Part shown: positions 1 through 64,000 of the stretch, piece by piece
Layout: each line of letters starts with the position of its first letter
Numbering within the stretch: position 1 is the stretch's first letter
Source of the DNA: Haloplanus natans DSM 17983
GTDB lineage: Archaea > Halobacteriota > Halobacteria > Halobacteriales > Haloferacaceae
Direction: 5' to 3'
Assembly (NCBI RefSeq): GCF_000427685.1
Contig: NZ_KE386573.1
Coordinates: 2,216,938-2,280,937 of the forward strand
Length of the DNA: 64,000 bases
Made by a program: the position numbers and the translations under genes
The notes under the pieces: model-generated
The model's input: only the letters and a program-made list of their open reading frames with translations
Database searches by the model: none
Told to the model about the DNA's origin: nothing

Positions 1-40
1 ATACTACCAGTTCGACGAGCCAGCACTAAGTTTCTTTACT

Positions 41-301
41 TTACGCCGTCTCCATATCGAGTCGATCCGAGAGGTAGACGACGAGAGCCAGTGGGAGGCC
101 GAGCACCACCGCGACAGTTACCATCCCGTACACGGCGAATCCGGCGCCGTTCGGCGGGAGCGAAACGAGGAAGAACAGCCGGGGCGGGGCGGGTAGTTCG
201 ACGACTTCTCCGAGGACGACCCCGAGGAATCCGGCGATTCCCACGATGACGGCGTAGAGAATCAGGACGAACCGTCGGCCGTCGCGGCGTGTTTCCGACA
301 C
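41..301 (-). CDS. Small two-helix membrane protein (DUF7520-like) beside cox genes
   Basis: An 86-residue protein with two clear hydrophobic segments (about residues 10-30 and 50-75) and a short charged C-terminus. The GTG at 301 was chosen because the following residues (SETRRDGRR) look like a normal cytoplasmic N-terminus; the open frame continues upstream to 445 but that part is arginine- and serine-rich and unlike a haloarchaeal protein. It lies downstream of the oxidase subunit I gene on the same strand, after a short plus-strand ORF. Similar short membrane proteins of the haloarchaeal DUF7520 type occur in cox clusters, so a role as accessory or assembly partner of the oxidase is inferred from position only. 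No catalytic residues are visible. Confidence 0.7.
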   Translation of the reverse strand: MSETRRDGRRFVLILYAVIVGIAGFLGVVLGEVVELPAPPRLFFLVSLPPNGAGFAVYGMVTVAVVLGLPLALVVYLSDRLDMETA

Positions 302-383
302 GGACGGGCGTACGGTCCACGGTGGATTATCGCTTTCCCTTCGAACCGATGGGCCTTTGCCGACACCTCCCGTGGATCCATCT

Positions 384-467
384 ATGAGCAACACGGATAT
401 CCTCGGCATCATCCTGGGGAGCGTCGCACTCCTGATGTTCGTCACCGGGATTCTGCTGGCAACGTAA
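384..467 (+). CDS. Possible 27-aa single-helix membrane peptide
   Basis: A very short ORF starting ATG-AGC-AAC and ending TAA encodes almost nothing but one transmembrane helix (NTDILGIILG followed by a run of aliphatic residues). It fills the space between the DUF7520-like gene and the oxidase gene, on the opposite strand to both. Single-helix subunits of this size are common in haem-copper oxidases, which makes a respiratory role plausible. No obvious TATA element sits 27 bases upstream, so expression is uncertain and it may be chance. Confidence 0.4.
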   Translation: MSNTDILGIILGSVALLMFVTGILLAT

Positions 468-482
468 TACGGCGGTCGGTCG

Positions 483-2246
483 TCAGTCGTCGGTCGGTTC
501 GCCGCCGTCGGTGGCGAGATCCTCTTGCTCGTCGCCGCCGTCCGCGAGGGCGGTCTCCTGCTTGTTCTCGAACCACTGCCACTCGTTGGTGTAGACGTTC
601 TCCTCGCGGAGGTCCCACGGGTCGCCGTCCTGCACCTTCGGACCTTCGAGCCACGAGACGACGAAGTTGTACGTCCAGATGAGGCCGCCGACGAACATCA
701 GCACCGCGCCGAGCGTCGCGACCTGGTGGAAGGTGGCGAACTGGGGCAGGTAGGTGGCGTACCGCCGCGGCATCCCGCCGTACCCAAGCACAATCATCGC
801 GAGGAAGGTGATGTTCGAGCCGAACATCCACAGCCAGAAGTGTGCCTTACCGAGGCGGCGCTGGTACATCCGGCCGGAGACCAGCGGGAACCAGTAGTAG
901 AGGCCGGCGAAGCCGGCGAAGGCGATGGCCCCCATGACGACGTAGTGGAAGTGCCCGACGACGTAGTAGGTGTCGTGAAGCACCAGGTCGACGGGGATGG
1001 AGGCGAGGAACACGCCGGTGACGCCGCCGATGATGAAGTTGGAGACGAAGCCGATACAGAACAGCATCGGCGTCGTCAGGCGAAGCTTCCCGTTCCACAT
1101 CGTCGTGATCCAGTTGAACGTCTTCACCGCGGAGGGGATGGCGATAGCCATCGACACCGCCATGAACGAGGCGCGCAGGCGCGGGTCCATGCCGGTGGCG
1201 AACATGTGGTGGGCCCAGACGCCGAAGGAGAGCACGCCGATGGCGAGCGTGGAGTAGACGACGAATTTGAACCCGAACAGCCGACGCCCGGAGAACCGCG
1301 GGAGGACGTAGCTAACGATGCCCATGGGGGGCAAGACGAGGATGTACACCTCCGGGTGACCGAAGAACCAGAACAGGTGTTGCCAAAGCATCGTCCCGCC
1401 GGCCTCGATGGCGAAGAAGCTGGTTCCGAGGTTGCGGTCCAGCAGAAGCATGATCAGCGCGCTTCCCAGGAGGGGGAAGGCAAAGAGGATCAGCCCGGAC
1501 TGGGTGAGGATGGTCCACGAGAAGATGTCGAGGTTCGCCCAGGTGACTTCCTCCGCACGCTCGGTGAGGATGGTCGCGATGAAGTTGATCGACCCCATCG
1601 TCGCCGAGACGCCGGTGAGGTGGAGGCCGAGGATCATGAGGTCGACGCCGGCGTTGGCCTGATTGCCAGCCCCGGCGCCCGTCGAGAGTGGCGTATAGAG
1701 CGTCCACGCCGTCTGGGCCGGGATGATATCACCGAGCGGGAAAAAGCCCGCCCAGATGAGGAGCGCACCCGGCGGCAGGAGCCAGAACGCGATGGCGTTG
1801 ATCCGCGGGAACGCCATGTCGTCCGCATCGATGAGCAAGGGGACTAGGTAGTTCGCGAACGCCGCGATGATGGGCGTTCCGAACAGGAACAGCATGGTGA
1901 TCCCGTGACTCGTCAGCAACGAGTTGTAGAACGTGTTCGACAGGAGCGTCATCCCGGGATCGAGCAGTTCGATCCGCATCAGCATGATCATCAGGCCGCC
2001 GACGACGAAGGCGATGACGCCGTAGAGGCCGTACAGCATACCGATGTCCTTGTGGTCGACCGTCGTCAGCCAGCGACTGATACCGGCCGGTTTCTCCCGT
2101 GAGACGTACCCCGATTCGCCGGCCGCCCCGCCACTTCCCAGTGGCGTGTACGACCGCCAGTCTTCGATCCGCGCGAGCCACGCGGCGATGATCACGAGGA
2201 AGAGCCCCATGAGCACCGTCAACGCTAACTGTCCGGTGATCTGCAT
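483..2246 (-). CDS. coxA: Haem-copper (cytochrome c/quinol) oxidase subunit I
   Basis: Catalytic subunit of a terminal oxidase, 587 residues, reducing O2 in the cell membrane and pumping protons. Visible family signatures in order: the WLTTVDHKDIG opening of helix I, the low-spin haem histidine in SHGITM, the CuB ligand and cross-linked tyrosine in GHPEVY, the HH pair in AHHMFATGMD, and the haem histidines in HDTYYVVGHFHYVV. The glutamate inside GHPEVY places it in the A1 type with a canonical D-channel end. An acidic hydrophilic tail of about 45 residues follows the last helix. The ATG at 2246 is supported by an AT-rich TATA-like element at 2270-2280 on the minus strand. Subunit II is not in the window. 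The DUF6684- and DUF7541-like genes precede it on the same strand. Confidence 0.97.
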   Translation of the reverse strand: MQITGQLALTVLMGLFLVIIAAWLARIEDWRSYTPLGSGGAAGESGYVSREKPAGISRWLTTVDHKDIGMLYGLYGVIAFVVGGLMIMLMRIELLDPGMTLLSNTFYNSLLTSHGITMLFLFGTPIIAAFANYLVPLLIDADDMAFPRINAIAFWLLPPGALLIWAGFFPLGDIIPAQTAWTLYTPLSTGAGAGNQANAGVDLMILGLHLTGVSATMGSINFIATILTERAEEVTWANLDIFSWTILTQSGLILFAFPLLGSALIMLLLDRNLGTSFFAIEAGGTMLWQHLFWFFGHPEVYILVLPPMGIVSYVLPRFSGRRLFGFKFVVYSTLAIGVLSFGVWAHHMFATGMDPRLRASFMAVSMAIAIPSAVKTFNWITTMWNGKLRLTTPMLFCIGFVSNFIIGGVTGVFLASIPVDLVLHDTYYVVGHFHYVVMGAIAFAGFAGLYYWFPLVSGRMYQRRLGKAHFWLWMFGSNITFLAMIVLGYGGMPRRYATYLPQFATFHQVATLGAVLMFVGGLIWTYNFVVSWLEGPKVQDGDPWDLREENVYTNEWQWFENKQETALADGGDEQEDLATDGGEPTDD

Positions 2247-2269
2247 GGACGTTGCTCAGGAACGCAGGG

Positions 2270-2280
2270 TTAAGAAATAT
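2270..2280 (-). promoter_or_regulatory. TATA element of coxA
   Basis: Minus-strand ATATTTCTTAA lies 24 to 34 bases before the coxA ATG, the spacing expected for a leaderless haloarchaeal transcript. Confidence 0.6.
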
Positions 2281-2354
2281 TCGGGTACGCGCCGGGAAAT
2301 CGCGGCATCCGCGCAGGGCTCGGCGCCCCCGAAACCGGGCCGCGCCGCGACCCC

Positions 2355-2651
2355 TCACTCCTCGTGTTCGTCTTCGATCGGTTCGGCTCCGTCGACCGTC
2401 GCGCCGCCCGGCAGGTACACCGGGGCGGTTTTCTCCGCCGTCGCGATGGCCTTCCCCGACAGATACGTCAGGATGGCCAGCAGGACGAATGGAGCGAGCA
2501 ACAGCGCGACTTGAAGGATGCGCCCTCCCAAATCGACTCCGAACGGGTTGTACACGACGTATCCGACAAAGAAAAAGAGGAGGATGAACAGCGGCACGAA
2601 GTTCACCGTCAGATCGAGGAGGGTGTCCCGATCGAACACGTTTATCGCCAT
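2355..2651 (-). CDS. DUF6684-like membrane protein of the oxidase cluster
   Basis: A 98-residue protein with two transmembrane segments (about residues 13-33 and 45-70) and an acidic C-terminus ending DEHEE. The start MAINVFDRDTLLDL was preferred because haloarchaeal DUF6684 proteins begin with a comparable FDRxTxLDLTVN motif; an alternative in-frame ATG lies at 2690. It is transcribed towards coxA, 108 bases upstream of it. The function of the family is not known; the conserved position next to oxidase subunit I suggests an accessory subunit or assembly role. Confidence 0.8.
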   Translation of the reverse strand: MAINVFDRDTLLDLTVNFVPLFILLFFFVGYVVYNPFGVDLGGRILQVALLLAPFVLLAILTYLSGKAIATAEKTAPVYLPGGATVDGAEPIEDEHEE

Positions 2652-2739
2652 AGTGGAGAACAAACACAGGCCGAACAAATAGGTTTCCATCGGAACGGAT
2701 CGTGGCACCGGGGCGGCCCCGTCGGCGCCGACGGGAGTC

Positions 2740-3102
2740 TCAGATCGTCTCGCGTTTCGGCACGAACAGTTCACCGGCGATGCCGGCCACGGCGAGGAGT
2801 GCGCCGGCCGTGATGATGGCGTACCCGCGTGTCACGAGGTTCACCTCGGTGAACGCGAGGACGCCGCCGACGACGAACAGCAGGCCGGCAAAGGCAACGA
2901 GCGGTCGCCACGCCGTCTTTGCGTAGCCCGACTCCCGAATCATGCCGGTCAGGCTCCCACAGAACAGGAGCAGACCGCCGACGGCGACGACGAACACGTC
3001 GAACAGGATGCCGAGTTCCGCGACGGGGATGCCGAACGCCACGAAGATGGGCCACGGACTCGCCATCCGATACTGATCGCTTAGCCCAGGTTGATCGTCC
3101 AT
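2740..3102 (-). CDS. DUF7541-like four-helix membrane protein
   Basis: A 120-residue protein with four predicted helices. Its N-terminus DDQPGLSDQYRMASPWP matches the pattern I associate with the haloarchaeal DUF7541 family of oxidase-cluster membrane proteins. The ATG at 3102 is the start giving that N-terminus; longer upstream readings are arginine-rich and rejected. It is first of four same-strand genes (this one, DUF6684, coxA, DUF7520) that probably form one respiratory unit. Function unknown. Confidence 0.8.
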   Translation of the reverse strand: MDDQPGLSDQYRMASPWPIFVAFGIPVAELGILFDVFVVAVGGLLLFCGSLTGMIRESGYAKTAWRPLVAFAGLLFVVGGVLAFTEVNLVTRGYAIITAGALLAVAGIAGELFVPKRETI

Positions 3103-3169
3103 ACTGGTCGTAGCGACCGGATCGTAGAAAACGCTTCGACCCGTCCGTCCGATCGGCCGATCGCTCACT

Positions 3170-3373
3170 TCAGGCGACGTTGACACCGTGACGGGCGAGA
3201 AACTGGCCAACGTCCTTGATCTCGACCGGACTGCCGACGATCCGACACATCCCCTCCCCGGTGGTGAAGACGCTGACGGCGAACTCGGATTCGATATCGC
3301 CCCGAATGCCGTCCAGCGATTCGCACGGCACCACGATCTGCGTGCTGTCTCGCAACCGCTCGGGGCCCGACAT
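3170..3373 (-). CDS. VNG_1110C-like small conserved protein
   Basis: A 67-residue soluble protein starting MSGPERLRDSTQIVVPC and ending in a short alpha/beta pattern (IVGSPVEIKDVGQFLARHGV). It resembles the haloarchaeal VNG_1110C family. No catalytic motif is visible; the single-domain size and lack of membrane segments suggest a small regulatory or binding protein. It sits between the cox cluster and the divergent DRG GTPase gene. Confidence 0.7.
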   Translation of the reverse strand: MSGPERLRDSTQIVVPCESLDGIRGDIESEFAVSVFTTGEGMCRIVGSPVEIKDVGQFLARHGVNVA

Positions 3374-3485
3374 CGGTGTAGTTGTTTCGGTACCCCGATA
3401 TAACCGTGTCGAAAGTCTATCACTTGCGTGATCGCGACGGGCCGAAAGGACAGGTTTTTCGACGCCGCCGGCCGAGGGTCGGGTG

Positions 3486-4598
3486 ATGGGTCTGGAGGAG
3501 GAGATCGAGGACCTCCGCGAGGAGATCACCAACACGCCGTACAACAAGTCGACCGAACAGCATATCGGCCGGCTGAAGGCGAAGCTCGCGGAAAAAAAGG
3601 AGAAACTCGAACGGCAGGCCTCCTCGGGCGGCGGTCAGGGCTACGCCGTCGAGAAGACGGGCGACGCCACCGTCGGCCTGGTCGGCTTCCCCAGCGTCGG
3701 CAAGTCGACCCTGCTCAACGCCCTCACGAACGCCGAGAGCGAAGTCGGCGAGTACGAGTTCACCACCCTCAACGTGAACCCGGGGATGCTCAAGTACAAC
3801 GGCGCGAACATTCAGATGCTCGACGTGCCGGGGCTGATCGAGGGGGCCGCCGGCGGCCGCGGCGGCGGGCAGGAAGTCCTCTCGGTCGTCCGGACGACCG
3901 ATCTCGTCGTCTTCATGCTCTCGGTGTTCGAAATTCAGCAGTACGACCGGCTCCGCGAGGAGCTGTACGCCAACAAGGTGCGACTGGACACCTCACCACC
4001 GAACCTCTCCATCTCCAAGACCGGCAAGGGTGGCCTGCGCGTGACGACCACCGACGACGTGGCACTGGACGAGGGGACGATCAAGAGCGTCCTGCGCGAA
4101 CACGGCTACGTCAACGCCGACGTGACGGTCCGCGGGGACTGCACCATCGACGAACTCATCGACGGCATCCAGGACAACCGGGTCTACCTCCCCTCCATCG
4201 TCGCGGTCAACAAGGCCGATCTGATCGACAAGGACTACCTTCCGACGGTAGAGGAGAACCTCCGTGATCACGGCCTCGACCCCGACGAAGTGGTGTTCAT
4301 CAGCGCCGAGGAGGAGCGCGGCCTCGACGCCCTCAGGGAGAAAATCTGGGAGGCACTCGGGATGATCCGCGTCTACATGGACAAGCCGGGCCGTGGCGTC
4401 GACTACGACGAACCGCTCGTCTTGCGCGAGGGGAAAAACACCGTCGACGACGCCCTGACCAAACTCGGGGGGACGCTCGACGAGCGGTTCCGCTTCGCCC
4501 GCGTCACCGGCCCCAGCGCGAAACACGACGAACAGCAGGTCGGTCGCGACCACGAACTGCAGGACGAGGACGTGATGCGCGTCGTCGCCCGGCGATAG
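3486..4598 (+). CDS. DRG/Rbg family Obg-type GTPase
   Basis: A 370-residue GTP-binding protein of the developmentally regulated GTPase family, which associates with ribosomes. An N-terminal charged helical region (residues 1-50) precedes G1 GFPSVGKS, G3 DVPGLIEG followed by the glycine-rich AAGGRGGGQE, and G4 NKAD, and the C-terminus (about 290-370) is a TGS domain. Length is normal for archaeal DRG. The preceding GTG at 3483 is in frame, but ATG 3486 gives the usual MGLEEEIEDLREEI start. Its stop overlaps the start of the next gene by one base, so the two are likely co-transcribed. Confidence 0.95.
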   Translation: MGLEEEIEDLREEITNTPYNKSTEQHIGRLKAKLAEKKEKLERQASSGGGQGYAVEKTGDATVGLVGFPSVGKSTLLNALTNAESEVGEYEFTTLNVNPGMLKYNGANIQMLDVPGLIEGAAGGRGGGQEVLSVVRTTDLVVFMLSVFEIQQYDRLREELYANKVRLDTSPPNLSISKTGKGGLRVTTTDDVALDEGTIKSVLREHGYVNADVTVRGDCTIDELIDGIQDNRVYLPSIVAVNKADLIDKDYLPTVEENLRDHGLDPDEVVFISAEEERGLDALREKIWEALGMIRVYMDKPGRGVDYDEPLVLREGKNTVDDALTKLGGTLDERFRFARVTGPSAKHDEQQVGRDHELQDEDVMRVVARR

Positions 4599-5023
4599 TG
4601 CCCGACCGCTCGCCGCTGCTGGTCGTCGTAGCGCTCCTCGTCGTCCCGTGGTCGGTCCAGACGTTCGCGGGCGCTCGCCCGCCAGGATTCGTCTTCCCGT
4701 GGGGGCTGGTCAACTTCGATCCGTTCTCGGTCACGTTCATCTGGGACTTCCTCTTCCGGTATACGATGGGCCTTCCCGACTACATCCTCGCTTGGCCGCT
4801 CTCGGTGGGGTGTTATCTCCTCGCGCTCGCGAGCGCGGCCGGTGGCGCCGCCGTCGGCCGCGAGGATCCGCGCCTGACCGCCGGCCTCCTCGCGGCCGCT
4901 GGCGTGGCGCAGTTGACCCTCGCCCGCGGCTTTTCGTTCCAGCCCGGCCGGGCCGGCTGGCCGCTCGGGACGCTCGCCTGCTGGCTCGTCGCGTGGTGGG
5001 TGTACCGACGGCGCGACGCGTGA
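4598..5023 (+). CDS. TIGR04206-like integral membrane protein (archaeosortase-neighbour family)
   Basis: A 141-residue membrane protein with four hydrophobic segments and the motif VPWSVQ plus FVFPWGLVN that I recognise from TIGR04206, a haloarchaeal family often found near archaeosortase ArtA. The GTG start overlaps the DRG stop by one base. artA is not in this window, but a PGF-CTERM protein, the substrate class of ArtA, is encoded 3 kb downstream. The function of the family is not established; a role in surface-protein processing is inference. Confidence 0.75.
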   Translation: MPDRSPLLVVVALLVVPWSVQTFAGARPPGFVFPWGLVNFDPFSVTFIWDFLFRYTMGLPDYILAWPLSVGCYLLALASAAGGAAVGREDPRLTAGLLAAAGVAQLTLARGFSFQPGRAGWPLGTLACWLVAWWVYRRRDA

Positions 5024-5035
5024 GCCGCGGTCCGC

Positions 5036-6034
5036 CTACTCCGCGACGCGGACGACCTGTTTGCCGACGTTGTCGCCCGAGAAGAGACCGAGGAACGCGT
5101 CGGGCGCGTTCTCGAGGCCATCGACAACCGTCTCGCGGTGGTCGAGTTCGCCAGACGCCACCCACGTTTCGAGTTGTTCGCGCGCCGCGTCGAAGCGCGT
5201 CGCGTAGTCGCTGACGAGGAGCCCCTCGACTTTCGCCCGCGACGCGATGAGCAGCGGGAGCGTCCGCGGTCCAGTCGGAACGCGCTCGTCGTTGTAGTGG
5301 GCGATCTGTCCGCAGACGGCGACGCGGGCGTCGACGTTCAGTTTCGTGAACACCGCGTCCGTGATCGGACCGCCGACGTTGTCGAAGTAGACGTCGACGC
5401 CGCCCGGCGCGGCGTCGTCGAGCGCCGTGCGGTAGTCGTCGGTCGCCTTGTAGTTGATCGCGGCGTCGAAGCCGAGGCCGTCGGCGAGCCACGCCGTCTT
5501 CTCATCCGTGCCGGCGAACCCGACGACGCGACAGCCGTTCAGTTTCGCAATCTGCCCTACCGTCGAGCCGACGGCGCCGGCCGCCCCCGAGACGACGACG
5601 GTGTCGCCGGGGCGGGGGTCGCCAACGTCGAGGAGGCCGAAGTAGGCCGTCCGGCCCGGCATGCCGAGGACGCCCAGATACGCGGGGAGGGCCGCCACGT
5701 CGGGGTCCACGGGGGTCGCGTCGTCGGCGTCGAGGACGCTGTACTCGCTCCACGTGCCACGGCCGGCCACGAGGTCACCGACCTCGTACCCGTCGTGCTC
5801 GCTCTCGACGACTTCGCCGACCACCCCGCCCTCGAGGGGGTCGCCGACCGCCCACGGCTCGGCGTAGGACTCGCCCGCCCGCATCCGACCCCGCATGTAG
5901 GGATCGACGGAGAGGTACCGAACGCGCACGAGGAGTTCGCCGAACCGCGGCGTCGGCCGGTCGACCTCGCGCAGGTCGAAGCTGTCGAGGGTCGGTTCGC
6001 CTTCCGGTCGCTCGGCGAAGTGCCAGGCTCGCAT
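5036..6034 (-). CDS. NADP-dependent MDR oxidoreductase, PTGR/CurA type
   Basis: A 332-residue zinc-free medium-chain reductase. The N-terminal half is the GroES-like domain (SVDPYMRGRM motif near residue 48, typical of leukotriene B4 dehydrogenase/CurA reductases) and the C-terminal half a Rossmann fold with SGAAGAVGSTVGQ and YFDNVGGPITDAV. Such enzymes reduce activated C=C bonds using NADPH in the cytoplasm. It is convergent with the TIGR04206-like gene, 12 bases apart. The true substrate cannot be read from the sequence. Confidence 0.9.
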   Translation of the reverse strand: MRAWHFAERPEGEPTLDSFDLREVDRPTPRFGELLVRVRYLSVDPYMRGRMRAGESYAEPWAVGDPLEGGVVGEVVESEHDGYEVGDLVAGRGTWSEYSVLDADDATPVDPDVAALPAYLGVLGMPGRTAYFGLLDVGDPRPGDTVVVSGAAGAVGSTVGQIAKLNGCRVVGFAGTDEKTAWLADGLGFDAAINYKATDDYRTALDDAAPGGVDVYFDNVGGPITDAVFTKLNVDARVAVCGQIAHYNDERVPTGPRTLPLLIASRAKVEGLLVSDYATRFDAAREQLETWVASGELDHRETVVDGLENAPDAFLGLFSGDNVGKQVVRVAE

Positions 6035-6123
6035 ACGCGCCGTTCGGCGCCGGCACGGAGGTACCTTCCGACTCGACGCCCCGTGGACCGGACGTTGAAA
6101 TAGGTCGGCCGGATATGGAACGT

Positions 6124-6660
6124 ATGACGAAATACTCGACCGGCTCGGACCGAGGAGGCGGCGACGGCGACGCCTGCGAGCTCTGTGGCCGCGAGACGGC
6201 GAACCTCGAGCGCGCCACCGTCGCGGGCGCGAGCCTGCTCGTCTGTTCGGACTGTGCCCCCCACGGTGACACCGGCGGGCGCGGCGGCGGTGGGGGCGAG
6301 GGGGCCAGCGGCGGGTCGGGTTCGCGGACCGACGCCGACGAGCCCAACCGTCGCAAACGCGCCGCCCGGAACACCGCCCGCATCTACGACGCGTCCCGGG
6401 GCAACACGAAACGCTGGGAGCGGGAGGGGACCGACTACGAGGAGGACCGCCTCCCCTATCTCGTCTCCGGCTACGGTGACCGCGTCGAGGCGGCGCGACA
6501 GGGCGCCGGGCTGACGGTCGAGGAACTCGCCACGGACCTGGAGGCCGACGCCGACGATGTGCTCGCGCTCGAACAGGGGCGAGCCACCCGTGCCGGCGTC
6601 GGCGGCTCGCTCGTCCGCGCCGTCGAGAAGCGCCTCGGCGTCGAACTCGTGGACGAGTAG
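6124..6660 (+). CDS. MBF1-type zinc-ribbon/HTH transcription factor
   Basis: A 178-residue protein with an N-terminal zinc ribbon (CELC at about 17-20, CSDC at about 42-45), a glycine/serine-rich linker, and a C-terminal Cro/C1-type HTH (about residues 115-165; LTVEELATDLEADADDVLALE). This is the architecture of archaeal multiprotein bridging factor 1, which links regulators to TBP. The ATG at 6124 was chosen over 6115 because an AT-rich element (GTTGAAATAGG, from 6093) lies about 27 bases before it and homologues begin with a comparable KYSTG motif. The glycine-rich linker is long. Confidence 0.88.
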   Translation: MTKYSTGSDRGGGDGDACELCGRETANLERATVAGASLLVCSDCAPHGDTGGRGGGGGEGASGGSGSRTDADEPNRRKRAARNTARIYDASRGNTKRWEREGTDYEEDRLPYLVSGYGDRVEAARQGAGLTVEELATDLEADADDVLALEQGRATRAGVGGSLVRAVEKRLGVELVDE

Positions 6661-6762
6661 CGCCGGCTGGGGGGAGTCACCGCCCCAGTGACGAACGGCT
6701 CGACACGGGGCGACCGGCTGAAGAGGGAACGATTTTACTCACCCGGCACCCGACTGGCGGCC

Positions 6763-7965
6763 ATGCAGACACGAGCCCCCGCCGAACCCGACGTTCGGGA
6801 GTTCGAAGCGACGGTCGAACGCGTCGACGACGCCGCAGACGGCCCCGCGGTCGTTCTCGACGAGACGTACTTCTACGCCGAGAGCGGCGGCCAGCCGGCC
6901 GATAGAGGATCGCTCGCTGGTGTCCCCGTCGCGGACGTACAGAAGGCTGCCGACGGCGTCGTCCACTACCTCGCCGAGGACGCCACACTCGCCCCCGGCG
7001 ACGACGTCGTCGGCGTGGTCGACGACGAATTTCGTACGTACTGCACCCGCGCCCACACGGCGAGCCACCTGCTCTACGGCGCGGGGCGTCGCGTACTCGA
7101 CGACCTGGGGTACGGGGGCTTCGGCATCGACGCCGAGAAGGTCCGCGTCGACTTCGCCACCTCGACCGACATCGACGACGCGACCCTGGTCGAACTCGAG
7201 CGCCTCACCAACCGTGCCGTGTGGGACTCCCGCCCCGTCTCGTGGGCGGAGGTGCCCGTCGACGAGGCGCGCGCACGCGACGACGTGGCGTTCAACACGA
7301 AGACCGAGGAGGGCGTGATGGACGGCGCCGACACCGTCCGCCTCGTCGACATCGAGGGGTGGGACGTGGCGGCCTGTGGTGGCACGCACGTCTCGAATAC
7401 GCGGGTGGTCGGGCCGGTCGAGGTGCTGGAGCGGTCCAACCCCGGCGAGGGACTGACACGCGTCGAGTTCGCGGTGGGGCCGCCGGCCATCGACCGCCGG
7501 GCGACGGTTCGGGACGCCGCCCTCGACGCCGCACGGGCCCTCGGGACGGGCGTCGACGCCCTCGACGGGGCCGTCGCGTCTCTGCGGGCCGAACGCGACG
7601 ACTTGGCGGCCGAGGTGCAGGCGTACAAATCCGAGGTGCTAGGGGCACGTCTCGACGACCTTCCGACGACCGAGCGCGACGGGAAGGTCTGGCGGGTCGG
7701 GACCGTCGCGGACTTCGGCCCCAACGAGGTGGGCGAGGCCGTACAGGACCGCGCTGGCGACGACGCGGACGTCATCGCCGTCGTCGGCGAGGAGTCGGCG
7801 CCCTACGTGGTCGTGGCGACGGTGGGCGGCGTGGACGCGGGTGACCTCGTTTCCGACCTGACCGACGAGTTCGGCGGGGGCGGTGGTGGCGGACCGACGT
7901 TCGCTCAGGGCGGCGGCCTCGACGCGGCGCCGGAGGCGGTCGTCGCGGCCCTGCGGGAGGCCTAG
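6763..7965 (+). CDS. alaX: Alanyl-tRNA editing protein AlaX with DHHA1 domain
   Basis: A 400-residue stand-alone editing protein that hydrolyses mischarged tRNA-Ala. The N-terminal beta-barrel (YFYAESGGQPADRG) is followed by the SAD editing domain with zinc ligands in HTASH and CGGTH, then a helical region and a C-terminal DHHA1 domain ending in a glycine-rich GGGGGGGPTFAQGGG stretch. The ATG at 6763 has a TATA-like GATTTTAC about 27 bases upstream. An in-frame GTG at 6688 would add a basic, unlikely leader. Its stop interlocks with the convergent surface-protein gene in the four bases CTAG. Confidence 0.93.
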   Translation: MQTRAPAEPDVREFEATVERVDDAADGPAVVLDETYFYAESGGQPADRGSLAGVPVADVQKAADGVVHYLAEDATLAPGDDVVGVVDDEFRTYCTRAHTASHLLYGAGRRVLDDLGYGGFGIDAEKVRVDFATSTDIDDATLVELERLTNRAVWDSRPVSWAEVPVDEARARDDVAFNTKTEEGVMDGADTVRLVDIEGWDVAACGGTHVSNTRVVGPVEVLERSNPGEGLTRVEFAVGPPAIDRRATVRDAALDAARALGTGVDALDGAVASLRAERDDLAAEVQAYKSEVLGARLDDLPTTERDGKVWRVGTVADFGPNEVGEAVQDRAGDDADVIAVVGEESAPYVVVATVGGVDAGDLVSDLTDEFGGGGGGGPTFAQGGGLDAAPEAVVAALREA

Positions 7966-9176
7966 CGGCGCACGAACCGGGCGGCGAAGAGGAGCGTCGC
8001 GAGGACGGCGAGGACCGCCCCGAATCCGGGACTGGTTCCGGTCGTCGTCGTCGCCGTCGGGGTGGGCGTCGCGGTGGGGGATGGCGTCGGCGTCGCCGTG
8101 TCGCCGTCGGCGCTGATCGCCTCGACCGACACCTCGTTCGACCGGACGCCGTTCCGCGTCACGTAGAGGGTGTGGTCGCCGGGGTCGTCGATCCGCACGG
8201 CGGCCTCGCCCTCGCCGTCGGTGGTCCCGGCGCGTTCACCGTCCAGGTAGATCGTCGCGTCCGTCGAGGGCTCACCGTACGCGTTGGTGGCGGTGATGAC
8301 GAGTCGCTCGCCGGCCACGATGCGTTCGTTGGCGGCGGCGAGCGTGATCGACGGCGTGCGCGAGAGGTCGACCGAGACGGTGGTCGCCTCCTCCCCGACC
8401 GTCAGGTCGCGTTCGACGGTCCGGTAGCCGTCGCGAGTCACGCGGAGAGTGGTCTCCGTGTTGACCGGGGCGGTCACGCTGGCGTTGCCGCCGCGATCCG
8501 TTCGGCTCCCGCCGACGCCGACGAGGGTGACGTTCGCCCCCGCGACGGGACGTGCGGGGTCGAAGTGCGGGTCGACGACCCGGACATCGACGGCCGTCGA
8601 TCCGCGCCGGAGGGCGACGCGGTTCGTGATCTCGCCGTCGATGTCGAGCGACTTTCGCCGCGTGTAGTAGCCGGCCTTGCTGACGGTGATCGAGTACGAC
8701 CCCGCCTGGAGGACGCCGGACTCGAAGACGCCGTTCGGGCCGGTCGTTCCCGTCTCCACGTCTAGGCCTCCCCGTTCGATGAGGACCGACGCGTTGGCGA
8801 CGGGACCGTCGTCGTCGCTCACTTCGAGACGGACCGAGCTCTTACGGAACACGTCGACGGTGACATCGTCTTCGGTCGCCTCGGCGATTCGGTAGGGGCT
8901 GTTGCGGACGTACCGCGGGTGGGTCACGGCGATGGACACCGAGGCGCCCGCGGGCACGTCGACGAACGCCTTGCCGTTCGCGGCCGTCGTCGCCGTCGTC
9001 GATCCGCCGTCCCACGTCACGTCGAGGTCGGCGTCCGATATCGGATTCCCGGCTTGATCGCGGACGGTGACGGTGAGGGTGACCGTCTCGCCGTTCGACT
9101 GGGCGACGGCGACGCTCGCCGGAGCGACGAGGGACAGCACGAGGACCACACACAGGACCGCAGGAAGCCGTGACAT
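7962..9176 (-). CDS. Secreted PGF-CTERM surface protein with carboxypeptidase-regulatory-like repeats
   Basis: A 404-residue exported protein. A Sec signal peptide (about residues 1-26, cleaved near VAVAQ) is followed by four or five Ig-like/carboxypeptidase-regulatory-like beta domains (repeated DxxGxPxxxAxV and GxxxVxVPxG patterns), a Thr/Pro-rich stalk (about 355-380), and a C-terminal PGF, transmembrane helix and RFVRR tail. That tripartite tail is the recognition signal of archaeosortase A, so the mature protein is probably lipid-anchored and part of the cell surface. The ATG at 9176 has a TATA-like TATTTAC about 27 bases upstream. It is convergent with alaX, sharing CTAG. The ligand or function of the beta domains is unknown. 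Confidence 0.9.
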   Translation of the reverse strand: MSRLPAVLCVVLVLSLVAPASVAVAQSNGETVTLTVTVRDQAGNPISDADLDVTWDGGSTTATTAANGKAFVDVPAGASVSIAVTHPRYVRNSPYRIAEATEDDVTVDVFRKSSVRLEVSDDDGPVANASVLIERGGLDVETGTTGPNGVFESGVLQAGSYSITVSKAGYYTRRKSLDIDGEITNRVALRRGSTAVDVRVVDPHFDPARPVAGANVTLVGVGGSRTDRGGNASVTAPVNTETTLRVTRDGYRTVERDLTVGEEATTVSVDLSRTPSITLAAANERIVAGERLVITATNAYGEPSTDATIYLDGERAGTTDGEGEAAVRIDDPGDHTLYVTRNGVRSNEVSVEAISADGDTATPTPSPTATPTPTATTTTGTSPGFGAVLAVLATLLFAARFVRR

Positions 9177-9275
9177 GGCCGCATATACGTCGGCGTGCTG
9201 TAAATACCCGGTGGCACGGCGTCGCCGATCCGGCCGACCGAAGCCCACATTATCGGCGACAGCATATCAACGGCC

Positions 9276-9812
9276 GTGACTCCGGAGCCCAACGAGTACG
9301 GCGCGGTCGTGTACGACCTCGACGGGACGCTCGTCCGCCTCGCGGTCGACTGGGACGCCGCCGCCAGCGACGCGGTGGCTGCCTTCGCCGACGCGGGCGT
9401 CGACGCCGCCGACGCCGACCTCTGGTCGCTGTTCGAGACGGCGCCGGAGTACGGCCTCGGGGCGGAGTTGGAGGCGATTCTCGCCGATCACGAGCGCCGT
9501 GGGGCCGAGGACGCGACACGCCTCCCGCACGCCGACCGCGTTCCGGAGTGGCCCGTCCCCGTCGGCGTCTGCTCGCTCAACGCCGAGTCGGCCTGTCGGC
9601 TGGCCCTCGATCGGCACGACCTGTTGGGGCACGTCGACGCCGTGGTCGGCCGGGACTCTGTGGCGACACACAAACCCGACCCCGAACCCCTGCTGACGAC
9701 CATCGACCGCCTCGGCGCCGACCCGTCGTCGTCGTTGTTCGTCGGCGACTCCGAGCGCGACGCCGTGACCGCGGAGCGAGCGGGCGTCGCCTTCGAGTGG
9801 GTGGACGGCTGA
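9276..9812 (+). CDS. HAD-superfamily hydrolase (phosphatase)
   Basis: A 178-residue HAD hydrolase: motif I DLDGTLV with the nucleophilic Asp near residue 14, the motif III lysine in THKPDPEP, and motif IV GDSERD. The cap is small. This is most like phosphoglycolate phosphatase-type HADs, though the substrate cannot be assigned. The GTG start at 9276 has ATTATC about 28 bases upstream, consistent with a leaderless message. The stop codon TGA forms the first edge of a long inverted repeat. Confidence 0.9.
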   Translation: MTPEPNEYGAVVYDLDGTLVRLAVDWDAAASDAVAAFADAGVDAADADLWSLFETAPEYGLGAELEAILADHERRGAEDATRLPHADRVPEWPVPVGVCSLNAESACRLALDRHDLLGHVDAVVGRDSVATHKPDPEPLLTTIDRLGADPSSSLFVGDSERDAVTAERAGVAFEWVDG

Positions 9813-9892
9813 TAGTGTTTCTCGTAACTGTGTGCCGGTAGCTCGCCGACCCGTTCCGGCGGGCCACCGGTACTGACTGACGATAACACTAT
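9812..9892. repeat. 81-bp inverted repeat at a stop codon, copy A
   Basis: Imperfect inverted repeat starting on the last base of the HAD gene TGA. The outer eight bases ATAGTGTT are perfectly mirrored at 9885-9892, the arms both carry CCGGT, and a GC stem closes the centre. It is the most diverged member of a family also found at 12561, 35951 and 42034. It may act as a bidirectional terminator, a palindromic mobile element, or both. Confidence 0.85.
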
Positions 9893-9986
9893 GAGCGAGT
9901 CCGCGATCCGTCGTGACGGTGTGTCGTAGCCCGTCCGAGGGCGCCCCGGTTACGCGTGGCCGTCGCTCGCGCCGGCGACCCACGCA

Positions 9987-10165
9987 CTTTTTATCACCCG
10001 GGGTTGTAGGCCCATGTACCAACGACCCGCGGGCAAATGCGGAAAGCGGCCGCATGCGGGGACCAGCGACCGACGTGCTGCAAGACGCCGGGGCCGGTGG
10101 CCCCCAGACGGGATTTGCGTGAGCACCCCTGCCACAGTTGTGGCGTTTCAATGCTCGGATAAACC
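9987..10165 (+). promoter_or_regulatory. Promoter and structured 5' leader of the RNase J operon, possible ncRNA
   Basis: A TATA element CTTTTTATC at 9987-9995 predicts a transcription start near 10018, about 148 bases before the RNase J ATG, unusual in a mostly leaderless genome. The leader holds three hairpins: 10037-10055 (6-bp stem), 10090-10104 (GGGGCC-GGT-GGCCCC) and 10131-10144 (GCCAC/GTGGC). The third is 21 bases before the ATG. An open frame from ATG 10014 gives a basic, arginine-rich product unlike a haloarchaeal protein. I recognised no known RNA family. Confidence 0.55.
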
Positions 10166-11518
10166 ATGGAAATCGAAATCGCAACAATCGGCGGCTACGA
10201 GGAAGTCGGACGGCAGATGACTGCTGTCCGGGCCGGGAGCGACGTCGTCATCTTCGATATGGGTCTGAACCTGTCGCAGGTCCTGATCCACGACAACGTC
10301 GAAACCGAACAGATGCACAGTCTCGACCTGATCGACATGGGTGCCATCCCCGACGACCGGGTGATGAGCGACCTCGAAGGGGACGTACAGGCGATCGTCC
10401 CGACCCACGGTCACCTCGACCACATCGGCGCCATCTCGAAACTCGCCCACCGCTACGACGCGCCCGTCGTCGCGACGCCCTTTACGATCGAACTGGTGAA
10501 ACAGCAGGTCCAGAGCGAGGACAAGTTCAACGTCGGCAACGACCTGGTGAAGATGGACGCGGGATCGACGATGTCCATCGGCGACTCGGGCAACGTCGAA
10601 CTCGAGTTCGTCAACGTCACCCACTCGATCATCGACGCGATCAACCCCGTTCTCCACACGCCCGAAGGCGCCATCGTCTACGGGCTGGACAAGCGGATGG
10701 ACCACTCGCCGGTCATCGGCGACCCCATCGACATGGACCGGTTCCGCGAGATCGGTCGTGAGGGCGCCGGCGTCCTCTGTTACATCGAGGACTGTACGAA
10801 CGCGGGTCGGAAGGGCCGCACCCCCAGCGAGTCCGTCGCGCGCAAACACCTGCGCGATACGATGTACGCCATCGAGGACTACGACGGCGGCATCGTGGCC
10901 ACTACGTTCAGTTCCCACATCGCCCGCGTCACTAGCCTCGTCGAGTTCGCGGAGGACATCGGGCGCCAGCCCGTCCTGCTCGGCCGATCGATGGAGAAGT
11001 ACTCGGGCACCGCCGAGCGCCTGAACTTCGTCGACTTCCCGGATGACCTCGGGATGTACGGCCACCGCAAATCCGTCGACCGGACGTTCAAGCGGATCAT
11101 GAAAGAGGGCAAGGAGAACTACCTCCCCATCGTCACGGGCCACCAGGGCGAACCGCGCGCGATGCTGACGCGGATGGGTCGCGGCGAGACGCCGTACGAA
11201 CTGGAGAACGGCGACAAGGTGCTGTTCTCGGCGCGCGTGATTCCGGAACCGACGAACGAGGGCCAGCGCTACCAGTCCGAGCGCCTCCTCGGGATGCAGG
11301 GCGCCCGCATCTACGACGACATTCACGTCTCCGGCCACCTGCGCAACGAAGGTCACTACGAGATGCTGGACGCGCTTCAGCCCCAGCACGTCATCCCGGC
11401 CCACCAGGACCTCGAAGGGTTCGCACCCTACGTCGACCTGGCCGAGGGGCAGGGCTACGCCCTGGGCCGTGACCTCCACGTCACGCGCAACGGCAACATG
11501 ATTCAGCTGGTGGAATGA
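10166..11518 (+). CDS. rnj: RNase J family 5'-3' exoribonuclease
   Basis: A 450-residue metallo-beta-lactamase/beta-CASP ribonuclease. The zinc-binding motif HGHLDHIGA lies near residue 77, followed by the His in THSI, the beta-CASP region, and the late GHxSGH-like [10 protein letters not shown] with HVIPAHQD near the C-terminus. Archaeal RNase J degrades RNA from the 5' end in the cytoplasm. Length is normal for the archaeal short form. It overlaps idsA by four bases (ATGA), so the two are co-translated. A structured leader precedes it, which would suit autoregulation of an RNase gene. Confidence 0.95.
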
Positions 11519-12561
11519 CGACCGATTCGACGGAAGAGCAGGTGCTCGCGGCGGTCCGCGAGCGCCGCGAGCGGGTCAACGCGGCCATCGACGAGGACCT
11601 CCCCCTCGTGGCGCCGGAACGGCTCTGGGAGGCGTCGCGCTACCTGCTGAAAGCGGGTGGCAAGCGCCTCCGACCGACCGTCTCCCTGTTGGCCGCCGAG
11701 GCCATCGCGGACGTACCGCCGCTCTCCGTCGACTATCGCCAGTTCCCCGCCCTCGACGGCGACGAGGTGGACGTGATGGCCGGGGCGTTGAGTCTCGAAG
11801 TCATCCAGTCGTTTACCCTCATCCACGACGACATCATGGACGACGACGCGCTCCGTCGCGGGGTGCCCGCCGTCCACAAAGCCTACGACGTGGACACCGC
11901 CATCCTCGCGGGCGATACGCTCTACTCCACCGCCTTCGAAATCATGGCGGAGACGGGCGCCGCGCCCGAAAACGGGTTAGAGGCGATGCGGATGCTCGCG
12001 GAGACCTGCACCCGCATCTGTGAGGGACAGGCACTCGACGTGGAGTTCGAGCGTCGAACCGACGTGCTCCCCGACGAGTATCTGGAGATGGTCGAGTCGA
12101 AAACCGCCGTCCTCTACGGCGACGCGGCGGCGACACCCGCCGTCCTCCTCGACGCCGACGACGAGGTGGTCGACGCGCTCTACGCCTACGGCATCAACTC
12201 GGGGTCGGCGTTCCAGATCCAAGACGACGTGCTCGACCTGACGGTTCCGTCGGAAAAGCTCGGCAAACAGCGGGGCTCGGACCTCGTCGAGAACAAGGAG
12301 ACGCTCATCACGCTCCACGCCCGCCAGCAGGGCGTCGACGTGGACGCCTTGGTCGACGCCGAGGACGCAGACGCCCTGACCGACGACGAAGTCGAGGACG
12401 CGGTGGCGACGCTGAACGAGGCGGGCAGCATCGAGTACGCCCGCGGGAAGGCCCGGTCGCTCGTCGACGAGAGCAAGCGAAACCTCGAAGTCCTCCCCGA
12501 CAACGAGGCGCGGTCGCTGCTGGAGGCTATCGCGGAGTACCTCATCTCGCGGGGCTACTGA
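11515..12561 (+). CDS. idsA: Geranylgeranyl/farnesyl diphosphate synthase
   Basis: A 348-residue trans-prenyltransferase that extends isoprenoid diphosphates for archaeol lipids. First aspartate-rich motif IHDDIMDDD near residue 105 and second QDDVLD near residue 240; the GGKRLRP substrate motif is at about 50. Its start overlaps the RNase J stop, a linkage common in haloarchaea. The gene ends on a TGA that abuts inverted repeat copy B, which probably ends the operon transcript. Confidence 0.95.
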
Positions 12562-12643
12562 TAGTGTTTATTGTAAGTCATTACCGGGGAGGTCGCCGGA
12601 CCGTCTTGGCGACCCCCCGGTAACCAGTTACAATAAACACTAT
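12561..12643. repeat. 83-bp inverted repeat at a stop codon, copy B
   Basis: The best-preserved palindrome of the family. The arm ATAGTGTTTATTGTAA is repeated exactly, inverted, at the right end, and the inner halves TTACCGGGG and GTCGCC also pair. It starts on the last base of the idsA TGA. The next bases run into IS200/IS605 debris. Confidence 0.92.
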
Positions 12644-12687
12644 GAGGGCCGTTTTCGGCGGCTGCGGCATTTTAACTGGAATTAGGC

Positions 12688-12746
<59 letters not shown>

Positions 12747-12763
12747 GGAGGGGATACAGCGTT

Positions 12764-12811
12764 GACGAGACGCTCCGCGTCTCGTCTGCCCACGAGAGCT
12801 TTGCTCTCGTG
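12764..12811. repeat. Two adjacent perfect short hairpins
   Basis: 12764-12786 is a 10-bp perfect stem with loop TCC (GACGAGACGC / GCGTCTCGTC). 12791-12811 is a 9-bp perfect stem with loop TTT (CACGAGAGC / GCTCTCGTG). Both lie just upstream of the tnpB remnant. Two more hairpins of the same size and loop length lie inside that remnant. Confidence 0.8.
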
Positions 12812-12908
12812 AACGCCGCACGATTCTCAAACACGTTCACCGCCCGGCCCACAGGCCCACCGCTACCTTCATGTCTATTCAAAGTCTATACATCGGTGAT
12901 GGATAGGT

Positions 12909-13733
12909 TTGAAATCGAAGGCGAAGAAGTCCTCGACGGGACGGCAAAACCGTCGGGGCGAAGCAACGCCGGAGAAACCTGAGAAACCAGAGCGAGTCGT
13001 TGGTATCGACGTGGGGATTCTCAAGTACGCCCACGATACTGACGGGTACGCCATTGAGAGTCCCGACTTCAGCGAGGAACGTGAGCGACTCGAACGCGCA
13101 CAACACGACCTCTCGCGGAAGGAACACGGCTCTGCGAATTGGGAAAAACAACGTCGGGTTGTTGCCGAATGCCACGCCGACCTGAAGCGCAAGCGGCGAG
13201 ACTTCTTGCACAAACTCTCGAACTACTACGCGACCGAGTACGACTTGGTGGCCGTTGAGGATTTGGACGCGAAGGGACTGGTCGAACTCCCGGGCAACTC
13301 TCGTAATCGAGCGGGAGCGGCGTGGGGGACGTTCCTGTGGATGCTCGAATACAAGTGCGAGCGCGAAGGAACGCACTTCGTCGCGGTTGACTCGAAAGAT
13401 ACGACGAAGGAGTGTGCGTCCTGCGGTGTCAAGACCGAAAAACCGCTGTGGGTTCGTGAACACTCGTGTCCTTCGTGTGGGTTCGAGGCGGATAGGGACG
13501 CGAATGCGGCGTGGAACATTCGTTCTCGCGGTCTCGAAAAAGTAGGAGTGGTTCACTCCGAATCAACGTCCCCAGAAATCAAAGATTTCTGGTGTGCGGA
13601 CGAATCGCGTCGCGATTCGTCAACGCCTGTGGAGACTGCGCTCCCTGTGGATACGTCCGTATCTGCAAAGCGCGTCGTGGAAGCAGGAAGCCACACCCTC
13701 AAGGAGCGAACCGCGTCAGCGGTGAGCGAGTAG
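12909..13733 (+). pseudogene. tnpB: Truncated IS200/IS605-family TnpB (IS1341 type)
   Basis: The frame keeps the C-terminal two thirds of an RNA-guided nuclease TnpB: RuvC-I VVGIDVG, RuvC-II AVEDLD, the zinc finger CASC...CPSC, and RuvC-III DRDANAAWNI. About 150 N-terminal residues (HTH and the guide-RNA-binding part) are absent and there is no convincing start codon, the first candidates being weak TTG codons. After the last RuvC motif an extra stretch (PEIKDFWCADESRRDSS) is encoded by two perfect hairpins at 13572-13592 and 13599-13621. No TnpA is nearby. The catalytic residues are all present, but without the N-terminal half the product should be inactive. Confidence 0.88.
13572..13621. 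repeat. Two short hairpins inserted in the tnpB remnant
   Basis: 13572-13592 is a 9-bp stem with loop AAA (CCAGAAATC / GATTTCTGG). 13599-13621 is a 10-bp stem with loop GTC (GACGAATCGC / GCGATTCGTC). They keep the reading frame open while adding residues not needed by the fold. Confidence 0.75.
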
Positions 13734-13744
13734 GGTGGGGTAGT

Positions 13745-14689
13745 TCACACGATCACGTAGGCGACGGTGTAGGCCAGCCACGCGACCGTAATCGCGGAGA
13801 GTCCGGTCAGTCCCGCACCGAGCCAGTCCGGCGGTTCGACGGAGGGGCCGCGACCGACGAGGCGGACGCGCGGGAGGACGCCAACCAGACCGACGCCGAG
13901 CACCGAGAACACGAACGGGTAGGAGAGATCGAGCGTCGGCGCCGGGATGAGGAGGATGCTCGCGGCGTAGCCGGCGCCGAGGGTCGCCCGCGTCCCCACG
14001 GCTGTCGTCGGCCGCAAGCCGGTAGCGAGACAGACGATGGCGACGGCAGCCCAGACGGTTCCGAGTTCGGTGCCGAACGCGGCCAGGAGGTGGAGCGTGG
14101 GGTCGGCCGCGAGCGCAACTCGTTCGGTCACCAGCGCGGCGTCGAGCGGGTAGAGCATCGCGGGCGGCTCCCCGGTAAACAGGTCGCCGAAGGGGTGTGA
14201 GAGGAGGCCGACGAGGGCCACGACGAGGGTCTCGGGCGCCGTCACCTCGGCGTGATGGCCGGCAACTGCCGCGACGGTTGCCGCGCCGAGGACGAACAGG
14301 AGCGTGATCAGCGCCGCCAGCGAGCCGCCGACGGCGGCGACCAGCCCGACCAGGAGGACGGCGAGGGCGACGGAGAGCGCCCGGGTAGGTCGGGTGTCGA
14401 CGACCCGAAGGGCGGCCAGCAGAGCCACCGGGAACGCGAGGACGAGCGAGTGGGTGACGGCCCGGTGGACGACGTTCCCGGTCGACCAGAACGCGCCCGC
14501 GACGGCGAGGGCGCCGCTCCCGGTCGCGCTCGCGACGCCGACGAGCGCGTACACCATGTCCACGTCGGGGAGCACGGCGAAGGCACCGGCGACGACGGCG
14601 AGGGTGAGCGCCCGCTCCGTGGTCCACCCACGGACGACGGCGACGCTCCCGACGAGGGCGAACGCCAGCGCTGCGTGACCGACGAACAT
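13745..14689 (-). CDS. Membrane-bound metal-dependent hydrolase, YdjM/DUF457 family
   Basis: A 314-residue polytopic membrane protein starting MFVGHAALAFALVG. The His of VGHA, the PDVD motif near residue 43, the HRAVTHS motif and the later SHPFGD are the conserved metal-ligand signature of the YdjM/LexA-binding (DUF457) family. A TATA-like GTTTATATT lies about 27 bases upstream of the ATG. The gene ends 11 bases from the convergent tnpB remnant, so the element stops just short of it. The substrate of this family is unknown. Confidence 0.85.
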   Translation of the reverse strand: MFVGHAALAFALVGSVAVVRGWTTERALTLAVVAGAFAVLPDVDMVYALVGVASATGSGALAVAGAFWSTGNVVHRAVTHSLVLAFPVALLAALRVVDTRPTRALSVALAVLLVGLVAAVGGSLAALITLLFVLGAATVAAVAGHHAEVTAPETLVVALVGLLSHPFGDLFTGEPPAMLYPLDAALVTERVALAADPTLHLLAAFGTELGTVWAAVAIVCLATGLRPTTAVGTRATLGAGYAASILLIPAPTLDLSYPFVFSVLGVGLVGVLPRVRLVGRGPSVEPPDWLGAGLTGLSAITVAWLAYTVAYVIV

Positions 14690-14744
14690 ACCCCGAATTC
14701 TCGGGGCGCGAATATAAACTACGCGGGCGGCGTGCGATCAATTG

Positions 14745-15293
14745 TCAGGATTCGGTGGCGATCTTGGTCCACCGGGCCTCGATGTCGGCGTTCCCGCGGA
14801 CGACGGTGTCGTCCGCCACGGCAAAGCGCGTCTTTCGGAGTTCGATGGACTGCACGACGCCCGTCATGTCGCCGACGCGGACGGTGTCGCCCGCCTCGAA
14901 GTCGGGATCACGGAGGAGGTAGACGCCGGCGACGGCGTCGGCGATCATGTCGCTCGTGGCGTAGGAAACGCCGAGGGCGAGGAAACCGGCGGCGGTGCCA
15001 AGCGACGCCGCGATGCCGTCCAGTCCGACGACGGAGAGCGTCGAGAGGCCGACGCCGAACCAGAGGAAGACGGCGACGATCGTGGTGAGAAACTGGCGAT
15101 AGACGGGGGACTCACCGCCCATCGTCCGGCCGAGCACGGCGTTCAGGACGACGAGGACGGCCTTGACGAGAATCGCCGCGAGTGCCAGAAAAACGAGGCC
15201 GGTGACGACCGTTGGGATGGCCTCGACGAGGCGGCGAACGAACTCGTCGAGCGCTCGAGTGAGAACGTTCGACTGGAGTGCAACGCCACGCAT
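14745..15293 (-). CDS. Short MscS-family mechanosensitive channel
   Basis: A 182-residue MscS-type protein. Two or three N-terminal helices are followed by the pore-lining helix (GLDGIAASLGTAAGFLALGVSYAT, split here as two pieces) and a truncated beta domain (GDTVRVGDMTGVVQSIELRKT). The usual C-terminal alpha/beta cage is missing, so this belongs to the short archaeal class. It would release solutes under hypo-osmotic stress, which matters for a halophile. A TATA-like AATCTTTAG lies about 27 bases upstream. Confidence 0.85.
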   Translation of the reverse strand: MRGVALQSNVLTRALDEFVRRLVEAIPTVVTGLVFLALAAILVKAVLVVLNAVLGRTMGGESPVYRQFLTTIVAVFLWFGVGLSTLSVVGLDGIAASLGTAAGFLALGVSYATSDMIADAVAGVYLLRDPDFEAGDTVRVGDMTGVVQSIELRKTRFAVADDTVVRGNADIEARWTKIATES

Positions 15294-15324
15294 ACACTAC
15301 GTGGCGGCCGCCCGCCACTAAAGA

Positions 15325-15660
15325 TTACGCGCCGGCCGCGCGGGCGACGACCTCGTAGTCGTCGCCGTCGACGCCGATGACGGCCCACTCGTAGTCGAGG
15401 TCGAGTCCCGAGAGTCGATCACGGAGATCCCCTGCGGCCTCCATCCACGTGACGAAGCATCGAAGTCGATACTCCGTTGTCCCCCCGTCGGCTCTGAGTT
15501 CGGGAGGCGACGACGCGTCTTCCGCATCGAGTGCGGTCACGTGAACGGTTCGCCACTTGCGTTCGGCCCTGAGATCGACCCCGTCGCCGTCGACGGAGTA
15601 TCCGAGGCGGCGGAACACGTCCCGCGCCTCTTCGACAGGTGGCATGGTAACAGGGGCCAT
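15325..15660 (-). CDS. DUF7116-like small soluble protein
   Basis: A 111-residue protein beginning MAPVTMPPVEEARDVFRRLG and ending with a YEWAVIGVDGDDYEVVAR strand pattern. I associate it with haloarchaeal DUF7116 (HVO-type conserved proteins), function unknown. The ATG at 15660, rather than the one at 15645, is supported by a TATA-like CATTTATG about 28 bases upstream. It lies between the MscS and Htr genes on the same strand. Confidence 0.75.
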   Translation of the reverse strand: MAPVTMPPVEEARDVFRRLGYSVDGDGVDLRAERKWRTVHVTALDAEDASSPPELRADGGTTEYRLRCFVTWMEAAGDLRDRLSGLDLDYEWAVIGVDGDDYEVVARAAGA

Positions 15661-15745
15661 GTAGACTCCGATACGACGGGTTGGGTCATAAATGTTACCA
15701 CGGTTATAACTGTCTCCTCGGGACGTACACCGGCCGTTTACGGGA

Positions 15746-17686
15746 TTATCGGGACGGCGTCGCGGACGCCGATCCCGTCCGTGAGTCGGTCGTATCGCCC
15801 ACCTCGAACGTCGCCAGCAGTGCCAGGAGTCGTTCGGCTCCCTCGCTGAGCGAGGTGGCGTTGGCGCTGACCTGTGACATCGACGCGGCCTGTTGCTGTG
15901 CGGCCGCGGACGCGTGCTCCGTCTCCGAGGCCGTCGCCCGGCTGATGTCGGCGACGTCCTCGACCATCGACACGGCCGCCTCGGTGCTCGCAGCCTGGTC
16001 GTCGGCCGTCTCGCTGATGTCCTGGATGCCGCTGTCGGTCGCCTCGGCGTTCTCGGCCACCTGGGAGAAGGCGTCGACGACCTCCTGAAACGCCTCGACG
16101 CCCGCCTGCATATCCCGTTCGGCCGCGCGGGCTTCCTCGACGGCCGTCCCCGTCTGTGCCTGCGTCGCTTCGATGAGTTCCTCGATGTCGTTGGCCGAGC
16201 CCTGCGTCTCCTCGGCCAGGCTCTTGACCTCGTTGGCGACGACGGCGAAGCCGCTGCCGTCGGTCCCACCGTCGCTACCCGCGCGGGCGGCCTCGATGTT
16301 GGCGTTCAGCGCCAGCATGTTCGTCTGCTCGGCGATGTCGCCGATGAGGCCGATGATCTCCTCGATCTCCGCCATCCGCTCGTCGAGCAGTTCGACGGTT
16401 TCGACCGTCGAATCGATCGCCCTCTGCACGTCGCGGGCGTCCTCGATCGCCCCCTGTGCCGTTCGCTCGCCGGCCTCGGCGATTTCGGCCGTCTCGTGGG
16501 AGCGCTCGGCGACCGTCTCGGCCGAGGCGGCCACCTCCTCGACCGTCGCCGACAGGTCCGTCATCTCCGTCGAGACGGTTTCGAGCATCTCCCGCTGTTC
16601 GTGCGCGCCGTCGGCGATCTCCTGGATCGCCTCGCTCACGTCCTCGCTCGCTTCCCGGGCCTCCTCGGCCCCGGTATCGGCCTCCTCGCTCGCGGCGGCG
16701 ACCGACTCCGCGAACCCCTGGATCTCCTGGATCGTCGACTCCGTCTCGGACATCATCTCGTTGAACGCCTCGCCGATCCGCGCCATCGCCTCGCTCTCGC
16801 TGTCGGCGTCAAGTCTGACGGTCAACTCGCCGTCGGCGGCACGCGCCATCGCGGCGCTGTAGGCGTCGGCTTTCGCTTCGAGGTGGTCGTTCAGCCGCTC
16901 GACCTCCCGCTGTCGCTTCTCGGCTTCGGCTTTCGCCTCCTCCGCCTCGGCTTTCGCTCGCTCTATTTCGGCCTTTTTGGCCTCCAGTTCCTCGACTTCC
17001 TCGCTTTTTCGTTCGGCCTGCTGGAGCTGAATCTCGGCCTCCTCGCGGGAGCGTTCGGTCGAGTACCAGTGCGCCATCAGCGCCACGGCGAGTGCCAACA
17101 CGAAGAGGCCGTGGATGAGCCCCCAGGCCCACGGGTTGTTGATCGCCGCGGTGTGGTTGTACACCCGCTCCGGGTTGATCATCCCGAACACGCCGTGGGT
17201 GAGGACGACGTAGCCGATGCCGAGGGCAAAGGGCACCCAGTCCTCGTAGACGGCGACGACGGCCATCCCGACGAAGAAGTGGAAATGCGCCTCGATGAAC
17301 CCACCCGAGAAGTGAACGAGGACGACGGAGGTAGAGAGGAATCCGATGGTCGCAAGCGCCGTGCGAACCCGTCGCGGGAGCCACGGAAGCAGCGATGCGA
17401 CGGCCAGCCCCGCCACGAGACCGAGTTCGAGCAGGACAGTCGTCAGCGGAATCGTCGGTACCGTCGCTCCCGTGATCACCGACTCGGTCCCCTCGTACAG
17501 GCCGAGTCCGAACAGGAGCGGAAGCTGTGCCAGCACCAAAATCAGGATGTTCCGGTGGCGGCTCCGCCACGACGCTTCGGGAATCGAGTGGCCGTCGGGA
17601 ATGTAGTGGACGAACTCCCGACACGTCTGTCGCCAGCCACCGTTCCCGGAGTGCGCAGTCGCGGAGTCGCCCGTAATACTCGCCAT
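15746..17686 (-). CDS. Htr methyl-accepting transducer with six-helix, His-rich sensor (HtrVIII-like)
   Basis: A 646-residue chemotaxis transducer. The N-terminal third has about six transmembrane helices with a histidine cluster ([15 protein letters not shown]) and no periplasmic domain. Then come a charged coiled coil ([17 protein letters not shown]), a HAMP-like segment, and the MCP signalling domain with hairpin tip [20 protein letters not shown]. This layout matches Halobacterium HtrVIII, reported as an aerotaxis transducer with haem-ligating histidines, so oxygen sensing through CheA is the likely role. The ATG at 17686 is preferred over 17728; the first 14 residues of the longer form are not conserved in style. 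Confidence 0.88.
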
Positions 17687-17785
17687 CTTACCGGAGCCTG
17701 TACAAGTAGACAAAAAAGGACTTCCCACCCGCTATCAGACGTGATATCCCGGAACGGCGGTGGAGTCGCCGGCGGGGCTGTCCCG

Positions 17786-18151
17786 TCAGGTGCGGAACGA
17801 CTCGCCACAGCCACACTCGGAGACGACGTTCGGGTTCTCGACGTGGAAGCCTTCGGCTTGGAGGCCGGATTCGTAGTCGAGGACCGAACCGCCGATGTAG
17901 TCGGCGCTCGCGGGGTCGACGAACACCCGGAGGTCGTGGCGTTCGATGACCCTGTCGTCGGCTTCGGGTTCGTCGTCGAAGCGCATCCCGTAGGAGAGGC
18001 CGGCACAGCCACCTTGCTGGACGAACAGGCGGAGACCGCCGACGTCCGTGTCCATTCCCTCCCGATCCATCAGCGCGAGGGCCTCCGACGCCGCTTCCGG
18101 CGTCACCTCCACGACACCGTCGTTCGCCCCATCGACGCTTTCCGTGCTCAT
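17786..18151 (-). CDS. HesB/IscA/ErpA-type iron-sulfur carrier
   Basis: A 121-residue A-type Fe-S carrier. The three conserved cysteines are visible in QQGGCAG (near residue 49) and the C-terminal SECGCGESF. It receives Fe-S clusters from the SUF system and passes them to apoproteins in the cytoplasm. A GTTAAC element about 26 bases before the ATG suggests a leaderless, monocistronic message. The N-terminus is about 12 residues longer and more acidic than bacterial ErpA. Confidence 0.93.
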   Translation of the reverse strand: MSTESVDGANDGVVEVTPEAASEALALMDREGMDTDVGGLRLFVQQGGCAGLSYGMRFDDEPEADDRVIERHDLRVFVDPASADYIGGSVLDYESGLQAEGFHVENPNVVSECGCGESFRT

Positions 18152-18199
18152 AGAGGTGGATACACCGCCAAGCTTGTTAACCCTGACGGGGAGATGTAA

Positions 18200-18865
18200 T
18201 CAGTCGTCGTTACTTCGGCGGTCGATCGGCACCGGCGGATCCGCACGGACGGTCCGGGCGCCCCGGCGGACGAGGACGCCCAGGCCGTAGCCGACGGCGC
18301 AGACGACGACACCACCGGCGGCCGCCACGCCGAACGCAAAGGCCAGCGCGTCCGGCAGCGAGACGACTCGCTCCCCGGCGTGTGTCGTCACGACGGTGCC
18401 GTAGCGCGTGACTGCGGCGCCGAAGAGCGGGCCGGCCGACAGGAGAAGCGTCGGGAGCACCCCGGCGTTGCCCGCGGCGCTCGCGGCCGCGAGGCCGACG
18501 AGGAGGGCGCTGCCGACGAAGACGGCCGCGTGTGGATCGGTGCCAGCCCACGTGCCGGCCACCCGGTGTTCGAGCGCCGGGTAGCCGGTCGTCGCGGTGA
18601 CGGTCCAGGCGGTCAGGAGTGCAAGCACGGGTGCGAAGGCGACCAACACGACCGAGACGGCGGCCCGGCGCCCGAACAGGAGCGTCGCGACGGGGCCGCG
18701 GGCGAGCCGAGTCACCGGGCCGTGGACGACGGCCACGGACCGGGCACCGAGACGACGCGTGCCCGAGACGAGGGCGGCCACGAGCCACCGCAGGCCCGTG
18801 ACGAGCAGTTCGAGGGTCGACTTCGTGCGATGCAGGGCCGCCGGAACGGGGTTGGAGGGACGCAT
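18200..18865 (-). CDS. Haloarchaeal membrane protein of unknown function
   Basis: A 221-residue protein with a basic N-terminal stretch (about 1-60) and four or five helices after residue 65, rich in Ala, Val and Gly. No family motif was recognised. It ends in an acidic NDD tail and lies 45 bases downstream of hisD on the same strand, so it may be expressed from the hisD promoter. Composition and codon use match its neighbours, which supports it being a real gene. Confidence 0.7.
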   Translation of the reverse strand: MRPSNPVPAALHRTKSTLELLVTGLRWLVAALVSGTRRLGARSVAVVHGPVTRLARGPVATLLFGRRAAVSVVLVAFAPVLALLTAWTVTATTGYPALEHRVAGTWAGTDPHAAVFVGSALLVGLAAASAAGNAGVLPTLLLSAGPLFGAAVTRYGTVVTTHAGERVVSLPDALAFAFGVAAAGGVVVCAVGYGLGVLVRRGARTVRADPPVPIDRRSNDD

Positions 18866-18910
18866 GGGGACGACGGGGGGTTCGTTCCGACGGCGCCTCA
18901 GGGTTGTGGT

Positions 18911-20179
18911 CTACTCGAACCGCCGACGGACGCTCTCGGCGTGGCCGGTCAGACCCTCGGCCTCCGCGAGGGTCGTGATGGTGTCCGACAGGTCGTCGAG
19001 GGCGTCCCGGTCGAGACGCTGGACGGTCGTCGAGCGGAGGAACGTCTCGACGGAGAGGCCGCCGAACCGCTTGGCCCCGCCGCCCGTCGGCAGGACGTGG
19101 TTCGTCCCGGAGGCGTAGTCGCCAGCCGCGACGGGGGTGTACGGGCCGAGAAAGACGCTGCCGGCGCTGTCGATGCGGTCCAGCAGGGCCTCGTCGTCGT
19201 CGGCCTGGATCGACAGGTGTTCGGCGGCGTACTCCTCGGCGAAGAGGACCGCCTCGGACATGGAGCGCGCGAGGAAGACGCCGCTCGCGTCGTGTTCGAG
19301 CGCCGCCTCGACCGTCTCCCGGCGGTCGCAGTCGGGCAGGCGTGCGTCGAGTTCGGCGACCACCGCCTCGGCCAGATCGGCGTCGTCGGTCACCGCGACG
19401 ACCGACGCGTGGTCGTCGTGTTCGGCCTGTGCGAGGAGGTCGGCGGCGACGAAGGCGGGGTCGGCCGTCGCGTCCGCGAGGATGAGCACCTCGCTCGGCC
19501 CGGCGAGGAAGTCTATCTCGGCGTCGCCCCGGACCTCGGCTTTCGCCGCCGTCACCCAGCGGTTGCCCGGGCCGACGATCTTCTCGACGGCAGTCACCGT
19601 CTCGGTGCCGTAGGCCATCGCGCCGATGGCCTGTGCGCCGCCGACGCTGTAGACGGCGTCCGCCCCCGCCTCGTGGATGGCCGCGAGCGTCGCGGGGTTG
19701 ACGTTCTCGGCCGGCGGCGTCGTCACCACGACGTGTTCGACGCCGGCCACCGTCGCCGGGACGATGCCCATGAGCGCGCTGGAGGGGTAGGCCGCGGCGC
19801 CGCCAGGAACGTAGACGCCGACGCGGGAGAGCGGCCGGAACCGGCGGCCGAGTTCCCGGCCGTCGAAGTCGTCGCGCCAGTCCGCGGGTAGCTGTCGCTC
19901 GTGGAACGCGCGGACGTTGTCCGCGGCGGCCTGGATGGCGTCCAATAGCTCGTCGTCGACCGCGTCGTGGGCGCGTTCGGCCGCGTCCGTGATGTCCAGA
20001 TTACCCACCTCGACGCCGTCGAACTCGCGGGAGAACTCCCGGACTGCCACGTCGCCCTCGTCGCGGACGTGCTCGACGATGTCGCGTACGTCCTCCCGGA
20101 CGGCGTCGACCCCGGCGTCACGCTCGAACAGCGCCCGCCGGTCGGCGGGACCGAGCGCTTCGATATCGCGTACTTCCAT
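18911..20179 (-). CDS. hisD: Histidinol dehydrogenase
   Basis: A 422-residue zinc enzyme that oxidises L-histidinol to L-histidine in two NAD-dependent steps. Visible motifs: YVPGGAAAYPSSALMG, LAGPSEVLILAD, QAEHDDHA, and the EEYAAEHLSI plus GDYASGTNHVLPT active-site segments. Length is normal. ATG 20179 is chosen over GTG 20185; a TATA-like element (CTTTTCG) lies about 27 bases upstream. Other his genes are not in the window, as is usual for scattered haloarchaeal his loci. Confidence 0.95.
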   Translation of the reverse strand: MEVRDIEALGPADRRALFERDAGVDAVREDVRDIVEHVRDEGDVAVREFSREFDGVEVGNLDITDAAERAHDAVDDELLDAIQAAADNVRAFHERQLPADWRDDFDGRELGRRFRPLSRVGVYVPGGAAAYPSSALMGIVPATVAGVEHVVVTTPPAENVNPATLAAIHEAGADAVYSVGGAQAIGAMAYGTETVTAVEKIVGPGNRWVTAAKAEVRGDAEIDFLAGPSEVLILADATADPAFVAADLLAQAEHDDHASVVAVTDDADLAEAVVAELDARLPDCDRRETVEAALEHDASGVFLARSMSEAVLFAEEYAAEHLSIQADDDEALLDRIDSAGSVFLGPYTPVAAGDYASGTNHVLPTGGGAKRFGGLSVETFLRSTTVQRLDRDALDDLSDTITTLAEAEGLTGHAESVRRRFE

Positions 20180-20261
20180 GTCCACCGATACCGTCGGCGG
20201 GCGAAAAGGGATTCCGGTCCGGGCGTCGGTGGGGGCGGCGGTCCCATCCCCGGCCGTCGCG

Positions 20262-20513
20262 TCATTCGGGGCGCCTGTAGCCGTGGCCGACGACGAACGC
20301 CACGGCGTTCAGACAGAGCACGGCCGCGAAGGCGAGGGCGTGGGTCGTGACTAGCCCCGTCGCCAGCATGGGGAGGTACGTGAAGGGCAGAAGCGTCGCC
20401 ACCCAGAAGGCGAGAAAACGCACGGGGCGGGCCGCGAGTTCGGCGGCCGTTTGGAGGGCCGGAAGCGGTTCGGCGTCGATACCTGCGAGGGGCGTGGACT
20501 CGGGGGCGGACAT
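20262..20513 (-). CDS. Small two-helix membrane protein
   Basis: An 83-residue protein starting MSAPESTPLAGIDAE, with an acidic N-terminus and two helices (about residues 33-55 and 58-78). An in-frame ATG at 20537 would add eight residues; the TATA-like TATATG at about 20550-20556 lies nearer that codon than leaderless spacing requires, so the shorter form is preferred. No known family was recognised. It sits between hisD and the divergent transporter. Confidence 0.65.
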   Translation of the reverse strand: MSAPESTPLAGIDAEPLPALQTAAELAARPVRFLAFWVATLLPFTYLPMLATGLVTTHALAFAAVLCLNAVAFVVGHGYRRPE

Positions 20514-20800
20514 GGTGACTGGCTCCGTCTCACCCATGTCCGGCCACCAACATATAGGGGGGAAATCGTTGCGCCGTATTCGACTCGTTTCGCACCGTTA
20601 ACGGGACGGCCCTTCGTTTTACAACCGCCTCAAATCGTTCAAAAGAGTTTATACGTGTTCGAGAGCCGGTTTCGAAGCGATCGGGTCGCCTGCAGCTGCC
20701 GTCACCCGGACGTAACCGAAACCAGCCACATCGGCGGCCGATAGTGGTCCATATCAGTTTCTCGACAACTGTTTACCGGACGAGACGGTACTGTCGGTCG

Positions 20801-21898
20801 ATGCGCACGTCGTTGGCCGGCTGGACGGACTCTCGGTTCGACGTGGCCTGGGGCGAGGTGACGGGGGCGGTGGGCGACACCGTGACCGTCCTGCCCATCG
20901 TCGTCGCCGTCGCGGCGCTGACCGATCTCTCCCTATCGCACCTCCTCGTCGGCTTCGCCGTCTTTCAGGTCGTCTGGGGACTTCGCTACGGCCACCCGAT
21001 GTCCGTCGAGCCGATGAAGGCACTCGCCGCGCTGGTCATCGCCGGCGGCCTCTCGACCGGCGAGTACGTCGCCGCCGGGTTGCTCGCGGGGGTGGTTCTG
21101 CTCGTCGTCGGCCGGACCGGGACGCTGGGACGGCTCGCCCCCTACGTCGGCGAACCCGTGGTTCGCGGCATCCAGGTCGGCGTTGCACTGATCCTCCTCC
21201 GGACCGGCGTGACGACCGGACTGGAGACGCCGTCGCTCGCCGGCCTCGCCGTCGTCGTCGCCCTCGTGACGGTCGTTACGGGTCACCGACAGGTGGCCGC
21301 GCTGGCCGTCCTCGGCCTCGGCGCGGCGCTCGCCGTCGGCGCCGCCGGGCCGATGACCCCCAGCCTCCCCGCGGTGGCGCTCCTCGACCCCGCCACCATC
21401 TCACTGTCCCAAAACGCCATCGGCGCGACGGTCGGCCAACTCGCCATGACCGTCGGCAACGCCGCCGTCGCTACCTCACTGCTGGTCGAGGAGTATTTCG
21501 ACGCCGAGGCGTCGCCCGACGACCTCTCGACCAGCATGGGCGTGATGAACCTCCTGGCCGTCCCCCTCGGCGCGATGCCGATGTGTCACGGGAGCGGCGG
21601 CGTCGCCGGAAAATACGCCTTCGGCGCGCGGACCGCCACCTCCAATCTCGTCCTCGGCGGCCTCTACTTCCTCCTCGCCGTCGTCGCCGTCGACGCCGTC
21701 GCGGCGTTCCCGATGGCCGTCCTCGGCGTCGTCCTCGTCCTCGTCGCCGTCGAACTCGGTCGGTCCGGCCTCGATACGTCCGACCCGTATCTGACCGGCA
21801 CCGTCGGCGTCGTCGCCCTCCTCGTCAACGTCGGCGTCGCCTTCGGCGTCGGTATCGTCGGGTTCCACGCGCTGCAACGCGTGCGGAGCGAGGATTAA
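20801..21898 (+). CDS. MOT1-type molybdate/sulfate transporter
   Basis: A 365-residue membrane protein with about ten helices and the two MOT1-family signatures, GHPMSVEPMKALAA near residue 67 and PMCHGSGGVAGKYAFGARTA near residue 262. MOT1 proteins carry molybdate or sulfate; family membership cannot separate the two. The ATG at 20801 is chosen because the upstream reading from 20744 is cysteine- and arginine-rich and unlike an N-terminus. The gene ends in a four-base TTAA overlap with the convergent gamma-glutamyltransferase. Confidence 0.88.
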   Translation: MRTSLAGWTDSRFDVAWGEVTGAVGDTVTVLPIVVAVAALTDLSLSHLLVGFAVFQVVWGLRYGHPMSVEPMKALAALVIAGGLSTGEYVAAGLLAGVVLLVVGRTGTLGRLAPYVGEPVVRGIQVGVALILLRTGVTTGLETPSLAGLAVVVALVTVVTGHRQVAALAVLGLGAALAVGAAGPMTPSLPAVALLDPATISLSQNAIGATVGQLAMTVGNAAVATSLLVEEYFDAEASPDDLSTSMGVMNLLAVPLGAMPMCHGSGGVAGKYAFGARTATSNLVLGGLYFLLAVVAVDAVAAFPMAVLGVVLVLVAVELGRSGLDTSDPYLTGTVGVVALLVNVGVAFGVGIVGFHALQRVRSED

Positions 21899-23514
21899 AA
21901 GCCCGCCGCCGTTCCGTCCTTCCGGGGCTCCGTCGCCCCCGAGATGACGCCCTCGGCGAGGCGCGTGATCTGCCCGCCACCGAAGTCGCCGGGCGGGCGA
22001 ACGGTCACGTCGTGTCCCCGCCGAGCGAGTTTCGGCAGGAGGCCGTCGGGGAACCGGTCTTCGACGGCGAGCGATCCGTCCGCGAGGTAGCGCCAGCGCG
22101 GCGCGTCCATCGCCGCCTGGAGCGGCATGTCGTAGTCCAGCAGGTTGGCGAGCACCTGCAGGTGGCCCTGTGGCTGCATGTAGCCGCCCATGACGCCGAA
22201 GGCCGCCCAGTCGTCGCTGTCGAGGCGGCACAGCCCCGGGATGAGCGTGTGGAACGGTCGCTTGCCGGGTTCGATCCGGTTGGGGTGGTCGGGGTCGAGC
22301 GAGAACGAACTCCCGCGGTTCTGGAGCGTGATGCCCGTCCCCGGCACGACGACGCCGCTCCCGAAGTGGCCGAAAATGGAGTTGATGAAGGAGACGACGT
22401 TCCCCGCGTCGTCGGCGACAGTCAGGAGGACGGTGTCGCCGTCGCCGGGCGCGCCGGGGCCGCCGACGGACACCGAGCCGGCCCGTTCACCCACCGTTCC
22501 GGCCCGTTCCGCGGCGTAGGCCTTCGATCCCAGCGCCGGTACGTCCTCGAACGCGGGGTCGGTGATGTAGTAGTGGCCGTCGTGGAAGGCGCGTTTGAGC
22601 GACTCGGCGAAGTAGTGGACGCGGTCGGCGGAGTCGTAGTCGTACCCCCCGGCGTCGAGTTCCTCCGCGATGTTGAGCGCCTCAAGCGCCACCAACCCCT
22701 GGTTGTTCGGCGGGAGTTCGTACACTTCGGCGCCGCGGTAGGTGGTGGAGACGGGGTCGACGTACTCCGGTTCGAAGCCGGCGAGGTCGTCGGCCGCGAG
22801 GAGGCCGCCCCGCGCCTGCACCGCCTCGGCGATGCGGTCGGCCAGGGGCCCCTCGTAGAAGGCGTCGGCGCCCGCCGTCGCGATGGTGGCGAGCGTCTCG
22901 CCGAGGTCCGGGAGCGTCATCACCTCGCCGGTGTCGGGCGACCGACCGTCGAGGAGGTACTCCTCGCGCGCGCCGTCTTCGGTAAACAGCGTCTCCGCGA
23001 CGGTCCACATGTCGGCGATGACTTCGCTGACCGGGAACCCCTCTGTCGCGTACTCGACCGCAGGATCGAGCGCGGCCGCGAGCGACCGGTTGCCGTGGTC
23101 CGCGACGAGGCGTTCCCACCCGCGGGCAGTTCCGGGGACCGTCACCGCTAGCGGCCCGGCGTCCGGCATCGACGCCGCGGCGGGGTCGACGCCCGAGCGC
23201 TCCGCGGCGCGTTCGCGCACCGTCTCGATCGTTGCGTCGGCGGGCGCCCCGCCGCAACTCCGGAACGCACCCACGTCGCCGTCGGCGGTTCGATAGAGGG
23301 CGAAGGCGTCGCCGCCGATACCGGTGCTCATCGGCTCGACGACGTTCAGGACGGCCGCCGTCGTCACCGCCGCGTCGAAGGCGTTACCGCCGTCCCGTAG
23401 CGCCTCGACACCCGCCTGCGCCGCGAGTGGCTGACTCGTCGCCACCATGCCGTTCCGTGCGTACGCCGTCGACCGACGCGAATCGAAGCGGTCGAGGTCC
23501 GGGTTCGGGTTCAT
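21895..23514 (-). CDS. ggt: Gamma-glutamyltransferase family protein
   Basis: A 539-residue Ntn-hydrolase of the gamma-glutamyltranspeptidase family. The autocatalytic Thr is in GDGDTVLLTVADDAGNVVS, with the upstream MSTGIGGDAF and downstream NNQGLVALEALN motifs; the GSGVVVPGTGITLQNRG segment also fits. No signal peptide is visible, so the enzyme should stay in the cytoplasm, unlike bacterial periplasmic GGT. It may cleave gamma-glutamylcysteine, the haloarchaeal thiol, but that is inference. ATG 23514 is preferred to 23562. An unusual ATTGG/CCAAT-rich region lies upstream. Confidence 0.92.
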   Translation of the reverse strand: MNPNPDLDRFDSRRSTAYARNGMVATSQPLAAQAGVEALRDGGNAFDAAVTTAAVLNVVEPMSTGIGGDAFALYRTADGDVGAFRSCGGAPADATIETVRERAAERSGVDPAAASMPDAGPLAVTVPGTARGWERLVADHGNRSLAAALDPAVEYATEGFPVSEVIADMWTVAETLFTEDGAREEYLLDGRSPDTGEVMTLPDLGETLATIATAGADAFYEGPLADRIAEAVQARGGLLAADDLAGFEPEYVDPVSTTYRGAEVYELPPNNQGLVALEALNIAEELDAGGYDYDSADRVHYFAESLKRAFHDGHYYITDPAFEDVPALGSKAYAAERAGTVGERAGSVSVGGPGAPGDGDTVLLTVADDAGNVVSFINSIFGHFGSGVVVPGTGITLQNRGSSFSLDPDHPNRIEPGKRPFHTLIPGLCRLDSDDWAAFGVMGGYMQPQGHLQVLANLLDYDMPLQAAMDAPRWRYLADGSLAVEDRFPDGLLPKLARRGHDVTVRPPGDFGGGQITRLAEGVISGATEPRKDGTAAGF

Positions 23515-23552
23515 GGCCCACACAACCCGACAGCGACACAAAGTCGTTGGGT

Positions 23553-23646
23553 ATTGGGCCAATCTAACCGAAAAAGCGATCGATTATTGGGACTCTATCA
23601 CTACTTTCGTGTTATTTTTGTCCAATAAGGGCTCAGATCGACCAAT
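23553..23646. promoter_or_regulatory. ATTGG/CCAAT cluster upstream of ggt
   Basis: Five copies of ATTGG or its complement occur in 94 bases (23553, 23559, 23586, 23622, 23642). The first two form the inverted pair ATTGG-G-CCAAT. The stretch is much richer in A+T than its surroundings and holds the ggt promoter. It may be a regulator-binding array. Confidence 0.4.
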
Positions 23647-23724
23647 ATTTTGTAGAAACGCGTCCGGTTCCAAATCGGTAGACCCGTCGGTCAGCCGGTC
23701 GAGAACACGCAGAACCCGGCGCAA

Positions 23725-24009
23725 TCAGTCGATGTGGCCTTCGCGACGCAGTTGGTCGGCGTCCTGACCGGAGTAGCGCCATTCGATGTTTGCCTTCTCG
23801 TCTTGCCACGACCACGGTTCGACGAGGACCACGTCGCCCTCGTTGATCCAGGTTCGGTACTTCATGCGGCCGGGGATGCGGCCCATTCGTTCCTCGCCGT
23901 CCTCACAGCGGACGCGAACGTGGTTCCCGCCGTTGTGTTGTGTTACGACCGCGAACAGCTCGTCGTCGTCGGGCATCCGGAGATTCCGGCGCCCCGTTTC
24001 CTCGCTCAT
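23725..24009 (-). CDS. eif1A: Translation initiation factor eIF1A
   Basis: A 94-residue archaeal aIF1A with an OB-fold ([22 protein letters not shown] through [17 protein letters not shown], read in parts). It promotes initiator tRNA binding at the A site of the small ribosomal subunit. ATG 24009 is chosen over 24015, and a CTTAACC element lies about 27 bases upstream. Haloarchaea often have two eIF1A paralogues; only one is here. Confidence 0.95.
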
Positions 24010-24607
24010 AGGCATAATAAGTGGTCCGCACGGTTAAGTCATCGGAGATATCCGATAACGTTTCGCACGGTATCGACGAGTGGCTCGGACCGTCCCGAAT
24101 GGCGCGGCTGAGGGACCCCTCGGCCGGCGTCGACGCGAGTGTCCAGTACCGCGATGCGACCGTGTGTCGAACGTACACGGACACGGTGAGTATTAATACT
24201 CCACCGTGCGCTTGTACTCCGGGTGGATCCACCCAAAACGGACAGAACGACCGACCTGTACGAGGCGGCGACGAAGCTTTCGTGGACGGGTTGGACAGTC
24301 CTGTCGCATGGCATGTCGCAACGGTGGGTGTCACCCACTTCCATCGCCCGTCGACCCCGGCCGCCTCGGCCGTGTGTATCTCGCGGACGTAAAATAATTG
24401 GCGACTGCGGAACCTAAATAAGTTAAATAACGCCCGCGAACGAGAAATTGTTAACCGGTAATTATCGGCCGTGCTCGAACCGATCGACGGGAGTTTTCCG
24501 GACAGTATCGGAGAGTAGGGCTCACGTCCGTCGATCTCCGGGTGGTTCGTCCCGACGAGACTGACGTACAATAAACCGTGTGAGTCCCCGCACCGAACGG
24601 GGAGCCG
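24010..24607. other. 598-bp intergenic stretch with three palindromes
   Basis: No confident gene was found. The stretch contains the eIF1A promoter (24034-24041, minus strand), three palindromes (24188-24201 GAGTATTAATACTC, 24221-24234 GGGTGGATCCACCC, 24324-24338 GTGGGTG-T-CACCCAC) and an AT-rich patch at 24390-24470 that may carry the promoter of the downstream dehydrogenase. A weak 64-codon frame beginning GTG at 24223 lies 28 bases after the centre of the first palindrome. Confidence 0.6.
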
Positions 24608-25624
24608 ATGCGTGCCGCAGCATTCACCGACCTGATCGGCCCGGACGGCATCGAAGTCATCGACGTCGACAGCCCCGACCCCGGCCCAGGCGAGGCCGTC
24701 GTCGACGTCGAGGCCTGTTCGATCAACCACCACGACCTCTGGATTCTGAACGGGGCGTCGGCGATGATCGACCCGTCCGATCTCCCCTTCGTCACCGGCC
24801 TCGACGTCGTCGGCGTCGTCGACGCCGTCGGCGAGGGCGTGACCGGCGTCGACCCCGGCGACCGCGTCGTCCTCTGCCCGAACGAGACGTGTGGCACCTG
24901 TCGGTTCTGCCGCGAAGGCCCCGAAAATCTCTGTGCGAACTACTCGCTTTACCACGGCGGCCTCGCGGAGCAAGCCCGCGTCGCGGCCGACCGACTGATC
25001 CCCCTGCCCGACGGCGTGGACGCGACGACGGCCGCGGCGCTTCCGACGGCCTACCTCACTGCCTACCACATGCTCCGGCGGGCCGAGGTGGAACCCGGCG
25101 ACCTCCTCTTCGTCCCCGGCGCGACCGGCGGCGTCGGCGTCGCGACGATCCAACTCGCCGACATCCGCGGCGTCCGCACCATCGGCACCTCGTCGTCGTC
25201 GTCGAAACTCGACGCCGTTGCCGACCTCGGCGCCGACCACACCATCCATGGCACCGATCCGGACGACCTGCGCGACGCCGTCGCGGACATCGGAACGCCC
25301 GACGCCGTCGTCAACCACCTCGGTGGCGTCTACACGGGGCTCGGACTCGACGTCATGCGCCGCGGCGGGCGGATGGTCGTCTGCGGGCGCACCGCAGGCC
25401 CCACGTCCGAAATCGACATCGCGGGGCTGTTCCGGGGACACAAACGCGTCATCGGGAGCACGATGGGCACACAGGCCGATCTGGAACGGCTGGTCGACCT
25501 CGTCGCTGCGGGCGACCTTGATCCCCGGATCGACCGCACCTTCCCGCTCTCGGAGACGGCCGCCGCGTTCGGGACGATGCAGGAACGGGAGACGCTCGGC
25601 AAACTCGTCGTAACGATGGATTAA
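24608..25624 (+). CDS. Zinc-containing alcohol-dehydrogenase-like MDR protein
   Basis: A 338-residue medium-chain dehydrogenase. The structural zinc loop is intact (CPNETCGTCRFCREGPENLC). The first catalytic position is kept as ACSINHHD, but the usual GHE zinc ligand pair is replaced by GLD (PFVTGLDVVG), so catalytic zinc may be lost and quinone-reductase-like chemistry is possible. The Rossmann motif GATGGVGVATIQLA follows, with HLGG near residue 240. It overlaps the convergent K+ channel gene by TTAA. Confidence 0.88.
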   Translation: MRAAAFTDLIGPDGIEVIDVDSPDPGPGEAVVDVEACSINHHDLWILNGASAMIDPSDLPFVTGLDVVGVVDAVGEGVTGVDPGDRVVLCPNETCGTCRFCREGPENLCANYSLYHGGLAEQARVAADRLIPLPDGVDATTAAALPTAYLTAYHMLRRAEVEPGDLLFVPGATGGVGVATIQLADIRGVRTIGTSSSSSKLDAVADLGADHTIHGTDPDDLRDAVADIGTPDAVVNHLGGVYTGLGLDVMRRGGRMVVCGRTAGPTSEIDIAGLFRGHKRVIGSTMGTQADLERLVDLVAAGDLDPRIDRTFPLSETAAAFGTMQERETLGKLVVTMD

Positions 25625-27255
25625 GCGAGCGTCTCGGTGAACCGGTTCGTCCCCTCGTCGGTCCCGGCGATGACGAGTTCGTCGCCCTCGTGGATCAGGA
25701 AGTCGGCACCGAGGTCGGTGATCACCTCGCCGTCGCGTTCGACGCCGACGACGGTACAGCCAGTTCGCGCCCGCACGTCCGCTTCCCCGAGCGTCCGACC
25801 GACGAGTCGGGGCGCGTGGGTTCGGATCACCTCGACTTGCTTGTCCAGGGATATGACCTCCTCGTCTTCTAAGATCGTCGAGGCGAGCATCCGACCGCTG
25901 ACCGTCGCGAGCGAGAGGACGTAGTCCGCGCCCGCACGATACATCTTCTGGACGTTCTCGGTCTCCTCGGCCCGCGCGATCAGTTCGATCGACGGGTTCA
26001 GATCCCGGATGACGAGGATAGCGAACTCGGTGAGCGTGTCGTCGGGGATGGCGAGAATCGCCGTGCGGGCGTCCTGGATACCCGCTTGCGAGAGCGCGTC
26101 GGGGTCGGTCCCGTCGCCGACCACGTCGACGCCGGGGCCGTCGCCCAGGTCTATCACGACGCTCGAGACGCCGGCCGCCGAGAGCGCACTCGACACGGTG
26201 GTGCCGACCTCGCCGTGGCCGATGACGACGGTCCGTCCCCGACTGAACCGGCGCACGTCGGACGTCGTAAGGTCCTTGAGTTGTTCGAGCTGTGCCTCCC
26301 GACCCGTGACCAACAGAACGGTGCCGTTGTCGAGGGTGGCGTCCGGATCGGGTGGGCTCTCGAACTGCCCCCGGAACCACGCGCCGACGATGTTCACGCC
26401 GGCACGCTCGCGGACGCCGCTCTCGGCGATGGTGCGACCGACCAGATCGCTCCCCCGCTGGATCGGGAGTTCGGCCACCTCGAAGTCCTCGCCGATTTCG
26501 ATGGCCTCGCCCAGCTCCGTGGAGATACCCGTCGTCACCTTCGAGGCCAGTCCCTCGCCGAGGAGCGCGCGCGGCGAGAGCACGCTGTCGGCGCCGGCGA
26601 GGCGGTGGTAGCGCTCGCGCTCCGGGTCGTCGACGACGCTCACCGTCCGTACGTCCTCGGCGACTTCCTTCGCGGTGAGGATCGTGCTCGTGTTGATGGG
26701 GTCGGAGCCGTCGGCGACGAGACAGCGGGCGGCGGGGAGGCGGGCGGCTTCGAGGCCGTCGACCGACTGCGGGTCGGCGTGGATCACGTCGTACCCCTCC
26801 TCGTAGCGATCTTTCGCCCGGTCCCGGTCGGGTTCGAGGATCAGGTGGTCCACCTCCCAGGAGTCGAGTTCGTCGACGAGGGTCTCGCCCCGCGGCGTCA
26901 GCGTACAGATGACGACGTGATTCGTCAGGTCCTCGCTCGCCGCCGTCGGCACCGTCGTCGAGATGGCCTCCTCGAACAGCGGGAAGACGAGCACCGGAAG
27001 CGCCAGGAAGATGAGGACGACGCCCGTCAAGTCCATCACGATGACGAGGACGTTCATCTCCGCGCTTTCCCACGGGGCGTCGGAGCCGAAGCCGGTCGTG
27101 GTGAACGTCTCGACGACCACTTGGAGCGCGTGGAGGTAGCTGATCGGCGATCCCTCGAAGGCGCTCATCCCGGCGTCGTACACAGCCGCGTAGCCGATCA
27201 TCACCCCGACGAGGAGGACGAGGTACTGTGAGGTCCGACGCTGCCAGGTGTCCAT
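25621..27255 (-). CDS. Potassium channel with two RCK modules
   Basis: A 544-residue protein: helix at about 10-30, pore loop with selectivity filter TFTTTGFGS near residue 50, helix at about 68-90, then two complete RCK modules (Rossmann TrkA-N plus TrkA-C) from about 110 to 335 and 340 to 540. The filter reads TTGFG rather than TVGYG. Tandem RCK units form a gating ring inside one chain. It likely controls K+ flow, central to salt-in osmoadaptation, with ligand gating at the RCK domains. The stop interlocks with the convergent dehydrogenase. Confidence 0.92.
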   Translation of the reverse strand: MDTWQRRTSQYLVLLVGVMIGYAAVYDAGMSAFEGSPISYLHALQVVVETFTTTGFGSDAPWESAEMNVLVIVMDLTGVVLIFLALPVLVFPLFEEAISTTVPTAASEDLTNHVVICTLTPRGETLVDELDSWEVDHLILEPDRDRAKDRYEEGYDVIHADPQSVDGLEAARLPAARCLVADGSDPINTSTILTAKEVAEDVRTVSVVDDPERERYHRLAGADSVLSPRALLGEGLASKVTTGISTELGEAIEIGEDFEVAELPIQRGSDLVGRTIAESGVRERAGVNIVGAWFRGQFESPPDPDATLDNGTVLLVTGREAQLEQLKDLTTSDVRRFSRGRTVVIGHGEVGTTVSSALSAAGVSSVVIDLGDGPGVDVVGDGTDPDALSQAGIQDARTAILAIPDDTLTEFAILVIRDLNPSIELIARAEETENVQKMYRAGADYVLSLATVSGRMLASTILEDEEVISLDKQVEVIRTHAPRLVGRTLGEADVRARTGCTVVGVERDGEVITDLGADFLIHEGDELVIAGTDEGTNRFTETLA

Positions 27256-27258
27256 ACC

Positions 27259-28563
27259 TCACTCTGAGCCGTCCGCGGAATAAACGGTCCGCTCCGTGCC
27301 GCCGCCGGCGACGCGCAGGCGAAGCACCAGCACGACGCCCACACCTGCGAAGATCAGGCCGCCGGCGACGGCGAACGCCTGGGTGTACCCCCTTGTCGCG
27401 AGCCACCCACCGCCGACGCTCCCGACGCCGCTCGCGACCGTCGAGAGCGCGCTGTAGACGCCGAGCGCCTCGCCGCGGACGATAGGCGGCGACAGGCGGG
27501 TTACGAGCGTGGCCGCCGAGACGGCGATCACCGCCCACGTCACCCCGATGACCACGAACAGGGGAATCGCGACCGCCAGCGCCCCGCCGACAAGCACGAC
27601 GGCGGGGAGCGCGACGCCCCGGACGGCGAGGCTTCCGGCGTGGACCAGCGTCACCTCGTAGCGCTCGACGAGCGTCGCGGCGCCCCCGAAGGAGGCCGCG
27701 GCGCCGACGTTCAAGCCGAGATAGAGGCCGAAGACGGCGTCCGAGCCGAAGCCGGCACCCGCGAGGTACGCGGGGAGTGGGGCGAAAAAGGCTCCGAAGC
27801 CGGCGAACACGAGGACGATGGCGGCGAAATACAGCGCGAGTCCGGGCGTGAACCGCCGGACGAACCGCCGGGGATGGAGGCCGCGGAGGTCGACCCGTCC
27901 GGGCGTGAACGGGAAGCCAGCACCCCGAACGCCGAAGCGGGCGGCACCACGAAGCGCGCGCCTGAGCCGCCGAGGTGCCGGGGCGTCCCCGGTCGGATCG
28001 CTCGGGAGCGTCCGGGCGGCGACGAACCACCCGACGCCCGCGCTGGCGGCACAGACGAGACAGACCGCCCGGAGCGCCGTCGCCGGGTCCAGTCCGACCA
28101 GTCGCTCGCCGCCGACGATCACGAGGAAGCCGACGAGGAGGCCGAGCGCCCAGCCGACGCCTTGCCACTCGTTGAGGCGGGCGATCCGATCGCTCCAGTC
28201 GGCTTCGGGCGCGCCGACCACGACGAGAAGGGTGAGGACGGGCGTCGCCGCGGCGAAGGCGAACCAGATGGCGGCGTTGGCGGCGACGACGACCGGAATC
28301 GACCCGGCGCTCGCGACGACGGCGAGGCCCACGGCGACGATGGCGACGGCACCGAGGACGTACACCCGCCGACCGCCGGTGCGGTCGGCGAGTCGGCCGA
28401 CGACGAGCGCACCGGGAGCGCCCACGGCGGCCGCCGTCGCCGCGAGGATGCCCAGAGTGACCGGCCCGCCACCGAGTTCGACGGCATAGAGCGGCACGAC
28501 GAGCGACGCCCCGCCCAGACCGACGGCGGCGAGCGCCCAGCCGTAGAGCCAGCGATCCGACAC
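27259..28563 (-). CDS. Major facilitator superfamily transporter
   Basis: A 434-residue MFS protein with twelve predicted helices, the conserved GRLADRTGGRRVYVLG loop between helices 2 and 3, and a long basic central loop (about residues 195-240). The substrate cannot be deduced. ATG 28563 has a TATA-like AGTATAAG (28589-28597, minus strand) about 27 bases upstream, arranged back to back with the promoter of the GNAT gene. Only three bases separate its stop from the channel gene start. Confidence 0.9.
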   Translation of the reverse strand: MSDRWLYGWALAAVGLGGASLVVPLYAVELGGGPVTLGILAATAAAVGAPGALVVGRLADRTGGRRVYVLGAVAIVAVGLAVVASAGSIPVVVAANAAIWFAFAAATPVLTLLVVVGAPEADWSDRIARLNEWQGVGWALGLLVGFLVIVGGERLVGLDPATALRAVCLVCAASAGVGWFVAARTLPSDPTGDAPAPRRLRRALRGAARFGVRGAGFPFTPGRVDLRGLHPRRFVRRFTPGLALYFAAIVLVFAGFGAFFAPLPAYLAGAGFGSDAVFGLYLGLNVGAAASFGGAATLVERYEVTLVHAGSLAVRGVALPAVVLVGGALAVAIPLFVVIGVTWAVIAVSAATLVTRLSPPIVRGEALGVYSALSTVASGVGSVGGGWLATRGYTQAFAVAGGLIFAGVGVVLVLRLRVAGGGTERTVYSADGSE

Positions 28564-28588
28564 GCCCGACCCGTCCAGCGCGCGGCAC

Positions 28589-28631
28589 TTATACTATCGC
28601 CCGGAGGTCGCCCCCTATCGCGACCATTTAA
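28589..28631. promoter_or_regulatory. Divergent promoter pair (MFS / GNAT)
   Basis: Minus-strand AGTATAAG at 28589-28597 lies about 27 bases before the MFS start, and plus-strand CATTTAAGG at 28623-28631 lies about 27 bases before the GNAT ATG at 28657. Both fit leaderless transcripts. Confidence 0.6.
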
Positions 28632-28656
28632 GGACTGGCACCGCACACTCCACAGC

Positions 28657-29412
28657 ATGGAGATCCGCGAGGCAACCGCGGCGGACATCGAGGGAATTCG
28701 GACCGTGGCCCACGATTCCCTCGCCGCGTCGTACGGACACGCACTGGAGGACGACATCATCGCCCAGGCGGTCGAGCGGTGGTACGACGAGGACACGCTC
28801 GCCGACGACCTGGACGATCCGGAGACGGAGTTCCTCGTCGCCGTCGACGAGGACATCATCGTCGGGTTCGCCCAGAGCTACGTCGTCGACCGGCGGGAGA
28901 TCGTCGGCGAAATCGACTGGCTCCACGTCGAACCCGGGAGCCGCGGACAGCGTATCGGCGACGAACTGCTGGCGGCGCTGGAGAGTCGCCTCAACGACCA
29001 CGGCGTCGCCCGCGTCGAAGGGCGCGTGCTCGAAGCCAACGAGGCCGGCGCCGGCTTCTACGAACGCGAGGACTTCGAAGGGATCGGCGAACGCACCGTC
29101 GAAATCGGCGGCGAACCGTTCGTCGAGAAGCTCTACTCCAAGTTCCCCGAGACCGGCGGTCGACAGGTGCTCACCGAGGCCGCGACCCTCCCCGACGGCC
29201 GACAGGTGTACGTCGCCCTCGACGAGAGCGTCCGTGGCTCCGAGGGCCCGTTCTACTCCGTCTACCTCGACCGCGACCGCTCCGAGCGCTACGGCTACCT
29301 CTGTGGCAACTGCGACGGCTTCGGCATCTCGATGGACACCATGGGCCGCGTGGTCTGCCAGGACTGTGAGAACCGCCGCAAGCCCACCCGGTGGGACGCG
29401 AGCTACCTGTAA
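28657..29412 (+). CDS. GNAT acetyltransferase fused to a zinc-ribbon domain (DUF5816-like)
   Basis: A 251-residue fusion. Residues 1-160 are a GNAT fold with the acetyl-CoA loop RGQRIGDELL near residue 92. The C-terminal part (about 165-251) has a beta-rich domain ending in a treble-cysteine pair CGNC...CQDC, characteristic of haloarchaeal DUF5816. The acceptor substrate is unknown; protein or tRNA are common for the family. Leaderless start supported by its TATA box. Confidence 0.85.
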   Translation: MEIREATAADIEGIRTVAHDSLAASYGHALEDDIIAQAVERWYDEDTLADDLDDPETEFLVAVDEDIIVGFAQSYVVDRREIVGEIDWLHVEPGSRGQRIGDELLAALESRLNDHGVARVEGRVLEANEAGAGFYEREDFEGIGERTVEIGGEPFVEKLYSKFPETGGRQVLTEAATLPDGRQVYVALDESVRGSEGPFYSVYLDRDRSERYGYLCGNCDGFGISMDTMGRVVCQDCENRRKPTRWDASYL

Positions 29413-29521
29413 GTCGTCGTCCCCTTCTCCGCGTCGCCCCGGCGGGCGTGTCGGCCCGAGCGACCGATGATTACCCGGTTATAACACAAACTATTACACC
29501 GTCGGCCGCGTGCCGACGCCC

Positions 29522-29557
29522 ATGCACGACCGACTCGGAGGTGTGTCACCGTGGTGA
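29522..29557 (+). CDS. Eleven-codon upstream ORF before the SSS permease
   Basis: ATG at 29522 opens the peptide MHDRLGGVSPW and ends at TGA 29555-29557, overlapping the permease start region (GTGGTGA). A TATA-like ACTATTAC at 29490-29497 predicts transcription start at about 29521, so this peptide would be leaderless. A Shine-Dalgarno-like GGAGGTG (29537-29543) inside it lies 7 bases before the permease GTG. Confidence 0.45.
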   Translation: MHDRLGGVSPW

Positions 29558-31044
29558 CGACACCGACGCTGCTGGGACTGCTCGTGGTCGTTCTCCTCGC
29601 GTTCGCGGCGTTTGGCGCGTGGTACGCGCGGGGGCGTATCGAGACGGTGGAGGATTACATCACCGCCCGCAACTCCACCGGCGGCGGGACGTTGACCGCG
29701 ACGATCGTCGCCTCGAGTATGGGCGCGTGGATCCTGTTCAGCCCCGCCGAGGCCGGCGCGGCCTTCGGGGGTATCACGGCCGTCGCCGGCTACGCCGCGG
29801 GGTCGGCCCTCGCGCTCGGTGCCTTCGCGGTCGTCGGCCCGCGCATCCGCACCCTCCTCCCCGAAGGTCACAGCCTCACGGAGTACGCCTACGCCCGCTA
29901 CGGGCCGATCATGTACGGCTACGTCCTCCTCGTGAGCGTCGCCTACATGTTCGTCTTCCTCGCCGCGGAGTTCACCGGCATCGCGAGCGCACTCTCGCTG
30001 GTCGCCGGGGTGCCCGGTTGGCAGACGGCGGCCGTCGTCGGCGTCACCGTCCTCGCGTACACGGGCTACGGCGGCCTGCGCGCGAGCATGGTCACCGACA
30101 CGGTACAGACGGTACTCATTCTCCCCTTACTCATCGTGAGCGTGATCGTCACCCTGTTGGCGCTTGGCGGGACGGACGCCGCCCACGCCACCGTCGTCGA
30201 ATCCGCCCCGGAACTCCTCGCAGTCGGCTCCCCGAGCGGTCTGGAGTTCGGCGCGTACGTCGTCGTCGCCATCGTCGGCGCGGAGATGCTGAATCAGGCG
30301 TGGTGGCAGCGGGTGTACGCCGCGAGCGACGAGGGGACGCTCCGGCGCTCATTTCTCGTCGCCGCCGTCGCGGTGGTGCCGATGGTCTTCCTCGCGGGTA
30401 TCTTCGGCCCCGTCGCCGTCGGTCTGGGCCTCGTCGAGGCGCCCGCCGACGCCAGCGTCGCCTTCTTTCTCGTCGTGACCGAGGTGCTCCCCGACCCGGC
30501 CGTCGTCGCCGTCGCCGTCCTCGCCGTCCTGCTCGTCGTCTCCAGCGCCGACACCCTCTTCAACGCCATCGCGAGCGTGGTCACCGTCGACCTGCCGCGG
30601 GTGACCGACCTCTCGGACGACGGCCTGACGACCGCCGCGCGCGCGGTGACCGTCGTCGTCGCCGCCGCGGCGACCGTCGTCGGGGCACAGGGCTACTCCG
30701 TGCTCACCCTCTTTTTGCTCGCGGACCTCCTCGCGGCCGCCACCTTCCTCCCCCTGCTCTACGGGCTCTACTCCCCCCGAGCGTGGTCCGGAGGCGTCAC
30801 CGCGGCCAGCGCCGCCGGTCTCCTCGTCGGCCTCGCCTTCTTCCCGCCGGCGCGTGGCGCCCTCCCCCCCTCGGCGCTCCCCGCGGCCTCCTACTTCGTC
30901 TCTTTCGTCGGCGCCGCCGCCGTCTCGGCCGGACTGGCCGTCCTGACCGCTCGGCTCGGGAACCGGCGGTACGACCTCGACCGACTGAGCCGCGAGGCCG
31001 AGGGACTCGACGACACCGTCACCGACGGGGGTGAGCGGCCGTGA
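29551..31044 (+). CDS. Sodium:solute symporter (SSS) family permease, probably acetate/monocarboxylate
   Basis: A 497-residue permease with about thirteen helices. It keeps the SSS features GRIETVEDYITARNSTGGG, the Na-binding SSMGAW helix region, the GYGGLRASMVTDTVQT segment and the SSADTLFNA motif near residue 330. The start is GTG 29551, set by a GGAGGTG ribosome site 7 bases before it. The permease overlaps a 39-residue membrane protein by GTGA, and that gene interlocks with acs on the opposite strand. The acetyl-CoA synthetase neighbour suggests acetate or another short-chain acid as substrate. Confidence 0.9.
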   Translation: MVTTPTLLGLLVVVLLAFAAFGAWYARGRIETVEDYITARNSTGGGTLTATIVASSMGAWILFSPAEAGAAFGGITAVAGYAAGSALALGAFAVVGPRIRTLLPEGHSLTEYAYARYGPIMYGYVLLVSVAYMFVFLAAEFTGIASALSLVAGVPGWQTAAVVGVTVLAYTGYGGLRASMVTDTVQTVLILPLLIVSVIVTLLALGGTDAAHATVVESAPELLAVGSPSGLEFGAYVVVAIVGAEMLNQAWWQRVYAASDEGTLRRSFLVAAVAVVPMVFLAGIFGPVAVGLGLVEAPADASVAFFLVVTEVLPDPAVVAVAVLAVLLVVSSADTLFNAIASVVTVDLPRVTDLSDDGLTTAARAVTVVVAAAATVVGAQGYSVLTLFLLADLLAAATFLPLLYGLYSPRAWSGGVTAASAAGLLVGLAFFPPARGALPPSALPAASYFVSFVGAAAVSAGLAVLTARLGNRRYDLDRLSREAEGLDDTVTDGGERP

Positions 31045-31156
31045 CCGCGTTCCAGTTCGCCGTCCTCGTCTGGGGGTCGCTCGCGCTCGTCGCCGTCGTG
31101 TTCGCGTACGAACTGCTATCGGTGTGGCGCGACTGGAAAGAAAAGCCGCCGTCGTC

Positions 31157-31160
<4 letters not shown>
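31041..31160 (+). CDS. 39-aa single-helix partner of the SSS permease
   Basis: Starts GTG inside the permease stop (GTGA overlap) and ends TAA. It has one transmembrane helix (about residues 4-26) and a cytoplasmic basic tail (SVWRDWKEKPPSS). The coupling to the permease and clean composition make it a real gene although very short. Small partner subunits are known for several SSS systems, so a role in the permease complex is inferred. The last four bases TTAA are shared with the acs stop. Confidence 0.75.
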
Positions 31161-33151
<1,991 letters not shown>

Positions 33152-33318
33152 GTCTCATCGTAGGGATTCCCAATCATTCGTGATAAACTTACGCCATCTG
33201 ACGACCGCGCCGCGGTGCGGGCCGCACGGCCGGGGCGGAGGGATCGACCGTCCGTTTTTGCGGGAACCCGAACCATTCAGAAGGCTTTTGAGCAGTCCGG
33301 CGATAGATCCACCACAGT

Positions 33319-35091
33319 ATGCCTGCGGACTTCAACTGGGCGGTCGGTGGGGAAGCCGGCGACGGCATCGATTCCACCGGAAAAATCTTCGCCCAGGCGC
33401 TTTCCAGGGCCGGTCGGCACGTGTTCACCTCCAAGGACTTCGCGTCGCGAATCCGCGGCGGCTACACGGCGTACAAAGTCCGCACGTCGGTAGACCAGGT
33501 ACAGAGCGTGGTCGATCGGCTGGACGTGCTCATCGCGCTTACCCAGCGGACCATCGACGAAAATCTCGATGAACTCCACGACGGGAGCGTCATCATCTAC
33601 GACGGGGATCGGACGACGATGCAGGACGTGGAGATCCCCGAGGGGATGATCGGCCTCGACGTACCGCTCAAGAGCCTCGCGGAGGACGCCGGCGGCGCCA
33701 TCATGCGCAACGTCGTCGCCCTCGGCGCCGCCTGCGCCGTCAGTGACTTTCCGATCGAGAACCTCGACAGCGCCCTCGAGAAACGCTTCGGTGACAAGGG
33801 TTCCGCCATCGTCGAGAACAACAAGACCGCGGCGCGGAAGGGACGGGACTACGTCCTCGAGGAGTACGACCAGGAGTTCGGCTACGATCTGGAGTGTACC
33901 GACGAGAACTACGTCCTCCTGAACGGCGACGAGGCCATCGGCATGGGCGCCATCGCCGGCGGCTGTCGGTTCTACGCCGGCTACCCCATCACGCCCGCGA
34001 CGGACGTGATGGAGTATCTCACCGGCAGAATCGAGCGCTACGGCGGCCACGTCGTGCAGGCGGAGGACGAACTCGCCGCCATCAACCTCGCACTCGGCGC
34101 CGCGCGCGCCGGCGCCCGCTCCATGACCGCCACCTCCGGCCCGGGAATCGACCTCATGGCCGAGACGTTCGGACTGGTCGCCACCAGCGAGACGCCGCTG
34201 GTCATCTGTAACGTGATGCGCTCCGGCCCCTCGACGGGGATGCCCACCAAGCAGGAACAGGGCGACCTGAACGCCATGCTCTACGGCGGACACGGCGAGG
34301 TGCCGCGGTTCGTCCTCGCGCCCACGACCATCGCGGAGTGTTTCCACAAGACCGTCGAGGCGTTCAACCTCGCGGAGAAATACCAGATTCCGGTCTACCT
34401 GACCGCCGACCTCTCGCTCGCGGTCACCGAACAGACCTACCCGCCGGAGGAGTTCGACATGGACGCGGTCGAAATCGACCGCGGGAAGGTCGTCGACGGG
34501 GAGACGGTGGGCGAGTGGCAGGACGAACAGGGGCGGTTCAAACCCCACGCACTCACCGAGGACGGCGTGAGTCCGCGGGCGTTCCCCGGCACCGAGGGCG
34601 GCGTCCACATGTCCACCGGCCTCGAACACGACGAACTCGGGCGCCGGACCGAGGACACCGATATGCGCGTCCGGCAGGTGGACAAGCGCACCCGCAAGGT
34701 CGAGACGGCGGAGGCGCGCGAACCGTTCGCGGCCCGCGAGTTCGGCGACCCCGAGGCGGCGACGCTCGTCGTCTCGTGGGGGTCGAACGAGGGCGCGATG
34801 CGGGAGGCGATCGACTTCCTCGACGACCGAGGGATCGACGTGCGATTCCTCTCGGTGCCCTACGTCTTCCCGCGGCCCGACCTGACCGACGCCGTGGAAG
34901 CCGCCGACGAGGTGATCCTCGTCGAGTGTAACGCGACGGGACAGTTCGCGGACCTGATCGAGCACGACACGCTGACGCGCGTGACGCGCGTGAACAAGTA
35001 CGACGGCGTCCGATTCAAGGCGGACGAACTCGCCGACCGGATCACCGAGGTGCTTGCTGACGACGACGAAAAAGAGGAGGCGACCCCATGA
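33319..35091 (+). CDS. korA: 2-oxoacid:ferredoxin oxidoreductase, fused gamma-alpha subunit
   Basis: A 590-residue subunit of a ferredoxin-linked 2-oxoacid (probably 2-oxoglutarate) oxidoreductase. Residues 1-185 are the gamma domain (WAVGGEAGDGIDSTGK...SRIRGGYTAYKVR), then the alpha domain from about 205 (GCRFYAGYPITPATDVME) and a C-terminal domain. The length near 590 and the partner of 287 residues match haloarchaeal KorAB rather than PorAB. ATG 35088 of korB overlaps its TGA by four bases. It is the intact copy: the tandem duplication begins 38 bases inside this gene. Confidence 0.95.
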   Translation: MPADFNWAVGGEAGDGIDSTGKIFAQALSRAGRHVFTSKDFASRIRGGYTAYKVRTSVDQVQSVVDRLDVLIALTQRTIDENLDELHDGSVIIYDGDRTTMQDVEIPEGMIGLDVPLKSLAEDAGGAIMRNVVALGAACAVSDFPIENLDSALEKRFGDKGSAIVENNKTAARKGRDYVLEEYDQEFGYDLECTDENYVLLNGDEAIGMGAIAGGCRFYAGYPITPATDVMEYLTGRIERYGGHVVQAEDELAAINLALGAARAGARSMTATSGPGIDLMAETFGLVATSETPLVICNVMRSGPSTGMPTKQEQGDLNAMLYGGHGEVPRFVLAPTTIAECFHKTVEAFNLAEKYQIPVYLTADLSLAVTEQTYPPEEFDMDAVEIDRGKVVDGETVGEWQDEQGRFKPHALTEDGVSPRAFPGTEGGVHMSTGLEHDELGRRTEDTDMRVRQVDKRTRKVETAEAREPFAAREFGDPEAATLVVSWGSNEGAMREAIDFLDDRGIDVRFLSVPYVFPRPDLTDAVEAADEVILVECNATGQFADLIEHDTLTRVTRVNKYDGVRFKADELADRITEVLADDDEKEEATP

Positions 35092-35951
35092 GCTCCGACG
35101 TTCGATTCACCGACTTCAAATCCGACGCACAGCCGACGTGGTGCCCGGGCTGTGGCGACTTCGGCACCATGAACGGAATGATGAAAGCCCTGGCCGAAAC
35201 CGGCAACAGCCCCGACGAGACGTTCATCGTCGCCGGCATCGGCTGTTCGGGCAAGATCGGGACGTACATGCGCTCCTACGCGCTCCACGGCGTCCACGGG
35301 CGCGCGCTCCCGGTCGGGGCGGGCGTCAAACTCGCCAACCCCGACATCGAGGTGATGGTCGCGGGCGGCGACGGCGACGGCTACTCCATCGGCGCCGGCC
35401 ACTTCGTCCACGCCGTCCGCCGCAACGTCGACATGACCTACGTCGTCATGGACAACCGAATCTACGGCCTGACGAAAGGGCAGGCCTCGCCGACCAGCCG
35501 CGAGGACTTCGAAACGTCGACGACGCCCGAGGGCCCCCAACAGCCCCCGGTCAACCCCCTCGCTCTCGCCTTCGCCGCGAGCGGTACCTTCATCGCGCAG
35601 TCGTTCTCGACGGACGCCCAGCGCCACGCCGAAATCGTCAAACAAGCGGTCGAACACGACGGCTTCGGCTTCGTCAACGTGTTCTCCCCCTGCGTGACGT
35701 TCAACGACGTGGACACCTACGACTACTTCCGTGACTCCATCGTCGACCTGGCCGACACCGACCACGACCCGACGAACTACGAGGACGCCCGCTCGCGCAT
35801 CCTCGACCCCGGCACGGAGTATCAGGGCGTCCTCTACCGGGACGACGACTCGGTGCCCTACGAGCAGAGCCACGGCGTCGACGCCAACATGGCCGACATC
35901 CCCGACGGCGCGCCCGAGGACGCGATGGATCTGGTCCGCGAGTTCTACTGA
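35088..35951 (+). CDS. korB: 2-oxoacid:ferredoxin oxidoreductase beta subunit, copy 1
   Basis: A 287-residue thiamine-diphosphate-binding subunit: CPGCGDFG near residue 19, the TPP motif GGDGDGYSIGAGHFVHA near 99, and DNRIYGLTKGQASPTS. With KorA it oxidatively decarboxylates a 2-oxoacid, reducing ferredoxin. The four-base ATGA overlap with intact korA makes this the natural partner. Residue 28 is Met here, Ile in copy 2. Its TGA is directly followed by inverted repeat C. Confidence 0.96.
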   Translation: MSSDVRFTDFKSDAQPTWCPGCGDFGTMNGMMKALAETGNSPDETFIVAGIGCSGKIGTYMRSYALHGVHGRALPVGAGVKLANPDIEVMVAGGDGDGYSIGAGHFVHAVRRNVDMTYVVMDNRIYGLTKGQASPTSREDFETSTTPEGPQQPPVNPLALAFAASGTFIAQSFSTDAQRHAEIVKQAVEHDGFGFVNVFSPCVTFNDVDTYDYFRDSIVDLADTDHDPTNYEDARSRILDPGTEYQGVLYRDDDSVPYEQSHGVDANMADIPDGAPEDAMDLVREFY

Positions 35952-36032
35952 TACTGTTTACTGTAAGTCATTACCGGTGGGTCGCCGGACCGTCTTGGCG
36001 ACTCACCGGTAACCAGTTACAGTAAACAGTAT
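35951..36032. repeat. 82-bp inverted repeat at a stop codon, copy C
   Basis: The arm ATACTGTTTACTGTAA is mirrored exactly at the other end. Relative to copy B two base pairs have changed in both arms together (G to C at position 4, T to C at position 11), so the pairing is kept. It starts on the last base of the korB TGA. Confidence 0.93.
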
Positions 36033-36040
36033 AAGACGGA

Positions 36041-36313
36041 CTACTGCAACTGTCTGCCGGACTGTCTCTGTGGATCGTCGGTACGGAGGTACGAGAAACC
36101 GTACGGGGGCCGACCCTTTTGGAGGACGACCGGCCAGAAGAACCGGACGAGAAGCGTTAGCGTCGCCGTCGCCAGCAGGATCACCACGGCGTCCAGCGGG
36201 AGGCCGGCCCGGAGCATATCCTCGCGGTCCATGTAGCCCGCACCGGACGCGGTGAGGTGGACGGGTATCGCGAGCGCGACGCCGAAGACGGCCACGTTGC
36301 GCACGCTCGTCAT
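36041..36313 (-). CDS. Small membrane ORF resembling a DASS permease C-terminus, copy 1
   Basis: A 90-residue frame from ATG 36313. Two helices flank YMDREDMLRAGLPLD, and the final helix ends VRFFWPVV. This pattern (GYxxxDxxRxGxPL, then FWP) resembles the last helices of SLC13/DASS anion permeases, so it may be the remnant of a larger transporter, or an independent small protein. It is convergent with korB across inverted repeat C. An in-frame ATG at 36370 exists. Confidence 0.55.
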   Translation of the reverse strand: MTSVRNVAVFGVALAIPVHLTASGAGYMDREDMLRAGLPLDAVVILLATATLTLLVRFFWPVVLQKGRPPYGFSYLRTDDPQRQSGRQLQ

Positions 36314-36428
36314 CGCGGCCTCCCGACCCCCCGGTGGACCATCGAATCGGTGCGCGTCGCCCACCAGCAAGAGTCTGTTCCCGTCGCCGTTCGGAAAGAC
36401 TGATTACGGTCACACGGTAGGGAAGAAT

Positions 36429-37673
36429 ATGCCCGACCGTTTCGACGTGATCGTCGCCGGCGCGGGGCCCGCCGGGGCCCAGTGTGCCCGCGACCTCGCT
36501 CAACGGGGGTACGACGTGGTCGTCCTCGAGGCCGAGGCCGAGGCCGACTTCCCCCGCCAGAGCAACAAATCCACCGCCGGCACGTTCCCATCTATGATGG
36601 CTTCGTTCGGGGTGCCGGACGAGGTGGTGATGAACTACACCGACGACGTGGTGCTGGAGTCGCCGAACGACCACTACGTCCAGCACCAGCCCGGTGCGGT
36701 CCTCGAGTTCGCCGAATTCAAACGCTGGCTGGTCCGTGAGGGTCGCGAGCAGGGGGCGACCTACCGCTTCGACGCCCGCGCCAACGCGCCGATCATGGCG
36801 GACGGAACCATCTCCGGCGTCCGCTACGCGGGCGACGAAGAGGTGTACGCCGACATCGTCGTCGACGCGACGGGGCCGGCGGCGCCGCTGGCGAAGGAAC
36901 TCGGCGTGAGCGACCTGCAACGCGACCACCAGGCAATCGGCGTCGAGTGGGAGATGGAGGGGGTAGAGATGGACCACCCCGAGTACGCCGACCTCACGAA
37001 CACGATGATGCTCCGACTGGACCACACGTACGCCCCCGGCGGCTACTCGTGGATCTTCCACACCGGCGGCGACACCGCGAAGGTCGGCCTCTGTTACATT
37101 CAAAACGAGAGCCACGAGCAGTACGGCCGGGACGGGGCGAGCATCGACGACTATCTGCACCAGTGGCTCGACGAGGACCCGCGCTTTGCCGACGCCGAGC
37201 GCATCACCGACAAACAGCAACACCGCGGCTCGGCCCACATCCAGATGCCCGGCAAACTGTGTACGGACGGGTTCATGGCCGTCGGCGACACGGTTCCCAC
37301 CATCGACCCCCTGTGGGGAGAGGGTATCCATAAGGGGATGAAATCGGGGCGGATGGCCGCCATCACGGCCGACCGCTGTTTCACCGAAGCGGACCCCGAC
37401 ACCTCCGCGGAGGCGATGTCGGTCTACAGCAAACTCTGGCACAGCGAGGTGGCGCCCCGGATGCGCGAGCGCCTGCTGATGACGGAACTGCTCTATCTCA
37501 CGCCCAACGAGCGCTACGATACGCTGATGGAGGACCTGCGCGGCGCCGACGGCGACACCCTAGCGAAGGTCAACGCGGGCAACGTCCGGGCGATGATGCG
37601 GCTCCTCCACGTCCGTGACGTGGGGCTTCTCGCGAAGTTCGCGAGGGAGCGCCTGGGCGAGCGGTCGTCGTAA
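36429..37673 (+). CDS. FAD-dependent oxidoreductase, geranylgeranyl reductase family, copy 1
   Basis: A 414-residue flavoprotein. The N-terminal dinucleotide motif VIVAGAGPAGAQCARDLA starts at residue 8, a second FAD contact is DGFMAVGDTVPTIDP near 280, and the family sequence SNKSTAGTFPSMMA replaces the usual PxxYxxWG-type loop. Members reduce isoprenoid double bonds of archaeal lipids or quinones; which one is not decidable here. ATG 36429 has AT-rich sequence about 28 bases upstream. The copy at 42512 reads identically. Confidence 0.87.
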   Translation: MPDRFDVIVAGAGPAGAQCARDLAQRGYDVVVLEAEAEADFPRQSNKSTAGTFPSMMASFGVPDEVVMNYTDDVVLESPNDHYVQHQPGAVLEFAEFKRWLVREGREQGATYRFDARANAPIMADGTISGVRYAGDEEVYADIVVDATGPAAPLAKELGVSDLQRDHQAIGVEWEMEGVEMDHPEYADLTNTMMLRLDHTYAPGGYSWIFHTGGDTAKVGLCYIQNESHEQYGRDGASIDDYLHQWLDEDPRFADAERITDKQQHRGSAHIQMPGKLCTDGFMAVGDTVPTIDPLWGEGIHKGMKSGRMAAITADRCFTEADPDTSAEAMSVYSKLWHSEVAPRMRERLLMTELLYLTPNERYDTLMEDLRGADGDTLAKVNAGNVRAMMRLLHVRDVGLLAKFARERLGERSS

Positions 37674-37723
37674 CGTCGTTCCGTTCCACAACGCCTTTCG
37701 CCGTCTCGGCCCTGTATCGGTAC

Positions 37724-38527
37724 GTGACATCCCCGATCAGCGAGATACCGACCCTCGGTATCGGCACGTGGCAAAACACCGACCCCGAAGAGTGTGCGAA
37801 CGCGGTGGCGACGGCCATCGAGATGGGCTATCGCCACGTCGACACCGCACAGGCCTACGACAACGAGACGGCGGTCGGCGAGGGCCTCGCGCGCGCCGCC
37901 GTCCCACGCGAGGACGTCTTCCTCGCGACGAAAGTCTGGATCGACCAACTCGGGGGCGACGACGTCGTCGCCTCCACCGAGGAGAGTCTGTCGAAACTCG
38001 GCGTCGACTACCTCGACCTGCTGTATATCCACTGGCCGGCAGGCGAATACGACGCCGAAGACACCCTCGCCGCCTTCGACGACCTGTACGACGAGGGGCT
38101 GATCGAGCGGATCGGCGTCAGCAACTTCGAACCCGGGCAGGTGACCGAGGCGGTCGAGACGGCCGACGCCCCCATCTTCGCCAACCAGATCGAGTGTCAC
38201 CCGCTCCTCCCGCAGGACGAACTCCGCGCACACTGTGCCGATCACGGCGTCGACGTGGTGGCGTACTCGCCGCTGGCCCGCGGCGAGGTGTTCGACATCC
38301 CCGAGATCAACGCCGTGGCCGACAAACACGGCGTCAGCGAGGCACAGGTGTCGCTCGCGTGGCTCCGCGAGAAGGGCGTCACGGCGATTCCGAAGGCGAC
38401 GAGCGAGACACACATCCGCGACAACTGGGCGTCGCGAACGCTGGAACTCGACGACGAGGACGTATCGACCATCGATAGCATCGGCCGGACGGAACGGCAG
38501 ATCGATCCGGACTTCGCGCCCTGGTAA
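37724..38527 (+). CDS. Aldo/keto reductase, copy 1
   Basis: A 267-residue TIM-barrel oxidoreductase with the catalytic tetrad visible: Asp and Tyr in HVDTAQAYDNE, Lys in LATKVW, His in YIHWPAGEYD. The NADPH site IPKATS lies near residue 225. Such enzymes reduce aldehydes or ketones such as methylglyoxal. The GTG start at 37724 follows the reductase by 50 bases. Its TAA abuts the stop of the opposed DUF373 gene. Repeated unchanged at 43807. Confidence 0.93.
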   Translation: MTSPISEIPTLGIGTWQNTDPEECANAVATAIEMGYRHVDTAQAYDNETAVGEGLARAAVPREDVFLATKVWIDQLGGDDVVASTEESLSKLGVDYLDLLYIHWPAGEYDAEDTLAAFDDLYDEGLIERIGVSNFEPGQVTEAVETADAPIFANQIECHPLLPQDELRAHCADHGVDVVAYSPLARGEVFDIPEINAVADKHGVSEAQVSLAWLREKGVTAIPKATSETHIRDNWASRTLELDDEDVSTIDSIGRTERQIDPDFAPW

Positions 38528-39452
38528 CTACGAGCGGTCGACCGACTCGGCGTCTGCCTCTTCCTCGCCCGGATGGTCGTGGGCGACTTTCGCCGTCACC
38601 CGAACCCCGACCAGCGAGACCACGATGGCCGTCACGACGAACAGCGCGAGGCGTTCCGTAGGCTGGACGGTGACCCCGAGCAGTTGGAGATGCTGGAGGA
38701 CGCCCTCGCGTTCGAGGAAGTAGCCGGCGAACCCGCGGACGACGAGGCCAAGCGCGACGACGCCGAAAGGGAGGTTCAGGTAGGGGCGGGGGATGCGGTC
38801 CGCGTCGATGAGTTCGTCGAGCAGGCGACCGGCGCTCGCGGTGAGCGCCGCCAGCGCCAGCCACGGGATGCTACTGTAGAAAAACTGCATGACTGGGACG
38901 AGGACGACACCGTCGGTCACGGGCGAAACGGCGAGGCCACCGAGAAAGAGCCCGACGAGTGCGAGGCCGCCCGCGACGGCGTAGGTGACGACCGACACCT
39001 GTCCGGAGTAGAGGGCGTCCCTGATCTGGTCGGGCAGGCGCGCCAGGTAGGCGTCGATCGCGAGTCCCTTGTACAGCACCGCGGCGCCGAGCAGCGAGGC
39101 GAGGCCGGCGAGCGCCATGCCGAGCGAGAACCGCACGAGTAAGACGGGAAGCAAGAGCAGTCCGACGCCGACGGGAACGAGAACGGTCGAGCGGAGTTCC
39201 TCGTCGGCGAGGAACTGCTTGAGGAGGTAGTACGTCGACTCGATGTCGCGGGCCTGTCGGACGACCACGCGGTCGACGGAGTCGACCGGTAGACGACTCT
39301 CGATGATCGGCACCAGCCGCTCGTCGTCGGCGCTGTCGGTGACGATGATCGCCGAGTCGGGGGCGTAGCGGTCGAGCAGGTCGTCGACCTGGGCCGCGAC
39401 CGAGCGGTCGGCGCCGACGGGGGAGTCGCCGGAGCCGGAGACGACGGCGACG
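38528..39452 (-). pseudogene. DUF373 membrane protein, N-terminus lost by the duplication (copy 1)
   Basis: Identical to residues 69-375 of the intact DUF373 protein at 44611-45738, but the first 68 residues and the promoter are replaced at the junction by antisense korA sequence. The frame stays open through the antisense part, giving a chimeric ORF with no matched start. Internal GTG codons could start a shorter product retaining the membrane region, so expression is not excluded. Confidence 0.88.
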
Positions 39453-41174
39453 GCATCGATTCCACCGGAAAAATCTTCGCCCAGGCGCTTTCCAGGGCCG
39501 GTCGGCACGTGTTCACCTCCAAGGACTTCGCGTCGCGAATCCGCGGCGGCTACACGGCGTACAAAGTCCGCACGTCGGTAGACCAGGTACAGAGCGTGGT
39601 CGATCGGCTGGACGTGCTCATCGCGCTTACCCAGCGGACCATCGACGAAAATCTCGATGAACTCCACGACGGGAGCGTCATCATCTACGACGGGGATCGG
39701 ACGACGATGCAGGACGTGGAGATCCCCGAGGGGATGATCGGCCTCGACGTACCGCTCAAGAGCCTCGCGGAGGACGCCGGCGGCGCCATCATGCGCAACG
39801 TCGTCGCCCTCGGCGCCGCCTGCGCCGTCAGTGACTTTCCGATCGAGAACCTCGACAGCGCCCTCGAGAAACGCTTCGGTGACAAGGGTTCCGCCATCGT
39901 CGAGAACAACAAGACCGCGGCGCGGAAGGGACGGGACTACGTCCTCGAGGAGTACGACCAGGAGTTCGGCTACGATCTGGAGTGTACCGACGAGAACTAC
40001 GTCCTCCTGAACGGCGACGAGGCCATCGGCATGGGCGCCATCGCCGGCGGCTGTCGGTTCTACGCCGGCTACCCCATCACGCCCGCGACGGACGTGATGG
40101 AGTATCTCACCGGCAGAATCGAGCGCTACGGCGGCCACGTCGTGCAGGCGGAGGACGAACTCGCCGCCATCAACCTCGCACTCGGCGCCGCGCGCGCCGG
40201 CGCCCGCTCCATGACCGCCACCTCCGGCCCGGGAATCGACCTCATGGCCGAGACGTTCGGACTGGTCGCCACCAGCGAGACGCCGCTGGTCATCTGTAAC
40301 GTGATGCGCTCCGGCCCCTCGACGGGGATGCCCACCAAGCAGGAACAGGGCGACCTGAACGCCATGCTCTACGGCGGACACGGCGAGGTGCCGCGGTTCG
40401 TCCTCGCGCCCACGACCATCGCGGAGTGTTTCCACAAGACCGTCGAGGCGTTCAACCTCGCGGAGAAATACCAGATTCCGGTCTACCTGACCGCCGACCT
40501 CTCGCTCGCGGTCACCGAACAGACCTACCCGCCGGAGGAGTTCGACATGGACGCGGTCGAAATCGACCGCGGGAAGGTCGTCGACGGGGAGACGGTGGGC
40601 GAACGACGAACAGGGGCGGTTCAAACCCCACGCACTCACCGAGGACGGCGTGAGTCCGCGGGCGTTCCCCGGCACCGAGGGCGGCGTCCACATGTCCACC
40701 GGCCTCGAACACGACGAACTCGGGCGCCGGACCGAGGACACCGATATGCGCGTCCGGCAGGTGGACAAGCGCACCCGCAAGGTCGAGACGGCGGAGGCGC
40801 GCGAACCGTTCGCGGCCCGCGAGTTCGGCGACCCCGAGGCGGCGACGCTCGTCGTCTCGTGGGGGTCGAACGAGGGCGCGATGCGGGAGGCGATCGACTT
40901 CCTCGACGACCGAGGGATCGACGTGCGATTCCTCTCGGTGCCCTACGTCTTCCCGCGGCCCGACCTGACCGACGCCGTGGAAGCCGCCGACGAGGTGATC
41001 CTCGTCGAGTGTAACGCGACGGGACAGTTCGCGGACCTGATCGAGCACGACACGCTGACGCGCGTGACGCGCGTGAACAAGTACGACGGCGTCCGATTCA
41101 AGGCGGACGAACTCGCCGACCGGATCACCGAGGTGCTTGCTGACGACGACGAAAAAGAGGAGGCGACCCCATGA
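39445..41174 (+). pseudogene. korA: korA copy 2, 5'-truncated and frameshifted
   Basis: This copy lacks the first 13 codons, start and promoter of korA, because it begins at the junction inside DUF373. It also differs from copy 1 at about 40600-40606, where eight bases are replaced by three (net minus five), so the frame shifts after GETVGE and leaves the alpha domain truncated. A second frame restores the C-terminal part from about 40650. The gene cannot make a full subunit. The rest of the sequence matches korA. Confidence 0.95.
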
Positions 41175-42034
41175 GCTCCGACGTTCGATTCACCGACTTC
41201 AAATCCGACGCACAGCCGACGTGGTGCCCGGGCTGTGGCGACTTCGGCACCATTAACGGAATGATGAAAGCCCTGGCCGAAACCGGCAACAGCCCCGACG
41301 AGACGTTCATCGTCGCCGGCATCGGCTGTTCGGGCAAGATCGGGACGTACATGCGCTCCTACGCGCTCCACGGCGTCCACGGGCGCGCGCTCCCGGTCGG
41401 GGCGGGCGTCAAACTCGCCAACCCCGACATCGAGGTGATGGTCGCGGGCGGCGACGGCGACGGCTACTCCATCGGCGCCGGCCACTTCGTCCACGCCGTC
41501 CGCCGCAACGTCGACATGACCTACGTCGTCATGGACAACCGAATCTACGGCCTGACGAAAGGGCAGGCCTCGCCGACCAGCCGCGAGGACTTCGAAACGT
41601 CGACGACGCCCGAGGGCCCCCAACAGCCCCCGGTCAACCCCCTCGCTCTCGCCTTCGCCGCGAGCGGTACCTTCATCGCGCAGTCGTTCTCGACGGACGC
41701 CCAGCGCCACGCCGAAATCGTCAAACAAGCGGTCGAACACGACGGCTTCGGCTTCGTCAACGTGTTCTCCCCCTGCGTGACGTTCAACGACGTGGATACC
41801 TACGACTACTTCCGTGACTCCATCGTCGACCTGGCCGACACCGACCACGACCCGACGAACTACGAGGACGCCCGCTCGCGCATCCTCGACCCCGGCACGG
41901 AGTATCAGGGCGTCCTCTACCGGGACGACGACTCGGTGCCCTACGAGCAGAGCCACGGCGTCGACGCCAACATGGCCGACATCCCCGACGGCGCGCCCGA
42001 GGACGCGATGGATCTGGTCCGCGAGTTCTACTGA
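41171..42034 (+). CDS. korB: 2-oxoacid:ferredoxin oxidoreductase beta subunit, copy 2
   Basis: Full-length 287-residue duplicate of KorB, all TPP motifs intact. Met28, next to the CPGCGDFG motif, is Ile here. Its upstream partner korA is broken, so translation coupling through the ATGA overlap depends on readthrough of the pseudogene region and its missing promoter. It could add a second source of KorB or be silent. Confidence 0.94.
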   Translation: MSSDVRFTDFKSDAQPTWCPGCGDFGTINGMMKALAETGNSPDETFIVAGIGCSGKIGTYMRSYALHGVHGRALPVGAGVKLANPDIEVMVAGGDGDGYSIGAGHFVHAVRRNVDMTYVVMDNRIYGLTKGQASPTSREDFETSTTPEGPQQPPVNPLALAFAASGTFIAQSFSTDAQRHAEIVKQAVEHDGFGFVNVFSPCVTFNDVDTYDYFRDSIVDLADTDHDPTNYEDARSRILDPGTEYQGVLYRDDDSVPYEQSHGVDANMADIPDGAPEDAMDLVREFY

Positions 42035-42115
42035 TACTGTTTACTGTAAGTCATTACCGGTGGGTCGCCGGACCGTCTTGGCGACTCACCGGTAACCAGT
42101 TACAGTAAACAGTAT
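42034..42115. repeat. 82-bp inverted repeat at a stop codon, copy D
   Basis: Duplicate of copy C, carried by the tandem duplication; sequence is unchanged. It starts on the last base of the korB copy 2 TGA. Confidence 0.93.
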
Positions 42116-42123
42116 AAGACGGA

Positions 42124-42396
42124 CTACTGCAACTGTCTGCCGGACTGTCTCTGTGGATCGTCGGTACGGAGGTACGAGAAACCGTACGGGGGCCGACCCT
42201 TTTGGAGGACGACCGGCCAGAAGAACCGGACGAGAAGCGTTAGCGTCGCCGTCGCCAGCAGGATCACCACGGCGTCCAGCGGGAGGCCGGCCCGGAGCAT
42301 ATCCTCGCGGTCCATGTAGCCCGCACCGGACGCGGTGAGGTGGACGGGTATCGCGAGCGCGACGCCGAAGACGGCCACGTTGCGCACGCTCGTCAT
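42124..42396 (-). CDS. Small membrane ORF resembling a DASS permease C-terminus, copy 2
   Basis: Unchanged duplicate of the 90-residue ORF at 36041-36313. See that entry for the similarity to the end of an anion permease. Its presence in two copies tells nothing about function, since it was carried passively. Confidence 0.55.
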   Translation of the reverse strand: MTSVRNVAVFGVALAIPVHLTASGAGYMDREDMLRAGLPLDAVVILLATATLTLLVRFFWPVVLQKGRPPYGFSYLRTDDPQRQSGRQLQ

Positions 42397-42511
42397 CGCG
42401 GCCTCCCGACCCCCCGGTGGACCATCGAATCGGTGCGCGTCGCCCACCAGCAAGAGTCTGTTCCCGTCGCCGTTCGGAAAGACTGATTACGGTCACACGG
42501 TAGGGAAGAAT

Positions 42512-43756
42512 ATGCCCGACCGTTTCGACGTGATCGTCGCCGGCGCGGGGCCCGCCGGGGCCCAGTGTGCCCGCGACCTCGCTCAACGGGGGTACGACGT
42601 GGTCGTCCTCGAGGCCGAGGCCGAGGCCGACTTCCCCCGCCAGAGCAACAAATCCACCGCCGGCACGTTCCCATCTATGATGGCTTCGTTCGGGGTGCCG
42701 GACGAGGTGGTGATGAACTACACCGACGACGTGGTGCTGGAGTCGCCGAACGACCACTACGTCCAGCACCAGCCCGGTGCGGTCCTCGAGTTCGCCGAAT
42801 TCAAACGCTGGCTGGTCCGTGAGGGTCGCGAGCAGGGGGCGACCTACCGCTTCGACGCCCGCGCCAACGCGCCGATCATGGCGGACGGAACCATCTCCGG
42901 CGTCCGCTACGCGGGCGACGAAGAGGTGTACGCCGACATCGTCGTCGACGCGACGGGGCCGGCGGCGCCGCTGGCGAAGGAACTCGGCGTGAGCGACCTG
43001 CAACGCGACCACCAGGCAATCGGCGTCGAGTGGGAGATGGAGGGGGTAGAGATGGACCACCCCGAGTACGCCGACCTCACGAACACGATGATGCTCCGAC
43101 TGGACCACACGTACGCCCCCGGCGGCTACTCGTGGATCTTCCACACCGGCGGCGACACCGCGAAGGTCGGCCTCTGTTACATTCAAAACGAGAGCCACGA
43201 GCAGTACGGCCGGGACGGGGCGAGCATCGACGACTATCTGCACCAGTGGCTCGACGAGGACCCGCGCTTTGCCGACGCCGAGCGCATCACCGACAAACAG
43301 CAACACCGCGGCTCGGCCCACATCCAGATGCCCGGCAAACTGTGTACGGACGGGTTCATGGCCGTCGGCGACACGGTTCCCACCATCGACCCCCTGTGGG
43401 GAGAGGGTATCCATAAGGGGATGAAATCGGGGCGGATGGCCGCCATCACGGCCGACCGCTGTTTCACCGAAGCGGACCCCGACACCTCCGCGGAGGCGAT
43501 GTCGGTCTACAGCAAACTCTGGCACAGCGAGGTGGCGCCCCGGATGCGCGAGCGCCTGCTGATGACGGAACTGCTCTATCTCACGCCCAACGAGCGCTAC
43601 GATACGCTGATGGAGGACCTGCGCGGCGCCGACGGCGACACCCTAGCGAAGGTCAACGCGGGCAACGTCCGGGCGATGATGCGGCTCCTCCACGTCCGTG
43701 ACGTGGGGCTTCTCGCGAAGTTCGCGAGGGAGCGCCTGGGCGAGCGGTCGTCGTAA
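42512..43756 (+). CDS. FAD-dependent oxidoreductase, geranylgeranyl reductase family, copy 2
   Basis: Full-length 414-residue duplicate of the gene at 36429-37673, with the same upstream 100 bases and so the same promoter. Both copies should be expressed. No difference between the translated copies was seen. Confidence 0.88.
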   Translation: MPDRFDVIVAGAGPAGAQCARDLAQRGYDVVVLEAEAEADFPRQSNKSTAGTFPSMMASFGVPDEVVMNYTDDVVLESPNDHYVQHQPGAVLEFAEFKRWLVREGREQGATYRFDARANAPIMADGTISGVRYAGDEEVYADIVVDATGPAAPLAKELGVSDLQRDHQAIGVEWEMEGVEMDHPEYADLTNTMMLRLDHTYAPGGYSWIFHTGGDTAKVGLCYIQNESHEQYGRDGASIDDYLHQWLDEDPRFADAERITDKQQHRGSAHIQMPGKLCTDGFMAVGDTVPTIDPLWGEGIHKGMKSGRMAAITADRCFTEADPDTSAEAMSVYSKLWHSEVAPRMRERLLMTELLYLTPNERYDTLMEDLRGADGDTLAKVNAGNVRAMMRLLHVRDVGLLAKFARERLGERSS

Positions 43757-43806
43757 CGTCGTTCCGTTCCACAACGCCTTTCGCCGTCTCGGCCCTGTAT
43801 CGGTAC

Positions 43807-44610
43807 GTGACATCCCCGATCAGCGAGATACCGACCCTCGGTATCGGCACGTGGCAAAACACCGACCCCGAAGAGTGTGCGAACGCGGTGGCGACGGCCA
43901 TCGAGATGGGCTATCGCCACGTCGACACCGCACAGGCCTACGACAACGAGACGGCGGTCGGCGAGGGCCTCGCGCGCGCCGCCGTCCCACGCGAGGACGT
44001 CTTCCTCGCGACGAAAGTCTGGATCGACCAACTCGGGGGCGACGACGTCGTCGCCTCCACCGAGGAGAGTCTGTCGAAACTCGGCGTCGACTACCTCGAC
44101 CTGCTGTATATCCACTGGCCGGCAGGCGAATACGACGCCGAAGACACCCTCGCCGCCTTCGACGACCTGTACGACGAGGGGCTGATCGAGCGGATCGGCG
44201 TCAGCAACTTCGAACCCGGGCAGGTGACCGAGGCGGTCGAGACGGCCGACGCCCCCATCTTCGCCAACCAGATCGAGTGTCACCCGCTCCTCCCGCAGGA
44301 CGAACTCCGCGCACACTGTGCCGATCACGGCGTCGACGTGGTGGCGTACTCGCCGCTGGCCCGCGGCGAGGTGTTCGACATCCCCGAGATCAACGCCGTG
44401 GCCGACAAACACGGCGTCAGCGAGGCACAGGTGTCGCTCGCGTGGCTCCGCGAGAAGGGCGTCACGGCGATTCCGAAGGCGACGAGCGAGACACACATCC
44501 GCGACAACTGGGCGTCGCGAACGCTGGAACTCGACGACGAGGACGTATCGACCATCGATAGCATCGGCCGGACGGAACGGCAGATCGATCCGGACTTCGC
44601 GCCCTGGTAA
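43807..44610 (+). CDS. Aldo/keto reductase, copy 2
   Basis: Full-length 267-residue duplicate of the gene at 37724-38527; catalytic tetrad intact. It ends directly against the stop of the intact DUF373 gene on the other strand. Confidence 0.93.
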   Translation: MTSPISEIPTLGIGTWQNTDPEECANAVATAIEMGYRHVDTAQAYDNETAVGEGLARAAVPREDVFLATKVWIDQLGGDDVVASTEESLSKLGVDYLDLLYIHWPAGEYDAEDTLAAFDDLYDEGLIERIGVSNFEPGQVTEAVETADAPIFANQIECHPLLPQDELRAHCADHGVDVVAYSPLARGEVFDIPEINAVADKHGVSEAQVSLAWLREKGVTAIPKATSETHIRDNWASRTLELDDEDVSTIDSIGRTERQIDPDFAPW

Positions 44611-45738
44611 CTACGAGCGGTCGACCGACTCGGCGTCTGCCTCTTCCTCGCCCGGATGGTCGTGGGCGACTTTCGCCGTCACCCGAACCCCGACCAGCGA
44701 GACCACGATGGCCGTCACGACGAACAGCGCGAGGCGTTCCGTAGGCTGGACGGTGACCCCGAGCAGTTGGAGATGCTGGAGGACGCCCTCGCGTTCGAGG
44801 AAGTAGCCGGCGAACCCGCGGACGACGAGGCCAAGCGCGACGACGCCGAAAGGGAGGTTCAGGTAGGGGCGGGGGATGCGGTCCGCGTCGATGAGTTCGT
44901 CGAGCAGGCGACCGGCGCTCGCGGTGAGCGCCGCCAGCGCCAGCCACGGGATGCTACTGTAGAAAAACTGCATGACTGGGACGAGGACGACACCGTCGGT
45001 CACGGGCGAAACGGCGAGGCCACCGAGAAAGAGCCCGACGAGTGCGAGGCCGCCCGCGACGGCGTAGGTGACGACCGACACCTGTCCGGAGTAGAGGGCG
45101 TCCCTGATCTGGTCGGGCAGGCGCGCCAGGTAGGCGTCGATCGCGAGTCCCTTGTACAGCACCGCGGCGCCGAGCAGCGAGGCGAGGCCGGCGAGCGCCA
45201 TGCCGAGCGAGAACCGCACGAGTAAGACGGGAAGCAAGAGCAGTCCGACGCCGACGGGAACGAGAACGGTCGAGCGGAGTTCCTCGTCGGCGAGGAACTG
45301 CTTGAGGAGGTAGTACGTCGACTCGATGTCGCGGGCCTGTCGGACGACCACGCGGTCGACGGAGTCGACCGGTAGACGACTCTCGATGATCGGCACCAGC
45401 CGCTCGTCGTCGGCGCTGTCGGTGACGATGATCGCCGAGTCGGGGGCGTAGCGGTCGAGCAGGTCGTCGACCTGGGCCGCGACCGAGCGGTCGGCGCCGA
45501 CGGGGGAGTCGCCGGAGCCGGAGACGACGGCGACGATGGCGTCCTCGCCGTCGCCCCGGAGGTCACGGGTGACACGGAGGGCTTCGAGCAAGCAGTTGAC
45601 CGTCGAGTCCTCCGGATCGGCCAGCCCCACCTCGGTTACCAGCGATCGCACGGCGTCCCACCCGTCGACCGGCATCGACACGCCGACGGTCCGGCCGACG
45701 TCGTCGGCCCGGTCGACACACAGCACCAACGTGGTCAC
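44611..45738 (-). CDS. DUF373 family membrane protein, intact copy
   Basis: A 375-residue protein of archaeal DUF373. The N-terminal 145 residues form a soluble domain (MTTLVLCVDRADDVG start; SAIIVTDSADDERLVPIIESR in parts), followed by seven to nine helices and an acidic C-terminus. Function unknown. The ATG has a TATA-like ATATTTATTCC about 27 bases upstream, within a palindrome at 45758-45773. This is the only copy with its N-terminus and promoter. Confidence 0.9.
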   Translation of the reverse strand: MTTLVLCVDRADDVGRTVGVSMPVDGWDAVRSLVTEVGLADPEDSTVNCLLEALRVTRDLRGDGEDAIVAVVSGSGDSPVGADRSVAAQVDDLLDRYAPDSAIIVTDSADDERLVPIIESRLPVDSVDRVVVRQARDIESTYYLLKQFLADEELRSTVLVPVGVGLLLLPVLLVRFSLGMALAGLASLLGAAVLYKGLAIDAYLARLPDQIRDALYSGQVSVVTYAVAGGLALVGLFLGGLAVSPVTDGVVLVPVMQFFYSSIPWLALAALTASAGRLLDELIDADRIPRPYLNLPFGVVALGLVVRGFAGYFLEREGVLQHLQLLGVTVQPTERLALFVVTAIVVSLVGVRVTAKVAHDHPGEEEADAESVDRS

Positions 45739-45757
45739 GCTCGTGGAAACTATCTAC

Positions 45758-45773
45758 GGGAATAAATATTCCC
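45758..45773 (-). promoter_or_regulatory. Palindrome over the DUF373 promoter
   Basis: GGGAATA-AA-TATTCCC, 7-base arms with a 2-base centre, lies over the TATA region 20 to 35 bases before the DUF373 ATG. Such an overlap would let a bound repressor block TBP. Confidence 0.45.
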
Positions 45774-45822
45774 CGCCGGGCGCGGCTCGGACAGGTCGGT
45801 GTCCGTCAGTGCCCGACCCGTC

Positions 45823-46824
45823 TCAGAGCCGGAGGCGGAAGTCCTGCTCGTCGTCGACGAGGACGCTCGCGACGCCCGCACCGGCGGCGTAGGCGACGGC
45901 CGTCGCGCCGCCACGGAGGCGGGCAGCGAGTCCCTTCTTCGATTCGAACTCGCGGACCGACACCTCGGTATCGAGCAGCCCCTCGACGCGGTCTTCGACG
46001 TCGTCGCGAGTGCCGATCGAATCGACCAGGCCGAGTTCGTGCGCGTCGTCGCCGAGGTAGACCCGCGCTTCCGTCTCGCGGACGGCCTCGGGCTCCATGT
46101 CGCGACCCTCGGCCACCCGTTCGACGAAGTCGTCGTAGAAGCCGTCGATGATCCCCTGCAGATACTCGCGTTCGTCCTCGGAGAGTTCCTTCAGCGGCAT
46201 CCCTGCGTCCTTGTACTTGCCGGCGGCGAAGCGCTCGTAGGAGACGCCGAGGTCCTCGGCCAGGTCGGCGAGGTTCACCCGCGAACCGATGACGCCGATG
46301 CTGCCGACGATGCTCCCGCGCCGCGCCCAGAGCTCGTCACACCCGCTCGCGATCCAGTAGCCGCCGCTCGCGCACACGTCGGTGGCGTAGGCGACGGTCG
46401 GCCCGTCGAAGTCGGCCGCGGCCCGACGGATGTCGTCGCTGGGGACCACCTGGCCGCCCGGTGTGTCGAGTTTCACCAGAAGGGCGTCGACGGCGTCGTC
46501 CTCGTCGGCCCGTTCGATCCCTTCGACCACGTCGTCGGCGGTGGCGCCGAGCGCGCCGCCGGGGATCGGTCCCGGTGTCGAGCCGTCGCGGGTGATCGGT
46601 CCCTCGACGGCCACCTCCGCGACGTTGTAATCCGGGAACGCCGAGTCGGCGAAATCGCCGGCCGCGCGGGTACCGAGGAGCACGACGCCGATAGTCAACA
46701 GGAGGCCGAGCAGATCCACGAGCGACCCCGGTACGACCACGAAGACGACGATACCGAGGACGGCCGCGAGAAGTCCACCACCGACGACGACGCCGAGTCG
46801 GGCGAGATCGTCGTCACCGTTCAC
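45823..46824 (-). CDS. sppA: Signal peptide peptidase SppA (S49 family)
   Basis: A 333-residue membrane serine protease. Two N-terminal helices (about 10-50) anchor the catalytic domain. The nucleophilic Ser is in CASGGYWIA near residue 153 and the catalytic Lys in AGKYKDAG near 204, with KLDTPGGQV and GSIVGSIGVIG strands between. It degrades released signal peptides. The archaeal single-domain length is normal. It is convergent with nothing; a coiled-coil gene follows upstream on the same strand. Confidence 0.93.
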   Translation of the reverse strand: MNGDDDLARLGVVVGGGLLAAVLGIVVFVVVPGSLVDLLGLLLTIGVVLLGTRAAGDFADSAFPDYNVAEVAVEGPITRDGSTPGPIPGGALGATADDVVEGIERADEDDAVDALLVKLDTPGGQVVPSDDIRRAAADFDGPTVAYATDVCASGGYWIASGCDELWARRGSIVGSIGVIGSRVNLADLAEDLGVSYERFAAGKYKDAGMPLKELSEDEREYLQGIIDGFYDDFVERVAEGRDMEPEAVRETEARVYLGDDAHELGLVDSIGTRDDVEDRVEGLLDTEVSVREFESKKGLAARLRGGATAVAYAAGAGVASVLVDDEQDFRLRL

Positions 46825-46891
46825 GTTCGATCACCATACGCGTCGCTGGGGGACGGATCGGCATAAAAACACGTGCGTCGATAGGGTCGAA

Positions 46892-47815
46892 CTACAGCAG
46901 GCCGGTCTTCTGCAGCTTCATCAGGTCCTCGGTGTCGAGGGTTTCGCCTTCCTTGAACTTCTGGTAGATCTCCTCGGCCTCCTCCTTGGCGGCCTCGCGC
47001 TCGGCCTGGCGCTCGTCCTGTTGTTCCTGTTCCTCTTCCTTGTCGAGTTCGCGCAGGCGCTTCTGGACGCGGACGAAGTCCTCGTGGTGGCGGTCGGCGG
47101 CTTCCTGTGCCTCTACGAAGAGTTCGTGCATCTCGTCGGCCTTGTCACGGATCTCGTCGGCCTCGCGGTAGGCCTCGATCATCCGGTTGTGGTGTTCCTG
47201 GGCCTTGTCGGCGAGCTCCGTCACCTTCTGGTGGTGCTGGGACGCCTCGGAACGGACCTCCTCGGCCTCCTCGACGAGTTCTTCGAGTTCGCTCGCGTCG
47301 TCGAGTTTCTCCTTGCGGTTCTGGTACTCCTCGCGCTTGTCCTCGATTTTCTCGATGAGTTCGCGCTCGTCCTCGGCGGAGAGGACCTCGGTCTGCTGGC
47401 GGAACTCGAGCTGCTCGATCTCCTCTTCGAGCTCCTCGAGATCCTTGCCGTCGCCGAGTTCGAGGTCCTGTTTCATCTCCTCGACCTCGTCGAAGAGCTC
47501 GTTGGCCTTCGCGTTGAGCTCGTTACGGCTCTCCTTGTGGTCCTGAACCTGCTCGTTGAGCTCGTCGCGCTCTTCGCGGTGTTCCTGGGCCTCGTCGACC
47601 TTCTCGCGCGTCTCCGCGTTCAGGTCGTCGCGCTTGGAGGCGCGCTCCGACGCCATCTGGTTGAGCTCGTTTCGTCGGTCACGGAGCTGACCGGCGAGTT
47701 TGATGAGCTGTCCCTTCGAGTCGTTTTCGAGCTGTTCGTCCGTGAGGTCGACGTTGTTCTCCGCTTCGAGCGCAGAGACGTCGAATTCGTCGAGTACTTC
47801 TTCTGTTGTTACCAT
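46892..47815 (-). CDS. Archaeal coiled-coil protein (COG1340-like)
   Basis: A 307-residue protein almost entirely of heptad-repeat, charged helix (Glu, Lys, Arg, Gln) with a short conserved C-terminus EGETLDTEDLMKLQKTGLL. This is the layout of the uncharacterised archaeal COG1340 family. No membrane segment or catalytic motif. A structural or SMC-like scaffolding role is inferred. The ATG is preceded by a possible TTATAC box near 47880. Confidence 0.85.
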   Translation of the reverse strand: MVTTEEVLDEFDVSALEAENNVDLTDEQLENDSKGQLIKLAGQLRDRRNELNQMASERASKRDDLNAETREKVDEAQEHREERDELNEQVQDHKESRNELNAKANELFDEVEEMKQDLELGDGKDLEELEEEIEQLEFRQQTEVLSAEDERELIEKIEDKREEYQNRKEKLDDASELEELVEEAEEVRSEASQHHQKVTELADKAQEHHNRMIEAYREADEIRDKADEMHELFVEAQEAADRHHEDFVRVQKRLRELDKEEEQEQQDERQAEREAAKEEAEEIYQKFKEGETLDTEDLMKLQKTGLL

Positions 47816-48421
47816 TGTTGAAACCTCGATACCACCGCTCCGGCGATACTGGCGGCTCCTCGTGTTGCGACCGGCCGTGTATAAGAATTCCCGATCATTC
47901 TGCGTGCGATGCCGCCAAGCGCCGAAGGCGCGTTGGTACTATCGAGTACAGTAGACACATATATAAACACTTCGGTGGGCGAACCCCTGCGAAACGCTCT
48001 CAAGGACCCTCGAAACGGCCGTGTGAAGGAGTCACACCTTCTGCACCAAGTATATAAAAGAACGGCGAGCAGCCGGGTGGCTATCTTCGTTAGGCGAGAG
48101 AATCCCGCGCTTCAGGGCAGGCGTGAATCGCCGCACGATACGTTTAGGTGTTCGGTGGCCGTACTGGATGCTGACCGACGCAAAACACCCAAAATAACGC
48201 CGAGTCAGCAGGGCAGAACCACGACCCCACTGCCGGATAGGAGTAACGGCGGCGTGGCCCCGCCAGCACCCCGTCGGTGTGCAAACGTACGTTTCCAACT
48301 CAGCGAGCCTCGGCTTGTGGGAAGCCCCGCCGTTTACGACGGGGAGGAGGTCACCGCTCCACTTTCAGTTTCACTCCGGGGGTGGCTCGGGTTCATGTCG
48401 GTCCGTCTACTATGGTGCGTC
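47816..48421. mobile_element. Intergenic stretch with IS200/IS605 end relic
   Basis: No intact gene. The 3' part is like the right end of an IS200/IS605 element: 48321-48355 reads GAAGCCCCGCCG, a TTTA loop, then CGACGGGGAGGAGGTCAC, forming a stem (48325-48344) like the RE hairpins of haloarchaeal TnpB elements, and 48090-48130 holds a similar, decayed CCCGCGCTTCAGGGC motif. Two strong plus-strand TATA elements (47959-47967 and 48051-48059) point into this area. Confidence 0.6.
48021..48059 (+). promoter_or_regulatory. Candidate promoter for a non-coding RNA
   Basis: Strong TATA box TATATAAAA at 48051-48059, preceded by the inverted repeat GTGTGA-AGGAG-TCACAC at 48021-48037. Transcription would begin near 48081, just before the IS-end-like hairpins, and no coding frame follows closely. 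Confidence 0.45.
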
Positions 48422-48577
48422 ATGCTCGAAAACCTCACCACCAGATGCGAGGCGGCCGGGTGCGACCGACCGCTCGACGACGACGCCCTCATGCTGGCGC
48501 TTCGGACCGAGGCGGGCGAGAGACGCGCCTACGAGTGTTCCTGTGGGGCAGTGACGGTGACGGTCGTCCGGCCCTGA
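48422..48577 (+). CDS. 51-aa cysteine-containing small protein
   Basis: Starts MLENLTTRCEAAGCDRPLDD, ends CSCGAVTVTVVRP. Four cysteines in pairs (C-x4-C and C-x-C) suggest a small zinc-binding protein, a common haloarchaeal class. It is 64 bases before the DUF371 gene on the same strand. Acidic, so composition fits a real haloarchaeal gene. Function unknown. Confidence 0.65.
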   Translation: MLENLTTRCEAAGCDRPLDDDALMLALRTEAGERRAYECSCGAVTVTVVRP

Positions 48578-48641
48578 GCGGTCGGTGGAGTCGCCACGGC
48601 GAACCGGCACCCCTATCCGGGGCGCTCGGGGAGTGGCGCCC

Positions 48642-49061
48642 ATGCGAGAGGCCATCCGAGCGCGCGGCCACGAACACGTCGCCGCGACCCACGAGAGCAC
48701 CTTCGAAGTGACGACCGACGACTGGCTGACTCCCGCGGGCGACTGCATCGTCGGTATCGACGCCGACCGTGCTCCCGCCGACTTCGACGACGACTTCGTG
48801 GCCGCCTGTCGCGACCCCGGAGCGACGATCACGCTGACGCTCGCACTCGACGACGGGGAGACGACCCAGCGCGTTCGCGCTCGCGGCCATCCCGACCTCA
48901 CCTTCGAGAGCGGGCGAAGCGCCGTCGTCCGGACGAGCACGTACGTCGACGACCGTACCGTCGCCGTCGGCGCCGACGCGGCCGCGGCCGATCTGGACCG
49001 TGACCTCGTCGCTGCCCTCGCCGACGGCGGGGAGGTCACGCTGACGCTGACCGTCGAGTGA
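48642..49061 (+). CDS. DUF371 family protein
   Basis: A 139-residue beta-rich protein starting MREAIRARGHEHVAATHES, with the DUF371 pattern GHExVxAxHxST and a central DCIVGIDAD. Archaeal DUF371 proteins are small barrels of unknown function. ATG 48642 is selected over 48585 because the extra residues are arginine- and proline-rich. Its TGA is followed at once by the glycosylase reading frame (GTGA at 49058), so co-transcription is likely. Confidence 0.85.
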   Translation: MREAIRARGHEHVAATHESTFEVTTDDWLTPAGDCIVGIDADRAPADFDDDFVAACRDPGATITLTLALDDGETTQRVRARGHPDLTFESGRSAVVRTSTYVDDRTVAVGADAAAADLDRDLVAALADGGEVTLTLTVE

Positions 49062-49111
49062 CGAACGACACGGACGCCGCGCTTTTGCCGATCACGCCCT
49101 CACGCTCGTCC

Positions 49112-49930
49112 ATGTCCGAGGAACCCGCGGAGAACGTCAGCGGCGGGGCGGACGGCGGCGGCGTCGAGGCGGAGTTCGCGGCCGGCGCCCCGGAGACGCG
49201 AGCCGAAGCCGTCGTCGACGCCCTCGGCGATATGTACTGGCAGAAGGCGTACGGCGGGCGGGACGCCTTTCCCTGTCTCGTGCGGACGATCCTGAGCCAG
49301 AACACGAGCGACACCGCCAGCCAGCCGGCGTTCGACGCCTTGCTCGACCGCTACGACGACGGCACGGATCTGGCGGCGACGCTCGCGGCCGCCGACCGCG
49401 AGACGCTCGCCGACACCATCGCCTCCGCGGGACTGTACAACCAGAAATCACGGGTGATCGTCGACGCCGCCGCGGAAATCGTCGCCGACTTCGGCGGCGC
49501 CGACGCGTTCGACGACTTCGTCCGCGAGGGCGACCCCGACGCCGTGCGCGACCGTCTCCTCGACATCCACGGCGTCGGCCCGAAGACCGCCGACTGCGTC
49601 CTCCTCTTTTCGGGTGGCCGTGGCGGCGTCTTCCCCGTCGACACCCACGTCCACCGCATCGCCCGTCGACTCGGAGTGGCACCGCCAGACGCCGACCACG
49701 AGGGGGTGCGCGAGGCACTGGAGAGCGCGGTGCCGACCGAGAAGTGTGGCTTCGGTCACACCGCGATGATCCAGTTCGGTCGGGAGTACTGCTCGGCGCG
49801 CACGCCGGCGTGTCTCGACGGGCCGGAGGCGTGCCCGCTGGCCGACCTGTGTGACCGGGTGGGCGTCGATCCGGCGTCGGCCGTCGTCGTCGACCCGGCG
49901 GACGCCGCCGACAGAGACGAACTGCGGTAA
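49112..49930 (+). CDS. Endonuclease III-like DNA glycosylase
   Basis: A 272-residue HhH-GPD DNA glycosylase/AP lyase: ILSQNTSD, helix-hairpin-helix with catalytic Lys LLDIHGVGPKTADC near residue 155, catalytic Asp FPVDTHVHRIARRLG. The C-terminal Fe-S cysteines read C-x6-C-x6-C-x5-C, with four more residues than canonical Nth between the second and third. The ATG at 49112 is favoured; the GTG at 49058 would add 18 residues and overlap DUF371. Acts in base excision repair of oxidised pyrimidines. Confidence 0.9.
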   Translation: MSEEPAENVSGGADGGGVEAEFAAGAPETRAEAVVDALGDMYWQKAYGGRDAFPCLVRTILSQNTSDTASQPAFDALLDRYDDGTDLAATLAAADRETLADTIASAGLYNQKSRVIVDAAAEIVADFGGADAFDDFVREGDPDAVRDRLLDIHGVGPKTADCVLLFSGGRGGVFPVDTHVHRIARRLGVAPPDADHEGVREALESAVPTEKCGFGHTAMIQFGREYCSARTPACLDGPEACPLADLCDRVGVDPASAVVVDPADAADRDELR

Positions 49931-50006
49931 GCGTTCACCGACTCGTTTCGACGAACTGCCGGTACCGGCGTACAGTAACCCGTGCGAACGTTGCGCGGCC
50001 GCCCCG

Positions 50007-50327
50007 TCAGCCGTCTCCGTCCCCGTCGGCCGGCCGAATCTCGACGACGCCCCGGCCGTGAACGGTTACCACGGATTCGAGATAGTGGAACTCGAGGACG
50101 CGGTCGTCGCTCCCGTCGTTGCCTTTTACCAGGCGGTCGATGGCCGCCGGGTCAATCGTCTCGACGAGCGGTTCGAGCGCCGTGGGGGCGGTGTCGTGGA
50201 CGCTCGCCATCGCTTCGACGACGGCCATGCTCGGCGCGATGGCGTCACTGTCGAACTCCGCCAGATGCGTCTTCGACTCGGAATCGTAACTCATCGAAAC
50301 CGGCTCGTCGGTCGGTAACTCACTCAC
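50007..50327 (-). CDS. HalOD1 output domain protein
   Basis: A 106-residue single-domain protein. The motifs SMAVVEAMASVHDTAPTALEP and ETIDPAAIDRLV are typical of HalOD1, the haloarchaeal output domain in signalling proteins. No receiver or PAS part is attached, so it may act as a free-standing output unit. C-terminus is VRPADGDGDG-like acidic tail. Confidence 0.85.
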   Translation of the reverse strand: MSELPTDEPVSMSYDSESKTHLAEFDSDAIAPSMAVVEAMASVHDTAPTALEPLVETIDPAAIDRLVKGNDGSDDRVLEFHYLESVVTVHGRGVVEIRPADGDGDG

Positions 50328-50497
50328 TCACATCCGCCTCCACGCCCTGCCGGCCGACGCGACTGCCCGAAGTCGCGTGAACGCTGGAAGAAAGACGGCA
50401 AGGGGTGTCTCGTCCGATGTCATAACCGAAGAACGGTTTGGACGGTCATGGTCTTTTCGCAACGGGAACGGGAGCCGCGACACCGGAGCGACGGCGC

Positions 50498-52420
50498 CTA
50501 CTTGAACCGGAACGTTTCGAGGTTCTTCGGCGCGAACGTCCGCATATTGTAGTCGTGATAGAGCGCGGAGGAGAGGTCCTGAACGGAGCGCTCGTCGCCG
50601 TGGACACAGAGCACCTTCTCGGGACGGGGATTCATCGTCTTGACGAAGTTCTCCAGTCCCTGTCGGTCGGCGTGGCCGGAGAAGCCGTCGACGGTTTCGA
50701 CGTCCATCTTCAGCGAGAGGGTGTTGCCGCGGCCGCGACCGTTGCCGCGGTCGTTCATCGGAATCTCGTCCCAGCCGTTCTGAATCCGCCGGCCGAGGGT
50801 CCCCTGGGCCTGGTAGCCGACGAACACGAGCGTCGAATCCGGATCGGGACCGAGGTGGCGGAGCCAGGACATGATCGGCCCGCCCGTGACCATCCCCGAG
50901 GTAGAGAGGATGATCGCCGGGTCGCCGTCCGTGACCTCCTGGCGTTCGTCCTCGCCCGCGTCGATGTGGTTGAACTCCTCGGCGAGGAAGGGGTTCTCGT
51001 CCTCGTGGAAGATGCGGTCCCGGAGGTCGTCACGCAGATATTCGGGATAGGTGGTGTGGATGGCCGTCGCCTCCCAGATCATGCCGTCGAGGTGGACGGG
51101 CATCCGTGGAATCTTCCCGGAGCGCATCGCCTCCTCGAGGACGAGCATGATCTCCTGGGATCGCCCGACTGCGAAGGCGGGGATGACGACTTTCCCCCCT
51201 TTCTCGTGGGTGTCGTTGATGATCTCCAGCAGGTTTCGCTCGGAGTCCTCCTGGTCGGTCTGGTAGTCGTTGCGCCCGCCGTAGGTCGACTCCAGAACCA
51301 ACGTCTCGACCCGCGGGAAGTCGTTGACGGCGCCGTTGAACAGGCGGGTGTCCTCGTAGTGGATGTCACCCGAGAAGGCGACGTTGTAGAGGCCGTCGCC
51401 GATGTGGAAGTGGGAGACGGCGGAGCCGAGGATGTGGCCCGCGTTGTGGAAGGTGAGCTTTACGTCCGGCGCGATGTCGGTCACGTCGCCGTACTCGAGC
51501 GGGACGGTGTGTTTGATCGCTTCGCGAACCATCCCGCTCTCGTAGGGGGGCGTGCGGCCCTCCTTGGCGGCCACGTCGAGGTAGTCGAGGGTCAGCAGAC
51601 CCATCAGATCCCGGGTGGGCTCCGTACAGTAGATAGGACCGTCGTAGCCGTATTTGAACAGGAGGGGGATGAGCGCGGAGTGGTCGAGGTGGGCGTGGGT
51701 GAGAACGACGGCGTCGATGGAGTTCAGCGGCGCCGCCTCGGGCACCTGAAGGTAGGGTACCTCGCCTTCGGCGCCCGGTTTGTCGCCGCAGTCGACGAGG
51801 ACGCGCGTCTCGGCAGTCGAGAGGATGAAGCTCGCGCGGCCGACCTCGCGACAGCAGCCGAGGGTGGTGATACGCACCCACTGGTCGTTGGCCATCTCCT
51901 CGCGGTGGATCTGCCGGCCGACGCGTTCGAGGATGTCGCGGCGCTCCTCGCGCTCCTGTTTCAGGAAGTTGCGGACGTTCGAAACGGTCGAGGATTCGAT
52001 GGGCGGCGTGCGCACCACCTCGGGCGTCCAGCCGATGGCCTTCGTGATCTCGCGGAGCGTCGAGCCGTGGCGGCCGATGACCATCCCCGGTTTCTCGGCT
52101 TCGATGACGACCTCGCCGGTGTCGATGTGGAAATCGAGGTCGGTGACGCCCGCCTCGTCAGGGATCACCTCGCGAATCGTCTCGCGGGCCTCGGAGACGG
52201 CCATCAGTACGTCGGGGTCGGGACGGACCGTGATCCGTTTGCGGAGCTTGCTCGCCAGCTTGCGGATCAGGTCGCCGTTGCTGGCGAACTCCTTCGGATC
52301 GCGCGTGTACACGACCAGTTCCGGCCCTTCGTATTTCACGTCGGAAACGGAGATGCCCGGTGGAAGTTCGTCTTCGATCTCTGCTTTCAGGTCCTCGAGT
52401 TGCTTGTCTACGGAGCTCAT
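50498..52420 (-). CDS. aCPSF1: Beta-CASP ribonuclease aCPSF1 (transcription termination factor FttA)
   Basis: A 640-residue ribonuclease with two N-terminal KH domains (about 1-180; GMVIGRHGSTLREITK), metallo-beta-lactamase HAHLDHS near residue 243, and a beta-CASP domain (STSGMVTGGP, HADRQGLENFV), ending in a short C-terminal motif. In archaea this enzyme terminates transcription by cutting nascent RNA. ATG 52420 gives the usual MSSVDKQLEDLKAEIEDELP start. The nearest strong TATA element is 200 bases upstream, implying a long leader. Confidence 0.96.
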   Translation of the reverse strand: MSSVDKQLEDLKAEIEDELPPGISVSDVKYEGPELVVYTRDPKEFASNGDLIRKLASKLRKRITVRPDPDVLMAVSEARETIREVIPDEAGVTDLDFHIDTGEVVIEAEKPGMVIGRHGSTLREITKAIGWTPEVVRTPPIESSTVSNVRNFLKQEREERRDILERVGRQIHREEMANDQWVRITTLGCCREVGRASFILSTAETRVLVDCGDKPGAEGEVPYLQVPEAAPLNSIDAVVLTHAHLDHSALIPLLFKYGYDGPIYCTEPTRDLMGLLTLDYLDVAAKEGRTPPYESGMVREAIKHTVPLEYGDVTDIAPDVKLTFHNAGHILGSAVSHFHIGDGLYNVAFSGDIHYEDTRLFNGAVNDFPRVETLVLESTYGGRNDYQTDQEDSERNLLEIINDTHEKGGKVVIPAFAVGRSQEIMLVLEEAMRSGKIPRMPVHLDGMIWEATAIHTTYPEYLRDDLRDRIFHEDENPFLAEEFNHIDAGEDERQEVTDGDPAIILSTSGMVTGGPIMSWLRHLGPDPDSTLVFVGYQAQGTLGRRIQNGWDEIPMNDRGNGRGRGNTLSLKMDVETVDGFSGHADRQGLENFVKTMNPRPEKVLCVHGDERSVQDLSSALYHDYNMRTFAPKNLETFRFK

Positions 52421-52620
52421 ATGTACCGGTGGAGAGCCCTCCGTTCGGCCGCCCTCGGTCGACGCCCCGGCACGGACGGCACACCCGCGACGACTGCCGA
52501 GTAACGGCGGTCGTCGGTGGCGGTCGTGCCGTGGGGGAGCATCGGTGAACGGGCCTGTAGAGGTGCTCGACTGCGGGAAGAGGCAGCGAAAACCCGCTTG
52601 AGTCACCCTATCAGGCCAGC

Positions 52621-52630
52621 ATTATAAAAG
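52621..52630. promoter_or_regulatory. Bidirectional TATA element between aCPSF1 and a hypothetical gene
   Basis: ATTATAAAAG reads as a TATA box on both strands. To the right it starts a transcript about 19 bases before ATG 52671; to the left it gives an aCPSF1 leader of about 180 bases. Confidence 0.5.
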
Positions 52631-52670
52631 CCTTCGCAAAATCGAAGACGTTGGCCCCCGGACGGGCCGT

Positions 52671-53153
52671 ATGGAACTCACCCCGGCGACGGTGACGGCC
52701 GAATACGAGTGGGTGCGCGACCGCGCGCCGACGGTCGTCCCGCTGATCAACGAGACCCGCGACCGACTGGCCGACTGCTTCGGCGTCGAGGTCGGCTCGG
52801 TGACCGAATCGACCTACTGCGACGAGGTGGCCGTCGTCTTCGGCGACGGTGACCGCGCGGTCAACGTCGCCGGCTACGTCGCCCTCCTCCGTGACCTCGA
52901 CGTGGACGGGGACTACCCCGGCTTCGTCGTCGACGAGGTGCTGGGCCGGGAACTCGCCGCCGCCATCGCGGGCGGCCAGCCCTTCTCGCTGCTCGCGCAG
53001 GCGACCTTCCACGTCGCGGACGTGACGACCCACACCGACGGCGTCGCGGGGGCGGACGACCTCGATGCGGCCCTCGCGGCCGGCTTCCAGACCCGGCTGC
53101 CCGGCTGGGCGTGGACCGAGGGCGAGAGCCCGTTCGCAGTCGGGAACGATTAA
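52671..53153 (+). CDS. Haloarchaeal conserved protein of unknown function
   Basis: A 160-residue acidic soluble protein starting MELTPATVTAEYEWVRDRAP. It is rich in Asp and Ala, with alternating alpha/beta pattern and no motif I recognise. Codon use and acidity match its neighbours. The promoter at 52621-52630 is shared with aCPSF1. It lies 25 bases before the SDR gene on the same strand and may be co-transcribed with it. Confidence 0.7.
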   Translation: MELTPATVTAEYEWVRDRAPTVVPLINETRDRLADCFGVEVGSVTESTYCDEVAVVFGDGDRAVNVAGYVALLRDLDVDGDYPGFVVDEVLGRELAAAIAGGQPFSLLAQATFHVADVTTHTDGVAGADDLDAALAAGFQTRLPGWAWTEGESPFAVGND

Positions 53154-53178
53154 CTGGCGGCGGGCCGAGGGACGCGGT

Positions 53179-54003
53179 GTGCAACCGAAGACCGTCCTCA
53201 TCACGGGCTGTTCGTCCGGCATCGGGCACGCGACCGCCGAGGCCTTCCTCGACGAGGAGTGGGAGGTGTACGCCACGGCCCGCAATCCCGCCGACGTGGA
53301 GACGCTCGGCGACCGGGGCTGTACTCTCGCGACACTCGACGTGACCGAGGACGACGACGTAGAGCGGGTCGTCGACCGGATCGTCGAGGAGCAGGGGCGG
53401 ATCGACTGCCTCGTCAACAACGCCGGCTACGCGCAGTTCGGACCCATCGAGGACGTGCCCGTCGACGCCGTCCACCGGCAGTTCGACGTGAACGTCTACG
53501 GCCCCCACCGGCTCACCCGCGCCGTCCTCCCGCACATGCGCCGGCGTCGCGAGGGAACCATCGTCAACGTCTCCAGTGTCGCCGGCCGCCTCTCCTTCCC
53601 CGGCGGCGGCGTCTACTGTGGCTCGAAGTTCGCCCTCGAAGCCATGACCGACGCCCTGCGCGCCGAAGTCGACGAGTACGGCATCGACGCCGTCCTGATC
53701 GAACCCGGCCCCGTCGACACCGCGTTCACCGACCGCGCGGAAGACGAAATCGAGGGCGTCGAACGCTCGGGAGCCTATGACTCCTTCTACGAGGTGTTCG
53801 AGGACACGCAGGCCATCGGCGGCGGCGGCCCGGGCGCCGTGGCCCCCGAACGCGTCGCCGAGGACGTACTGAATGCCGCGAGTTCGACCAAACCCGCCAG
53901 CCGCGTGCCCGTCGGGATGCTCGCGCGGGTGAGCGTCCTCGGACGATTCGTCCCCGACCGTCTGCGTGATCGGGCGTTCGGGCTGCTGGACAGGCTACGC
54001 TAA
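53179..54003 (+). CDS. Short-chain dehydrogenase/reductase
   Basis: A 274-residue classical SDR: TGCSSGIG cofactor motif at residue 9, NNAGYA, the catalytic Ser in VNVSSVAGRLS, and YCGSKFALE with Tyr and Lys. Probably NADP-dependent. GTG 53179 fits the usual position of the first strand (VQPKTVLITG); no good ATG exists close by. Substrate unknown. Confidence 0.92.
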   Translation: MQPKTVLITGCSSGIGHATAEAFLDEEWEVYATARNPADVETLGDRGCTLATLDVTEDDDVERVVDRIVEEQGRIDCLVNNAGYAQFGPIEDVPVDAVHRQFDVNVYGPHRLTRAVLPHMRRRREGTIVNVSSVAGRLSFPGGGVYCGSKFALEAMTDALRAEVDEYGIDAVLIEPGPVDTAFTDRAEDEIEGVERSGAYDSFYEVFEDTQAIGGGGPGAVAPERVAEDVLNAASSTKPASRVPVGMLARVSVLGRFVPDRLRDRAFGLLDRLR

Positions 54004-54008
54004 CGATC

Positions 54009-54161
54009 TCAAATCGCGAAAAGTACCGAGAGAGCCGCGTACACGGCGCCGAGCAACAACAGCGCGGACAGGACGAGCGCACCCCACGTGCGGCCGTTCC
54101 CCGGAACGTCGGGGACCGCCGACGGGGAGAACGGCGAGAGCGATCCGTCGTGGCCGTCGTG
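54009..54161 (-). pseudogene. Small membrane-protein-like frame without a start
   Basis: An open minus-strand stretch of 50 codons ends with a convincing helix (WGALVLSALLLLGAVYAAL, then FAI stop), preceded by a proline-rich segment. There is an in-frame TAA just before it and no ATG or GTG inside. Either the start was lost or an unusual codon is used. It lies downstream of get3 on the same strand. Confidence 0.4.
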
Positions 54162-54206
54162 TTACCGCTCGAACGACAAGGGTTCTGCGACCGCGACCGC
54201 CGCAAA

Positions 54207-55352
54207 CTACGCCAGACACGCCGCGACGACGCGCAACGCCCGTTCGCCACGGACTTCGTCGGCCAGCAGCGGCACCCGTTTCACGTCGTGGCCCCGGAAC
54301 AGGTCGGTCGCACGGCGGAGCGCCCGCTGTTGAACGTCCCACCGACGCTGGCAGAACTCGCAGTCCTCCAGGTTCGGCGAGACGACCCACGCGGGGTCCA
54401 CGTCGGCCACGTCCGCCAGGTTCTCCATCACGCGGTTGACGACGACGGTGTTTACGGGGATAGAGAACTCGTCGAGGCGGGCAACGAGTCGCTCGGACTC
54501 GACGACGCTCATCTCCTCGGGCACCATGACGACCCGGAAGTCGGTACGGGACGGGTCCTGCAGAACGGCCCGCAGGCGCTCGATCCGATCCCGGAGTTCG
54601 TCGAGGTCCGGCGCCTCGGCGTCGTCGCCGCCGCCCACGCCGAACATCCCTTTGAAGCCCTCCATCATCCCCGAGAACTTCTCGCGCATGGAGAGCAGGC
54701 GCCCGACCATCGAGTCGAGCATCTCGGGGAGTTCGAGCAGTCGGAGGGTGTGGCCCGTCGGCGCCGTGTCGACGATAACCCGCTCGAATCGGGGGTCGTC
54801 GAGATACTCGAGCAACTGCCGCATGGCCGCCGCCTCGTCCGCGCCGGGCATCGAGCCGCCCATCAGCGGGTCGACGGCGTCGTCGCCCAACATCTCGCCG
54901 AGTTCGCCGAGGCCGCCGAGTGGGGCGCCGTCGCCGGCACCGGGAGTCGCTCCGTCCTCGCCGCCGTCGACGCCGATTCCACCCTGTCCGAACAACCCCT
55001 CCTCCATCGCCGCCTCGGGGTCGATTTCGGCGGCCCACAGCGGAACCTCGTCGCGGATGCGCGTCGGCCGCGGCGGGATGTCCGTATCGAGCGTGTCCGA
55101 CAGGGAGTGGGCGGGGTCCGTCGAGACGACCAGCGTCGCGGTGCCGTCGGCGGCGGAGGAAAGCGCCGTCGCCGCCGCCATCGTCGTCTTGCCCACGCCG
55201 CCTTTCCCGCCGTAGAGGACGTACTCGGGGGCGTCGACACCCTGGGGCAGGTCGGCCGTCGCCTCCACGTCGACTTCGGCGGGGCCGCGGTCGTGGGCGG
55301 TCGCGTCCGCGTCGTCGACTTCTTCGACCGGTTCGACGTCGATTTCGCTCAT
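54207..55352 (-). CDS. get3: Get3/ArsA-type ATPase
   Basis: A 381-residue P-loop ATPase. A deviant Walker A GGKGGVGKTT at about residue 57, switch STDPAHSLSDTLD, the IVDTAPTGHTLRLLELP motif, and a CEFC zinc pair near the C-terminus (about 345). One ATPase domain, as in archaeal Get3, which targets tail-anchored proteins; arsenite pumping is the older alternative for the family and no arsB-like gene is near. ATG 55352 is preferred over 55571. Confidence 0.92.
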   Translation of the reverse strand: MSEIDVEPVEEVDDADATAHDRGPAEVDVEATADLPQGVDAPEYVLYGGKGGVGKTTMAAATALSSAADGTATLVVSTDPAHSLSDTLDTDIPPRPTRIRDEVPLWAAEIDPEAAMEEGLFGQGGIGVDGGEDGATPGAGDGAPLGGLGELGEMLGDDAVDPLMGGSMPGADEAAAMRQLLEYLDDPRFERVIVDTAPTGHTLRLLELPEMLDSMVGRLLSMREKFSGMMEGFKGMFGVGGGDDAEAPDLDELRDRIERLRAVLQDPSRTDFRVVMVPEEMSVVESERLVARLDEFSIPVNTVVVNRVMENLADVADVDPAWVVSPNLEDCEFCQRRWDVQQRALRRATDLFRGHDVKRVPLLADEVRGERALRVVAACLA

Positions 55353-55431
55353 ACGGAGCCCGAGACGGTCCGGACACCTGTACCCGTCGATACGGACAAA
55401 ACACTGTCCGGCCGAGGCTGTAGTCGCCGGC

Positions 55432-55788
55432 GTGTTCGAACCGCCCTCTACCAGCCGGTCCATACGCATCGCCCTCACCGTAGCGTTGCTCGCCGTCGGC
55501 ACGGGCTGTCTCGGCACGGGTCCCGCGGCACCCGCGACGACGACGCCGACAGCGACACCCGCCCCGAACACGGACTGTCCGCCCGCCCTGACCGTCTACG
55601 AACTCGAGTCGGAACCGGCCGACACCGGATCGGCGATCGCCTACGAGAACCTCACCGCCGACCAGCAGGCGACGTTCGACCGGGCGCGAAACGGTAGCGC
55701 CGTCGAGGACTTCGACGACGCGTGGCACGACATCGATGTCGTGGCCTACGAGGGTCGCTACTACCGCGCTGGCATCGTCGTCTGCTAG
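55432..55788 (+). CDS. Small predicted lipoprotein
   Basis: A 118-residue protein with an N-terminal helix and lipobox LAVGTGC (Cys at residue 26), a Thr/Pro linker, and a C-terminal domain YENLTADQQATFDRA found in haloarchaeal DUF7979-like proteins. It would be anchored outside the membrane through the cysteine. Start GTG 55432. The gene ends in CTAG shared with the convergent aminotransferase. Confidence 0.8.
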   Translation: MFEPPSTSRSIRIALTVALLAVGTGCLGTGPAAPATTTPTATPAPNTDCPPALTVYELESEPADTGSAIAYENLTADQQATFDRARNGSAVEDFDDAWHDIDVVAYEGRYYRAGIVVC

Positions 55789-56882
55789 AAATCGTATTCG
55801 GCCAGCCGCCGGGCGGCCTCCTCGGCACGCGGCGTGACGAGCGCGAACCGGACCCACTCGTCGTAGCTACCGAAAGTGTCGCCGGGCATGCAGGCGACGC
55901 CGGCCTCGTCGACGAGGCGTTCGACGTTCGCCAAGGTGCCGGGAAAACCGTCGAAACGTGCGAAGACGTAGAAGGCCCCGTCGGGGTGGATGTACTCCGC
56001 GCCCGCCGCGTCGAGGGCGTCGGTGAAGGCGTCGATGCGCTCACGGAGGAGGTCACGCGACGCCTCGTAATACTCCGGACCGGTCTCCCGAAGCGCGCGG
56101 AGGACCGCGGCCTGCGAGGGGCGGGCGCCGGTGACGTTGACGAGCATGTGTCTGGTCTTCGCCGCCTCGACCAACTGCGGGGGAAAGAGCGCGTAGCCGA
56201 CGCGAAGCCCCGTCACCGCCATCGACTTCGAGAAGGAGTTGGTGACGACGGCGCGGTCGGAGTCGAAGGCGAGCGCGCTCTCGAACCGCCCGGCGTAGTC
56301 GTAGTGGTCGTACACCTCGTCCGAGACGAGCAGCGCGTCGTGTTCCTCGGCCAGGTCGACCATCGCACCGACCGTGTCGGCGTCGTACACCGCGCCGGTG
56401 GGGTTGTTGGGCGAGTTGATCAGGATGGCCGCGGTGTCGGTGCTCGCCGCGTCGGCCATCGCCTCGACGTCGAGGCCGCCGTCGTCGGCGACGGGGACGA
56501 GGCGCGGGTCGGCGCCGAGCATCCGCGCCTTGCCGGGGTAGTAGGGGTAGACCGGATCGGTCAGCAGTATCTCGTCTCCGGCGTCGCGTTCGAGCGCCGC
56601 CGCCATCGCGAGGTAGTTCGCCTCGCCCGCGCCGTTCGTGATCACGACGCGGTCGATATCGACGCCGCGGCGGGCAGCGATTTCCTCGCGCAGGGCGCGC
56701 AGGCCGTCGCTCGGCGGATACTGGAACTCGGCGGGGTCGCCGTCGGCGTAGTCCCGAAGCCCCTCGCGGAGCGCGGTCGGCGGCTCCCAGTCCGGCCCGC
56801 CGCTCACCAAGTCGATCACGTCGCGGTCGGCCGCGGCCGCGTACTGCATGACGTGAAAGAAAAGTGGCGTATCGTAGTCCAT
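55785..56882 (-). CDS. PLP-dependent aminotransferase class I/II
   Basis: A 365-residue fold-type I aminotransferase: SGGPDWEPP near residue 24, NSPNNPTGAVYD with the PLP-contacting Asn, SDEVYDHY, and the Schiff-base Lys in NSFSKSMAVTGLRVGY near 225. ATG 56882 gives the start MDYDTPLFFHVMQYA seen in haloarchaeal homologues; an earlier start at 56936 adds 18 residues. Substrate specificity not readable; aspartate or aromatic amino acids are usual. Confidence 0.92.
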   Translation of the reverse strand: MDYDTPLFFHVMQYAAAADRDVIDLVSGGPDWEPPTALREGLRDYADGDPAEFQYPPSDGLRALREEIAARRGVDIDRVVITNGAGEANYLAMAAALERDAGDEILLTDPVYPYYPGKARMLGADPRLVPVADDGGLDVEAMADAASTDTAAILINSPNNPTGAVYDADTVGAMVDLAEEHDALLVSDEVYDHYDYAGRFESALAFDSDRAVVTNSFSKSMAVTGLRVGYALFPPQLVEAAKTRHMLVNVTGARPSQAAVLRALRETGPEYYEASRDLLRERIDAFTDALDAAGAEYIHPDGAFYVFARFDGFPGTLANVERLVDEAGVACMPGDTFGSYDEWVRFALVTPRAEEAARRLAEYDF

Positions 56883-56967
56883 GCCTGCCCTGCGGACGGC
56901 GATCAAATCCGTCTTTCGTTCGACGACCGCCGACACTTTTCAGGGGTGAGAGCAAATTCCCCGACGG

Positions 56968-57477
56968 ATGAACAAAGAAGGACACGTGATCAACGCGGCG
57001 CTGTTGAGCGTGGGGCTCGGCATCGTGCTGGTGTGGCCGACGGCGTTCACGGCGTCCACCGCGCTCGAAACCGTCGAAATGGTAGCCAGGCTCTCGGTCC
57101 CGGTCGTCCTCGGGGCGCTCTTTCCCGACGTGGACACCGCGTTCGGCAAACACCGCAAGACCCTGCACAACGTGTTCGTGCTCGGTGTCGTCGCCGCCTA
57201 CCCCGTCTTCTTCGGCAACCTCCAGTTCGTCTGGATCGGCGTCGCGACACACTACCTCCTCGACGTGGTGGGGAGTCGGCGCGGAATCGCCTTCTTCTAC
57301 CCGCTCACCAGCCAGGAGTGGGGGCTCCCGACCGGCGTCACGACCAGCAGCAAGTACGCCAACCCGGTGACGGTAGTGGTGACCGTCCTCGAACTCGTCG
57401 TCCTCGGCGTCGTCAACGTCTACGTGATGCCGCTCGGCGACGTGTCCGGGGCGATGAGCGCCATGCTACTCGGATAG
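56968..57477 (+). CDS. Membrane-bound metal-dependent hydrolase, YdjM-like
   Basis: A 169-residue membrane protein starting MNKEGHVINAALLS. Motifs: the His in GHVIN, FPDVDTAFGKHRKTLHN near residue 50 and THYLLDVVGSRRG. It is the short form of the same broad family as the gene at 13745. Helices are at about 5-27, 33-52, 70-92 and 130-160. The next ORF starts one base after the stop. Confidence 0.85.
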   Translation: MNKEGHVINAALLSVGLGIVLVWPTAFTASTALETVEMVARLSVPVVLGALFPDVDTAFGKHRKTLHNVFVLGVVAAYPVFFGNLQFVWIGVATHYLLDVVGSRRGIAFFYPLTSQEWGLPTGVTTSSKYANPVTVVVTVLELVVLGVVNVYVMPLGDVSGAMSAMLLG

Positions 57478-57478
57478 C

Positions 57479-57625
57479 GTGTCCGACCGACCGCCGATCG
57501 AGTGGGACGACGACGGCCCCGTTGCCCTCCGTCACGTCGCCGCCGGGGCCGCCGTCGGCGTCGGGTTCCTGTTCGGTGCGGGCGTCCTGCTCCTCGTCCG
57601 GCGCTCGCTCCGCGAGGGGGCGTAG
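57479..57625 (+). CDS. 48-aa single-helix protein, or 5' part of a broken membrane gene
   Basis: GTG 57479 follows the hydrolase stop by one base. The product has an acidic start (SDRPPIEWDDDGPVALRHV) and one helix, ending RRSLREGA before TAG 57623. The next ORF continues in the same frame directly after this stop, so the two may be one gene split by a nonsense codon. Taken alone, this piece has normal length for a small haloarchaeal membrane protein. Confidence 0.6.
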   Translation: MSDRPPIEWDDDGPVALRHVAAGAAVGVGFLFGAGVLLLVRRSLREGA

Positions 57626-58291
57626 GACCGTCTGGTCGCGATCCTCCTCGTCCTCGCGGTACTCCCACTGACCGGGCGGGCGCTTCTCGGCATCCGCGCG
57701 ACTGAGACGCCGACCGCCGACTCGCTCCGGCGCCGACCCCTGCTTCTCGCCGGCGGCGCCTGGGCGCTCGTCCTCGCGGCCACCTTCCAGTGGCGGCCCC
57801 TGGCCGTCGTTGCCCTCCTCGTGGGTGCGGTCGGGCTGTGGCTCGTCGCGGCCGCCTGCCGGACGCAGGGGCGACTCGACCCCGCGGCGGGGACGCTCAC
57901 GTACGGCTCGCGGACGGCGTCGCTCGACGGTCTCGGCGGTACGTGGCGGCTCCCGCTCGGACCGGTGTCGGTGTACTGGCTCGACTTCGCTCGCGGAAGC
58001 GTCGCCAGCGGAGTACCCCGGATTATCGTGGTACCACGCCGTGTCGATAGCGACGTGTCGGCGGTGCTCGGCCGGGCAGCCACGACCGAGGGCGAGACGG
58101 ACACATTGGGAGCGGCCAGCGACGCCGAACGCGCCGTGGCGGCGACGCTCGGCCTCGGCTTTCTCCTCGCCGGTCCGGTCGCGTGGCTCGTTCTGCCGGC
58201 GAGTGCCGACGCGACGCTCGTGACCGGGTATCTGGCGCTTCTCGGCCTGCCATTCGCCGTCGTACTCTTGCGGTACGCGCTGGTCGCTTAG
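57626..58291 (+). pseudogene. Membrane protein lacking a start codon after an in-frame TAG
   Basis: The frame runs from GAC CGT CTG GTC directly after TAG 57623-57625 to TAG 58289-58291, 221 codons. It has helices at about codons 4-22, 40-57 and 60-76, a beta-rich soluble centre and two C-terminal helices. There is no ATG or GTG until 57821, which would drop the first three helices. The upstream part is clearly protein-like, so the start codon was lost, or the upstream gene was once fused. It shares TTAG with the convergent PHP gene. Confidence 0.65.
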
Positions 58292-59052
58292 TACGTCGTC
58301 ACGTCGTCGAACCGGCCCCGGTAGGCCACGTTGCTCGGGTGAGTCGGCTCGGTGCCCGAGAGGAAGAGGCGGTCGAGTTTCCCCCACGAGTTCTCGTAGC
58401 CGAGGTGGGCGAACTCGACGAGCCCCTGGGTGTGGTGGCCGAGGCCGCTCCGGCGGACCACTCGCCGCGAGGCGCCGGACCGGAGCGCGTCGACGAGGTC
58501 GGTCACGGAGTCGACGGGGTCGTCGAAAACCGTCCACGCCTCGCCGACCGTCCGCCGGAGGTGCGCGTAGGACGACCCGAATCCCGGGAGTCCGGTCGCG
58601 CGGGCGACCGCTCGGCCGCGCCGGTTCTGATGGGGGAGACATTTGGCGTTGTACGTCTCGACGGCGTCGACGTGGTCGGCGTTCGCGGCCACGTCCTCGC
58701 GGTCGCAACTCACGTTTAGCATCTCGGGATGCGGGACGAGGACGGCCGCGTCCTGCCGGTCGAACTCGTCGAGCGCCCCACGGAAGGTGATGAAGTCGGG
58801 AACGGGATCGGTGAGGCCAACGGCGAGGAGGTGTCGGCGGTCGTACCAGGGGCCGGTGAACACCTCGCGTGCGGGCACGACGAGGAGGTCGTCGTCCGAA
58901 AAGCGAGCGGCGCGGGTTCGGATGTCCGGCAGGCGAGTGAAGTGGGGCGCGTACACGAGCACGTCGATACCGCGGGCCTTCGCCCGCGAGACGACCCGTT
59001 CGTCGAGAGCCTTGACGTGCATATCCACGCGGGTCGGTCCGGCCGTCGTCAC
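58288..59052 (-). CDS. PHP domain metallo-hydrolase
   Basis: A 254-residue PHP protein. RVDMHVKA near residue 8 replaces the usual DxHxH first motif, VYAPHFTRLPD follows, and HPEMLN and later NAKCLPHQNRRGRA contain the other metal-binding positions. The first motif has only one His, so metal binding may be reduced. Such proteins are polymerase-linked or free phosphoesterases. Start GTG 59052 keeps the first motif inside the protein. Confidence 0.85.
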   Translation of the reverse strand: MTTAGPTRVDMHVKALDERVVSRAKARGIDVLVYAPHFTRLPDIRTRAARFSDDDLLVVPAREVFTGPWYDRRHLLAVGLTDPVPDFITFRGALDEFDRQDAAVLVPHPEMLNVSCDREDVAANADHVDAVETYNAKCLPHQNRRGRAVARATGLPGFGSSYAHLRRTVGEAWTVFDDPVDSVTDLVDALRSGASRRVVRRSGLGHHTQGLVEFAHLGYENSWGKLDRLFLSGTEPTHPSNVAYRGRFDDVTTY

Positions 59053-59135
59053 GGCAGGGTCTGCATCGACCCCGCAGTTAGTGATTGCTATTTCGGCCCC
59101 GAATGTCGGGAAAACGAGGTGACGGCGGCGGGGAG

Positions 59136-59573
59136 CTACCGCTCGTCGGAGTCGAGGACGCGGATCTGGTCGCCCCGAACCGTGACCGGGATGGGAACGG
59201 TCGCCTCGTACAGTTCGACCGTCACCTGGTCTTTGCCTTCGTCGATACGCTGGACGCGTGCCTTCTCGCCTTTGAACGGTCCGGCGATGAGTTCGACGAT
59301 GTCACCCTCGGCGATACCCTCCACGTCCGGCGTCGGCGAGAGGAAATGTTCGACCTCCGTGAGCGAGGAGGTGCCGGGGACGATGGAGCGAGCGTGGGGG
59401 ATTTCGTCCATCACGCGTTCGAGGACGGCGCTGTTGTCGGCCTCGACCATCACGTAACTCGTGAGCGAGTCGGGCGCGAGGACGGCGTGTACCTCGTCTT
59501 CCTCCCGGCTGGCGATCATGTCCGCGACGGTCCGTTCCTGGCTGGCCGTGGTCTTGACGGCGAAGATACCCAT
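59136..59573 (-). CDS. spt5: Transcription elongation factor Spt5
   Basis: A 145-residue NusG/Spt5 protein: NGN domain (residues 1-85, [20 protein letters not shown] start) and one KOW domain ([20 protein letters not shown]). With Spt4 it holds the RNA polymerase clamp closed. It directly follows secE (stop TAG abuts ATG), the archaeal secE-spt5 pairing. Confidence 0.96.
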
Positions 59574-59747
59574 CTACGCGCCTCCGGGGAGGAAGGTCAT
59601 GATGGCGAAGATGATGAAGCCGAGCAGACCCACGAGAAAGACACCGGCACCCGCGACTTTGGAAACCTGCGAGAACTCGTTCCACGACGGCGTGCTGGCC
59701 ATCTTGAGCACGCGGACGTAGCTTGCGAGGTCGTATTTGACATCCAT
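59574..59747 (-). CDS. secE: Preprotein translocase subunit SecE (Sec61 gamma)
   Basis: A 57-residue single-helix protein: MDVKYDLASYVRVLKMASTP, amphipathic helix, then the membrane helix (about residues 35-53) and a PGGA end. It clamps SecY in the translocon. Its stop touches the spt5 ATG, so they share a message. A minus-strand GATAAAAAAA at 59771-59780 sits about 27 bases before ATG 59747, fitting a leaderless transcript. Confidence 0.95.
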   Translation of the reverse strand: MDVKYDLASYVRVLKMASTPSWNEFSQVSKVAGAGVFLVGLLGFIIFAIMTFLPGGA

Positions 59748-59770
59748 ACGGGTTCGTAGACGAGCGAGCT

Positions 59771-59780
59771 TTTTTTATCT
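59771..59780 (-). promoter_or_regulatory. TATA element of secE-spt5
   Basis: Minus-strand GATAAAAAAA lies 24-33 bases before the secE start, the expected distance for a leaderless haloarchaeal operon. Confidence 0.6.
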
Positions 59781-59825
59781 ATTGATAGCGTCGGGGCGAC
59801 GACGCAGTGGTGTGACCCGCCCGTC

Positions 59826-61349
59826 TCACTCCTCGAACCGCAGTTCCGCCGACAGCCCCTGGGCCATCTCGATGTCGCGCCCGTTGTTCAGCGTCCACGC
59901 CGTCCGCTCCGTGACCGCCTCGATCACCTCGCGGGCCGACGGCGAGCCTTTCCCGGACTTGCCGACGCCACCGAACGGGAGTTGGACCTCGGCGCCGATA
60001 CAGGGCAAGTTGGCATAGGCCAGCCCCACGTCCGCCTCGTCGCGGTAGTAGTTGAGCTGTCGGTAGTCCTCGCTGACGATGGCCCCCGCCAGCCCGTAGT
60101 CGACGGCGTCGTTGATTTCGACCGCCCGCTCGACGGACCCGCGATAGGGAACCAGGGCGACGTGCGGCCCGAACACCTCCTCCCGGAGGACGCGACTTTC
60201 GGGGTCGAAGGCCATCTCGTAGACGAAGGGGCCGACCCAGTGGCCGGCCTCGTGGCCCGCGGGAATCTCGTCGGGGGCGAGTTCCGCGCGGTCGACGAGC
60301 ACCGTCGCGCCCGCCTCGCGGGCGCGGTCGTTGTACTCGCGGAACTTCGCGACCGCGTCGGCGTCGATCAGCGGCCCCATGAACGTCGTCTCGTCGAGGG
60401 GGCCACCCACCGCGATTCGCTCCGCGGCGTCGACGAAGCGGGCACGGAAGTCGTCGTAAACGTCCTCGTGGACGATCAGGCGCTCGGCGGAGACACAGCG
60501 CTGCCCGGTCGTCTTGAACGCCGAGAGGACGGCCGACGGCACCGCGATGTCGAGATCGGCCGCCTCGGTCACGACGAGGGCGTTCTTGCCCCCCATCTCC
60601 AGCGAACAGTCGCGGCCGGGGCGCCCGCCCAGCCGCTCGTCGATGGCGTGGCCCACCGCGGCCGAGCCGGTGAACAGAACCGTGTCCACCCGGTCGTCGT
60701 CGACGATGGCCGCGCCCACCTCGCCGGGTCCCTGCACCAGATTGAACACGCCGGGCGGGACGCTCGCGTCGTCGAACATCTCGGCGACGATCCGGCCACA
60801 GTACGGCGTCTGCTCCGCGGGCTTCCAGACGACGGTGTTGCCCTCGACCAGCGTCACCGCCATATGCCAGAAGGGGATGGCGACAGGGAAGTTCCAGGGC
60901 GTGATACAGCCGACGACACCGCGGGGGCGGCGCCGCATATACGCGTCCTTGCTCGCGATTTCGCTCGGCACCACGTCGCCGTGGGGGTGGCGGGCGTTGC
61001 CCGCCGCCCACTCCACCATGTGCGCCGCCTCCTCGATGTCGGCCAACCCCTCGCTGATCTCCTTGCCACATTCGCGGCTGACGATTTCGCCGAGTTCGGC
61101 CTTGCGCTCGCGAAGTTCGGCGTACACGTCCCACAGCACGTCGGCGCGGTCGACGTAGGACCGCCGGCGCCACTCGTCGGCCGCGTCGCTCGCCGCGCCG
61201 ACCGCCCGCGCCACGTCGGCCGGCGACGCCCTCGTGAACGTCGCGACGGTCCCGCCGGTGGCCGGGTTCGTGCTCTCGAACGGCTCCCCCTCATCCTCGA
61301 CCCACTCGCCGTCGACGTACCCTTCGAACGGTTCGGTGCTGTGTGTCAT
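59826..61349 (-). CDS. Aldehyde dehydrogenase, probably L-glutamate gamma-semialdehyde dehydrogenase
   Basis: A 507-residue NAD(P)-dependent aldehyde dehydrogenase. The catalytic Cys is in FKTTGQRCVSAERL near residue 290, the general-base Glu in LEMGGKN near 255, and the cofactor Asn in TPWNFPVAIP. The ECGKEISEG and EIASKDAYMRRRPRG segments match the haloarchaeal P5C-type dehydrogenase that follows proline dehydrogenase in proline breakdown. A proline dehydrogenase remnant sits immediately upstream. ATG 61349 is the only good start. Confidence 0.93.
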   Translation of the reverse strand: MTHSTEPFEGYVDGEWVEDEGEPFESTNPATGGTVATFTRASPADVARAVGAASDAADEWRRRSYVDRADVLWDVYAELRERKAELGEIVSRECGKEISEGLADIEEAAHMVEWAAGNARHPHGDVVPSEIASKDAYMRRRPRGVVGCITPWNFPVAIPFWHMAVTLVEGNTVVWKPAEQTPYCGRIVAEMFDDASVPPGVFNLVQGPGEVGAAIVDDDRVDTVLFTGSAAVGHAIDERLGGRPGRDCSLEMGGKNALVVTEAADLDIAVPSAVLSAFKTTGQRCVSAERLIVHEDVYDDFRARFVDAAERIAVGGPLDETTFMGPLIDADAVAKFREYNDRAREAGATVLVDRAELAPDEIPAGHEAGHWVGPFVYEMAFDPESRVLREEVFGPHVALVPYRGSVERAVEINDAVDYGLAGAIVSEDYRQLNYYRDEADVGLAYANLPCIGAEVQLPFGGVGKSGKGSPSAREVIEAVTERTAWTLNNGRDIEMAQGLSAELRFEE

Positions 61350-61453
61350 ACCCGTGGAGCTACGCGGAGTAGTCGGATAAATTACGTGTTCGGCCCGGTT
61401 CGTGGCCGATCTCGGGGGTTCTCTCCCGGAAAGGCCGACGTACGTCCACGGCA

Positions 61454-61971
61454 CTACCGGCCGGCGGCACTGTCGACGATGGCCCGCAGCGCGAACCCGA
61501 GGTTCTCGCGGCGTTCCCTGACCCGGCGGTAGAAGTACGACGCCCACGCGGAGCCGTACGGGACGTACTGGTAGACCGTCTCGGTCGCCGCGAGTTCGCG
61601 CTGGCGGTCCTCGCGGACGCCCATCAGCATCTGGAACTCGTAGTCGCGGTCGTACCGAGCGCCCAAGTCGAGCGCGCGGTCGATCATCGCGTCGTCGTGG
61701 GTGGCGACGGCGATACCGACGGTCGTCTCGGCGAACAGTCGGCGAAGCAGGTCGCGGTAGGCGTCGCCGCCGGCGGCACGGTCGCGGGGAGTCGTTCGAG
61801 GAGACGGAGATACTCCTCGGCGTCCGCGCGGGCGTCCGCGGGGTCGTCGTGATGTTCGCCGAGGTGGTTGACGATGGCGGCGATCCCCGCGTCGTCGAGG
61901 CTGCGGACGTGGGCAACGGCACCGTCGATGGATTCGCCGGCGACGAATCGGTCCGCTATCGGCGGGAGCAT
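61454..61971 (-). pseudogene. Proline dehydrogenase with a central deletion and frameshift
   Basis: Reading from ATG 61971, the first 70 or so codons (MLPPIADRFVAGESIDGAVAHV... to LLERLPATVPPA) are the N-terminus of a haloarchaeal proline dehydrogenase. The frame then changes, and from about 61758 another frame gives its C-terminus (AYRDLLRRLF, VATHDDAMIDR, YEFQMLMGVR, YVPYGSAWASYF). An intact protein has about 290 codons; only about 170 remain, so the barrel core with flavin and substrate residues (about 120 codons) is deleted. The fusion point lies at about 61760. The enzyme must be inactive. Confidence 0.82.
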
Positions 61972-62052
61972 AGTCGGCGTAGGTGATCGGGAGAGAAAAC
62001 CCGGTCGGTGGCCATCGAAGCGATTAAGCCCGGACTGACCGAACGTCGCCCC

Positions 62053-62313
62053 ATGCAACAGCTCATCGTCAGGGGGGACCCCGGCATCCGGAAGGACGCC
62101 GTCATCGACTACGACGGCGAGGAGCAGGTCTGTTTCTCGATCCAGCGCCAGGGCGACTACCACGGCCCCGACGAGGTACAGCTCTGGTGTACTATCGGCA
62201 CGCCCGACGAGCGAGAGGCCTTCGAGAAACGCCAGTACGTGCCCCACTGGCTCGGTGTGGACTCGGTCGACGCCGACGCGCTCGACGTGATCGCCCCGCG
62301 CGGCCGACAGTAG
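62053..62313 (+). CDS. HAH_0734-like conserved protein
   Basis: An 86-residue soluble protein starting MQQLIVRGDPGIRKDAVIDY and containing HGPDEVQLWCTIG and QYVPHWLGVDSVDAD, which I recognise from the haloarchaeal HAH_0734 family of unknown function. The ATG at 62053 is preferred over 62008. Two cysteines are present but no zinc motif. Confidence 0.82.
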   Translation: MQQLIVRGDPGIRKDAVIDYDGEEQVCFSIQRQGDYHGPDEVQLWCTIGTPDEREAFEKRQYVPHWLGVDSVDADALDVIAPRGRQ

Positions 62314-62342
62314 TTACGCGACGACCAACCGTCACGCGTCGC

Positions 62343-64000
62343 TCACGCGACGCCCAACTCCAACCGGTCGACCCGATAGATCGTCACCGCCTCGTTCTGG
62401 AACACGGGCGTGAGTCCCTCGACGCCCGCGAACGTCACCGACCCGTAGCGGGCGCGCTCGGCCGGGCCGACCCACACGTACTCGACGCCGTAGCGTTCGA
62501 GCACCGCGACGGTTCGCTCCGGCGGGCCGGTGTAGGCGGCGTCCACGTCCCGCACCCGTGTGAGATACGGCTCGACACCCCGGTAGCCGACTTCGTGATG
62601 CCAGCCGGCCACGGTCGGCACGCCGGTCAAACTCGCGGCCGGGCTGGAGTCCCAGCTATACATCCCGGGCGGTGCGGGGGCGTCGCCACCCGGACCCGGA
62701 TACCGCCCCGTCGCCGGTGCGGAGAGGAGCGTCGGCTGTCCCTCCAACTCGTCGACGTAGGCGATGGCCGGCGCCTCGTCGGGATGCTTGCGCTCGACGA
62801 ACCGGGTGGCGTCGAGCGTCAGTTCCGGAGTGGCGGCGAAATGCGACGAGAGCGCCAGCCCCGCGTAGGGCACCGTCGCGAGAACGACGGCGGCGGCGAG
62901 GCCGATCCGGAGCCACCGCGAACGGGTGCCCGGTGTGGGGAGTTCGCCGCCCGCCCACCGGACGAAGGCCGGGAGGGCGACGCCCGCGGCCGTCCCCCAC
63001 AGCACCCACACCTGCATGTACGTCTTGAACACGGTGTTCATCCGCAGCGGCCCGGCCTGCTCTTTCACGTAGACGAGTTCGACGAGGCCGACCAGCCCGG
63101 CGCCGGCGACGATCAGGACCGTCTCGAACCCTACGGGCCGGTTCGTTCGGTGGGCGGCCCACCCGAGGGCGAGAAGGGGGCCGACGGCGACGGCGGCGGC
63201 GAGGTTCGCCGTCGCGGCGAGGAGGCCGAGGGCAGCAACGCCGAGGAGCAAGGGGAAAACGCGATCGATCGACAGCCGATCCAGCAGGTAGGCGTAGAAG
63301 ACGACGAGGAAGGCGCCGTGAACGAGCAGGAGGCCGGAGAGGCTCGTCCGCTCGGCCGCGGCGAGAAGCGCCACCTCGCGCCCGCCGCCGGCACCGAGCA
63401 GGAAGGGGAGCGCGAGGAGGCCGCCGAGGACGCCCGCGGCGCCCGCGACGGCGAGGGCGCCGACGAGGTGACCGAGTTCGTCGAGGACGGGACCGTCCTC
63501 GCGCGCGCCTCTCCGCGCAGCGAGGCGACGGGAGAGGATCGGCCACGGGTCCGCCGGCCCGAGCGCGACGCCGAGAAACAGGAGGCCAAACAGGGAGGGC
63601 ATGCTCCACGTGTCGACGACGGTCTGTAAACCGGCGAGCAGGGGGACGGCGACGAACGCGAGGGCGCGGCGCCGCCACAGATCACGCGGCGGCGTCCGGT
63701 AGCAGGCGAAGGCGAGGGCGGCGCCGAGCAGGAGAAAGGGCGTCCCCATCATATGCGCGTGGAGGTCGCCGTTCAGCCAGGCGAAGAGGGGGAACTCGTT
63801 GATCGTCCCGGGAACGACGCGGCTGGCGGTCCAGTACGAGAAGGCGTCGATACCGCCGAGAACGTCCTCGACGGTGTAGCGCGAGCGGGCGGCGATGGCG
63901 CCGGCGACGGCGCGCTGGAGCGACGGGGGGAGGGCGTCGACGACGAGGCGGCTGGCGGTGACGAGGTTGCTCGCGACGCCGACGAAGAAGGCGGCGGCGA
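62343..64000 (-). CDS. DUF2298 large membrane protein, N-terminus cut by window edge
   Basis: The visible 552 codons form the C-terminal part of a DUF2298 (YYY-motif type) membrane protein: the family motif NGDLHAHM near 63750, eight or more helices, the KTYMQVW motif, and a C-terminal soluble domain with YVWVGPAERARYG. These are thought to be glycosyltransferase-like or lipid-linked-sugar proteins of the envelope. The upstream part, with further helices, lies outside the window. ATG pair 63752 is inside the frame but too late to be the true start. Confidence 0.85.
   Translation of the reverse strand, partial: AAAFFVGVASNLVTASRLVVDALPPSLQRAVAGAIAARSRYTVEDVLGGIDAFSYWTASRVVPGTINEFPLFAWLNGDLHAHMMGTPFLLLGAALAFACYRTPPRDLWRRRALAFVAVPLLAGLQTVVDTWSMPSLFGLLFLGVALGPADPWPILSRRLAARRGAREDGPVLDELGHLVGALAVAGAAGVLGGLLALPFLLGAGGGREVALLAAAERTSLSGLLLVHGAFLVVFYAYLLDRLSIDRVFPLLLGVAALGLLAATANLAAAVAVGPLLALGWAAHRTNRPVGFETVLIVAGAGLVGLVELVYVKEQAGPLRMNTVFKTYMQVWVLWGTAAGVALPAFVRWAGGELPTPGTRSRWLRIGLAAAVVLATVPYAGLALSSHFAATPELTLDATRFVERKHPDEAPAIAYVDELEGQPTLLSAPATGRYPGPGGDAPAPPGMYSWDSSPAASLTGVPTVAGWHHEVGYRGVEPYLTRVRDVDAAYTGPPERTVAVLERYGVEYVWVGPAERARYGSVTFAGVEGLTPVFQNEAVTIYRVDRLELGVA

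Follow-up and report, generated by a model that had tools for sequence, protein, structure and literature searches.

A conserved structured leader upstream of the RNase J gene in haloarchaea and its predicted role in cis regulation

Introduction

The autogenous ribosomal-protein leaders of bacteria are each associated with a single gene, before which they adopt folds that are specific to the lineage. Among ribonucleases, the RNase E enzymes of Escherichia coli and Synechocystis regulate their own mRNA via the rne 5′ untranslated region (UTR) (PMC10989929). For Haloferax volcanii, a dRNA-Seq study reports that 72% of transcripts are leaderless and records 97 5′ UTRs of 150 to 250 nt (PMC4983044). 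The RNase J gene, rnj, is essential in Haloferax, which has been reported to be without an exosome (PMC10470531).

Here, we describe a leader preceding rnj in a window of 64,000 nt of the Haloplanus natans DSM 17983 genome (contig NZ_KE386573.1, positions 2,216,938 to 2,280,937), to which all coordinates refer unless otherwise indicated. With the ribosomal-protein leaders it shares the association with one gene and a fold that differs by lineage, the difference being that the regulator would here be a nuclease. Like the rne 5′ UTR, for which feedback in cis is established (PMC10989929), it is an untranslated stretch leading into the gene of a major RNase; unlike it, the leader belongs to a beta-CASP RNase J and to another domain of life, differs in sequence and fold, has no Rfam match, and would be subject to a feedback that is predicted. 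The long 5′ UTRs of H. volcanii likewise belong to leadered haloarchaeal transcripts, yet no conserved structure is described for them in the available portion of that source, the text of which does not name HVO_2724 (rnj) (PMC4983044). No discussion of its leader was encountered in the accessible literature naming HVO_2724, and no description of the element was found in the literature searched on RNase J, rnj, and haloarchaeal leaders, which comprised the main texts of openly available papers.

A cmscan of positions 9700 to 10400 against Rfam returned, up to an E value of 5, chance-level matches that were all far below the gathering score, and known RNA families such as rne5, snoRNA-like guides, and riboswitches were rejected on this basis. 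The same applied to an H/ACA or C/D guide RNA, for which sR-h45 was considered as a parallel; literature text on sR-h45 was not found. Because no Rfam family was matched and no description was found in the literature searched, the leader is rated as new: leaders of RNase genes are known, but its sequence, its fold, and its occurrence in Archaea would be novel, and its function is predicted.

The rnj-idsA locus and its promoter

The features of the locus are compiled in Table 1. The start of idsA overlaps the end of rnj by 4 bases, rnj being the first gene of an rnj-idsA operon, and idsA was located directly 3′ of rnj in each of the 80 named haloarchaeal rnj loci that formed the comparison set, so that co-regulation of idsA is inseparable from that of rnj. 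Gene order upstream of rnj differed between genomes; at two loci (L008 and L021), a divergently oriented gene for an Lsm-like protein was recognized by eye in this position. Shortly 3′ of idsA in the window, an IS200/IS605 TnpB-like frame (positions 12909 to 13733) was likewise recognized by eye.

Table 1. Features of the rnj leader and operon in the window
Feature	Position	Strand	Basis or remark
BRE/TATA-type promoter CGACCCACGCACTTTTTATC	9976-9995	+	Sequence; T-run spacing in homologs
Predicted transcription start zone	10014-10019	+	From TATA spacing
P1	10026-10030 with 10056-10060	+	Pairs nearly invariant across the alignment
Conserved GGGYAA	10031-10036	+	Enclosed by P1
P2 hairpin	10037-10042 with 10050-10055	+	Six of eight pairs changed on both sides
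P3 (whole)	10067-10096	+	Pair counts including diverged members
P3a	10067-10071 with 10092-10096	+	A10069 and C10094 unpaired in the window
P3 stem, CG(N)GC/GCCG	10074-10078 with 10087-10090	+	GA/G internal loop between P3a and stem
P3 loop UGCAAGAC	10079-10086	+	Consensus UGYAAGAY
P3c hairpin, GGGGCC-GGU-GGCCCC	10090-10104	+	Helix of at least 5 bp in 50 of 81 distinct leaders
UUUGCGUG element	10114-10121	+	Within the 10113-10156 segment with P4
P4 lower stem	10121-10125 with 10152-10156	+	Pair counts
P4 upper stem, GCCAC/GUGGC	10131-10135 with 10140-10144	+	Pair counts
Second UUUC element	10146-10149	+	Part of the P4 segment
rnj, RNase J (450 aa)	10166-11518	+	Pfam PF22505 RNase_J_b_CASP, 2.9e-19, plus metallo-beta-lactamase
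idsA-type polyprenyl (geranylgeranyl diphosphate) synthase	11515-12561	+	PF00348, 2.2e-65

In the following, leaders sharing the motif series of the window are termed class I, and those of Haloarculaceae and relatives are termed class II. The initial annotation had proposed a TATA box far upstream of rnj and a transcription start at 10018. The former is borne out by TTTTTATC at positions 9988 to 9995, preceded by CGACCCACG. Of 90 class I homologs, 89 likewise retain the BRE/TATA T-run 36 to 39 nt ahead of CCCGCGGG, at the first helix. Since this spacing is fixed, transcription is predicted to start within the zone given in Table 1, in agreement with the proposed position. The resulting leader comprises 148 nt (10018 to 10165) up to the rnj start, and class I leaders as a group enter their first helix approximately 7 to 12 nt past the predicted start.

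That this region holds no convincing protein, as had also been noted, agrees with the comparison of homologs. A 41-aa frame (10037 to 10162) is frameshifted or stopped in relatives of the genus, though the DNA is conserved. Among 151 homologs, the best plus-strand frame is open in 54 and the best minus-strand frame in 89, so that none is shared by all. Leader lengths modulo 3 are spread 61/42/48 among the homologs. A small protein or upstream open reading frame in the leader was rejected owing to the broken frame and the lack of a shared one.

Architecture and covariation of the leader

Folded alone, the window leader has a free energy no better than that of shuffled sequences (z = +0.38), and hairpins of the window are thus no evidence on energy alone. 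Three hairpins apparent in the window (10037 to 10055, 10090 to 10104, and 10131 to 10144) all recur in the conserved set; their stability, as noted in the initial annotation, would not by itself have counted as evidence. The leader structure rests on comparison and not on free energy.

The P1/P2 region of the window (10026 to 10060) matched the covariance model with 67.2 bits. Across 37 sequences, 94.8% of the P1, P2, and P3 cells were paired and 52 had changed on both sides, a value reached in none of 500 shuffles. With the most diverged members included, P3 retained pairing in 91.5% of cells, with five pairs changed on both sides, and its covariation score was 0.277 versus 0.130 in shuffles; the register initially drawn for its stem was broken in six sequences and was discarded in favor of the better one adopted here. 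P4 was paired in 90.6% of cells in families other than Natrialbaceae (nine cells with both partners changed, against 0 of 500 shuffles) and in 97.8% in its Natrialbaceae form (three pairs changed on both sides), a representative substitution being that of GAGAGUC/GGCUUUC by GAGCGCC/GGCGCUC. As the shuffle control preserves columns and not relatedness, these shuffle counts are not probabilities; a slid-partner control likewise remained well below the observed pair counts in each case. By eye, no compensatory changes were seen in support of UUUC pairing with either the P3 loop or the GAAAUC start codons, and both pairings were rejected.

P3c occupies the 3′ arm of P3a, such that the two helices are mutually exclusive, and follows the consensus GGGGYC/GRCCCC. 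Imposing the consensus fold with P3c on the window yielded −55.0 compared with −59.9 for the minimum free energy structure, a cost of 4.9 kcal/mol. Among 81 distinct leaders, 26 could form both helices (P3a with at least five of six pairs, P3c with at least five), 28 P3a alone, and 24 P3c alone, the search being loose enough to count some offset or GU-rich helices as well. Switching between P3a and P3c is offered as a hypothesis, because both forms are possible in just these 26 leaders and the search criterion is loose.

Distribution of the class I leader

The motif series of the window, namely CCCGCGGGYAA-P2-GCGGG, CCGACGNGCUGYAAGACGCCGGGGCC, the UUUC elements, and the last hairpin, is common to 63 of the 80 rnj loci, including diverged forms such as those of Halorussus; the weakest members (L005 and L026) scored only 15 to 22 bits, yet were correctly placed. 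A different leader precedes rnj at the remaining 17 loci, so that every one of the 80 carries class I or class II. Conservation extends over 90 to 150 nt and stops just before the start codon; the helices adjacent to the P3 loop and to the UUUC elements vary more than these do. The P3 loop was also considered as a copied rRNA motif, which was rejected: its 20-base motif has a single exact match in the genome, which is this leader, and matches with two to three mismatches are scattered.

A covariance model of the first 96 leader positions (R1) had matches in 156 of 292 haloarchaeal genomes, each of which contained a single copy, with E values down to 3e-13. Together with the compensatory changes in P2, P3a, and P4, this bears out the conservation in other haloarchaea that the earlier proposal of a structured leader had named as a check. 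All 12 genomes of the window's genus were matched, and none of the matches in a sample of the phylum lay outside the window's order. The 90 further copies inspected were all directly upstream of rnj, and the AUG was mostly situated 57 to 102 nt past the end of the R1 match (346 nt at the farthest; 60 copies measured).

Approximately one-quarter of the 292 genomes matched neither R1 nor the class II model (R2, see below) at the threshold used, and those inspected carried diverged class I leaders. The exception was L265, from the window's family, with a third-looking rnj leader in which a start-proximal GCUGUUCC and an AUG-proximal GGAACAGC are complementary. In Halobacterium-like genomes (L261, L262, and L258 to L260), the P3 hairpin of class I and UUUCAGUG/P4 follow a different 5′ domain; as both elements are kept despite this difference, P3 and P4 may represent the oldest module.

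These observations bear on the suggestion, also present in the initial annotation, of a separate small RNA that would be produced from the same promoter or cut from the leader and act in trans. The strong conservation over 90 to 150 nt ending just before the start codon is what such an RNA might display. Nevertheless, a scan for bacterial-type consensus terminators found none between the element and rnj, the last conserved helix of the window ends 9 nt before the AUG, no Rfam family was matched, and no class I element unlinked to rnj was seen in the R1 search of 292 genomes and the 90 copies inspected. A single copy per genome, always before rnj, disfavors a free trans-acting RNA as well as a metabolite regulon, and we consider the separate small RNA highly improbable, although release of a processed small RNA from the leader is conceivable.

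Binding of another RNA-binding protein or an antisense RNA, which would then control rnj translation or decay, could make use of the conserved unpaired elements near the AUG, and the Lsm-like gene beside rnj in some genomes might be viewed in this light. Against this, no candidate partner emerged and upstream gene order varies, which renders such control quite unlikely.

A second leader class

Class II leaders, found in Haloarculaceae and relatives, comprise 140 to 250 nt before rnj and start near (G)UAACCGAG. Their terminal hairpin (CGGYCGYCC/GGGCGRCCG) displays compensatory changes at two pairs. In all 47 class II leaders, the promoter T-run lies 31 to 33 nt before CCGAG and a CUCGG is present 14 to 16 nt before the AUG; pairing of these two sites is plausible, the complementary sequences being invariant and hence without covariation support. 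Whole class II leaders were much more stable than shuffled sequences, with a mean z of −4.6 (−7.2 for L064) compared with −1.9 for class I.

R2 matched 66 of 292 genomes, of which approximately 57 to 58 are judged real. Of the loci inspected, all 30 with strong matches and 18 of the 20 with weaker ones preceded rnj, the two misses having E values of approximately 1e-3; the remaining matches were weak (approximately 1e-3 to 1e-2) and came largely from the window's family. One such match in the window itself (positions 50022 to 50069, minus strand; 21 bits, E value of 0.0075) lies away from rnj and is probably due to chance. Locus L233 (genome G087), from a family (f7) that otherwise carries class I, has a class II leader before rnj, which suggests replacement or transfer of a leader class.

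The position of these structures near the 5′ end may point to protection or enhanced translation without regulation, for example by shielding the rnj mRNA from RNase J. A helix approximately 7 to 12 nt past the predicted class I start and the complementarity of the predicted class II 5′ end to a site close to the AUG would both suit such a role. Neither the two UUUC elements nor a hairpin loop conserved over 8 nt would be needed for simple protection, however, and we deem this reading very unlikely.

A metabolite, ion, or temperature switch of rnj-idsA, with P3a and P3c as its states and RNase J as merely the product of the downstream gene, would be in keeping with the exclusivity of these helices and the number of leaders able to form both, with conservation of the P3 loop and UUUC elements beyond that of neighboring helices, and with the invariable linkage of idsA. 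Metabolite switches usually control several genes, however, while this element occurs once per genome, never before another gene, and two distinct leader families are found at the same gene. Such a switch is regarded as unlikely.

Proposed function

That 10018 to 10165 constitutes a conserved structured leader is virtually certain. Because it precedes only one gene, takes two forms, and occupies a constant position after the promoter and ahead of the start codon, it is very probably cis-regulatory. RNase J is the most economical candidate for the sensed factor, as rnj and idsA are the sole constant partners of the element, and a different structured leader before the same gene in Haloarculaceae and relatives is the pattern expected if a gene product, and not a shared ligand, is sensed; the chance that RNase J is this factor is about even. 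The essentiality of rnj in Haloferax renders tight control of RNase J dosage plausible (PMC10470531).

In the scheme that we infer, transcription from 10018 would yield an rnj-idsA mRNA whose leader sets RNase J output in cis. RNase J or its complex would recognize the 5′-terminal P1/P2, P3 with its UGYAAGAY loop, and P4 near the start codon, and would trim, cleave, or occupy the leader; free RNase J would then lower its own synthesis, and RNase J engaged on other RNA would permit more. This reading, in which RNase J is the most likely recognizing factor, has in our estimate a slightly better than even chance of being correct. With respect to the initial annotation, the structure before the RNase gene is strongly supported by its conservation, by covarying pairs, and by its occurrence at rnj alone, and autoregulation is the best-fitting inference.

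Certain observations run counter to feedback by RNase J through a cis-acting leader. The free energy of the window leader is not unusual, and the H. volcanii study, in which most transcripts are leaderless, judges structured leaders untypical of haloarchaea (PMC4983044). As idsA invariably follows rnj, the leader may also sense on behalf of idsA. Furthermore, the genome of the window encodes a second rnj paralog (L002, positions 1505 to 2845 of that locus; contig C7, approximately position 2063267), whose 447-aa product shares 84% identity with the window RNase J and which is followed by a hisI-like frame, with neither a class I leader nor idsA seen at this locus; the leaderless paralog does not settle what the leader senses. 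A more elaborate reading, in which a class I P3a/P3c switch read by RNase J and two unrelated leader families together amount to the first archaeal RNase autoregulatory leader, is possible but doubtful.

A class-wide leader before an essential RNase gene contrasts with the mostly leaderless mRNAs reported for haloarchaea and with the view of structured leaders as untypical of the group (PMC4983044). Class I and class II define two new RNA families, and their presence suggests that archaea control RNA decay via RNA structure at an RNase gene, in the manner of RNase E control in bacteria. Both leader families occur in genetically tractable genera, which makes this idea directly testable.

Follow-up and report, generated by a model that had tools for sequence, protein, structure and literature searches.

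A premature TAG codon in a membrane gene of Haloplanus natans, probably marking a young nonsense pseudogene

The interrupted frame and its orthologues

Does the TAG codon that divides a protein-like frame in Haloplanus natans DSM 17983 separate two genes, or does it cut a single one? The frame lies in a 64,000-nucleotide stretch of contig NZ_KE386573.1, called here the window, and extends from 57479 to 58291 on the forward strand. It begins at GTG 57479, one nucleotide past the TAG (57475-57477) that ends the upstream gene, and includes 48 codons (57479-57622), the TAG at 57623-57625, 221 open codons (57626-58288) and a terminal TAG (58289-58291). The upstream gene (56968-57477, forward strand) encodes a YdjM-like membrane protein (PF04307, E 2.3e-8; score 34.2 bits, cut-off 29). 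The convergent downstream neighbour (58288-59052, reverse strand), which carries a PHP-associated domain identified by Pfam (PF13263), has been used as a marker of the site in relatives. No in-frame ATG is found after TAG 57623. ATG, GTG and TTG are all absent from the first 65 codons, in agreement with the earlier note, which had remarked on the missing ATG and GTG, and ATG and GTG are absent from all three forward frames between 57616 and 57700. The first of these three codons past the stop is GTG 57821-57823, corresponding to residue 115; the first TTG is at 58106, and a CTG is found at 57632. Long overlapping open frames are numerous in this GC-rich window, so the length of the part following the stop proves nothing, and the orthologues have to be considered.

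Both halves are collinear with one orthologous protein, at 73% identity in genome G002 and 65% in G009, two members of the same genus, and the similarity is far beyond chance. When the second part alone was used as query, matches were found in 14 of 60 relatives' genomes, the close ones, besides the window, being again those of G002 (76%) and G009 (67%). In both orthologues the gene is a single open frame, of 271 and 281 codons respectively, and the window gene is matched nearly end to end with one TAG inside. The two proteins, 268 and 274 residues long, start at GTG and ATG, one nucleotide past the YdjM-like stop as in the window, and the neighbouring genes are the same. What differs is the place of the TAG, occupied by a tyrosine codon in two of two close orthologues (LRAGAYDRL and FRAGAYDRL versus LREGA*DRL), which have no internal stop. 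Alignment A2 contains eleven further, more distant homologues, and each is likewise a single frame across this position. The two segments that the earlier note had read in one frame on the sides of the TAG correspond to parts of one orthologous protein. Of the three explanations it had put forward, the cutting of a fused gene is the right one, since the orthologues consist of a single frame and carry a sense codon where the window gene has its TAG. The replacement of a start codon at GAC 57626 is not supported, as neither close orthologue starts near there, and a non-standard start is not needed to explain the protein-like codons past the stop. Nor do orthologues start at the position of GTG 57821, the outcome that would have refuted the earlier note: according to the alignment they read across it, and their starts fall at the position of GTG 57479.

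Three stretches, residues 14-75, 87-131 and 219-270, stand out as hydrophobic in the hydropathy profile, which has a break near 44-46. A single-sequence AlphaFold2 model, informative on topology only (mean pLDDT 50.5), places helices at residues 12-46, 49-70, 80-102 and 107-127, followed by six strands (132-186), a helix at 187-201, and helices at 210-238 and 245-269. The predicted plan is that of a membrane protein with four helices, a strand-rich domain and two further helices. The 48 codons before the stop would encode an N-terminal IEWDDD stretch and the first hydrophobic helix, and the 221 codons after it the predicted helices 2-4, the strand-rich stretch with its helix, and helices 5-6. 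The TAG, at residue 49, is located where predicted helix 1 gives way to helix 2, and hence the residual product would be a stub with one helix. The strand-rich middle of the protein may resemble a PH-like domain set between membrane helices; in the same low-confidence model (mean pLDDT 50.5) the candidate, residues 132-201, has six strands and a helix, versus the seven strands of the PH fold. No Pfam match to either half of the window gene was found at E up to 1, and searches of Pfam and NCBIfam with the 14 members of A2 returned scattered hits, all with E values above 0.02. A profile search of the PDB retrieved two entries at E 0.005, the best match covering profile positions 37-160, and these have not been used for naming.

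The gene family and the site across the genus

At least 93 family matches have been counted in at least 78 of 170 genomes of the taxonomic family; both figures are lower bounds, as up to 14 candidates were scored per genome. Among the matches scored, 71 cover at least 200 of the 280 model positions, and only one of these, the window copy, contains an internal stop. Internal stops were also noticed in two short fragments (genomes G129 and G100). Homologues featuring a CWLSY stretch, such as that of G010, can be aligned to the window gene from one end to the other, at about 30% identity; the G010 copy has no internal stop and, unlike the window gene, is located elsewhere in its genome. Loci in Haloplanus ruber R35, Halorarius halobius ZY10 (on a plasmid) and Halopenitus persicus DC30 have been found with alignment A3, through which alone they are linked to the window gene. 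A scan of genome contigs with alignment A1 found no relative, and no report of the membrane gene appears in the titles and opening lines of the papers retrieved. A homologue from another taxonomic family (genome G055, locus L013, 1159-2000) carries an internal TAG elsewhere in the protein, before the strand-rich domain; its upstream part looks frame-shifted, and we read it as a copy that decayed separately.

The site is well defined in the genus, since the YdjM-like gene has a match in 12 of 12 genomes, always with the convergent PHP gene beyond it. The membrane gene is found between the two in three genomes, i.e. that of the window (G000), where it carries the stop, G002 and G009. In a fourth genome, G005, the same site hosts a scar of about 120 bp (locus L114, 1377-1496, reverse strand), made of three collinear pieces that match the 804-bp G002 gene at nucleotides 5-33 (blastn E 4e-7), 429-497 (E 6e-18) and 783-804 (E 0.003). 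The first two pieces share GACGGC at their junction, which suggests that the scar resulted from a deletion between short repeats. In the other eight genomes no copy was detected at the site (E 0.01). In the tree drawn from the two flanking proteins (423 columns) support is 52-86 at the nodes that matter, too weak to choose between one gain and repeated loss. Whether gained once or lost repeatedly, the membrane gene appears, from its patchy presence, to be dispensable.

Age of the lesion and competing explanations

No further lesion is found in the 221 codons past the TAG. In this part, dN/dS is 0.33 between window and G002, 0.36 between window and G009, and 0.34 in the intact pair G002-G009; before the stop the corresponding values are 0.41, 0.41 and 0.44. 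When G009 serves as outgroup, the nonsynonymous and synonymous changes number 38 and 30 on the window branch, and 35 and 37 on the G002 branch (Fisher p 0.40). No relaxation of constraint past the TAG is thus measurable relative to the intact orthologues, and the stop may accordingly be recent, tolerated, or a base-call error. Undiminished constraint speaks against an old pseudogene; a young lesion is allowed, rather than supported, by these data, which are equally compatible with a very recent lesion, a base-call error or leaky expression, and do not decide among them.

On the whole of the evidence, the locus is probably a young nonsense pseudogene, in which codon 49, out of about 270 in this haloarchaeal membrane gene, has become TAG. 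The main rival, less likely, is an error of base calling or assembly, the gene being intact in the organism. In its favour, a single codon is the sole interruption of an otherwise intact and constrained gene. Elsewhere in the window, moreover, two near-identical 6.09-kb copies are told apart by 3 mismatches and a 5-bp gap, differences that could themselves be errors. Yet the assembly consists of 8 contigs and is 99.8% complete and 1.61% contaminated, and the loss of the same gene in G005 makes a real lesion plausible. Other internal nonsense codons were moreover sought by comparing 51 frames of the window with each of two relatives; only non-overlapping frames were kept, since shadow frames of GC-rich DNA swamp an unfiltered census. 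Flags were raised in 7 of 51 frames versus G002 and 7 of 51 versus G009, and the resulting 11 distinct places were examined by codon-position GC. By our reading 57623 would be the only one to fall within a conserved coding frame; the remainder would lie ahead of the true start or belong to shadow frames. The census is not exhaustive, as a deletion in the gene for proline dehydrogenase, found by eye, had escaped it.

Read-through or suppression of the stop, yielding a full-length protein, would account for constraint past the TAG as strong as in intact orthologues, but appears very improbable. Demonstrated cases of read-through in archaea, according to a review (PMC8211752), are those of selenocysteine and pyrrolysine. 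The window gene shares with genes subject to pyrrolysine or other TAG recoding an in-frame TAG that has conserved coding sequence beyond it, and differs from them as to decoding machinery, the use of TAG as terminator and the conservation of its place. No decoding machinery was found: PylB has no match in the genome, and the match to PylS, probably another class II synthetase, scores 21 bits, far below the cut-off of 178 bits. A CUA anticodon is present in none of the 53 tRNAs matched by Infernal in the genome, a search that could miss a tRNA with a large intron (no tRNA-Trp is among the matches). Anticodons were assigned by ARAGORN to 48 of the 53 directly and to four more with introns (Arg TCT, Lys TTT, Met CAT, Gln TTG), and the last one, on contig C1, has a UGU anticodon, as read from the Rfam alignment. 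Besides, TAG is an ordinary terminator here: among the 41 window frames whose C-terminus aligns to G002, a few of them perhaps shadow frames, it closes 14, the membrane gene included, and it ends the YdjM-like gene upstream as well. Finally, a TAG at this place is kept neither by the two close orthologues nor by the other 12 aligned homologues. The narrower proposal of a programmed or leaky UAG read-through, which would make a full-length membrane protein without detectable pyrrolysine machinery, has slighter chances still.

Equally slight are the chances that the sequence past the stop forms a gene of its own, on which ribosomes reinitiate at GTG 57821 or at a non-standard codon such as CTG 57632. 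The latter is only 6 nt past the TAG, within the range in which Haloferax volcanii retains some reinitiation according to PMC10666635, where efficiency is still 40-60% at 13-14 nt. Yet neither close orthologue starts there, each being one protein. GTG 57821 sits 195 nt beyond the stop, and within this distance there is no in-frame ATG, GTG or TTG, whereas in a translationally coupled pair the start codon would overlap the stop or lie a few nt from it. A restart at this GTG is unlikely, because in H. volcanii a spacing of 22 nt suppressed reinitiation altogether in one tested pair, and 23 nt left almost none in two more (PMC10666635). A start at residue 115 would also remove predicted helices 1-3 and part of helix 4.

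Other damaged frames and significance of the lesion

Two other frames of the window are visibly broken, a point in favour of the pseudogene reading. One is the proline dehydrogenase gene (61454-61971, reverse strand), the only Pro_dh match in the genome, which lacks about 330 bp internally in comparison with G002, and features at the junction (approximately 61764-61787) a 24-nt imperfect repeat and a change of frame. Its neighbour (59832-61349), a dehydrogenase gene that is presumably P5C dehydrogenase-like, is uninterrupted. The other broken frame belongs to a tandem duplication of about 6.09 kb, the copies of which (33357-39452 and 39445-45535) are 99.87% identical; the 5-bp gap (34515-34519 versus 40603) interrupts, in the second copy, a frame of 590 codons. 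The duplication could be real or an artefact of assembly. Elsewhere in the same genome, 12 tRNA genes, 11 found by ARAGORN and one by Rfam, are crowded in 1.5 kb (locus L046, 628-2111; contig C1, 429 kb). Archaeal tRNA gene clusters are the topic of PMC6333295, in which Haloplanus is mentioned.

If the locus is a young pseudogene, as we favour, translation from GTG 57479 would end at TAG 57623 and release a 48-residue stub with one helix, and the remainder would not be produced. The loss would be tolerated because the gene is seemingly a dispensable element between the YdjM-like and PHP genes, reduced already to a scar in the sister genome G005. The uninterrupted orthologues, the stop, the conservation past it and the scar are shown directly, whereas we infer that the organism really carries this base, makes no protein of full length and loses nothing important by the lesion. 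Mechanical gene calling at the locus would yield a 48-residue peptide and a 156-residue protein starting at GTG 57821, both misleading. Beyond annotation the lesion is an ordinary find of low significance; together with its relatives, it illustrates stages in the loss of an uncharacterised haloarchaeal membrane gene within one genus, the gene being whole in two genomes, interrupted by one stop in a third, and a scar in a fourth.
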